Part shown: positions 1-32,562 of the stretch, piece by piece
Position numbering within the stretch: the first letter of the stretch is position 1
Layout of the letters: every line of letters starts with the position of its first letter
Source: Deltaproteobacteria bacterium
GTDB taxonomy: Bacteria > Desulfobacterota > GWC2-55-46
Direction of reading: 5' to 3'
NCBI GenBank assembly: GCA_016182655.1
Contig: JACPGB010000011.1
Location: forward strand, 1 to 32,562
Length of the DNA stretch: 32,562 nucleotides
Program-made: the position numbers and the translations under genes
Notes under the pieces: generated by a model
Told to the model about the DNA's origin: nothing
The model's input: the letters and a program-made list of their open reading frames with translations, nothing else
The model's database searches: none

Positions 1-285
1 GAGGTTCCCGGAGAAGCTTCGCGCCCCCGAATATGACGAAGGAGCCGAGGTGCGCAGCGTCCGCCAAAACGGTGAAGTTAAATTTAAAAACGGCCTCTAC
101 TTCCTGTCCGAACTCCTCGCCGGAGAAAAAGTCGGCCTCGTTGAGATCGAGGACGGAAAACACGAAATCCGTTTCGGCTTCCATCCGGTCGGAATTCTCG
201 ACCTGAGGCTTGGGGGAGTCAGGCCTAAGTTAACCAAAACGTAACCTATGTCCATAGGTTAAAATGTAACCCATGTGCATGTTGC
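1..285 (+). mobile_element. Right end of an insertion sequence (IS481-like), partial
   Basis: The transposase tail is followed by a perfect 8-bp inverted repeat, AACCTATG-tc-CATAGGTT (243-260), which overlaps the stop codon. After it come tandem near-copies of GTAACC(T/C)ATGT at 241-251 and 266-276. Terminal repeats of this kind are usual at IS481-type ends. The exact outer boundary cannot be fixed because the other end and a target duplication are not visible. Confidence 0.55.
2..244 (+). CDS. C-terminal part of an IS481-like transposase (truncated by window edge)
   Basis: The frame is open from the first bases of the window and ends in TAA at 242-244, so only the last ~80 residues are seen. 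The text RQNGEVKFKNGLYFLSE, followed by GEKVGLVEIEDG and a short beta-rich end (HPVGILDLR), is the C-terminal module found after the DDE integrase core in IS481-type transposases. The catalytic DDE residues lie outside the window. A GTG at 50 could be read as a start but is internal to the conserved module. The assignment rests on recalled family resemblance, so the exact IS family is less certain than the transposase call. Confidence 0.72.
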   Translation, partial: RFPEKLRAPEYDEGAEVRSVRQNGEVKFKNGLYFLSELLAGEKVGLVEIEDGKHEIRFGFHPVGILDLRLGGVRPKLTKT

Positions 286-288
286 ACA

Positions 289-358
289 ACGCGGCAAGCC
301 GCGGGGTATTAGACCCTAAGAGAGAATAAAAGGGTTCTGGTTGCAAACCTGCACCCGC
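289..358 (+). repeat. Two-module dispersed repeat, left copy (hairpin module A plus module B)
   Basis: Module A (289-331) holds a perfect palindrome CGCGGC-aa-GCCGCG (290-303) and a second small hairpin GGGT-attag-ACCC (304-316), then an AATAAAA tail. Module B (337-358) reads CTGGTTGCAAACC followed by TGCACCCGC. Module A recurs at 28972-29014, and module B recurs inverted at 32424-32445. It lies between the IS end and the 3' end of uvrA. Confidence 0.7.
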
Positions 359-367
359 GCCCTAAAC

Positions 368-3220
368 TTAATTTATTACTTTTGCCCTCTGCGGCCTCTT
401 CTTCAATATCTCCTTCAGGAACTCCCCTGTATGCGACCCCTTTGTCCCTGCGACGTCTTCTGGCGCGCCCTCGGCGATGACCCTGCCCCCGGCATCCCCG
501 CCCTCTGGGCCGAGGTCGATGATGTGGTCGGCGGACTTTATGACGTCAAGGTTGTGCTCGATGATGACTATCGTGTTTCCCGCATCCCGCAACGACATGA
601 GCACGTCGAGTAATTTCTGGATATCTGCAAAGTGGAGGCCGGTCGTCGGCTCGTCCAATATATAGATGGTCCTGCCAGTGGCCCGTTTGGACAACTCCCT
701 CGATAGCTTTATCCTCTGCGCCTCGCCGCCGGATAGGGTCGTCGAGGGCTGGCCTATCCGTATATAGCCGAGCCCAACGTCATTTAGTGTCTTGAGCTTA
801 TCCCTTATCTGCGGGATGTGCTCGAAGAATTGAAGCGCCTCGGAGACAGAAAGATTCAGGCACTCGGATATGTTCTTGCCCTTGTAGCGGACCTCAAGCG
901 TGTCCCTGTTGTAACGCTCGCCCCTGCACGCATCGCATGTCACATAGACGTCCGGGAGGAAGTGCATCTCCACCTTTATAAGCCCGTCTCCCTTGCAGGA
1001 CTCGCACCTGCCGCCTTTAACATTGAAGCTGAAGCGCCCGGGGCCGTAGCCCCTGACCTTCGCCTCGGGCAGTTCGCTGAAGAGCTCCCTTATCGGCGTG
1101 AAGAGCCCGGTGTAGGTCGCGGGGTTCGAGCGCGGCGTCCTCCCTATCGGCGACTGGTCGATGTCGATGACCTTGTCTATGAACTCAATGCCCGAGATAG
1201 AGGACAAGTCCCCTGCCCTTACTTTGGAGTCGTAGAGCCTCTTCGCGAGGTTCTTATACAGGGTGTCGATTATGAGCGTCGATTTGCCGGAGCCGGAGAC
1301 ACCCGTCACGCACGTCATGAGCCCGACCGGGAACTTCACCGTGAGGTTTTTGAGGTTGTTCGCCTTTACGTCCTTCAGGACGATATATCTCCCGTCCGGC
1401 CTCTTTCTCTTTGGGGGCACCGGTATCTCGAGCTCGCCCGAGAGGTACTTGCCCGTAAGGGACGCGCGGCTCTTGATTATCTCCGCGTAAGTCCCCTTTG
1501 CGACTATCTCTCCTCCGTGGACGCCCGCGCCCGGCCCCATGTCGATGATATAGTCGGCCTCCATCATCGTCTCCTCGTCGTGCTCGACGACGAGGACGCT
1601 GTTGCCCATGTCGCGTAGCCTCCGGAGGGCGGACAATAACCGGCGGTTGTCCCTCTGGTGGAGGCCTATGGAGGGCTCGTCGAGTATGTAGAGGACGCCG
1701 ACGAGGCTTGAGCCTATCTGGGTAGCGAGCCGTATCCTCTGCCCCTCGCCGCCGGATAAGGTCGAGGCCGCCCGTTCGAGCGCGATGTAGTCGAGGCCGA
1801 CGTTCGTGAGGAAGTTTAGCCTCTCGCCGACCTCTTTCAAGATTCTGCGCGCTATCTCCTGCTTCGAAGGCGGGAGCTTAAGGACCTTAAAGAACGAGAG
1901 CGCGTCCTTGATGGACATCCTCACTATGTCGCTAATGGACTTCCCGTCGACCTTTATGAATAGCGATTCTTTCTTAAGGCGCGTCCCCTCGCACACAGGG
2001 CACGGCTGGGAGTTCATGTATTTTTCGAGGTCTTCCCTCACATCGTCGGAATCGGTCTCGTGGTAGCGCCTCTCCAGGTTCTGCAATACGCCCTCGAAGA
2101 CCTGCGTGTAGGTGTAACGTGACTTGTCGCTCTGATAAAGGAACTCTATCTCATCCTCGCCGGAGCCGTTCAGGATTATGTCGCGGACCCTCTCAGGGAG
2201 CTTCTTGAAAGGCGTGTTGACGGAAAAGCCGTAGTGGCGCGAAAGCGCCTCCAGCATGGACAAGTACCAGAACGACGCCTGCTTGCCCGTCGACTTGGCC
2301 CAGGGCGCGATGGCCCCTTCCTTTAGGGAGAGGTTGTCGTCAGGGATGACGATCCCGGCGTCGAAGTAGAATTTTTCGCCGAGCCCCTTGCACTCCGTAC
2401 ATGCCCCGTAAGGCGAGTTGAAGGAAAAGGTCGTGGGGTTTATTTCCGGGTAGCTTATGCCGCAGGTCACGCACGAGAGTTTTTCATTAAAGAGCATCTC
2501 CTTCGCGCCGTTGACCTCGACCTTCACGAGCCCCTCGGCGAGGCGCGCCGCGACCTCCAAAGAGTCCGTAAGCCGCCTTAATATCCCTTCCTTTATGATG
2601 AGCCTGTCGATTACGACGTCTATATTGTGCTTCTTCCTCTTGTCGAGTGAAGTGACTTCGCCCAAGTCGAGCATCTCGCCGTCTATCTTTACCTTCGTGT
2701 AGCCGTCTTTTCTTAAAACCTCGAGCTCTTTCCTGTACTCTCCCTTTCTCCCCCTGACTATCGGGGATAGGAGGACTATCTTCGAGCCCTGTTGAAGAGT
2801 CATGACCCTGTCCGCCATCTGCTGGATGGTCTGCGAGGCGATGAGCTTTCCGCAGTTGTAGCAGTGCGGGTCGCCGATCCTGGCAAAGAGGAGCCTCAGG
2901 TAATCGTATATCTCAGTGACGGTCCCGACGGTGGAGCGCGGGTTTTTGGATGTGGTCTTCTGCTCGATGGATATGGCGGGGGAGAGCCCTTCGATCGATT
3001 CCACGTCGGGCTTGTCCATCTGTTCAAGGAACTGGCGCGCGTAGGCCGAGAGGGACTCGACGTAACGCCTCTGCCCCTCCGCGTAGATAGTGTCGAAGGC
3101 GAGCGAGGATTTCCCCGAGCCCGAGACGCCGGTGATGACGACGAGTTTGTCCCTCGGTATCTCGAGATCGATCGCCTTGAGGTTATGGACCCTCGCGCCT
3201 TTTATGGTTATCTTTTCCAT
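368..3220 (-). CDS. uvrA: UvrA, excinuclease ABC subunit A
   Basis: DNA-damage recognition ATPase of nucleotide excision repair; it loads UvrB at lesions. The protein is 950 aa, the usual length, and starts [15 protein letters not shown]. It shows two ABC ATPase modules. The first has Walker [10 protein letters not shown] (about residues 32-40) and signature [12 protein letters not shown]. The second has GVSGSGKST and [12 protein letters not shown], and each module ends in a DEP Walker B (ILDEPS, ILDEPT). Zn-binding CxxC pairs are visible in CYNCGK, CVTCG/CTECKG and CESCKG/CDACRG. Start: ATG at 3218-3220; the ribosome site is weak. It is the last gene of a minus-strand run that also includes mfd, the other repair-targeting factor, 3.3 kb upstream. 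No truncation or missing motif is seen. Confidence 0.97.
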
Positions 3221-3299
3221 TATTTCGAGATGTTTAAAGGAACGGATTCGGTACTACGATAATCGCGAATAAAACGGTCTCTCCAGCGAATGAAGCCCC

Positions 3300-3461
3300 T
3301 TGAGATTGCTTCGCTTTGCTCGCAATGACAAAAACGACCCCACCCTTCCTCCCCTTGTTAAGGGGAGGAGTTTAAAGCTCCCCTCCTTGACAAGGAGGGG
3401 CCGGGGGAGGTCGCCTTTCTCTTAAAACGACCCCACCCCGCCTCCCCTTGTTAAGGGGAGG
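3300..3461. repeat. Cluster of three perfect hairpins plus a half palindromic element
   Basis: The gap between pdxA and uvrA holds CCTCCCCTT-gtt-AAGGGGAGG twice (3348-3368 and 3441-3461) and a reverse-type hairpin CCCCTCCTT-gac-AAGGAGGGG (3380-3400). Each is a perfect 9-bp stem with a 3-nt loop. The flanking text aacgaccccaccc is also repeated (3333-3345 and 3426-3437). The left part (3301-3330) matches one arm of the palindrome at 4501-4589. These look like dispersed REP/MITE-type intergenic repeats; no gene is seen. Confidence 0.8.
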
Positions 3462-3470
3462 CGTAATATA

Positions 3471-4430
3471 CTATTTTCTCTTATTCGCCATATCCGTGGC
3501 TATCTCTATCGCCGATATGAGGCTCTCCGGTGAGGCTACGCCCTTCCACGCGATATCATACGCAGTCCCGTGGTCTACCGATGTCCGTATTATCGGGAGC
3601 CCGAGTGTAGCGTTTATACCGTCCTCAAAGTGGAGGAGCTTCAACGGCCCGAGCCCCTGGTCGTGATACATGCAGACGACGCAGTCGAACTCCTTCTTTT
3701 TTACGGCCCTGTAAAAGACCGTATCCGGAGGGAGCGGCCCTATGGCGTTTATGCCGAGAGAACGCGCCTTCTTTACCGCCGGGACTATTACCTTTTTTTC
3801 CTCGTCCCCGAACATCCCGCCCTCTCCGGCGTGCGGGTTCAGGCCTGCTACGGCTATCCTCGGCTTTTTAAAGCCGAAGAACTTCTTAAAAGAGTTATCC
3901 GTTATCTTAATTGTCTTAAGCACCGACTGCCTTGTGACGAGCTTCGGCACGTCCCTGATGGATTCGTGGATGGTGACCAGTATGACCTTTAAATCCACGC
4001 CGCCGAGCATCATGGCGAAGTCTTTTGTGTTCGTGAGGTGCGCTATGAACTCGGTGTGTCCGGGAAATCCGAAACCCGCCTTCTTAGCCGCCTCTTTGCT
4101 TATGGGGGCCGTGACGATTGCGTCCGCGCCCCAGTTCGAGGCCATCCGAACCGCCCCTTCTATATATGATATCATGGCAAGGCCGGATTCCCTTGTGGGC
4201 TTTCCGGGCTTCAAGGTCTTCAGATCAAGCGCGGAGACGTTTATGACTTCGTCCTCTGATAAGGGCTTGAGGCCGAGCTTACCGGCTATATGCTTGAGCA
4301 CCCCCTCGTCCCCGAAGACAACGGGGCTCGCGATTTTTCGCACCCGCTTGTCGCTTAACGCCTTCAATATTATTTCCGGGCCGACCCCGACGGGGTCGCC
4401 CATTGTGATGGCGATTATAGGCTTCTTCAT
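3471..4430 (-). CDS. pdxA: PdxA, 4-hydroxythreonine-4-phosphate dehydrogenase
   Basis: NAD-dependent enzyme of the DXP-dependent pyridoxal phosphate pathway; it oxidises 4-phosphohydroxy-L-threonine. The protein begins MKKPIIAITMGDPVGVGPE, the family N-terminus. It contains VTAPISKEA, GHTEFIA and GLNPHAGEGGMFG, with the metal-binding histidines of this family. It ends at TAG (3471-3473) and is 319 aa, normal length. An in-frame ATG 42 bases upstream exists, but the conserved N-terminus fits 4430, with an AGGG a short distance upstream. It lies downstream of surA, a common pairing in proteobacteria, but a 168-bp gap with a long palindrome separates them. Confidence 0.95.
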   Translation of the reverse strand: MKKPIIAITMGDPVGVGPEIILKALSDKRVRKIASPVVFGDEGVLKHIAGKLGLKPLSEDEVINVSALDLKTLKPGKPTRESGLAMISYIEGAVRMASNWGADAIVTAPISKEAAKKAGFGFPGHTEFIAHLTNTKDFAMMLGGVDLKVILVTIHESIRDVPKLVTRQSVLKTIKITDNSFKKFFGFKKPRIAVAGLNPHAGEGGMFGDEEKKVIVPAVKKARSLGINAIGPLPPDTVFYRAVKKKEFDCVVCMYHDQGLGPLKLLHFEDGINATLGLPIIRTSVDHGTAYDIAWKGVASPESLISAIEIATDMANKRK

Positions 4431-4500
4431 GGTGTTTTTCCCTGCCCTGAAATAAAAGCCCCCTCGCGCCACAGAGGCGTAAGGGGTAATGGACTCTGTT

Positions 4501-4589
4501 TGTCATTGCGAGGAGGGTTTTTCCGACGAAGCAATCTCAAGGGTTCAATAAAGCGAAAATAAGATTGCTTCGCTTCGCTCGCAATGACA
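4501..4589. repeat. 89-bp imperfect palindromic element
   Basis: TGTCATTGCGAG at the left end is the reverse complement of CTCGCAATGACA at the right end. An inner pair, CGAAGCAATCT and AGATTGCTTCG, is also inverted. The whole block can fold into a long hairpin. One arm recurs at 3301-3330. Such elements are common, non-coding dispersed repeats; here it separates surA from pdxA. Confidence 0.8.
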
Positions 4590-4598
4590 TCTTTTTTT

Positions 4599-5555
4599 CT
4601 ACAACCTTATCTCTATATGCGCGTACTTTTTGACTTCCTCCAGCCAGAAGTCGAACCGCTCGTCCATCGTCTTCTTGAAGAGCTTGTCCTGTATCCGGTC
4701 CTTTACCTCTTCAAGCGGCGTCTGAGCGGCCGCCTTCATCTCCACGAGCTCGATGAAGTACGCGCCCTCTGAGTTGATCATGGGCCCGGCTATGGAGCCT
4801 GCCTTAAGCTTCGACGCGGCGTCCTCGACGGCTCTGTCCAGCTCGCCCGCCTTCATCCACCCCATCTCCCCGCCTGAGGCGGCGCCGAAGCCTTCGGAGT
4901 ACGCCATTGCGAGTTCGCCGAACGGCTCGCCTTTTTTTATCCCATCCTCGACGGCCTTGAGCTTCAGTTTATAGACTTCCTTGTCGGCCGAAGGGATGAA
5001 TATCATGTTCAGCCTGTAGGAGGGCGGGGATACGAAGTCGTTACGGTGCTGTCGCCAGTACGCCTCGATGTCCTCGGGGAGCACCATTATCTTCGAGCGT
5101 ATCTCCTTGTTTATGAACTTTACCTGCCGTATCTGTTCCTTCAGCTGTTCCCTGTATTCCTTATAAGTGAGGCCGCTCTGGGCAAGCGCGAGAAGGAGAC
5201 TCTCCTGCGTAAGGCCGTTCTGCCTCTTTATGTCATCGACGGCGAGGTCTATTTCCCTCTCGCTTATGTCTATGCCTGCCTTGTCAGCGGCCTGCTTTAC
5301 GAGCTTCTGCTCGATGAGCCCGTCGAGCATCTTCGAACGGAGCTCATCGGCCTTTTTGCCGTCCTTCTTGTCGGCGGGGCTGAGCTTTTCGGTAGCCATC
5401 GCGGCGGCCGCGTTCAATTCGGATAAGGTTATGATGCTGTCGTTTATTACCGCGACGACCCTGTCGACGACCTCGGCCTTTGCCGGAGCGCAAAACAAGG
5501 TGACAAAGAGGAGCGGCGCGAGCGCGATCTTGATCGTACTAAAGACCCCTCTCAA
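4599..5555 (-). CDS. surA: SurA-like periplasmic chaperone / peptidyl-prolyl isomerase
   Basis: Periplasmic chaperone for outer-membrane proteins. A signal peptide (hydrophobic IKIALAPLLFVTLFC, then APAKA cleavage) precedes a SurA N-terminal domain (VVDRVVAVINDSIITLSEL, about residues 28-150) and one parvulin PpiC domain (about 165-270, with GEMGWMKAGELD). Start choice: TTG at 5553-5555 overlaps the upstream gene's TGA (5552-5554) and sits 7 nt after GGGAGG, so translation is probably coupled. A longer ATG reading from 5609 would put a charged 18-residue extension before the signal peptide and overlap the upstream gene by 58 bp. E. coli SurA has two parvulin domains; this shorter form has one. 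Confidence 0.88.
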   Translation of the reverse strand: MRGVFSTIKIALAPLLFVTLFCAPAKAEVVDRVVAVINDSIITLSELNAAAAMATEKLSPADKKDGKKADELRSKMLDGLIEQKLVKQAADKAGIDISEREIDLAVDDIKRQNGLTQESLLLALAQSGLTYKEYREQLKEQIRQVKFINKEIRSKIMVLPEDIEAYWRQHRNDFVSPPSYRLNMIFIPSADKEVYKLKLKAVEDGIKKGEPFGELAMAYSEGFGAASGGEMGWMKAGELDRAVEDAASKLKAGSIAGPMINSEGAYFIELVEMKAAAQTPLEEVKDRIQDKLFKKTMDERFDFWLEEVKKYAHIEIRL

Positions 5556-6478
5556 AGGAGCTCCTCCCTTATCTCTATCTTTGATATCTTTTTCTGTTCC
5601 CTTATCCATTCCGAAAACACCCTGTCGGCCTCATCGGCCCGTATATGTTCGATTATCTTCTTTTTTACCGAGGCGAAGTCCTCTTTGACGGCCTTCCTCT
5701 TTTCCTCTACAAGGAAGATGTGGAAGCCGTAATCGGTCCTCACGACCTGGCTTATCTCCCCGGGTTTAAGCCTGAAGACCACGGCCTCGAATTCCTTGGG
5801 CATCTCTCCCCTTGCGAAGAACCCGAGGTCGCCGCCTCCCCTGTTCTCGGGGCCGAGCGAGACCTCTCCCGCGACGACGGCGAAGTTTGCCGCATTCAGC
5901 CTCTTTCTTATCTTCCTCGCCCCTTTGTACGAGCCGACGACTATCATCCTGGCCCGCACCTCCGCTGGCCTGTAATAGTCCCTTATATGCTCCTGATAAT
6001 ATTTGAGGGCCGCCTCGTCCGTGACCTTGGCGCCTGAGGTGACCCTGTCTATCATCTTCTGGATGAGGAGCTTCCTCCTTATCTCCTCTTTCCATTTATC
6101 GATCGACCCGTAACGCTCGCTTATGGCCTCCTTGAAGGTCTCGTCCCCGTAGTCTTTCCTCAAGACCTCCTCCTCGGCAGATAACTCGGTCTCGGATACC
6201 TTGAGTTTCAGCCTCCGGGCCTCGTAAAGGACGAGTTCCTCTTCCACGAGCTCGTTCAAGAGGTCTTTCTTGAGTTCCGCTATCTCCTCGGACGCGTAAT
6301 GCCGGTCCGACGGGATGAGCCTCTTCAGCGCGTCCCTGTACTGGGTGTAGGTTATAACGGCGTCGTTGACCTTGACGACGTATAACGCATCGTTATCCTT
6401 TGACGCCAGGCACCCGGCGAGGAGGAGCGCGAAGGCCCCCAGCTTTAAGCCCCGCGCGATACGATCAATATATTTCAT
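5552..6478 (-). CDS. Parvulin-type PPIase lipoprotein (PrsA/SurA-like)
   Basis: Predicted membrane-anchored periplasmic foldase. The protein starts MKYIDRIARGLKLGAFALLL and has lipobox LLAGC, so the mature N-terminus would be a lipidated Cys. A SurA-N-like helical region (VVKVNDAVITYTQYRDAL to about residue 150) precedes a PpiC domain with GDLGFFARGEMPKEFE and YGFHIFLVEE. Start: ATG at 6476-6478 with GGAG 8 nt upstream. A GTG at 6529, overlapping the mfd stop, is possible but would bury the lipoprotein signal. It sits between mfd and surA in a tightly packed run; paired PPIases of this kind probably act together on secreted proteins (inference). Confidence 0.88.
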   Translation of the reverse strand: MKYIDRIARGLKLGAFALLLAGCLASKDNDALYVVKVNDAVITYTQYRDALKRLIPSDRHYASEEIAELKKDLLNELVEEELVLYEARRLKLKVSETELSAEEEVLRKDYGDETFKEAISERYGSIDKWKEEIRRKLLIQKMIDRVTSGAKVTDEAALKYYQEHIRDYYRPAEVRARMIVVGSYKGARKIRKRLNAANFAVVAGEVSLGPENRGGGDLGFFARGEMPKEFEAVVFRLKPGEISQVVRTDYGFHIFLVEEKRKAVKEDFASVKKKIIEHIRADEADRVFSEWIREQKKISKIEIREELL

Positions 6479-6525
6479 CAATATATCTCCGCACTTGCAA
6501 CGGCCGCTCAAGCCCGATAAATATA

Positions 6526-9500
6526 TCACCCCTTGAGAAACTCTTTCAACACATATCTCGCCTCTTCTATGGGCGAGGAATCCTCTTTCATGTATACGAT
6601 GAAGTGCCCGTCAGGGGTGAGCCTGTACCTTTTAGGCTCCTTTGACGCCATCTTGAGGGCCTTTTCGACAAGAGCCTTTCCGTGCGGCGTGTCAGAGAGG
6701 TCCTGGAAGGAGAAATAGAGCCTCGTCCCTTTCTGTATGAGCTCTTTAGCGCGGACTTTTTTAAGGGGGAACTTTAAAGACATTATCTGCATGAGATTAA
6801 GGATAAGCGCCGGGACTTCTCCGTAGCGGTCCGCCATCTCTTCCTCTATGGCGGTTATGTCGTACTCGGAGCCGACCGAAGCGAGCCGCTTGTAGAACGA
6901 TAGCCTTTGTCTCGCGTCCGGCATATACTCCTCGGGGATGTACTGCGAGACCTTGAGGTTTATTTCAGGCTCGACCTCCTCGACTATCTCCTCGCCCTTA
7001 AGCTCCCTTACCGCCTCTTCGAGCAACTGAGTATACATTTCAAATCCGACCTCGGCTATCTGGCCCGACTGCGCCGTGCCAAGGAGTTCCCCCGCGCCCC
7101 TTATCTCCAGATCGTATGTGGCAATTTTGAAGCCCGAGCCCGGCTCGCAGAGCTCTTGAATGACCTCTATTCTTTTCCGCGCGTCGTCGGTAAGCTCGGC
7201 GATCGACGGGCAGATGAAATAGGCGTAGGCCCTGTGCTTACTCCTCCCCACCCTGCCCCTTAACTGATAGAGCTCGGCGAGCCCGAACCTGTCCGCCCTG
7301 TTTATGACTATGGTGTTTGCCGACGGGATGTCGAGGCCGGACTCTATTATGGCAGTCGAGAGCAATATATCGTACTCCCTGTTTATGAACCCGAGCATCT
7401 TCTTCTCGAGCTCGCCTTCCTTCATCTGGCCGTGGGCCACGGCTACCTTAGCCCCGGGCACGGCCTTCCTCAAGAACTCCTCTATCCTGGCTATCGACTG
7501 TATCCTGTTATGGACGAAGAAGACCTGGCCGCCGCGATTTAGCTCCCTCTCTATCGCTTCCCTTATTGCCTCCTCGTCGAACCGGACGACATTTGTCCTT
7601 ATGGCGAGCCTGTCTTCCGGAGGCGTATTAATTATACTCAACTCCCTTATCGAAGCCAGTGACATATGTAGGGTCCTGGGGATGGGGGTGGCGGTGAGCG
7701 TAAGGCAGTCGACCTTTTTCCTCAAGGCCTTGAGCCTTTCCTTATGCGCGACCCCGAACCTGTGCTCCTCGTCTATTACGATCAGCCCCAAATCCTTGAA
7801 TCCTATATCTTTTTGCAACAACCTGTGGGTGCCGATAAGTATATCGACCGTCCCGTTTTTGAGCCCCTCGACGACCTCTTTCTGCTCCTTTTTGGACCTG
7901 AACCGGCTCAAGACCTCGACGTTTACGGGATATGGGGAGAGTCTCCGGGAAAACGTCCTGTAGTGCTGTTGGGCAAGGACCGTCGTCGGCACGAGGACCG
8001 CGACCTGTTTCTTGTCGAGCACGGCCTTGAACGCGGCGCGTATCGCGACCTCTGTCTTGCCGTAGCCGACGTCCCCGCAGATGAGCCTGTCCATGGGCCG
8101 GGGCTCCTCCATGTCCTTCAAGGTCTCTTCTATTGCCCGGGCCTGGTCCGGGGTCTCGTCAAATTCGAACGAGGCCTCGAACTCCTGGAAGAGCCTGTCC
8201 GGCGGAGAGAAGGCGAAGCCGTCGGCGACCTGCCGTTCGGCGTAGAGCTTCAAAAGCTCTCCGGCGAGCCTCTCAACAGACTCCTTTACCTTCCTCTTTG
8301 TCTTTTCCCACCCGGGTCCCCCGAGCTTGTCGAGCTCCGGGGACTTGCCCTCGACCCCGTGGTACTTGGATATCTGGTCCATCCTCCAGACCGGGAGATA
8401 GAGCTTGTCACCGCCGCGATATTCGAGCAGGAGAAAGTCGCTCTCAATATTGTCGATCGATAGCCTCTTCAAGCCCCTGTAGAGGCCGATACCGTGCTTG
8501 GCGTGGACGATGAAGTCTCCGACGGATAAATCCTGAAGCTCGGTCAAAAATGCGTCGAGTTTCCTCGAAGGCGGCGCCCTCCTCTTGACGCGCTCGCCGA
8601 AGACCTCTTCCTCGGAGACTATGGCGATCGAGTCGAGCGGGAGCCTGAAACCGGTCGATATTGCGCCCGTTGCGATACATAAGCCGCCGCCTTCGTGCGA
8701 GAGCATATCCACGCCCTTTATGACTCCGGGGCTCAGATCGTAGCCTCCGAGGAGGTCCCTTGTCCGCTCGGCCTGCGCCTTGTTATGCGCCGAGATGTAG
8801 ACCGACTTCCTTTCCATAAGCCACCCGCCGATCCTGTCCGCAAGAGGCTTTAACAGCTCGTCAGTCCCTTTCCTCAGGCCCATCTCCTGCTTGAGGTCGA
8901 GGTTTGATTCAACGGGGAATACCGAGCCTGCGCCCCGGATCGATTCGATCTCAAGGAGCGCACTGCCTTTGAATGAAGAGCGCGCCTCCTCCGGCGCAAG
9001 ATAGAGGTCGTGCGGCGGGACAAAGAAAAGTTTCCCGGCTTTAAGCCTCTCCTCGGCGTTCTTAAGGTCCCGCTCGAACCTCTCGATCTCAGCAGAGACG
9101 AGGTCGGGCTCGAAGAGCGCGACGAGCGTATCATCTTTCAGATAATCGAAGACAGTCTCAAGGCTGGGGTAGAGGAGCGGAAGGAGGGTATATAAGCCGC
9201 CGAGGTTCGCGCCCTCCCTTAACTTATCCGACAAAGGCTCCCAGGCCTCGCGCTTGAGTTGCAGAGCGTCCGCCCTCTCCATGAGCTTTTCGCGGGCCTC
9301 GGACCTTGCGTCCCTCGGGAGAGCCACCTCCTTTGCCGGGAGCACCCTCGCCTCTTTTATACCTTCAAGCGACCTCTGCGTCGATATGTCGAAATGGCGG
9401 ATCGATTCGATATCGTCCCCGAAGAACTCTATCCTCAAGGGAGCGGTATACATGGGCGGGAATATATCGAGTATGCCGCCCCGTATCGACATCTCGCCGC

Positions 9501-10008
9501 GTTCCTCGACGAGCGACATCCGGAGGTATCCGAGCTCCTGAAGGTTTTGCACGAGGTCGTCCCTCTGGACCTCTTCGCCCTCCTTCAATACGATCATCCT
9601 CTTTGAAAGGAACTGCCTCGGCATGACCCTCTGCATGAGGGTCGCCGCCGACGCGACGCAGACCTTTGGCCCGCCCGATAGCAGGTTGAAGAGGACCTCC
9701 ATGCGTGAGGACAATATCTCCTGGTGCGCGGGCTGGGGCTCGAAGGGGAGGACCTCGGGGGAGGGGTAGAAGAGGACCGAGGACTCGGGGAGGAAGAACT
9801 TTAGATCCTCGGTAAACTCCTCGGCAGACTCCTCCCCGGCCACGATAGCGAAGACGGGCCTCTCCAGTCTCTTGAACGCGGATGCGATAAGAAAGGCCTT
9901 TGAGGCGCCGTGGAGGCCGGTGAGCTTGAACCTCTCGCCTTTTTTGAGCCTCGCGAGCTCGCGGACGGCGTCGTTCAGCGAATATTGCTTATCAGGGATT
10001 GCTGGCAT
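6526..10008 (-). CDS. mfd: Mfd, transcription-repair coupling factor
   Basis: Large translocase that removes RNA polymerase stalled at lesions and recruits UvrA. The N-terminal UvrB-like module (about residues 1-350) is followed by the RNA-polymerase-interacting domain (LSVGDFIVHAKHGIGLYRG). The RecG-like helicase core has Walker A GDVGYGKTEVA (near residue 650) and DEEH Walker B (IVIDEEHRFGV), plus the late motif GRVGRSKHRAYAY. A TRCF C-terminal domain completes the ~1160 aa, normal length. Start: the ATG at 10006-10008 is preferred; a GTG at 10036-10038 lies right at the expected transcription start. It heads the minus-strand housekeeping block, and uvrA ends the same block. Confidence 0.96.
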   Translation of the reverse strand: MPAIPDKQYSLNDAVRELARLKKGERFKLTGLHGASKAFLIASAFKRLERPVFAIVAGEESAEEFTEDLKFFLPESSVLFYPSPEVLPFEPQPAHQEILSSRMEVLFNLLSGGPKVCVASAATLMQRVMPRQFLSKRMIVLKEGEEVQRDDLVQNLQELGYLRMSLVEERGEMSIRGGILDIFPPMYTAPLRIEFFGDDIESIRHFDISTQRSLEGIKEARVLPAKEVALPRDARSEAREKLMERADALQLKREAWEPLSDKLREGANLGGLYTLLPLLYPSLETVFDYLKDDTLVALFEPDLVSAEIERFERDLKNAEERLKAGKLFFVPPHDLYLAPEEARSSFKGSALLEIESIRGAGSVFPVESNLDLKQEMGLRKGTDELLKPLADRIGGWLMERKSVYISAHNKAQAERTRDLLGGYDLSPGVIKGVDMLSHEGGGLCIATGAISTGFRLPLDSIAIVSEEEVFGERVKRRAPPSRKLDAFLTELQDLSVGDFIVHAKHGIGLYRGLKRLSIDNIESDFLLLEYRGGDKLYLPVWRMDQISKYHGVEGKSPELDKLGGPGWEKTKRKVKESVERLAGELLKLYAERQVADGFAFSPPDRLFQEFEASFEFDETPDQARAIEETLKDMEEPRPMDRLICGDVGYGKTEVAIRAAFKAVLDKKQVAVLVPTTVLAQQHYRTFSRRLSPYPVNVEVLSRFRSKKEQKEVVEGLKNGTVDILIGTHRLLQKDIGFKDLGLIVIDEEHRFGVAHKERLKALRKKVDCLTLTATPIPRTLHMSLASIRELSIINTPPEDRLAIRTNVVRFDEEAIREAIERELNRGGQVFFVHNRIQSIARIEEFLRKAVPGAKVAVAHGQMKEGELEKKMLGFINREYDILLSTAIIESGLDIPSANTIVINRADRFGLAELYQLRGRVGRSKHRAYAYFICPSIAELTDDARKRIEVIQELCEPGSGFKIATYDLEIRGAGELLGTAQSGQIAEVGFEMYTQLLEEAVRELKGEEIVEEVEPEINLKVSQYIPEEYMPDARQRLSFYKRLASVGSEYDITAIEEEMADRYGEVPALILNLMQIMSLKFPLKKVRAKELIQKGTRLYFSFQDLSDTPHGKALVEKALKMASKEPKRYRLTPDGHFIVYMKEDSSPIEEARYVLKEFLKG

Positions 10009-10041
10009 TGGTTTTGTTAAACATGCAAGTTTTAACACGAA

Positions 10042-10070
10042 ATTATAGCATAGGGATGGAGGTGAAAAAA
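10042..10070 (-). promoter_or_regulatory. Candidate mfd promoter
   Basis: On the minus strand there is a perfect TATAAT (10042-10047) about 34 nt before the mfd ATG. The -35 region is only a T-rich run (10065-10070), so the promoter is plausible but one-sided. Transcription would start near 10035, which argues against the upstream GTG as the mfd start. Confidence 0.45.
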
Positions 10071-10158
10071 GGTAAAAAGGGGCGGGAGGCGCCTTACGGG
10101 CTTAAGGCGATTGTCAAACAAGGCCTTTTGAGGCCCGGATCTTATGAAAACCCTTGAC

Positions 10159-10186
10159 TTGAATCGAGCGGAAATATTAATATACT
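10159..10186 (+). promoter_or_regulatory. Promoter of tRNA-Asn
   Basis: TTGAAT (10159-10164), a 16-bp spacer and TATACT (10181-10186) lie 10 bp before the mature tRNA 5' end. An overlapping TTGACT at 10154-10159 is an alternative -35. Spacing and position fit a sigma-70 promoter for a single tRNA gene. Confidence 0.6.
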
Positions 10187-10196
10187 GGTCTTTAAT

Positions 10197-10272
<76 letters not shown>

Positions 10273-10280
10273 AGAAATTC

Positions 10281-10317
10281 AAGGGGTTAGCTCATTTTGG
10301 GCTGCCCCTTTTTCTTT
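10281..10317 (+). terminator. Probable terminator after tRNA-Asn
   Basis: AAGGGG (10281-10286) pairs with CCCCTT (10305-10310), with a further AGC/GCT inner pair, and is followed by TTTTTCTTT. It starts eight bases after the tRNA CCA. Confidence 0.6.
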
Positions 10318-10485
10318 GGACTGTGACCAAATTGTGACCGCGCGGTCCAAAACCTCGACTCCATCCCGCAAATTAGAAATCAAATTCTCAATTTGTTAAA
10401 GACACTCTTTTGCTGTGCGCTGAAACTATCTCTCTTGTTTTTTCTAATTGCAGTTCTTCAGGCCCTTTATATTGTTTTTTGGACT
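10318..10485. other. Non-coding left part of the integrated element
   Basis: No convincing reading frame is seen. It contains two TGTGACC copies spaced exactly 11 bp (10322-10328 and 10333-10339), a perfect palindrome GACCGCGCGGTC (10336-10347), and an isolated CAATTTGT half-site (10389-10396) like those of the inverted repeat before the ATPase gene. The 11-bp spaced pair next to an att site could be recombinase arm sites (inference). Confidence 0.4.
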
Positions 10486-10524
10486 TTTTTACAAATTGAG
10501 CGTTTAATTGACAATTTGTAAAAA
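10486..10524. promoter_or_regulatory. Inverted-repeat operator over the promoter of the DUF4143 ATPase gene
   Basis: TTTTTACAAATTG (10486-10498) and CAATTTGTAAAAA (10512-10524) are perfect 13-bp inverted repeats separated by 13 bp. A TTGACA (10508-10513) lies inside, with TACCAT 17 bp further (10531-10536) as a possible -10. That would put transcription start at or next to the ATG at 10544, i.e. a nearly leaderless mRNA. A dimeric repressor bound here would block the -35 region. Confidence 0.6.
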
Positions 10525-10543
10525 GTAAGCTACCATATTTTAT

Positions 10544-11713
10544 ATGATTAACCGTAGCGCCACTACAATACTCAAAAAATTGTCAAAGGGATATCCTGTA
10601 ATAACCATAACAGGGCCAAGGCAGTCTGGAAAAACCACCCTTGCAAGGGCTGTATTCAAGCACAAACCTTATGTATCGCTGGAAGAGCCGGATAGGATGG
10701 AGTTTGCAAATGAGGATCCTCGTGGCTTCCTGGCCCAATATCCCGATGGAGCGATATTGGATGAAGTTCAGCGCTGCCCGTCCTTATTTTCCTACATACA
10801 AAGCATAGTCGATAATTCCCGCAGGCCTGGTTTTTTTATTTTAACCGGCTCCCAGCAGTTTGGTCTCATTTCCAGCATTACACAGTCGCTGGCAGGCCGC
10901 GTGGGGTTCCTACAGCTGCTTCCATTTTCCCTTTGCGAACTTAAAAGCAATGGGATTCTGCCAAAAAGCGTAGATGATATCCTTTTAAAGGGACTCTACC
11001 CACCTGTTTATGACAGAAAATTGTCCCCCTCAAGCTGGTACGCAAATTATGCCTTTACATATATCGAGCGTGATGTCCGACAAATGGTCAATGTGAGAGA
11101 TCTGAGCACGTTCCAGAAATTTGTACGCATGTGTGCCGCCAGAACAGGGCAGATGCTAAACCTGTCCGGGCTCGCAAATGATTGTGGTATAACGCACAAC
11201 ACCGCAAGGGCATGGCTATCGGTGCTGGAGGCAAGCTATATTATATTCCAACTCAATCCACACCATAGGAATTTTGGTAAGAGGCTTATAAAAACGCCTA
11301 AGCTGTATTTTCATGATACCGGACTGGCGGCATGGCTTTTGGGCATTACGGATCCAAAACAGATGTCGATACATGCCATGCGCGGCCCCCTGTTTGAAAA
11401 TCTGGTTATCAGTGAATTTTTGAAGGGCAGATATAACAGGGGCTTGTTTTCAAATCTTTACTTCTGGAGGGATAGCACGGGAAATGAAGTCGATATGCTA
11501 ATTGAGGAGGCAAATACCCTCATGCCTGTGGAGATAAAATCAGGCCAGACAGTTACAACAGACTATTTTGCCGGACTTAATAAGTGGCTCTCCATTGCAA
11601 ATGCAGCGGCAACGCACCCCTATGTAATATATGGAGGCAATGAGGGGCAAAAACGATCAGGGGTTGAGGTTTTATCTTGGCGAGAAATAGATAAACTGTC
11701 TAATAAAATCTGA
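10544..11713 (+). CDS. AAA_14/DUF4143-family ATPase
   Basis: 389-aa P-loop ATPase of the AAA_14-DUF4143 type; its physiological role is not established. Walker A GPRQSGKT lies near residues 24-31, Walker B is AILDEVQRCP, and a sensor-like FILTGSQQF follows. The C-terminal DUF4143 domain contains YFHDTGLAAWLLG, GPLFENLVISEFLKG and VEIKSGQT; the last resembles PD-(D/E)xK nuclease-like cores known in this family. The ATG is at 10544 with no Shine-Dalgarno visible. The base composition is clearly more AT-rich than its neighbours, and it is the only gene between tRNA-Asn and a duplicated tRNA 3' end, so it was probably acquired by integration. No integrase is present. Confidence 0.9.
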   Translation: MINRSATTILKKLSKGYPVITITGPRQSGKTTLARAVFKHKPYVSLEEPDRMEFANEDPRGFLAQYPDGAILDEVQRCPSLFSYIQSIVDNSRRPGFFILTGSQQFGLISSITQSLAGRVGFLQLLPFSLCELKSNGILPKSVDDILLKGLYPPVYDRKLSPSSWYANYAFTYIERDVRQMVNVRDLSTFQKFVRMCAARTGQMLNLSGLANDCGITHNTARAWLSVLEASYIIFQLNPHHRNFGKRLIKTPKLYFHDTGLAAWLLGITDPKQMSIHAMRGPLFENLVISEFLKGRYNRGLFSNLYFWRDSTGNEVDMLIEEANTLMPVEIKSGQTVTTDYFAGLNKWLSIANAAATHPYVIYGGNEGQKRSGVEVLSWREIDKLSNKI

Positions 11714-11768
11714 AATTCTCGTAGCTCCTCTCAAGAATTTTTACGGAGTTCACCCCAGCCGTTTGACC

Positions 11769-11813
11769 CTGTTAACCACCTGGGCCGGGGGTTCGAATCC
11801 CTCCCTGGAGCCA
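11769..11813 (+). repeat. Duplicated 3' half of tRNA-Asn (probable attR)
   Basis: 45 bp match tRNA-Asn positions 10228-10272 from the first base of the anticodon loop to the terminal CCA, with one inserted T, one T-to-C change and one missing G. The match starts at the anticodon loop, a known crossover site of tyrosine recombinases. No 5' half of a tRNA precedes it, so it is not a functional gene. Confidence 0.8.
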
Positions 11814-12021
11814 GATTTGAACACCCAGACTAAACCGGGTTTCCATTCTGCCTGCACAGACCGGGTATTCTGTCCGGGATTTTCTTATGTAGCAATGGCG
11901 CGCCCGGCTGGGGCAAATGAGAAAATACAAGATATTAAGATAACAATTTGATTCTCCTGACCACCGCCTTCCCCCAACAACCACATTGACTTATCTCCGG
12001 CTCTAAAGCAAAATATTTACC
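11814..12021. other. Intergenic region after the att copy
   Basis: No gene, strong promoter or terminator is seen. The base composition is mixed and there is no Shine-Dalgarno before the following GTG start. Confidence 0.4.
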
Positions 12022-13104
12022 GTGGCACAAACACTTGATCACGAACATCGCGCATCCAAGAGGGGCGGTCTGGCCGCCGCGCTCGGGGCCGCCTTCTTCT
12101 TCGGGATAAGCGCCCCGTTCTCAAAGCTCCTGCTGGGCTCCGTCTCCCCGTTGATGCTTGCAGGGCTCTTGTATCTGGGGAGCTTCGCGGGCCTCACCCT
12201 TGTATCGATGCTTCGCAGGGCTTCTTCGTCCTCGAGCTCAAGCGAGGCGTCCTTGAGGGGCAGGGATTATTTTTATCTCGCTGGCTCCATACTCGCCGGA
12301 GGGGTGGCCGCCCCGCTCTTTCTGCTCTTCGGGCTTGACGCCACCGAGGCATCGGCGGCTTCGCTGCTCCTGAATATGGAAGGGGTCTTGACGGTTCTGC
12401 TCGCCGCCCTGATCTTCCGCGAGCATGTCGGAAGAAACATTTGGGCTTCAGCGGCGGTAATGCTCGCCGCAGGCACCCTCCTCACATACGCGCCCGGGTC
12501 AGGCGGGTGGCAGGTCAGGTACGGGGCGCTATTGGTCCTGGCCTCGGCCCTCATGTGGGCAATCGACAACAATCTCACCAGGGAATTGTCACACAGGGAC
12601 CCGTATGTGATTTCGAGACTAAAGGGTCTTGCCGCCGGGGTCACCAACCTCGCCGTGGCTTTTGCCGCTGGCTCTACGCTGCCCGCGCTCCCATCGCTTG
12701 CCGGTTCCCTGGTATTGGGGGCGCTATCGTACGGGGCCTCCCTTGTGCTTTTCATCTACGCCCTTAGAAACCTCGGGACATCGAGGACGAGCACATACTT
12801 CGGGGCCGCCCCGTTTATCGGGGTGGCGGTCTCGATAACCCTTCTCGGAGAGCGGATGACGCCGCAGATAATCGCGGCCTCGGTCCTGATGCTTACCGGG
12901 CTCTGGCTGATACTGAAGGAGAACCACGATCACGAGCACACCCATGCCGGGCTCTGCCACGACCACGCTCATACCCACGACAAGCACCACGGCCACGGAC
13001 ACGAAGGGGGCTCAACAGAGCCCCACAGCCACATGCACATCCACGCCGAGCTCACGCACAGCCACGCCCATGTGCCGGACCTCCACCACTTTCACAGGCA
13101 CTGA
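12022..13104 (+). CDS. DMT-superfamily (EamA) permease with histidine-rich C-terminal tail
   Basis: 360 aa. Two EamA repeats give about ten membrane helices, starting GGLAAALGAAFFFGISAPFSK and ending with LMLTGLWLILK near residue 300. Substrate cannot be read from sequence. The last 60 residues are soluble and hold 23 histidines in HxH patterns (HDHEHTH, HDHAHTH, HGHGH, HSHMHIH), plus a short DHEH near the N-terminus. Such tails bind transition metals (Ni, Zn, Co, Cu) in other transporters, so a metal-linked role is likely but inferred. The GTG start at 12022 lacks a clear ribosome site. The gene stands alone between the tRNA island and the signalling cluster. Confidence 0.88.
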   Translation: MAQTLDHEHRASKRGGLAAALGAAFFFGISAPFSKLLLGSVSPLMLAGLLYLGSFAGLTLVSMLRRASSSSSSSEASLRGRDYFYLAGSILAGGVAAPLFLLFGLDATEASAASLLLNMEGVLTVLLAALIFREHVGRNIWASAAVMLAAGTLLTYAPGSGGWQVRYGALLVLASALMWAIDNNLTRELSHRDPYVISRLKGLAAGVTNLAVAFAAGSTLPALPSLAGSLVLGALSYGASLVLFIYALRNLGTSRTSTYFGAAPFIGVAVSITLLGERMTPQIIAASVLMLTGLWLILKENHDHEHTHAGLCHDHAHTHDKHHGHGHEGGSTEPHSHMHIHAELTHSHAHVPDLHHFHRH

Positions 13105-13154
13105 AGGCCTGCATCTTTTAACGGCTTTTTCAGTCAGGGCTTCTCAGATATGTC

Positions 13155-13340
13155 TCACGGACCATGGCCCTCCCCTCCGAGCGTAAAATAAAACGTCGAG
13201 CCTTCGTTGGGCCTCGACTCGGCCCAGACCCTGCCGTTGTGGCGCTGGATGATCCTGCGGACGGTCGCGATCCCCACCCCGGCGCCTGGTAACCCACGAT
13301 TGAAAGTCGCATGGAACGGCTCAACTATCGGCTCACGTCA
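13155..13340 (-). pseudogene. Fragment of a histidine kinase C-terminus
   Basis: The minus-strand frame reads [18 protein letters not shown] and [19 protein letters not shown] before TGA at 13155-13157. That is the G2 box and last strands of a HATPase domain. The DNA from about 13171 to 13253 is nearly identical to the end of the large kinase gene (17342-17424). A stop lies just upstream of EPIVEPFH, so there is no intact gene. It is the leftover of a duplicated kinase beside the response-regulator operon. Confidence 0.85.
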
Positions 13341-13368
13341 TATTAAGGGCACTGTGTTCCTGACCACA

Positions 13369-14757
13369 TCACACCCCGCTTATCTCCACCCTGTTCCTGC
13401 CTTTCTGCTTGGCCTGGTAGAGGGCGGCGTCGGCTACGTTGGTCACGGCTTCCATGGTCTCCATGCTTTTTTTGTAAGAGGCCACGCCGAGGCTTATGGT
13501 GACCCCCGCCTCTGCCTCCACGGTCTTTCTTATCCTCTCTGCCACGACTCCGGCCATCGCGGAATCAGTATCGAGGAGGATGACGAAGAACTCTTCCCCC
13601 CCGTATCTGAAGATGTAATCCGCCTTTCTCGCCGCCTTTGAGATCACGCCGGCGACCCTTGCCAGCGCCTTGTCGCCTTCGATGTGCCCGTGTGTGTCGT
13701 TATATCTCTTGAAATTGTCGATATCCGCCATTATTACCGAAAACATTCTATCGTTTCTTTTGGCCAACTCGATGCATTTATCGAATTGGATGTGAAGGAA
13801 CCTCCTGTTGGCAAGGCCCGTGAGCGGGTCATGGAGCGAAGAATTCCTTGTCTCCTCGTACAGCTTCGCGTTGTTTACCGCGATGCCTATCTGGCTTCCT
13901 ATCGCCGTAAGGAGCTTGATCTGGTCCTCATTTATCTCGGTCTCCGGCTTGACGTAGAAGTTCATGAGGCCCACGACCTTGTCGGCGGTCTTGAGGGGTA
14001 CGACGACATGCCCGTGCGTTGCGCCATCCTTTCGACACACGGCATGCCTCTGGTCTTCCGCGGAATTCATTGAAATGAGGACCTCTCCTTTTGTCAGCGA
14101 CATGCCGCAAAGACATCCGTCCGATTCGACCTCGGCGCAGGGGTCCAGTTCCGGCACGGAAAGACCGGCTGAGGCTGCAAGCCGCATCTTTCCGCCTTCA
14201 GCGAGAAAGAGGGCCGCCCTTATCTCGAACGGAAATATCTCCGTCTCGACCATTGCGCGGAGCACGCCGGGCAGGAACTCGTTCATATCGAGCGACCTGC
14301 TGAGGGCGTTCGACACGCTGAAGAGGGCCTTCAACTCGGCGTTCATCTTTTGGAGCTCCCTGCCGTGCGCCGCGATCTTTTCTTCCGCCGTCTGCTTTTC
14401 TATCGCGCGCCTGATCTGGAGGAGGAGCTGGTCGATATCGTACGGCTTTATCATGTAGGAGAAAGCGCCCTTGTTGGTGGCCGAAACCGCGGAATCGAGG
14501 GTTGCCTGCCCCGTCAGTATGATGACCTCCGTGTATGGTCGAGCGGTCTTTATCCGCTCAAGGACCGCGAGCCCCGGTATGTCCGGAAGCCCGAGGTCGA
14601 TGAGGGCCACGTTGAAGCGGCGGCGTTCCATGAGGTCAGACCCCTCGCCGCCGGTCTCCGCAACGGAGATATCATACCCCTTGACCCTGAGGATGTCGGA
14701 AAGGGTCTTTCTTAAGCCCGGGTCGTCGTCTATGATAAGGATCCGAGGCGCGTCCAT
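13369..14757 (-). CDS. Response regulator with REC-GAF-GGDEF domains (diguanylate cyclase)
   Basis: 462 aa, cytoplasmic. The receiver domain (1-120) has IDDD, phospho-acceptor D54 (ALIDLGLPD) and conserved K104. A coiled linker leads to a GAF domain (about 145-300, with several Cys) and a GGDEF domain (about 305-460) whose signature RYGGEEF (385-390) is the active form. An RKAD motif five residues before it (377-380) matches the product-inhibition I-site. It should make cyclic di-GMP when phosphorylated. It starts 3 bp after the tandem-receiver gene ends, so it is the third gene of the kinase operon. The short gap to a kinase remnant downstream marks an old rearrangement. Confidence 0.93.
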   Translation of the reverse strand: MDAPRILIIDDDPGLRKTLSDILRVKGYDISVAETGGEGSDLMERRRFNVALIDLGLPDIPGLAVLERIKTARPYTEVIILTGQATLDSAVSATNKGAFSYMIKPYDIDQLLLQIRRAIEKQTAEEKIAAHGRELQKMNAELKALFSVSNALSRSLDMNEFLPGVLRAMVETEIFPFEIRAALFLAEGGKMRLAASAGLSVPELDPCAEVESDGCLCGMSLTKGEVLISMNSAEDQRHAVCRKDGATHGHVVVPLKTADKVVGLMNFYVKPETEINEDQIKLLTAIGSQIGIAVNNAKLYEETRNSSLHDPLTGLANRRFLHIQFDKCIELAKRNDRMFSVIMADIDNFKRYNDTHGHIEGDKALARVAGVISKAARKADYIFRYGGEEFFVILLDTDSAMAGVVAERIRKTVEAEAGVTISLGVASYKKSMETMEAVTNVADAALYQAKQKGRNRVEISGV

Positions 14758-14760
14758 GCT

Positions 14761-15546
14761 TCAACCTCCCTGCTTTTCTCCAGGCTGGAACGGCTCGCCG
14801 AGGACGGCACGGAGCTTCCCGCGGCTGATCTCCCCGATGGTGCCCAAAAGCTTTTCTATGTCCATCGGCTTGTAGAAACAGGCATAGGCGCCTATCTGAA
14901 GGCCCTGTTCGATGGACGCCCCCATGCCTTCCTTATAGCCGGTGATGAGGACCACAGGCTTCGTCGGGTATCTCCGCCGGATCTTCTTCATGACGTCCAG
15001 CCCGTCCACGCTGCCCAGCCTCAAGTCCAGAAGGACGGTCAACTTGTAGCTCGTATCCATGCGTTCCAGCACCTTGTCCGGGTCGGACTCCGTCTCCACG
15101 CGGTAACCCCTCGCCTCAAGGATGTCCTTCAGGGTCAGGCTGAAGTTCAGATCGTCGTCCACCACAAGTACGCTCTCCTCCTTCCGGAGGAGAGAGAAGA
15201 AGGAGAGGACCTGCTGAAGGTCGACCGGCTTGGTGAGGACCGCATACGCCCCCTGCCGCTTCGCCTCCTCCGCCTGCTCATCGGTCGCGTATGCGCTCAT
15301 CATCACCACCGGGGTGTCAGGCGCGAGCTTTTTTACCGCCTTCACGGCCTCGATGCCGCTTAGCCCGGGCATCTTGACGTCCATCAGCACGCAGTCCGGC
15401 CTTTCTTCCCTCACCTTCTCCACGGCTTCCTCGCCGCTGAAGGCCCCTATTGCAAGGTATCCCTTCACAGTCAGGATATCGCAGACGGTCTTGACCATCC
15501 TCCTGTCGTCGTCCACCACAAGGACTTTTATTTTTTCTTTCGTCAT
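14761..15546 (-). CDS. Tandem receiver (REC-REC) response regulator
   Basis: 261 aa, two CheY-like receivers and no output domain. REC1 (about 5-120) has VVDDD, D56 in VLMDVKMPG and K106. REC2 (about 125-245) has VVDDD, D174 in VLLDLRLG and K226. Both keep the phosphorylation residues. Its ATG overlaps the kinase stop by 4 bp (15543-15546), and the cyclase gene follows after 3 bp. A double receiver without output usually passes phosphate on or acts as a sink, so it may tune signalling from the kinase to the cyclase (inference). Confidence 0.92.
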   Translation of the reverse strand: MTKEKIKVLVVDDDRRMVKTVCDILTVKGYLAIGAFSGEEAVEKVREERPDCVLMDVKMPGLSGIEAVKAVKKLAPDTPVVMMSAYATDEQAEEAKRQGAYAVLTKPVDLQQVLSFFSLLRKEESVLVVDDDLNFSLTLKDILEARGYRVETESDPDKVLERMDTSYKLTVLLDLRLGSVDGLDVMKKIRRRYPTKPVVLITGYKEGMGASIEQGLQIGAYACFYKPMDIEKLLGTIGEISRGKLRAVLGEPFQPGEKQGG

Positions 15547-16847
15547 AGTCTCCTCTCAACGGGCAGTATCGCCGTAAAGGTCGTTCCGGTCCCCGGCTCG
15601 CTTTCAACCTCGATCTTTCCTCCGCTCGCCTCCACGAGGTTTTTACAGATGACAAGCCCGAGCCCTATGCCGCGCGGCTTGGTGGTAAAAAGAGGCTGGA
15701 AGAGCCTCCTCATATTCTCGCGGGAGATCCCTTCTCCGGTGTCCGCAACACCTATCCTCACCGCCCCCGCGCTCGCGTCTTCCGCCCCGCTGACCGTGAT
15801 ACTCCCGCCCTTCGGCATTGCCTGGACGGCGTTGGTGATAAGGTTGACGATCACCTGTCCCATCTGCATGGGATCGGCCTTTATCCTCGGAAGGGTCTCG
15901 GGGACGTCGATGGAGACTGCGATATTATGCGGGACGGCGCACGCGCCGAGACTCTGCTCCACCAGGCCGCGAACGGCTACCGGCTGCAATTGCGGGGTCT
16001 TTGTCCTGGCAAAATCAAGGAGGTCGGTGATGATCCTCTGCGAGTTCTCTATCTCCTTCTTGATTATGTCAAGGTATTCTTTCGTGGTTTCGTCCGCCCC
16101 CGTCAGGACCGTTTTCAAATAATAGACCGCGTTGCTCATCACGCCGAGAGGGTTCCTTATCTCGTGCCCTACGCTCCCGGCGAGCTGTCCGATCACGGCC
16201 AGCTTTTCCTTCCGCACCAGCTCGTCATGGGCGTCCTGGAGTTGTCTTGTCCTCTCCTCCACTTTGAGCTCCAGTTCAGAGTTCAGGCGCCGCACCTCCT
16301 CCTCGGCTTCCCGGCGTTCAGAGATCTCGGTGCGCAGGTCCCTGTTCACGGCCTCCCACTGCGCGGGGCCAGGCAGCGCCAGGGCCTTGGGGATAAGCAT
16401 CCAGAGGACGACTGTCGTTATGCCCGACGAGACGGCTGTGACGGCCTTGACTATCCCCGAGGCCAGATAGGCCGGGTCCCATAGCGTCCACACGCTCATG
16501 AAATGCGTGGCTCCGCAGGCCATGATGAATATGCCGAAGAGCACGAACATCCAGCGGAACTGCAGATCGGTCCGTTTCCGGATGAAGACCAGAAGAGCAA
16601 ACGGGATCGAATAGTAGGAAATGGCAGTCACCGAATCTGACACGACATGCGTCCACATCAGGAGAGATTGCCATCCCAGGCATATCCCATGCGCGTGGGG
16701 CAGCAGGTAGTCGACGGGGACGCCCTCGTGCGCGTACGCGGGCCCTGTAAACGCGAGGAGCTGCGCCAGGAGTGCACCCCCTGCGGCCCTTAGCGGAACT
16801 CGGAACAGCTCCGTTTCCGGTCGTTGCGGATATTTCTTTATTTTCAT
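15543..16847 (-). CDS. Histidine kinase with ethylene-receptor-type (ETR1-like) membrane domain
   Basis: 434 aa from the ATG at 16845-16847, which has AGGAGG 10 nt upstream; an earlier in-frame ATG (16937) would add a charged 30-residue leader and looks wrong. A signal-like helix ends in YAHEG. Then come three membrane helices with D71, Y78, I81, P82, C111 and H115. The spacing is identical to plant ETR1 D25, Y32, I35, P36, C65 and H69, where Cys and His hold the Cu(I) that binds ethylene (ACGATHF here). A short coiled coil leads to HisKA (GSVGHEIRNPLG, H228) and HATPase with NLITNAVQ, DTGEGIS and GIGLGLVICK. There is no GAF domain, unlike ETR1. First gene of a three-gene operon ending in a diguanylate cyclase. 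Confidence 0.92.
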   Translation of the reverse strand: MKIKKYPQRPETELFRVPLRAAGGALLAQLLAFTGPAYAHEGVPVDYLLPHAHGICLGWQSLLMWTHVVSDSVTAISYYSIPFALLVFIRKRTDLQFRWMFVLFGIFIMACGATHFMSVWTLWDPAYLASGIVKAVTAVSSGITTVVLWMLIPKALALPGPAQWEAVNRDLRTEISERREAEEEVRRLNSELELKVEERTRQLQDAHDELVRKEKLAVIGQLAGSVGHEIRNPLGVMSNAVYYLKTVLTGADETTKEYLDIIKKEIENSQRIITDLLDFARTKTPQLQPVAVRGLVEQSLGACAVPHNIAVSIDVPETLPRIKADPMQMGQVIVNLITNAVQAMPKGGSITVSGAEDASAGAVRIGVADTGEGISRENMRRLFQPLFTTKPRGIGLGLVICKNLVEASGGKIEVESEPGTGTTFTAILPVERRL

Positions 16848-17337
16848 GGACCCTGCCTCCTGTGTTCTTATTTCTGTTCTTCTGCCTCGCTTCGCACCAC
16901 TTGCCCGGCTCGACTTCGGCCCTTCCCGTTCGCGCATACCTGCGGGGCAACGGCATCCCTTGATGCTGAAGTTGGACGAAAACGGAGGAAGACATATCAG
17001 GCCACAGGTGGTGACATGGGATAGATGATGATAGAAGGCATCGACCTTCTCTGCTGGAGAGGTTTCAAAGATGTGTAAGACGACTCAGGGGGTATGGGCC
17101 GGTAGCAGTGTTCTTCGTGAAACTGCTTCTTATCTAAGGGAATTATATCATCTTCACAAAAAAATGGTTGTCAGCCTGCCGGACCTCTGCGCTCTTTTGT
17201 CCGTGGATCGGACCTTCGTCCTCAAACCTTCCGGGACAGCCGCATTAAGGACTTGTCATTTCCCGACACAGGACCATACAACTATCTTAAAAGTAAGGGA
17301 TTATTTTTGCAAAGGCGCTCGCGTCCCGAGGGACGTT
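16848..17337. other. Intergenic region upstream of the ETR1-like kinase
   Basis: 490 bp with no convincing gene. The only long frame (plus strand from 17071) runs into the antisense of the next kinase and shows no family features. On the minus strand a perfect TATAAT (17142-17147, written ATTATA on plus) is a candidate -10 for the kinase operon, with no good -35 beside it. The leader would be about 290 nt. Confidence 0.4.
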
Positions 17338-19977
17338 TTATGCCCCTCCGAGCGTAAAGTAAAATGTCGAGCCTTCGTTGGGCCTCGACTCGGCCCAGAC
17401 CCTGCCGTTGTGGCGCTGGATGATGCGCCGGACCGTGGCAAGGCCGACGCCGGTGCCGGGGAACTCGTCGGCGGAGTGCAGCCTGTGGAACGGCTCGAAT
17501 ATCTCCTCGGCGGATTCCATACTGAACCCGACCCCGTTGTCGTGTACGAAAAATACCGCGCCCTTTTTTTCCGAGCCGAAGGCTATCTCGGCGATCTTCC
17601 TCTTTGACGAGTACTTCCAGGCGTTGCCGATGAGGTTCTCAAGGACCATCCTTAAGAGCCTTTCGTCCCCGTAAGCGAGGAGGCTGTCCTCGACCGTCGC
17701 CCGGACTACCCTTTCGGGGGCCGCCTTCTCAAGGTCGATTATGATCGACCGGGCCATGGCGCTTAAGTCTACCTCCTCCAGATTGAGCTCCGCGCGGACG
17801 ACATGGTAGAGGTTAAGGAGGTCGTCTATGAGCTGGCCCATGCGGCTGACCGCCGCCCTTATGCGCTCGAGCTGGTCCCTCCCGCCGGGGTCGAGCCTGT
17901 CTTTCTGCTTCCGGAGAAGCAGCTGGCTGAACCCGTCGATTAGCCGGAGCGGCGAGCGCAGATCGTGCGCGACGGAATACGTGAAGGTCTCTATCTCCCT
18001 GTTCGCCGAGGCGAGCTCGTCGGCGGTCTTCTTTAATTCCGAGGTCCTCTCCTCGACCCTTTTCTCGAGCTCCACGGTGAGCTTCCTAAGCTCTTCCTCC
18101 GCCCTCTTTCTCTCGGTTATGTCCTGGACCGTGCCCGTCATGCTTAAGGGGTTGCCTTCCGGATCAAATAAGACTTCCCCCTGCTCGTGGACCATCTTTT
18201 CAACTCCGTTCGGAAGGACTATCCTATGGTCTATGGAGTAGCTTTTTTTCCTGTATACGGCCTCGTCGACCGATCTTTCCACGAACCCCCTGTCTTCCGG
18301 ATGGACATAGCCTAAAAACGCCTCGTATGTGGCCCTGAAGTCCCTTGGCCCCACCCCGAATATCCTGTATATCTCGTCCGACCAGCGCAGTTCGTTTTTC
18401 ACTATGTCCCAGTGCCAGTTGCCCAGGCGGGCTATCCTCTGGGCCTCGGAGAGCATCCGTTCGCTCCTTCTGAGCGTCTCCTCGGTTTTCTTAAGCTGGC
18501 TAATATCGGTGGAGACGCCGCAGACCGCGTATTTTTTTCCCTGCGTGTCCTTGAGCGCGAACTTTACGGAGAGGACGACGATCTCCGTCCCGTTTAGGCG
18601 CACATCCTCCTCGAACTCCAGCGGCCTGTCGGATGCGAGCGCCGTCATGTCGTTTTCGTGGAAGACCCTCGCCATATCCTCGGGGAACAGTTCGAAGACG
18701 GTCTTTCCGTACACCTCGTTGCGCCCCATCTTGAGCGCGCTCTTAAAGGCGCTGTTCACGAATATATGTCTTCCCTCAAGGTCCTTTATATAAATGATAT
18801 TCGCCGTGCTGTCGAGTATGGACCGGAGCCTCTCCTCGCTTTCGGCGAGTTCGTCGGTCCTCTCCATTATTTTCGAGGCCATGGCGTTGAAGGACTCCGC
18901 GAGAGAACCGATCTCGTCCCGGCTCCTTGCCGTCACCCTTGTTTCGTAATTGCCTTTTGCGAGCTCCCCGGCCGCGCCCGCGATGGCTGTCACCTGCCCG
19001 ACTATGCGCCTTACGAAGTAGACCACAAGGATGGTCATGAACCCGGTCACCACAAGGACAAGGGCTACGGCGTAGCGCTCATTCCATATTACCGGCTCAA
19101 AGACCTCCCTCTCGTCCACCTCTACAACGAGCGTCCATCCGAAGGAAGGAATGCACATGGAGGCCCCGACGACCTCCACGCCCCTGTAATCGGCGTAGAC
19201 CCCCGTGAATTCCGTTCCCTTCTCCACGCACGCCCTCACGGGAGGCGTGTCCACTTTCTGCCTCAGGACCGCCTCTTTGATGAAATGGGATTCCGTAAGC
19301 ATGAGCTTGTCCCTGTTGACGAGGTAGATCTCGAATGTCTTCCATCTCTTAAAAGGCGGGTTCCATGTGAGCGCCCCCAGCCTTTTTATATACTCCCCGC
19401 TGAAAAACTCTCCAAATTTGGAGAGCTCCGTAAACCCTGCTATGACGCCGATGACCCTGCCGTGGCCGCGTCTGCTGTAGACAGGGGCTGATACGACGAC
19501 CTCGGGGACGTTGCCGGAAGTGACCTCCGTAACAGAGATTCCCTGAAGCCCGTTCTTGAAATACTCTTCATTGGACAAGTCCCTGCCTTCGTACCCCGGG
19601 CGGGTCGAGGCGATGATGCGCCCGTCCATTGCGGCTATGACGTTCAAGCGGTACATTGAGCGAAGAAGCGGGAGCTTGTACCTGGTCAGATATTCGTCAA
19701 GGATCCTGGCGGCTCTTTTTTTGTCCGTTCCAGCCTCTTCTATCGTGCGCACTATGAAGTCGTCGCTCGAGAAGTCCAGCATCCTGCTCTTGTTCATCTC
19801 CAGGTACATAAAAATGTACGCCTCGCGCTCATCGGTTATCTGTTGCAACTGATCGATGAGCAGGTCTTTTAATTCGATGCGGTTCTTGTGAAATACGATA
19901 TATATGGTGAGAAGGATCGGGAGCAGGATGGCGAGGAATACGCCGAGGACTTTTTTCGTGAGAGATAAACGGGGCAT
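17338..19977 (-). CDS. dCache-HAMP-PAS-PAS sensor histidine kinase
   Basis: 879 aa. Order: TM helix (about 10-30), large periplasmic dCache-type domain (about 35-300), second TM (302-322), HAMP (323-375), PAS 1 (about 380-495), PAS 2 of the PAS_3 type (about 505-622), coiled coil, HisKA with FTYSVAHDLRSPLRL (H671), then HATPase with N785, DNGVGF and GTGVGLATVRR. The H box resembles those of bacteriophytochrome-type kinases. The ligand is unknown. Start: ATG at 19975-19977 with GGAG 7 nt upstream. No response regulator is adjacent on its own transcript; the three-gene operon downstream lies 490 bp away. Its 3' end is the source or sister of the fragment at 13155-13340. Confidence 0.94.
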   Translation of the reverse strand: MPRLSLTKKVLGVFLAILLPILLTIYIVFHKNRIELKDLLIDQLQQITDEREAYIFMYLEMNKSRMLDFSSDDFIVRTIEEAGTDKKRAARILDEYLTRYKLPLLRSMYRLNVIAAMDGRIIASTRPGYEGRDLSNEEYFKNGLQGISVTEVTSGNVPEVVVSAPVYSRRGHGRVIGVIAGFTELSKFGEFFSGEYIKRLGALTWNPPFKRWKTFEIYLVNRDKLMLTESHFIKEAVLRQKVDTPPVRACVEKGTEFTGVYADYRGVEVVGASMCIPSFGWTLVVEVDEREVFEPVIWNERYAVALVLVVTGFMTILVVYFVRRIVGQVTAIAGAAGELAKGNYETRVTARSRDEIGSLAESFNAMASKIMERTDELAESEERLRSILDSTANIIYIKDLEGRHIFVNSAFKSALKMGRNEVYGKTVFELFPEDMARVFHENDMTALASDRPLEFEEDVRLNGTEIVVLSVKFALKDTQGKKYAVCGVSTDISQLKKTEETLRRSERMLSEAQRIARLGNWHWDIVKNELRWSDEIYRIFGVGPRDFRATYEAFLGYVHPEDRGFVERSVDEAVYRKKSYSIDHRIVLPNGVEKMVHEQGEVLFDPEGNPLSMTGTVQDITERKRAEEELRKLTVELEKRVEERTSELKKTADELASANREIETFTYSVAHDLRSPLRLIDGFSQLLLRKQKDRLDPGGRDQLERIRAAVSRMGQLIDDLLNLYHVVRAELNLEEVDLSAMARSIIIDLEKAAPERVVRATVEDSLLAYGDERLLRMVLENLIGNAWKYSSKRKIAEIAFGSEKKGAVFFVHDNGVGFSMESAEEIFEPFHRLHSADEFPGTGVGLATVRRIIQRHNGRVWAESRPNEGSTFYFTLGGA

Positions 19978-20026
19978 CCATATGCTCCATTTTTTTCGGG
20001 TAATCGGCAGGGGGGCGGCTATTTTG

Positions 20027-20054
20027 AGTCTATAGTACGTCAGGGCTTTGTCAA
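20027..20054 (-). promoter_or_regulatory. Candidate promoter of the dCache kinase gene
   Basis: Minus strand TTGACA (20049-20054), 16-bp spacer, TAGACT (20027-20032), about 50 bp before the kinase ATG. Confidence 0.5.
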
Positions 20055-20090
20055 TCCGGCCCCCCTTCCAACGGCCGATTTAAATAATGA

Positions 20091-20119
20091 TTGACATCCA
20101 TTCGCGTCTCATGTATAGT
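20091..20119 (+). promoter_or_regulatory. Promoter of the cold-shock gene
   Basis: TTGACA (20091-20096), a 17-bp spacer and TATAGT (20114-20119): close to the sigma-70 consensus. Start of transcription would be near 20126, leaving an 88-nt untranslated leader, which is in keeping with cold-shock mRNAs that are controlled through leader structure (inference). Confidence 0.75.
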
Positions 20120-20213
20120 TGTATGAATAAGTGTTGCAGGTATCTTTCTGGAAAGCAATTTGCGGATGGACCTCAAAGACTTATGAATTTTGCAGAAAGG
20201 AGGTCCTAAGCAA

Positions 20214-20414
20214 ATGGCAAAGGGCACAGTAAAGTGGTTCAATGAATCCAAGGGTTTCGGGTTCATCGAGCGTGAGTCCGGTGATGACCTTTTTGTCCAC
20301 TACTCTTCCATACAGGGTGATGGTTTCAAGACCCTGAGGGAGGGCCAGGAGGTCGAGTTCGAAGAGACCAAGGACGCGAAAGGCTCAAAGGCGATAAACG
20401 TAATCCCCCGGTAA
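20214..20414 (+). CDS. Cold-shock protein, CspA family
   Basis: 66-aa single OB-fold nucleic-acid chaperone. It begins [18 protein letters not shown], with both RNA-binding motifs present (KGFGFI and DLFVHYSSI). Normal length. Start: ATG at 20214-20216 with AAAGGAGG 9 nt upstream; an in-frame ATG-type start at 20190 would read through the ribosome site. A single-gene transcript is expected, with a strong promoter upstream and a strong terminator right after. Confidence 0.96.
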
Positions 20415-20433
20415 TACCGGAAAAGGATAGCCG

Positions 20434-20468
20434 AAAAAAGCCCCCGTGAAAACGGGGGCTTTTTTTTT
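20434..20468 (+). terminator. Rho-independent terminator of the cold-shock gene
   Basis: AGCCCCCGT (20439-20447), loop GAAA, ACGGGGGCT (20452-20460), then eight T. A run of A before the stem could make it work in both directions. Confidence 0.93.
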
Positions 20469-20590
20469 GGGTAAAACCGGAATGAACTGCCCCGGAGAAG
20501 ACCGCGTGGTAGTTATCTGCCTTATCTCCCTTCCATTGAGTTTTTATTGCCAGCGGGGCTCGCACCCCTAAAAACACCTTTCCCCGAACT

Positions 20591-20633
20591 TTAACCTCAC
20601 CGTAACAGCCCTTTCACACAGGCGCGTCATAAT
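20591..20633 (+). promoter_or_regulatory. Predicted PhoB box and promoter of the lone receiver gene
   Basis: TTAACC (20591), GTAACA (20602) and TTCACA (20613) are spaced exactly 11 bp. Nine bases later comes CATAAT (20628-20633) as -10. The same layout stands before phoB and both Cys-rich mini-protein genes. PhoB boxes are 11-bp direct repeats replacing the -35, so this gene should be switched on by phosphate starvation. Confidence 0.7.
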
Positions 20634-20661
20634 CAGACCATCAAAAACAGGGAGAGAACAG

Positions 20662-21037
20662 ATGAAAAAAAAAACGGATACTGATAGTCGAAGACGACAT
20701 AGACCTCGTCTCGCTCATCGACATAAACTTGACGAGGAAGGGGTTTCTGACCGAAGGCGCGCTCGACGGGATCGAGGGACTGAAAAAAGCGGCCTCTTTC
20801 TCACCGGACCTCGTCATACTCGACCTCATGCTCCCGGGGATGAACGGCTGGGACCTTTGCCGGGAGTTGAAGGCTATGGACAAAGGCCGCCCGGTACTCC
20901 TGTTCAGCGCCAAGTACGCTCCCGGCGACATAGATTCCGGGCTTGAGGCCGGGGCCGACGGCTATGTCTCGAAGCTCTCTCTTAACGAGCTCTTCCAGAA
21001 GGTCCATGGCCTGCTGGACGGCGCAGACGCCGCATAG
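20662..21037 (+). CDS. Lone receiver-domain protein, start separated from body by a frameshift at a run of ten A
   Basis: The body reads RILIVEDDIDLVSL, then DLVILDLMLPGMNGWDL (phospho-acceptor Asp), LLFSAK and DGYVSKLS before TAG at 21035-21037: one CheY-like receiver, about 124 aa, no output domain. The only good start, ATG at 20662 after GGGAGAG, is followed by ten A (20665-20674). Read literally it enters another frame; nine A would give MKKKRILIVEDD. Either RNA polymerase slippage on the A run restores the frame, the run varies between cells, or one A is a sequence error. It has its own PhoB box and is followed at 22 bp by a membrane mini-protein gene. Confidence 0.8.
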
Positions 21038-21058
21038 CGCGGCATGTAAGGAGGAAAA

Positions 21059-21145
21059 ATGGAGAGATGGATCGACGCCTTAACGGAGTTCGTCATACAC
21101 GCGGCCATAGGGGCCTTCATAGCCTTCGGGGTCTTCGCGAGATAG
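21059..21145 (+). CDS. 28-residue single-helix membrane mini-protein
   Basis: An ideal ribosome site AAGGAGG (21048-21054) stands just before ATG 21059. The product is 28 aa: an acidic, amphipathic start (MERWIDALTEF), then VIHAAIGAFIAFGVFA, a short membrane helix, ending in Arg. TAG is at 21143-21145. It lies 22 bp after the lone receiver gene and is probably on the same Pho-controlled transcript. Codons look like those of neighbouring genes. No family is recognised; small helices of this type often bind and tune a membrane protein, but no partner can be named. Confidence 0.65.
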   Translation: MERWIDALTEFVIHAAIGAFIAFGVFAR

Positions 21146-21272
21146 CCACGAAAGTCTCCGAAACGAAACCCTCCCTTCCACATCCCCGACCTTTCGCGCC
21201 CCGCGCAAGCCAGACTGCGCGCACCTGCCCTGTCTGCACACACCTGAAATAAAAAGGCCGCTCGTTTTTAAA

Positions 21273-21302
21273 TTGACATTTCGTCATTTGGCGAATTATA
21301 AT
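21273..21302 (+). promoter_or_regulatory. arsR promoter with candidate ArsR operator
   Basis: TTGACA (21273-21278), an 18-bp spacer and TATAAT (21297-21302). The spacer holds a TTCG/CGAA dyad (21281-21295), a plausible ArsR site for self-repression. Transcription should start at about 21309-21310, the first base of the arsR ATG, so the mRNA may be leaderless; no ribosome site is visible. Confidence 0.6.
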
Positions 21303-21309
21303 ACTGGAT

Positions 21310-21675
21310 ATGGACGAAACGCTCCTCATAACCAAGGCCCTCTCCGACAGGACGAGGCTCCGGATAATAGCGGCGCTCTCGGGGGGCGAGCTCTGCGTAT
21401 GCCAGGTCGTGGAGCTCCTGAAGCTCGCGCCTTCCACGGTATCGAAGCATCTCCATATCCTGAGCGGGTCCGGCCTTATCCGTTCCCGGAAAGACACCCG
21501 CTGGGTCTACTACAGGCTCTCCGGCAAGGGCTCTTCGAAAAAGGCGCAAGACGCGCTTAAGTGGGCGCGGGCGGCGCTATCAGGCGATAAATCCATCATC
21601 GAGGACTCGAAGGCCCTTAAAAAGATCACCCGCGTATCAAAGGAGGCCCTTTGCAGGGCTCAGATAAAAAGATAA
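21310..21675 (+). CDS. arsR: ArsR/SmtB-family arsenic-responsive repressor
   Basis: 121-aa winged-helix repressor. MDETLLITKALSDRTRLRII is the family N-terminus; the recognition helix is in APSTVSKHLHILSGSGLI. The ELCVCQV segment carries the CxC arsenite-binding pair of classical ArsR, in helix 3. The C-terminal third is longer than minimal ArsR proteins. It is the first gene of arsR-arsC-acr3; arsC starts inside its last codons (25-bp overlap), so the genes are co-translated. Arsenite binding should release it from its own promoter. Confidence 0.95.
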   Translation: MDETLLITKALSDRTRLRIIAALSGGELCVCQVVELLKLAPSTVSKHLHILSGSGLIRSRKDTRWVYYRLSGKGSSKKAQDALKWARAALSGDKSIIEDSKALKKITRVSKEALCRAQIKR

Positions 21676-22247
21676 GGGCGCTATTCCTTTGCACCGGCAA
21701 CTCCTGCAGGAGCCAGATGGCTGAAGCATGGGCGCAAAGGCTTCTTTCAGAGGCCGTCCTGCCGTATTCAGCGGGAACAGCCCCCAAGGGGCTCGACCCG
21801 CTGGCGATCGTTGCTATGGCAGAGGCGGGGGTCGACATCTCCGGCTATCGCTCAAAGTCCGTGGACGAGTTAAGCGCGGTCTCTTTCGACCTCGTCATCA
21901 CGGTCTGTTCGGCGGCGGACGAGAACTGCCCGGTCTTCCCTGGCGCGAAAAGAAAGATCCACGCCCCGTTCGACGACCCCCCGCGCCTTGCAGAGGGCGC
22001 AAAGACGCGCGAGGAGGCGCTTGCGCACTACAGGAGGGTCCGGGACGAGATAAGGGAGTTCGTCTTTCCTCGACAGGTTCCTGACCCTCTGGATAGTGCT
22101 TGCGATGTTCGCGGGTGTCCTCATCGGCTGGGGTGCGCCGGGTGTGGCTACAGGCATAAACTCCCTGAGCGCCGGGACCACGAACATACCGATAGCCGTC
22201 GGGCTCATACTCATGATGTACCCGCCGCTCGCTCGCGTGCGATATGA
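21651..22247 (+). CDS. arsC: ArsC, thioredoxin-type arsenate reductase (C-terminus runs out of frame into acr3)
   Basis: Low-molecular-weight phosphatase-fold arsenate reductase; it turns arsenate into arsenite for export. The P-loop [14 protein letters not shown] (catalytic Cys) is followed by [15 protein letters not shown] with the two redox Cys and by FDDPPRL with the general acid Asp. Start: TTG at 21651 directly after AAAGGAGG. The conserved protein ends near REFVF (22068). Past this point the frame continues to TAG (22245-22247) as unrelated residues because it overlaps the acr3 coding frame. So the last ~60 residues are either non-native or skipped by a frameshift into acr3. Confidence 0.9.
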
Positions 22248-23088
22248 GGAGCTCGGCAGGGTATTCAGGGATTCAAGGATCCTCGCCGTCTCCCTCGTCC
22301 AGAACTGGGCCATAGGGCCCATTCTCATGTTCCTTCTCGCCATTGTGTTCCTGAAAGGCTACCCCGGCTACATGACGGGCCTCATACTCGTCGGTATCGC
22401 GCGTTGTATCGCCATGGTCATCGTCTGGAACGGGCTCGCTTGCGGGGACGCCGAGTACGCCGCCGGGCTCGTCGCCTTCAACAGCGTCTTCCAGGTCCTC
22501 TTCTACAGCCTCTATGCGTGGTTCTTCGTGACGATACTGCCGCCGGTATTCGGGGCCGAGTCCGCGGCCGTGAGCGTCACCGTCATCGATATAGCCGAAA
22601 GCGTCCTCGTCTATTTGGGAATACCGTTCTTCGGCGGGATGCTCACGAGATTCTTACTCATCAGGGCGCGCGGGGCAGAATGGTATGAAAAGAGGTTCGT
22701 GCCGTCGATCTCACCAATCACCCTCGCCTCGCTCCTCTTTACAATCGCCGTCATGTTCAGCCTGAAGGGCGGGCAGATATTGATGCTACCCCTTGACGTC
22801 GCGCGCGTAGCGGCCCCGCTCCTTATCTATTTCATCGTCATGTTCTTCGTAAGCTTCTGGATGGCGAAAAGGGCCGGAGCGGACTATGAAAAGACGGCGT
22901 CAGTCGCCTTTACCGCGGCCTCAAACAACTTCGAGCTCGCCATAGCCGTGGCCATCGCCACATTCGGCATAGGCTCTGCCGAGGCCTTCGCGGCCGTCAT
23001 CGGCCCGCTCGTTGAGGTCCCGGTCCTCATGGCGCTTGTAAACGCCGCGCTCCGTCTGCGCAGGTCTTTCAGTCCTGCCGCTTACTGA
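22096..23088 (+). CDS. acr3: ACR3-family arsenite efflux permease, N-terminus continuous with arsC
   Basis: Arsenite/proton antiporter with ten helices. [23 protein letters not shown] (the conserved Cys of ACR3) and [18 protein letters not shown] are diagnostic. Only a weak internal GTG (22096) is available as a start. The normal family N-terminus ([15 protein letters not shown]) is encoded just upstream in the same frame (open from 22054 after a TAA), with no ATG, GTG or TTG before it. It overlaps the end of arsC in the neighbouring frame: a +1 shift after the TTT codon at 22064-22066 would join VF of ArsC to LDRFLTLW of ACR3. See findings. Confidence 0.92.
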
Positions 23089-23105
23089 GCCCGATTATCC
23101 GCAAT

Positions 23106-23148
23106 ATAACACTCCCGTAACCTGTGATTGACATGCGTCGGGTAGAAT
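23106..23148 (+). promoter_or_regulatory. Predicted PhoB box and promoter of a Cys-rich mini-protein gene
   Basis: ATAACA (23106), GTAACC (23117) and TTGACA (23128), 11-bp period, then 9 bp and TAGAAT (23143-23148). The TTGACA alone could mislead as a -35; its distance to the -10 is too short for sigma-70 but identical to the other three Pho boxes here. Confidence 0.7.
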
Positions 23149-23180
23149 CCTCTCAACGATTTTTTAAATGGGAGGAGATT

Positions 23181-23452
23181 ATGCTCGGACTGGAAAACGC
23201 ATGCCCTTACCTTCAGGGCACGACGGAAGGCGCCCGTTGCAGGATAGAGGACCGCTGGGCGCGGGGCCAAAGTCAAATCGGGTCGCTTAAGGCAACCAGA
23301 GGCACACCCGCCCGAGACGAATTTGCCCGTCTGGCCAGGACGCCTTCATCAGGGAGTCCGCAGGGGCCGACATACACATATGCTTGAGCGAAGAGTTCGA
23401 AAGGTGCACGGTGCTCAGGTGTTACAATTACGGCGAAGAGGCGGTAATATAG
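23181..23452 (+). pseudogene. Cys-rich mini-protein gene with a frameshift
   Basis: GGAGGAG (23171-23177) precedes ATG 23181. The first frame gives MLGLENACPYLQGTTEGARC, then drifts into low-complexity residues and stops after YTYA. The -1 frame, open from 23291 to TAG 23450-23452, gives PSGQDAFIRESAG, HICLSEEFERCTVLRCY and NYGEEAVI. CPYL near the start and C-x-(S/T)-E-E-x-x-x-C near the end match the intact mini-protein at 26829-27005. So one gene is split by an indel between 23291 and 23385, or by a base-call error. It has its own PhoB box. Confidence 0.65.
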
Positions 23453-23466
23453 GGGGGGCCGCGAGC

Positions 23467-24156
23467 CTACTGGGCTTCTTCGGTCTCCCTGAACCTGTAG
23501 CCGTATCCTCTGATAGTCTCGATAAGGCCTTCGTGCGGGCCGAGCTTCTCCCTTATCCTCCTTACATGGGTGTCTATGGTCCTCGCCCCGGACGCCCCTT
23601 CCTCGGAGCCTATCCTCAAGAGGAGCGTCTCCCTGCCGAGAGGCCTGCCCTTTGACCGGACAAGCGCAAGGAGTATCCTGAACTCCGCGGCCGTCAGCTC
23701 CGCCTCTTTCCCGTCCACAAATACCTGAAACCGCTCCGTGTCGATCGAGACCGGCCCTGCCTTAATGACCTTCGAGTCCTCGGCAGGCACGCCTTTCCTG
23801 AGGACCGCCTTTATCCGGAGGACAAGCTCTCTCGGGCTGAAGGGCTTCACGATGTAGTCGTCGGCTCCGAGCTCGAGCCCTATGACCCTGTCTATCTCCT
23901 CGCCTTTGGCGGTAAGCATGATGACCGGTATGCGGCGCGTATCCGGGTCGGCCTTGAGCCTCCTCAGCACTTCGTTGCCTTCCATGTTCGGGAGCATGAG
24001 GTCGAGGAGTATGAGGTCAGGCAGGGTCTTGGCGAGCTCGAGCGCCTCGGGCCCGTCCTCGGCCGGGATGAACGCAAACCCGGCGTTCACGAGGTTGTAC
24101 CTGAGGAGGTTAAGGATGTCTATTTCGTCGTCTACCGCGAGTATCTTCTGCTTCAT
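23467..24156 (-). CDS. phoB: PhoB-like response regulator (OmpR/PhoB family)
   Basis: 229 aa. The receiver (1-120) has VDDE, D52 in LLDLMLPNMEG, MLTAKG and KPFSPRE. The winged-helix DNA-binding domain (about 130-225) has ELTAAEFRILLALV, RTIDTHVRRIREKLG and IRGYGYRF. Placement beside pstS and a phosphate porin, and a three-repeat Pho box in front of it, support PhoB over other OmpR members. No PhoR kinase or PhoU is in the window. Start ATG at 24154-24156 lacks a Shine-Dalgarno and lies about 8 nt after the expected transcription start. Confidence 0.88.
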   Translation of the reverse strand: MKQKILAVDDEIDILNLLRYNLVNAGFAFIPAEDGPEALELAKTLPDLILLDLMLPNMEGNEVLRRLKADPDTRRIPVIMLTAKGEEIDRVIGLELGADDYIVKPFSPRELVLRIKAVLRKGVPAEDSKVIKAGPVSIDTERFQVFVDGKEAELTAAEFRILLALVRSKGRPLGRETLLLRIGSEEGASGARTIDTHVRRIREKLGPHEGLIETIRGYGYRFRETEEAQ

Positions 24157-24170
24157 ATGTCTATGACGGG

Positions 24171-24213
24171 ATTCTAAAGCAGTACTGTTAAGGGAGTGTT
24201 ACGGGCGTGTTAA
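24171..24213 (-). promoter_or_regulatory. Predicted PhoB box and promoter of phoB
   Basis: Read on minus: TTAACA (24208-24213), GTAACA (24197-24202), TTAACA (24186-24191), each 11 bp apart, then 9 bp and TAGAAT (24171-24176). This is the clearest of the four boxes and implies that phoB activates itself. Confidence 0.78.
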
Positions 24214-24234
24214 GTCTGGGGGTCGTTTTGAATT

Positions 24235-24267
24235 GAAAAAAAGGCCGCCCCGTGGAACGGGGCGGCC
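24235..24267 (-). terminator. Rho-independent terminator of pstS
   Basis: GGCCGCCCCGT (24243-24253), 3-nt loop, ACGGGGCGGCC (24257-24267). On the minus strand it is followed by seven T. It isolates pstS from phoB. Confidence 0.92.
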
Positions 24268-24295
24268 CGGATGAAGATCTTATGCGTCTAACCTG

Positions 24296-25336
24296 CTATT
24301 TTTTCCAAAGGGGGGCGCCGTTGCAGTTTATGTTCGTTGCCCAGCTATCTTCCATCACCTGATAAACGGATTTGGGGATGGGCACATAGTCGAGGGCCTT
24401 CGCCATCTCTGAGCCGTTCTCGTACGCCCAGTCGAAGAACTCGAGCACGGCCATGGTGTTCTCGCACTTCGTTGCATTCTTGTGAACGAGTATGAAGGTC
24501 GCGCCTGCTATGGGCCAGGAGTTCTTTCCGGGCTGGTCGGTAAGGACCACCGCGTATCCCGGAGTGTTCTTCCAGTCCGCGCCCGAGGCCGCGGACATGA
24601 AGGACTCTATCGACGGCTCGACAAAGGCCTTTTCCTTGTTCTGCATCCTCGCGTGCGTGAGCTTGTTCTGGAGCGCGTAGGCGTACTCGACATAGCCTAT
24701 GGTGTTCTTTATCCTCTTCACATAAGTGGCCACACCCTCGTTGCCCTTGCCGCCGACACCGGCGGGCCAGTTGACTGCGGTGCCGAACCCGGCCTTGTCA
24801 TGCCACTCCCTGCTTACCTTGTCGAGGTAGTTGGTGAATATCCATGTCGTGCCGCTGCCGTCGGAGCGGTGGACGACGGTGATGGAGTCGTCGGGGAACT
24901 CGACGCCGGGGTTGATCTCAACAAGCTTTTTATCGTTCCACTTCGTGATCTTGCCGAGGTATATATCCGCAAGCACCTCGGGCGTAAGCTTTATCTGCCC
25001 GGGCTTTACGCCCTTGAGGTTGACGACAGGCACGACACCGCCTATCGCCGCCGGGAACTGCGAAAGGCCTGCCTCGTCCAGGTCCTTGGTAAAGAGAGGC
25101 GCGTCAGAGGCCCCGAAGTCGACGGTCTTGGCCTTTATCTGCTTTATGCCGCCTCCGCTCCCGATAGACTGGTAGTTCATGTTCATACCCGTTTTTTTGG
25201 CGTACTCGTAGGCCCACTTCGAATAGAGCGGGTACGGGAATGTCGCGCCCGCGCCGTTAATGAGCGTCCCGGCAGAGGCGGAACCCGCCGAGAGCGCAAG
25301 TGTAGCGATAGAAAGAGCAAGCAATATCTTTCTCAT
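24296..25336 (-). CDS. pstS: PstS, periplasmic phosphate-binding protein
   Basis: 346 aa with signal peptide MRKILLALSIATLALSAGSASA. The phosphate-site loops are present: GAGATFPYPLYSKW, SIGSGGGIKQI, FGASDAPL and HRSDGSGTTWIF. It delivers phosphate to the PstCAB importer, none of which is in the window. Start ATG 25334-25336 with AAAGGAG 6 nt upstream. A terminator follows it, so it is transcribed without pstCAB. Upstream lies the porin gene on the same strand, separated by 270 bp of hairpins and a palindromic element; no Pho box of its own is seen. Confidence 0.96.
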   Translation of the reverse strand: MRKILLALSIATLALSAGSASAGTLINGAGATFPYPLYSKWAYEYAKKTGMNMNYQSIGSGGGIKQIKAKTVDFGASDAPLFTKDLDEAGLSQFPAAIGGVVPVVNLKGVKPGQIKLTPEVLADIYLGKITKWNDKKLVEINPGVEFPDDSITVVHRSDGSGTTWIFTNYLDKVSREWHDKAGFGTAVNWPAGVGGKGNEGVATYVKRIKNTIGYVEYAYALQNKLTHARMQNKEKAFVEPSIESFMSAASGADWKNTPGYAVVLTDQPGKNSWPIAGATFILVHKNATKCENTMAVLEFFDWAYENGSEMAKALDYVPIPKSVYQVMEDSWATNINCNGAPLWKK

Positions 25337-25382
25337 TTCATCTCCTTTGTTTTGTGAATCGTTTCGGAATTAAGTAAAGGTG

Positions 25383-25470
25383 GGGCGGGTTTTACCCCGC
25401 CCCGGCAGGATGAAGAACCCCGATTTTTGTTTCGGGGTATTTACGGGGAGGTCAGCGGCTCCCCGTAAAT
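25383..25470. repeat. Three hairpins between the porin gene and pstS
   Basis: GGGGCGGG with its complement (25383-25404), CCCCGA/TCGGGG (about 25418-25437), and a perfect 12-bp stem ATTTACGGGGAG / CTCCCCGTAAAT with an 8-nt loop (25439-25470). None has a long T tract on the minus strand. They may act as weak terminators or RNA stabilisers between porin and pstS. Confidence 0.65.
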
Positions 25471-25489
25471 CCGTGGACATTTCGGTTAT

Positions 25490-25606
25490 CAGGCTGCTCA
25501 AAAAGCTCCAGCTGCGAGGCGTCGAGGAGCGAGGCGTACTTTAGTATGTACGTCGCAACGACGAGCGACGCGGACAACAAAGCAGATGGACTTTTTGAGC
25601 AGCCTG
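25490..25606. mobile_element. 117-bp palindromic MITE-like element
   Basis: Perfect 16-bp terminal inverted repeats: CAGGCTGCTCAAAAAG (25490-25505) and its reverse complement (25591-25606). A weaker inner pairing continues the stem (CTCCAGCTGC with GCAGATGGA). No gene inside. The right end touches the stop codon of the porin gene (25607-25609), so the mRNA folds immediately after translation ends. I recall similar elements as frequent intergenic repeats in deltaproteobacteria. Confidence 0.8.
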
Positions 25607-26779
25607 CTAGAAGTACATCTGGGCCTGGACCTGATAGACGTCCTTTGAGTCCGCGTCCGCGAGCGCGCCCTTTGCCGCGGAGTCATAGTCGGTGTGGACC
25701 CAGTTGGCCCCGACCTTGAGGCTGTGCCCCTTGCCGTACCAGTTGACGCCGAAGGTGGTGTTCCGCTCTTCCTTGTTATCGGCCTCGGAGTTTTGATCGT
25801 AGACCTCGTATCTCGCCACAGGCTCTATGTTGAGGCCATCGACCAGGTAACCCGCCTGCGCATACCAGCCCCTCGGCTTTGATGTACCGATGGAAGGGTC
25901 CGTCGAATCTACCTCCCAAGCGTTGTACTCGGCCTGCGCGGTGATGTTGTTATAGTGTCCCGAGACATCGAAGCCCCAGAGGGATCTATCTTCCTCGTAC
26001 CCGTTCTCAGCGTATTCGATCGAGGACTGGTTGGCGAGGTTCAGCCCGACGGTCAGGTGCTGGCCCTTGCCGAGGTGCGCGTCGCTCTTGGATTTTTCGA
26101 CCCAGCCCGGCGGGGAGAGCTCGACCCTCGCAACATAGAGGGGGGAAGAGGTAAAGACCGTCCTGTCTGTGTGTATATCCTCGCCGTTCTGCCAGCCGTC
26201 GGCTACGGCGACTTCATACGCGACTACCCCTTCGAGCGCCTTTCCGAAGACCGCCGCTTTCGGCTGGTAATATGCGTCTGTCTCGCCGAAGACCTTCTTC
26301 GCCGCCTCGGTAGAGGCGGGCCTGTCTATAAGGAGCTGTTTGGAGGACGAGGTGAGAGAGACCCTCGAGTACGGGAGCTTGTATTTGCCGACCAGGAAAG
26401 AGTACGCCTCGTCGGCGTCCCACTCGACATACCCGTAGAGGAGGGAGACCTCGTCAGTATGTCCGGTCTGTTCCCACTTGTCGGCAGAGAGCGTCAGGTT
26501 GTACTTTATCGTCTTCGTAAGGAGGTGCCCGCCCATCTCGAGTCGGACCCTTCTCAAGTAAAGGTCGGACTCGCTCTCGTAGGACCTTCCGTCCTCTGAT
26601 TTTACGAGGTCGCCGAAGTCGAACCTCGGCTGGAGCCTTACCCTGATGTTCAGGTCCGATTCGTTGCTCGTAAGCGTTATTCCCTTTGTCTCGTCGCCGA
26701 ACATGAACCCTTCGGCAAAAGCAGGTCCGCTCAGCACTACTCCCGACAACAACACCGCCGCAAAGATCTTTCTCTTCAT
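25607..26779 (-). CDS. OprP/OprO-like phosphate-selective porin
   Basis: 390-aa outer-membrane beta-barrel. Signal peptide MKRKIFAAVLLSGVVLSGPAFA. The N-terminal barrel region (RVRLQPRFDFGD, YLRRVRLEMGGHL) and alternating beta strands up to a final VQAQMYF with the terminal Phe recognised by the BAM machinery are typical. Pfam's porin O/P family is the best match by eye. Start ATG 26777-26779 behind AGGAGAAGG. It sits between pstS and a Pho-boxed mini-protein gene, which supports phosphate uptake under starvation. Confidence 0.9.
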   Translation of the reverse strand: MKRKIFAAVLLSGVVLSGPAFAEGFMFGDETKGITLTSNESDLNIRVRLQPRFDFGDLVKSEDGRSYESESDLYLRRVRLEMGGHLLTKTIKYNLTLSADKWEQTGHTDEVSLLYGYVEWDADEAYSFLVGKYKLPYSRVSLTSSSKQLLIDRPASTEAAKKVFGETDAYYQPKAAVFGKALEGVVAYEVAVADGWQNGEDIHTDRTVFTSSPLYVARVELSPPGWVEKSKSDAHLGKGQHLTVGLNLANQSSIEYAENGYEEDRSLWGFDVSGHYNNITAQAEYNAWEVDSTDPSIGTSKPRGWYAQAGYLVDGLNIEPVARYEVYDQNSEADNKEERNTTFGVNWYGKGHSLKVGANWVHTDYDSAAKGALADADSKDVYQVQAQMYF

Positions 26780-26828
26780 CCTTTTCCTTCTCCTTCTTAT
26801 TTGTTTGAATATCTATTTTGAAAACTTG

Positions 26829-27005
26829 TCAGTTGCGGTATTCGCTCGCTGTTCCTGACCGGAGGACATGGCTCAAGAGCATCGGGCACCTGTAGTGCTC
26901 CTCGGTTGAGCAGTATTCCTCGGTCTCCTCGACGGACGGCGCAAGCAGCGTGATCGAGGCGGCGCACATCTCGACCTTTCCCTTTTCAAGATACGGACAG
27001 TTCAT
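26829..27005 (-). CDS. 58-aa Cys-rich mini-protein, intact
   Basis: ATG at 27003-27005 with GAGGAG 8 nt upstream; stop TGA 26829-26831. The protein has four Cys: MNCPYLEKGKVEMCAAS, then YCSTEEHYRCPML. No signal peptide or membrane helix, so it is cytoplasmic. The spacing C-x10-C ... C-x7-C could bind zinc, iron-sulfur or a soft metal; function unknown. It is the first gene after a Pho box and lies 49 bp before the porin gene, so the two are probably one transcript. A broken relative stands at 23181-23452. Confidence 0.8.
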   Translation of the reverse strand: MNCPYLEKGKVEMCAASITLLAPSVEETEEYCSTEEHYRCPMLLSHVLRSGTASEYRN

Positions 27006-27034
27006 TCTTTTTTCTCCTCGTTTTATTTGAGCCC

Positions 27035-27077
27035 ATTCTAAACAAGGATTGTTAAGGTAATGTGACAGGGAAGTTAT
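27035..27077 (-). promoter_or_regulatory. Predicted PhoB box and promoter of the mini-protein/porin transcript
   Basis: On minus: ATAACT (27072-27077), GTCACA (27061-27066), TTAACA (27050-27055), 11-bp period, then 9 bp and TAGAAT (27035-27040), 30 bp before the ATG. On the plus strand a TATAAT (27075-27080) lies at the outer edge, so some divergent activity toward nirS is possible. Confidence 0.75.
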
Positions 27078-27155
27078 AATCGCATTACTCCCGGCTTTTT
27101 TGCAAGCGCGGGCCTTTTTCGGGCGATTTCAAGGGATTCAGAGGGGGAACGATGC

Positions 27156-27183
27156 TTGACAGGTGCGAATTCCGGTTTAGAGT
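27156..27183 (+). promoter_or_regulatory. Weak candidate promoter of nirS
   Basis: TTGACA (27156-27161), 16-bp spacer, TAGAGT (27178-27183), about 120 bp before the TTG start. The rest of 27081-27301 shows no gene. No FNR-type TTGAT-N4-ATCAA site was found by eye. Confidence 0.3.
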
Positions 27184-27301
27184 TATCCTTAAAGGTGCGA
27201 GATCAAAGGCGTCTTTGACTCCTGAAAGCCAGCCCTTTGGCCCTTTTTCGGATAAACCGCTGACTGCCGCATACCCCGTATTCGCATGCCAAGGAGGCCC
27301 C

Positions 27302-28962
<1,661 letters not shown>

Positions 28963-28971
28963 TGGACCACA

Positions 28972-29014
28972 TCGCGGCAAGTTGCGGGTATCAGACCCTT
29001 AAGAGACAATAAAA
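28972..29014 (+). repeat. Second copy of hairpin module A
   Basis: CGCGGC-aa-GTTGCG (28973-28986) followed by GGGT-atcag-ACCC (28986-28998) and a CAATAAAA tail, matching 289-331. Both changes in the first stem (C-to-T) keep pairing as G-U in RNA. It lies between nirS and ku. Confidence 0.75.
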
Positions 29015-29017
29015 TGC

Positions 29018-29047
29018 CGCCTCTAAAAATAATATTTTTTAGAGGCG
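29018..29047. terminator. AT-rich hairpin before ku
   Basis: CGCCTCTAAAAA (29018-29029), loop taatat, TTTTTAGAGGCG (29036-29047), a perfect 12-bp stem. There is no clean T run after it on either strand, so it may be a terminator for nirS or a leader structure of ku. Confidence 0.45.
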
Positions 29048-29062
29048 CTAAAAAGGCCGCCA

Positions 29063-29899
29063 ATGCCACACGCCATCTGGAAAGGCTCTATAAGCTTCGG
29101 ACTCGTCAACATCCCGGTCGGCCTATATACCGCCGAGAACAGGGAGGAGAAGATCTCCTTCAACCTGCTCGACAGGCGCGACCTCTCGCCGATCGGGAAC
29201 AAGAGGTTCAACAAGACGACCGGCGAGGAAGTGGCCTCCACAGACCTCGTAAAGGGCTACGAGTACGAGGAGGGGCGCTATGTCGTATTAAGCGACGAGG
29301 ACTTCAAGAACGCCAACCCAGAGGCGACCCAGACCGTCGAGATAATCGACTTCGTAGACTCAAAGCGCATACACCCGGTCTATTTCGAGAAGCCCTATTA
29401 CCTTGCGCCGACGAAAAAGGCGGTCAAAGGCTATGCGCTCCTTCTCGAGACATTAAAGAGGACCGGAAAGGCCGGGGTCGCGCGCGTCGTAATACACACG
29501 AAGGAATACATAGGCGTAGTCATGCCCTTTGGCAAGGTCCTGGTGCTCGACCTTCTCCGGTATGCCGAAGAGATCAGGGGAGCCGAAGACCTGAACCTCC
29601 CCTCCGAGGGCCTTGAGGCCGCCGGAGTCACCGAAAAAGAGCTCGACATGGCCGAAAAGCTCGTCGCAGGCATGGCCTCTGACTGGGACCCGTCGAAGTA
29701 CCGCGACACATACAGGGAAGAGCTCGAAGGCTACATAAAAAGGAAGATAGCGGCCGGAGAGACCGAGGCCGCAAAGGCCGCGCCACCGGCGCTCCCGGCG
29801 CGAGGCGAGGTAATAGACCTCATGGCTCTTTTGAAGAAGAGCGTCGAGGAGGCCCACTCCGCGCGTGAGCCTGCCCGGAAGAAAGCGGCAAAGGGCTGA
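29063..29899 (+). CDS. ku: Ku, NHEJ DNA end-binding protein
   Basis: 278-aa homodimeric ring that threads broken DNA ends and recruits LigD. It starts MPHAIWKGSISFGLVNIPVGLY, the family hallmark. The core contains FNLLDRRDLSPIGNKR, GYEYEEGRYVVLSDEDF and KPYYLAPTKKAVKGYALL. The lysine-rich end (EPARKKAAKG) is the usual short C-terminal tail. Start ATG 29063 with AAGG nearby. Its TGA overlaps the ligD ATG, so the two are co-translated. Confidence 0.96.
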   Translation: MPHAIWKGSISFGLVNIPVGLYTAENREEKISFNLLDRRDLSPIGNKRFNKTTGEEVASTDLVKGYEYEEGRYVVLSDEDFKNANPEATQTVEIIDFVDSKRIHPVYFEKPYYLAPTKKAVKGYALLLETLKRTGKAGVARVVIHTKEYIGVVMPFGKVLVLDLLRYAEEIRGAEDLNLPSEGLEAAGVTEKELDMAEKLVAGMASDWDPSKYRDTYREELEGYIKRKIAAGETEAAKAAPPALPARGEVIDLMALLKKSVEEAHSAREPARKKAAKG

Positions 29900-32373
29900 T
29901 GAATGAAGGCGGCGACATCGGAGGCTACCGCAAAAGACGCGACTTCACAAAAACGCCCGAGCCAAAGGGCGGCGAAGGGAAAACGGCAGGCGGTATCTTC
30001 GTCGTCCAGAAGCACTCTGCAAGGGCCCTCCACTACGATCTGCGCCTCGAGCTCGACGGCGCGCTCAAAAGCTGGGCTATCCCAAAGGGCCCGTCGCTCG
30101 ACCCTGCGGACAAACGCCTCTCTATCCATGTAGAAGACCACCCTATCGAATACGCCGTCTTCGAAGGCGTGATCCCGAAAGGCGAATACGGCGCGGGAAA
30201 GGTCATCCTATGGGACAGGGGGTTCTGGATACCTTTCAACGACCCGCATGAGGGATACCGCAAAGGGGAGCTCAAGTTCATCCTCGCGGGCAGGAAACTC
30301 AAGGGCGCGTGGGCGCTCGTCCGCCTTAAAAAACAGGAGGACGAAAAAGACGAATGGATGCTCATCAAGGAGACGGACGAGGAGGCGCGAAGAGACTTTG
30401 ATGTAACGGCAGACCTTCCGTTGAGCGTCTTAAGCGGACTCCCAATCGATGAAATCGCAGAGGGCCGGGGAGTCTGGGCCTCTGAAGAGACCCTGCCAGT
30501 CGTCTCCGAAGCGATGGACGAGATAAAAGCCGTAAAAGCGGAAATGCCTGCAAGGCTCTTTCCGGAGCTCGCGTATCTTGCGGACTCGCCTCCTTCGAAA
30601 GACGGCTGGCTCTTCGAGATAAAGTACGACGGCTACAGGTTGCTTTCCCGCATAACTGACGGGGAGGTCCGGCTCTTCACGCGGAACGGCAACGACTGGA
30701 CCGGGAAGTTCCCCTCTATCGTCCGGTCCCTCTCAAGGCTCAGAGTCAAATCCGCGTGGCTCGACGGCGAGGCGGTCTATCTAAAACCCGACGGCACGAC
30801 CGGTTTCAGCGAACTGCAGAACTCCTTGAGCCTCTCTCATGACGAAGACCTCTCTTACATCATCTTCGATATAGCCTACTACAACGGGTACGACCTTAAG
30901 GGCGCGCCGCTTTCTGAGCGCAAATCGCTCCTTAAGGCCCTCCTGCGCGCGCACGCGAAGGACCTTTTGAATGTACGGTTCGGCGACCACTTCGAGGGTG
31001 ACGGGCTTGCCTTTTTCGAGCGCGCCTGCGCGAGCTCGCTCGAGGGGGTCGTCGCAAAGGAGCGCTCTTCTCCATACAGGCAGGGCAGGAGTCGTGAGTG
31101 GCTTAAGGTAAAGTGCAGACTGAGACAGGAGTTCGTCATCGGCGGCTATACGCTCTCCGGTGGCAAAAGGTCTTTCGGCGCGCTCCTCGTCGGCGCGCAC
31201 GATGATGAAGGCGCCTTCACATACTGCGGCCGCGTAGGCACGGGGTTTGACGAGGCGACTCTTAAGTCCCTGTTCGAAGGGATACAAGGGCTCGGTGCCG
31301 TTGCGCCGCCCTTCGCAAACCCTCCGGCAGGCATTGAGGCTCGCGATGTGATCTGGGTGACGCCTGAGCTCGTCGTCGAGGTCGAGTTCAGCGAATGGAC
31401 GCGCGACAGGATACTCCGGCAGGCCTCGTTCCGGGGGCTCCGTCCCGACAAGGACTGGAAGGAGGTGACGATAGAGCTGGCTGAAAAGACTGAGCCCCCG
31501 CGGATACGCCTTACGAACCCGGAGAAAATTTTCTACCCCGAGGACGGCATTACCAAAAAACGGCTCGTCGAATATTACGAGCTCGCGGGGGAAAAAATGC
31601 TACGCCACATCGAAGGCCGCCCGCTTACGCTCGTGCGCTGTCCCGAGGGCTACGACAGGGAATGTTTTTTTCAGAAACATGCCGAGATGTCCATTCCGGC
31701 GGGCGTGGAGCGGGTCCCGATAATCGAAGACGGAGAGGCCAGGGATTACATGGCCGTGAGTTCTCTCGAAGGCCTCCTCTGGCTCGCGCAGATGGGCACG
31801 CTCGAGGTGCACGCATGGGGGTCGAGGACGCCAAAGGTCGAATTCCCTGACAGGATAACTCTCGACATGGACCCGGACGCATCCGTTCCCTGGGAGCGGC
31901 TCGTCGAGGCGGCATTTCTTCTGAGGGCGGTCCTCGAAGAGCTCGGGCTAAAGTCCTTTCCGAAGCTCACCGGAGGCAAGGGCGTCCATGTGGTCGTGCC
32001 GATAGAGCCCCTCATAGATTGGAATAAGGCGAAGGCGTTTGCGAAGGCGCTCGCGGAATTCGTCGCAATGGGTTTGCCGGAGAGGTTCACCTCAGTCATG
32101 ACAAGGGCGCGGAGGGTGGACAGGATCTACATCGATTACATGAGGAACCACCGTGGCTCAACGGCGATAGAGCCATATTCGACGAGGGCGAAGAAGGGCG
32201 CGCCCGTTGCCGCGCCGGTCTCATGGGCCGAGCTCGGGGACTTAAGGCCGGACTCGTTCACGGTATTGAACATGGCGGAACGGATAAAAGGGCTTAAGGA
32301 AGACCCGTGGGAAGGGTACTTCGAGATCAGGCAGACGATAACGGGGGAGATCAGGAAGAAGTTGGGAAAATGA
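29899..32373 (+). CDS. ligD: LigD, multifunctional NHEJ ligase/polymerase
   Basis: 824 aa, domain order PE-LIG-POL as in Pseudomonas LigD. The 3'-phosphoesterase part (about 10-165) has FVVQKHSARALHYDLRLEL (H45, D47, R49) and HVEDHP. The ATP-dependent ligase part (about 220-515) has EIKYDGYR with adenylated K242, LDGEAV, EGVVAK and WLKVK. The primase-like polymerase part (about 540-820) has LDMDPD metal-binding Asps and GGKGVHVVVP. All three active sites look intact. ATG at 29899 overlaps the Ku stop. The protein repairs double-strand breaks with Ku in the cytoplasm. Confidence 0.96.
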   Translation: MNEGGDIGGYRKRRDFTKTPEPKGGEGKTAGGIFVVQKHSARALHYDLRLELDGALKSWAIPKGPSLDPADKRLSIHVEDHPIEYAVFEGVIPKGEYGAGKVILWDRGFWIPFNDPHEGYRKGELKFILAGRKLKGAWALVRLKKQEDEKDEWMLIKETDEEARRDFDVTADLPLSVLSGLPIDEIAEGRGVWASEETLPVVSEAMDEIKAVKAEMPARLFPELAYLADSPPSKDGWLFEIKYDGYRLLSRITDGEVRLFTRNGNDWTGKFPSIVRSLSRLRVKSAWLDGEAVYLKPDGTTGFSELQNSLSLSHDEDLSYIIFDIAYYNGYDLKGAPLSERKSLLKALLRAHAKDLLNVRFGDHFEGDGLAFFERACASSLEGVVAKERSSPYRQGRSREWLKVKCRLRQEFVIGGYTLSGGKRSFGALLVGAHDDEGAFTYCGRVGTGFDEATLKSLFEGIQGLGAVAPPFANPPAGIEARDVIWVTPELVVEVEFSEWTRDRILRQASFRGLRPDKDWKEVTIELAEKTEPPRIRLTNPEKIFYPEDGITKKRLVEYYELAGEKMLRHIEGRPLTLVRCPEGYDRECFFQKHAEMSIPAGVERVPIIEDGEARDYMAVSSLEGLLWLAQMGTLEVHAWGSRTPKVEFPDRITLDMDPDASVPWERLVEAAFLLRAVLEELGLKSFPKLTGGKGVHVVVPIEPLIDWNKAKAFAKALAEFVAMGLPERFTSVMTRARRVDRIYIDYMRNHRGSTAIEPYSTRAKKGAPVAAPVSWAELGDLRPDSFTVLNMAERIKGLKEDPWEGYFEIRQTITGEIRKKLGK

Positions 32374-32423
32374 TCCTTTGCGAGTTCGAGTCAGGGCCCT
32401 GGACCGCCATGTATTGTCGCCTT

Positions 32424-32445
32424 GCGGGTTCAGGTTTGCAACCAG
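32424..32445 (-). repeat. Module B of the left-edge repeat, inverted copy
   Basis: 22 bp whose reverse complement matches 337-358 with one mismatch (TGAACC for TGCACC). It lies directly before the insertion-sequence end, downstream of ligD. Confidence 0.7.
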
Positions 32446-32469
32446 TAGTGTCCGGTAAAAACTAAAAAA

Positions 32470-32546
32470 GCATGGCTTGTTGTTCTGCCTTGTTGGATAA
32501 TAGAATTCGCCAGAAGCCTATTACAGCAAGGAGGAACAAGCCATGC
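32470..32546 (+). promoter_or_regulatory. Hairpin covering the transposase start codon
   Basis: GCATGGCTTGTT (32470-32481) is the exact reverse complement of AACAAGCCATGC (32535-32546), which contains the ATG. The AAGGAGG site (32528-32534) lies at its base. Readthrough mRNA would fold and hide the start, while a transcript beginning inside the element would not. Confidence 0.6.
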
Positions 32547-32562
32547 AAGGCAATCATAGCAT
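32543..32562 (+). CDS. Start of a transposase gene (first six codons only)
   Basis: ATG at 32543 after AAGGAGG with 8-nt spacing; only MQGNHS is visible. Called as transposase from its place just inside an insertion-sequence end. Confidence 0.45.

Follow-up and report, generated by a model that had tools for sequence, protein, structure and literature searches.

A predicted ethylene-receptor-type histidine kinase in an operon with a diguanylate cyclase of the Desulfobacterota, and the recurrence of this linkage in Bacteria

A compact three-gene locus

The window analysed in this work is a stretch of 32,562 nucleotides (contig JACPGB010000011.1 of assembly GCA_016182655.1, from a Deltaproteobacteria bacterium of the Desulfobacterota), and it carries three tightly packed genes on its minus strand. 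The first of them (15543-16847) starts with the ATG at position 16847, with an AGGAGG sequence 8 nt upstream, and encodes a protein of 434 aa that comprises a signal-peptide-like N-terminus, an ethylene-binding domain (EBD) with three transmembrane (TM) helices, a coiled coil, and the HisKA and HATPase_c domains of a histidine kinase. The EBD is encoded at 16374-16661. The dimerization/phosphoacceptor domain identified by Pfam (16002-16190) contains H228 within the GHEIRNP motif, and the catalytic domain, also identified by Pfam (15555-15875), retains intact N, G1 and G2 boxes. No PAS, GAF or HAMP domain was detected by Pfam between the EBD and the kinase core, and few EBD kinases that we have seen are as compact as this protein.

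The stop codon of the kinase gene overlaps the start codon of the second gene (14761-15546, 261 aa) in the sequence ATGA. The product of the latter consists of two receiver (REC) domains, both of which keep the acidic pocket as well as the Asp, Thr/Ser and Lys residues, and it lacks an output domain. The third gene (13369-14757, 462 aa) begins only 3 bp further and encodes a REC-GAF-GGDEF protein, in which the receiver retains its phosphorylation residues, including the phosphoacceptor Asp, while the cyclase domain possesses both the GGEEF active-site motif and an RxxD I-site (RKAD-YIFRY-GGEEF), with RKAD located five residues ahead of GGEEF, as is standard for I-sites. A REC domain is thus joined to GG[DE]EF, which identifies this protein, by its sequence, as a response-regulator diguanylate cyclase with cyclic di-GMP (c-di-GMP) as the predicted output. 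The initial annotation of this DNA had described the kinase gene at these coordinates, its overlap with a tandem-receiver gene, the 3-bp gap, and a cyclase with an active GGEEF motif and an I-site; the coordinates and the two motifs were confirmed, and the overlap and the gap proved to be exact.

The upstream neighbor, a dCache-HAMP-PAS-PAS histidine kinase gene (17338-19977, minus strand), is separated from the EBD kinase gene by 490 bp and is probably a unit of its own. Because of this distance, and because the gene downstream of the cyclase lies on the opposite strand, we regard the operon as comprising three genes. A scan for sigma-70 promoters yielded only sites at the chance level. The operon is flanked by two direct repeats of 122 nt, both on the minus strand, of which the downstream copy (13172-13293) is a remnant of the 3' end of an otherwise lost histidine kinase gene, and the upstream copy (17343-17464) lies within the 3' end of the upstream kinase gene. 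The two copies are 88% identical, and about 98% identical over the last ~84 bp. This arrangement suggests an insertion or recombination event at the 3' end of a kinase gene, in agreement with the patchy distribution of EBDs described below. Elsewhere in the window, a gene for a low-molecular-weight phosphatase-like protein (with the arsenate-reductase type of fold) adjoins an ACR3 arsenite efflux gene (21651-23088, plus strand), and adjacent genes for Ku and a multidomain LigD (29063-32373, plus strand) form a bacterial non-homologous end-joining pair. No photosynthesis genes were found in the annotated parts of the window.

The ethylene-binding domain and its structural model

The ETR1_N family of Pfam (PF25487) covers residues 63-158 of the kinase (E=9.7e-38), and the score of 128.8 bits, against a curated cut-off of 27, excludes a chance match. 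In the alignment, D71, Y78, I81, P82, I108, C111 and H115 correspond to D25, Y32, I35, P36, I62, C65 and H69 of ETR1, i.e. all seven residues required in ETR1 for ethylene binding are kept, and the domain bears the signature DYIPICH. Six of these residues had been recognized at the ETR1 spacing in the initial annotation, which considered the site complete; the seventh, I108, was not listed there and is likewise present. The AzoEtr1 record (L041) reads the same signature. A lysine of TM3 occupies the position of K91 of ETR1, and a recent review describes a salt bridge between the conserved aspartate and a conserved lysine.

The signature was compared across ETR1 and more than 40 bacterial EBDs (45 EBDs scored), and DYIPICH was found to be exact in 36 of the 45 domains aligned. 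Two EBD kinases (L106:6745-8367 and L107:7914-9551) exhibit the signature DFTAVCR instead, with His69 replaced by Arg, Tyr32 by Phe and Pro36 by Ala, and their EBD folds have probably lost the usual mode of ethylene binding. The bacterial domains share a further motif, HGxCxxW (H53-W59 of the window kinase, encoded at 16671-16691 on the minus strand; alignment columns H11, G12, C14 and W17), directly N-terminal of TM1 at the outer edge of the membrane. Its HGxC part occurs in 45 of 45 bacterial EBDs but is missing from ETR1 of Arabidopsis, and it could possibly provide a second Cu(I) ligand, an entry point for copper, or a thiol at the dimer interface.

AlphaFold2, applied to a 36-row alignment from which the sequences of plasmid records were left out, predicts the EBD as three long helices (fragment residues 19-49, 56-81 and 85-115; mean pLDDT 90.9), which are also hydrophobic. 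Judged by its signal-peptide-like character and by the cytoplasmic location of the kinase, the N-terminus of the protein would lie outside. No EBD of known structure was matched, either by sequence or by fold. The geometry of the copper site was judged from the helix assignment and a helical wheel: TM1 and TM2 are both modeled as helices, and the required residues gather on one face of TM2, whereas on TM1 their clustering did not go beyond chance. In the full-length model, for which the pTM is only 0.48, a single helix (residues 161-247) runs from the coiled coil of the membrane domain into the phosphoacceptor (DHp) helix. Taken by its domain composition, site residues, helices and kinase boxes, the protein is an ETR1-type EBD histidine kinase, with ethylene as the predicted ligand.

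Recurrence of the linkage between EBDs and c-di-GMP enzymes

A search of whole genomes detected EBD genes in 4 of the 48 genomes of the order, five genes in total and all within the family of the window; none was found in the four other genomes of the genus. A plain protein search of the genome contigs returned mostly unrelated kinases. All five genes are tied to c-di-GMP, two of them in EBD-HK/REC-REC/REC-GGDEF operons and three as single proteins with the architecture EBD-PAS-PAS-GGDEF-EAL (L015:7953-10403, L016:7807-10269 and L017:9361-11811), in which the second PAS domain was identified by Pfam and the first was read from the spacing. The operon in genome G119 (L018) has the same gene order as that of the window, with overlapping genes and a cyclase of the type REC-PAS-PAS-GAF-GAF-GGDEF. 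The genomes concerned hold 9-20 GGDEF genes, which corresponds to a 2-3% chance of finding one within 1 kb; as the three fusions share a common origin, the five cases of five amount to about two independent facts. The fusions, which seem to be undescribed, would link the ethylene site and the c-di-GMP enzymes with no need for phosphotransfer.

The EBD tree is unresolved with all long-branch rows included; after their removal the five EBDs of the family form one clade (support 78/84), and in the largest tree the EBD of the window is unplaced. The latter sits on a long branch (0.66-0.89). The EBD of L018 nests among those of the fusion proteins (96-97/86-88), pointing to a putative exchange of domains between the kinase and the cyclase forms.

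The REC-REC and cyclase pair also occurs without an EBD, namely in genomes G119 (L037) and G407 (L038), where the preceding kinases combine another type of multi-helix membrane sensor with a PAS domain, and a more distant form (L039) is found behind a dCache kinase. The kinase core, REC-REC protein and cyclase of the window are 67, 69 and 54% identical to those of the EBD-less L037, and 56, 62 and 45% identical to those of the EBD-bearing L018, which argues that the output module is older or wider than its present input. The EBD is therefore one of several sensors carried by this module, and it looks like a swapped-in input; a single gain of the EBD with later replacement and two gains on the module fit the data equally well.

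In the Pseudomonadota, EBDs scored above the cut-off in 28 of the 398 genomes sampled. Together with the known receptor of a heterotroph (see below), this dates the initial annotation's view of EBDs as established in plants and cyanobacteria, which can no longer be taken as a sign of novelty. A GGDEF gene lies within 1.5 kb of 6 of the 30 Pseudomonadota EBD genes, compared to 1.3 expected from the density of GGDEF genes (P about 0.001 under random placement, a model that ignores the clustering of signaling genes and relatedness). Five of these six cases pointed to one order, in which 296 genomes were searched and 15 EBD loci were read, one of them below the family cut-off. Fourteen of the 15 adjoin a gene for a GGDEF response regulator: five have the arrangement EBD-HK/REC/REC-GGDEF, four EBD-HK/REC/REC-GGDEF-EAL, and four an EBD-HK-REC gene divergent from REC-GGDEF, while in one an EBD gene is followed by HK-REC and REC-PAS-GGDEF-EAL. 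Eleven EBDs of these loci form one clade (88/99), which, as judged from the tree, represents a linkage long kept in one lineage; since the linked loci are largely of this one clade, they are not independent.

On the whole EBD tree, the linkage to c-di-GMP requires five changes in the best tree and at least two if well-supported branches are considered. Among the loci fetched, 18 of 47 EBD genes are located within 1.5 kb of a GGDEF domain gene or fused to it, the figure for other kinases being 1 of 15 (p=0.025, with a small control). These further linkages in the relatives and in the Pseudomonadota strengthen the wiring of the EBD to c-di-GMP that the initial annotation had predicted. Outside these lineages a GGDEF gene is missing from the 1.5 kb around most EBD kinases, which have no more than a separate or a fused receiver, so that c-di-GMP appears to be a frequent rather than a universal output. 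At one locus (L126:7128-7817) the EBD forms a separate frame of 230 aa ahead of a PAS-PAS-HK-REC gene, and represents either a stand-alone subunit or a frameshifted receptor gene. No EBD was found in phage records.

Proposed mechanism and its alternatives

Ethylene receptors have already been known both from phototrophic and from heterotrophic Bacteria; what is new here is the recurrence of the wiring to c-di-GMP. In the heterotroph Azospirillum brasilense, AzoEtr1 has been proven to be an ethylene receptor; ethylene lowers biofilm formation and c-di-GMP there, removal of the receptor has the same effect as ethylene, and according to the authors it is unknown how the receptor brings about the responses, including the fall of c-di-GMP (PMC11819568). 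Like the kinase of the window, AzoEtr1 belongs to a non-phototroph and is followed by an overlapping receiver gene, and the two EBDs are 57% identical. On the other hand, AzoEtr1 contains a PAS domain, its partner AzoRR is a single receiver devoid of output, and no cyclase gene was found in the 5 kb of flanking sequence read to either side. SynEtr1/UirS (slr1212) of Synechocystis transfers phosphate to the response regulator slr1213, as predicted for the kinase of the window, but it is also a light receptor by virtue of its GAF domain, and its output is the transcription of a small RNA rather than a cyclase (PMC11819568, PMC5812497). Plant ETR1 shares with the window kinase the three-helix EBD, the identical required residues and the TM3 lysine; however, plants signal mainly via the Ser/Thr kinase CTR1, there is no GGDEF output, and ETR1 lacks HGxC. 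Response-regulator cyclases of the PleD/WspR type possess REC and GGDEF domains with an intact Asp, GGEEF and I-site, as does the cyclase of the window, which differs in the GAF domain between REC and GGDEF and in a partner kinase that carries an EBD. A further analogy is provided by PcrK-PcrR of Xanthomonas campestris, where a sensor kinase of the plant-hormone type also controls c-di-GMP turnover via a response regulator, but with a CHASE domain, cytokinin as the ligand and a phosphodiesterase as the output (PMC7700396). Bacterial EBD proteins are known to bear varied output domains (PMC7700396). We found no description of EBD kinase/GGDEF operons or EBD-GGDEF fusions in the openly readable literature.

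We propose that the locus encodes an ethylene-type signaling operon of three genes with a c-di-GMP output, a reading to which we assign a probability of roughly 0.6; the domains, site residues, operon layout, catalytic motifs and the recurrence of the EBD/GGDEF pairing are the part of it that is observed, while the ligand, copper, phosphotransfer partners, polarity and phenotype are inferred. The membrane EBD would hold Cu(I) via C111 and H115 and bind ethylene or a close ligand of Cu(I); the resulting change in TM3 would be passed by the long coiled-coil helix to the DHp helix of the kinase, and, by analogy to ETR1, SynEtr1 and AzoEtr1, it would lower autophosphorylation. Ethylene inhibits the kinase activity of AtETR1, and the evidence for SynEtr1 is indirect. 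The kinase would phosphorylate the receiver of the GGDEF protein and thereby raise c-di-GMP, and the outputless REC-REC protein may compete for the phosphoryl groups as a sink or buffer. Thus, in the presence of ethylene the kinase would be less active, the cyclase receiver would lose its phosphate, c-di-GMP would fall, and the motile state would be favored.

It is also conceivable, albeit unlikely, that the Cu(I) site senses something else, such as copper itself, the redox state, CO, acetylene or some other small alkene, the output being unchanged. The HGxC motif at the membrane edge of all the bacterial EBDs, and not of ETR1, could indeed mean a second metal or thiol site, and copper ATPases are present, but these are nearly universal and hence uninformative; against this speaks the retention of all residues that ETR1 requires specifically to bind ethylene, even of those that are not regarded as ligands of copper, and the fact that the nearest tested relative, AzoEtr1, binds ethylene. 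A rather improbable variant is that the kinase signals mainly via REC-REC or cross-talk, and that the cyclase is governed mostly by its own GAF domain or by another kinase. The sole partner of AzoEtr1 is an outputless response regulator, and most EBD kinases sampled have only a receiver as a partner or fused; however, several loci that differ in their sensors contain the kinase core, the REC-REC protein and the cyclase as a set, and a REC-GGDEF protein follows the REC gene in nine of the Pseudomonadota loci. Far less credible still is a sensor recently swapped in or decaying, without a real ligand function: the patchy distribution, the kinase-derived repeats on both sides of the operon and the long EBD branch would be consistent with it, but none of the three reading frames is interrupted, and no known functional residue has been lost.

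If the proposed ethylene-type signaling operon is correct, the recurrence of the pairing suggests that such receptors may have direct control over whether cells swim or stick. We would give even odds to the broader proposal that bacterial ethylene receptors have repeatedly been wired directly to c-di-GMP as their output, in more than one assembly (EBD-HK/REC/REC-GGDEF operons and single-chain EBD-GGDEF-EAL proteins), and that a gas known as a plant hormone thereby sets the motile/sessile switch in at least two phyla, some members of which have no known link to plants. The physical coupling of EBD and GGDEF domains offers short pathways and suggests c-di-GMP as a common route from ethylene receptors, and the single-chain EBD-PAS-PAS-GGDEF-EAL proteins could serve as simple ethylene sensors. 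In waterlogged anoxic soils ethylene builds up through the action of microbial methylthio-alkane reductase, and therefore the use of ethylene by Bacteria need not involve plants (PMC12552129). EBD kinases with the complete DYIPICH signature extend to the Bacillota, with one encoded in Ammoniphilus (L111, genome G432).

Follow-up and report, generated by a model that had tools for sequence, protein, structure and literature searches.

The stretch of DNA analysed here (the window, 32,562 nucleotides) carries a phosphate locus with a small gene on either side, termed A and B (Table 1). The host is one of a group of 'Deltaproteobacteria' known from metagenomes, with GWB2_55_19 and UBA5799 among its public near relatives. 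The product of gene A is MNCPYLEKGKVEMCAASITLLAPSVEETEEYCSTEEHYRCPMLLSHVLRSGTASEYRN, and its ribosome site is GAGGAG; the ribosome site of gene B is GGGAGGAG. A sequence-only reading of this DNA had credited both genes with strong ribosome sites and had placed them on either side of phoB-pstS-porin. Both sites were located, and all three genes lie between A and B.

Table 1. Genes, promoters and inserted element at the phosphate locus of the window.
Feature	Position	Strand	Remarks
Single-domain response-regulator receiver	20666..21037	+	relatives immediately precede A in 15 other copies
ArsC, low-molecular-weight phosphatase-type arsenate reductase	21651..22247	+	
ACR3-type arsenite exporter (SBF family)	22096..23088	+	about 90 bp upstream of gene B, same strand
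Predicted Pho-type promoter of gene B	23104..23148	+	ATATAAC-4-CCGTAAC-4-GATTGAC, 10-bp spacer, TAGAAT; score 13.5, weaker
Gene B, remote paralogue of A	23181..23452	+	interrupted, pseudogene in the window genome; from comparison with intact orthologues
REP-like repeat insertion within gene B, 89 bp	23253..23341	+	from a four-locus alignment and the repeat copies in the genome
phoB response regulator (Response_reg + Trans_reg_C)	23467..24156	-	
Predicted Pho promoter of phoB	24171..24215	-	ACTTAAC-4-CCGTAAC-4-CCTTAAC, 10-bp spacer, TAGAAT; score 23.1
pstS, phosphate-binding protein (PBP_like_2)	24296..25336	-	without own Pho box
Phosphate-selective porin O/P (Porin_O_P, PF07396)	25607..26779	-	second gene of the operon, without own Pho box
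Gene A, 58-residue Cys4 mini-protein	26829..27005	-	heads the A-porin-pstS operon; from reading frame, homologues and selection
Predicted Pho promoter of gene A	27035..27079	-	TTATAAC-4-CTGTCAC-4-CCTTAAC (27051-27079), 10-bp spacer, -10 TAGAAT (27035-27040); score 23.9

The 58-codon reading frame of gene A, proposed earlier from the window alone, was borne out by homologues in 32 of the 59 related genomes. C3, C14, C32 and C40 were invariant in alignments of 28-39 relatives, which share the consensus M-E-CPYLE...C-x-AS...P...YC-x-TEEHYRCP-x-LLA..LR. The sequence-only reading had named loss of the four cysteines in homologues as grounds for giving up its claim; they are kept. Pairwise dN/dS within the genus was ~0.06-0.21. 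This indicated that gene A is a genuine protein under purifying selection. One copy, in genome G028 (L055:1067-1251), is frameshifted. Searches of Pfam, NCBIfam and PDB sequences with gene A, its alignments and wider members gave nothing above noise, and 28 relatives compared with Pfam yielded scattered single chance matches only, DUF1127 not being among them. Gene A was not found by tblastn in a plasmid collection, matches outside the phylum amounted to a few named ones, and the literature searched contained no paper describing the family.

Gene B has CPYL near its start and C-L-S-E-E-F-E-R-C near its end. The motifs previously noted as common to the two genes, CPYL near the N-terminus and C-x-(S/T)-E-E-x-x-x-C near the C-terminus, were thus seen in both, and a profile-profile comparison (90.7%, i.e. 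~91%, P ~1e-6) upheld their description as paralogues. Intact orthologues of gene B are present in three genomes of the same genus (L031:5887-6069(+), L033:12821-13000(-), L034:11847-12017(-)), always flanked by ACR3 and a convergent phoB; dN/dS was ~0.11-0.25. In the window genome the gene is interrupted directly 3' of GAGGAC by inserted bases which shift the frame, and the remainder aligns with the intact orthologues. Nearly all of the 89 inserted bp are a copy of a dispersed ~86-bp REP-like element, of which the genome has about 30 nearly full-length copies (including L204-L221). Its ends are CGCTCGGCGCGGGGCC and GTCCGGCGAGGAC, with an inverted repeat inside; it occurs singly or in some tandem arrays with a period of 89-90 bp, often after GGAC. 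Therefore, gene B became a pseudogene by insertion and not through a sequencing slip. The earlier view of B as a frameshifted relative of A was correct as to the relationship; the supposed simple frameshift is an 89-bp insertion instead. Accordingly, a functional A/B pair does not exist in the window genome.

Three Y1_Tnp genes (PF01797) in this genome could be mobilisers of the REP-like element. The phoU gene of the genome is also broken (G000:C58:4094-5067, L226): its 5' half is duplicated with a partial REP-like copy between. The second 5' copy lacks bases and is shifted in frame, possibly an assembly error. Loss of PhoU would be expected to derepress the Pho regulon.

Promoters were scored with two 7-mers at an 11-bp phase, using a hand-set matrix modelled on the Pho box of E. 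coli, together with a -10 hexamer at a distance of 9-11 bp downstream; upstream regions of 183 other genes served as background and reached a maximum of 16.8. The promoter of gene A scored above all 183 and is conserved in relatives. It has the architecture by which Pho regulon members are recognised, i.e. a direct-repeat box in 11-bp phase which replaces the -35 element and lies ~10 bp before the -10 hexamer. Promoters above 16.8 were found at 35 of 46 close family copies, and in each of them the spacer was exactly 10 bp. Four of the copies that carry the promoter have no phosphate gene within 6 kb (L051, L054, L164, L165), which argues that gene A is itself a member of the Pho regulon. In the window the scan detected no Pho box belonging to the porin or to pstS; thus gene A appears to lead a Pho-type A-porin-pstS operon. 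Predicted Pho control of gene A is well supported. A scan with the repeat pair alone undervalued gene B, and its score rose once the -10 spacing was added. It was equalled or exceeded by 2.7% of the background regions and by 0.4% of shuffles, and the geometry was identical in four of four same-genus orthologues. Pho control of gene B is therefore likely, not certain. The sequence-only reading had assigned a Pho box to each gene and had seen two promoters of one regulon serving two paralogues. Pho-type promoters of the same geometry are indeed present on both, very strong at A and weaker at B; a working pair is not, B being a pseudogene here. Taken with the alignments, it is well supported that A and B represent a new, so far unnamed family of Pho-regulon Cys4 mini-proteins.

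The genomic context was surveyed for 46 close copies of gene A in 34 genomes. At most 400 bp upstream of a porin, pstS or phoB gene and on the same strand were 29 copies, and 26 of the 34 genomes had at least one such directly adjacent copy. Within 6 kb of one of these phosphate genes were 35 of the 46. A missing link of homologues with phosphate genes had been the other outcome named beforehand as fatal to the idea; the census points the opposite way. In L032, L036, L041, L049 and L058 a full pstSCAB-phoU operon lies beside gene A, and ars genes are absent within 6 kb. Remote members recognised by profile only, with weak E-values (G030, G037, G039, G113), are also located in pst loci, and their position is an independent check, at the level of gene order, on the phosphate link.

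Three relatives (G007, G011, G022) possess porin-pstSCAB-phoU operons without gene A, and in two of them a Pho promoter stands directly before the porin. The idea that the porin operon requires gene A was therefore rejected. Gene A is to be regarded as an optional accompaniment to the transporter and not as one of its components; judged by these gene contents it is not essential to the Pho uptake system. A role as a replacement of PhoU was likewise ruled out: PhoU is present in 55 of the 59 relatives. PhoU resides in the same operons and may be an analogue of A, as a modulator in the cytoplasm, yet the two share no detectable similarity. Compared with Pho operons that begin with pstS or a phosphate porin, the window operon has the same type of PhoB-box promoter and the same porin, pstS and phoB; it differs by the additional four-Cys gene between promoter and porin.

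The cysteines of gene A are spaced C-x10-C-x17-C-x7-C. CxxC pairs of a classic zinc ribbon or zinc finger are not conserved in the family, and a ferredoxin-type CxxCxxC motif is absent from the conserved columns. A first AlphaFold run with 29 alignment rows gave a pLDDT of 67 and no structural match. In a second run with 39 rows one model attained a pLDDT of 81.5, the other four ~55. The best model has a short beta-hairpin and helices at 25-32 and 41-56, with the cysteines predicted around the hairpin, where helix 1 ends and where helix 2 begins. Against the PDB it gave only weak similarities with Z <3; the top one (Z 2.8) was to a piece of the human U2 snRNP complex. This moderate-confidence model is compatible with a metal site and does not show one.

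With a profile of diverse members the Cys4 module was found in two further settings: as a tandem pair preceding GcvH-like domains (L199-L202), and following a domain of ~150 residues (L190, L195-L198, L203). A profile built without these fusion proteins matched the GcvH-type module (E 2.5e-6) with the four cysteines in register, and profile-profile comparison by hhalign of the gene A family with the fused modules gave 95-96%. These proteins, from the same phylum, share with A the Cys spacing, the pattern CP-F/Y-L...C...C...CP and the profile match; unlike A they are multi-domain and have no known tie to phosphate. The fusion to GcvH-like proteins indicates that the module as such is not phosphate-specific. 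The ~150-residue domain has no Pfam match; it may be a degenerate receiver, the hhalign similarity to receivers being weak (17.5%).

What could such a protein do? Our leading, still tentative proposal, held at somewhat less than an even chance, is that A and B are Pho-induced, metal-holding adaptors of Pho signalling or uptake. What the sequences show is the family with its four invariant cysteines, purifying selection, the Pho promoter, the operon position and the adjacency to receivers; actual induction, metal, fold, partner and direction of the effect are inferred. When phosphate is scarce, PhoB~P would bind the phased repeats before gene A, and A-porin-pstS would be transcribed; in other genomes it would drive A-porin-pstSCAB-phoU. 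The weaker promoter of like build would drive gene B. The four invariant cysteines would hold one metal, Zn2+ as first choice and an Fe-S cluster as second, and the bound metal would fold the beta-hairpin/two-helix module. Inspection by eye revealed no evident N-terminal signal sequence in the product of gene A, and a cytoplasmic location is therefore expected. There A might bind a Pho component, possibly PhoR, PhoB, PhoU or the neighbouring single-domain receiver, and tune the response. In 15 copies A is immediately preceded by a true receiver gene with a conserved phospho-acceptor region, and this arrangement is the chief indication that A may act in two-component signalling. A precedent are the tiny DUF1127 proteins (Agrobacterium SDPs, E. 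coli YjiS), which bind PhoR (PMC12501420). Like A they are tiny and connected with phosphate control, and they act by contact with PhoR (PMC12501420). A differs by the lack of a match to the DUF1127 profile in Pfam, by the Cys4 module, by its own Pho promoter and by its place inside the pst/porin operon.

The invariant cysteines also fit other functions. Phosphate starvation would lower polyphosphate and phosphate ligands, free Zn or Fe would rise, and a Cys4 protein could sequester it while Pho signalling is untouched. Four invariant cysteines in 58 residues under Pho control are what such a buffer calls for; it needs no protein partner, and in several genomes the gene stands alone. Nevertheless, we consider metal buffering unlikely: one metal per 58 residues makes a poor buffer, the non-Cys core (CPYL, AS, TEEHYRCP, LLA..LR) is far richer than metallothionein-type buffers need, and the module occurs in fusions with other domains.

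From the Cys pattern and the nearby arsenic genes the sequence-only reading had suggested metal or arsenite binding. In an arsenic scheme, arsenate would enter via Pst under phosphate starvation and be reduced, and A/B would bind As(III) and pass it on either to ACR3 or to a channel of the AqpS type. Indeed, ACR3, ArsC or a MIP channel was encoded within 6 kb of 18 of the 46 copies, two copies were near ars genes without phosphate genes, and in every copy seen in the genus gene B follows ACR3 at a distance of ~90-118 bp. Against this, 19 copies sit in phosphate loci where no ars gene occurs within 6 kb. Nineteen phosphate-only against two ars-only copies mean that arsenic is not a defining feature. 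Moreover, the cysteines are widely spaced along the sequence; the close-set thiols (CxC, vicinal Cys) of ArsR- and ArsD-type sites are absent from the conserved columns of gene A. Arsenic protection as the primary function is thus distinctly unlikely. A secondary side role, dispensable for the phosphate link, is possible judging from the gene neighbourhoods. In L060 and L061 a MIP-type channel and ArsC are encoded within the pst operon, in the pstS/pstC interval.

Alternatively, the four cysteines might pair as disulfides and signal oxidation to the Pho system with no metal involved. Invariant cysteines in a small protein beside signalling genes would suit this, though nothing specifically favours it, and the joint retention of all four through large divergence and in fusions is what a single metal site predicts; we regard the redox switch as very doubtful. 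That A merely couples or attenuates porin translation from its position just ahead of the porin is hardly credible, given selection at the amino-acid level, copies before pstS, before phoB or alone, and the occurrence of the module in fusion proteins.

The proposal of a Pho adaptor can be extended. The Cys4 module may constitute a new metal- or redox-responsive signalling domain; the Pho-induced stand-alone form would feed back on the Pho two-component system, possibly via the adjacent receiver, and a like job would be done in the receiver- and GcvH-like fusions. This is a speculation which we rate as improbable as it stands; if true, it would couple phosphate availability to metal or redox state. 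Within well-studied regulons, no part is less annotated than the small proteins. The gene A family has a very clean regulon signature: its cysteines are invariant, its Pho promoters nearly identical, and it regularly occupies the first position of a phosphate-uptake operon. It provides a testable candidate for the tuning of phosphate signalling beyond the E. coli model, and the module defined by it is also present in other proteins without an assigned role.

Additional features of the window were recorded. The gap between porin and pstS contains an inverted repeat whose 19-bp arms are 85 bp apart (25487-25609), which resembles a small inserted element. Cytochrome c and cytochrome d1 domains are encoded in two overlapping frames at 27152-28962, as if in a frameshifted nirS/nirN-like gene. 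At 29063-32373 Ku adjoins a LigD-type ligase-polymerase, a bacterial end-joining pair.
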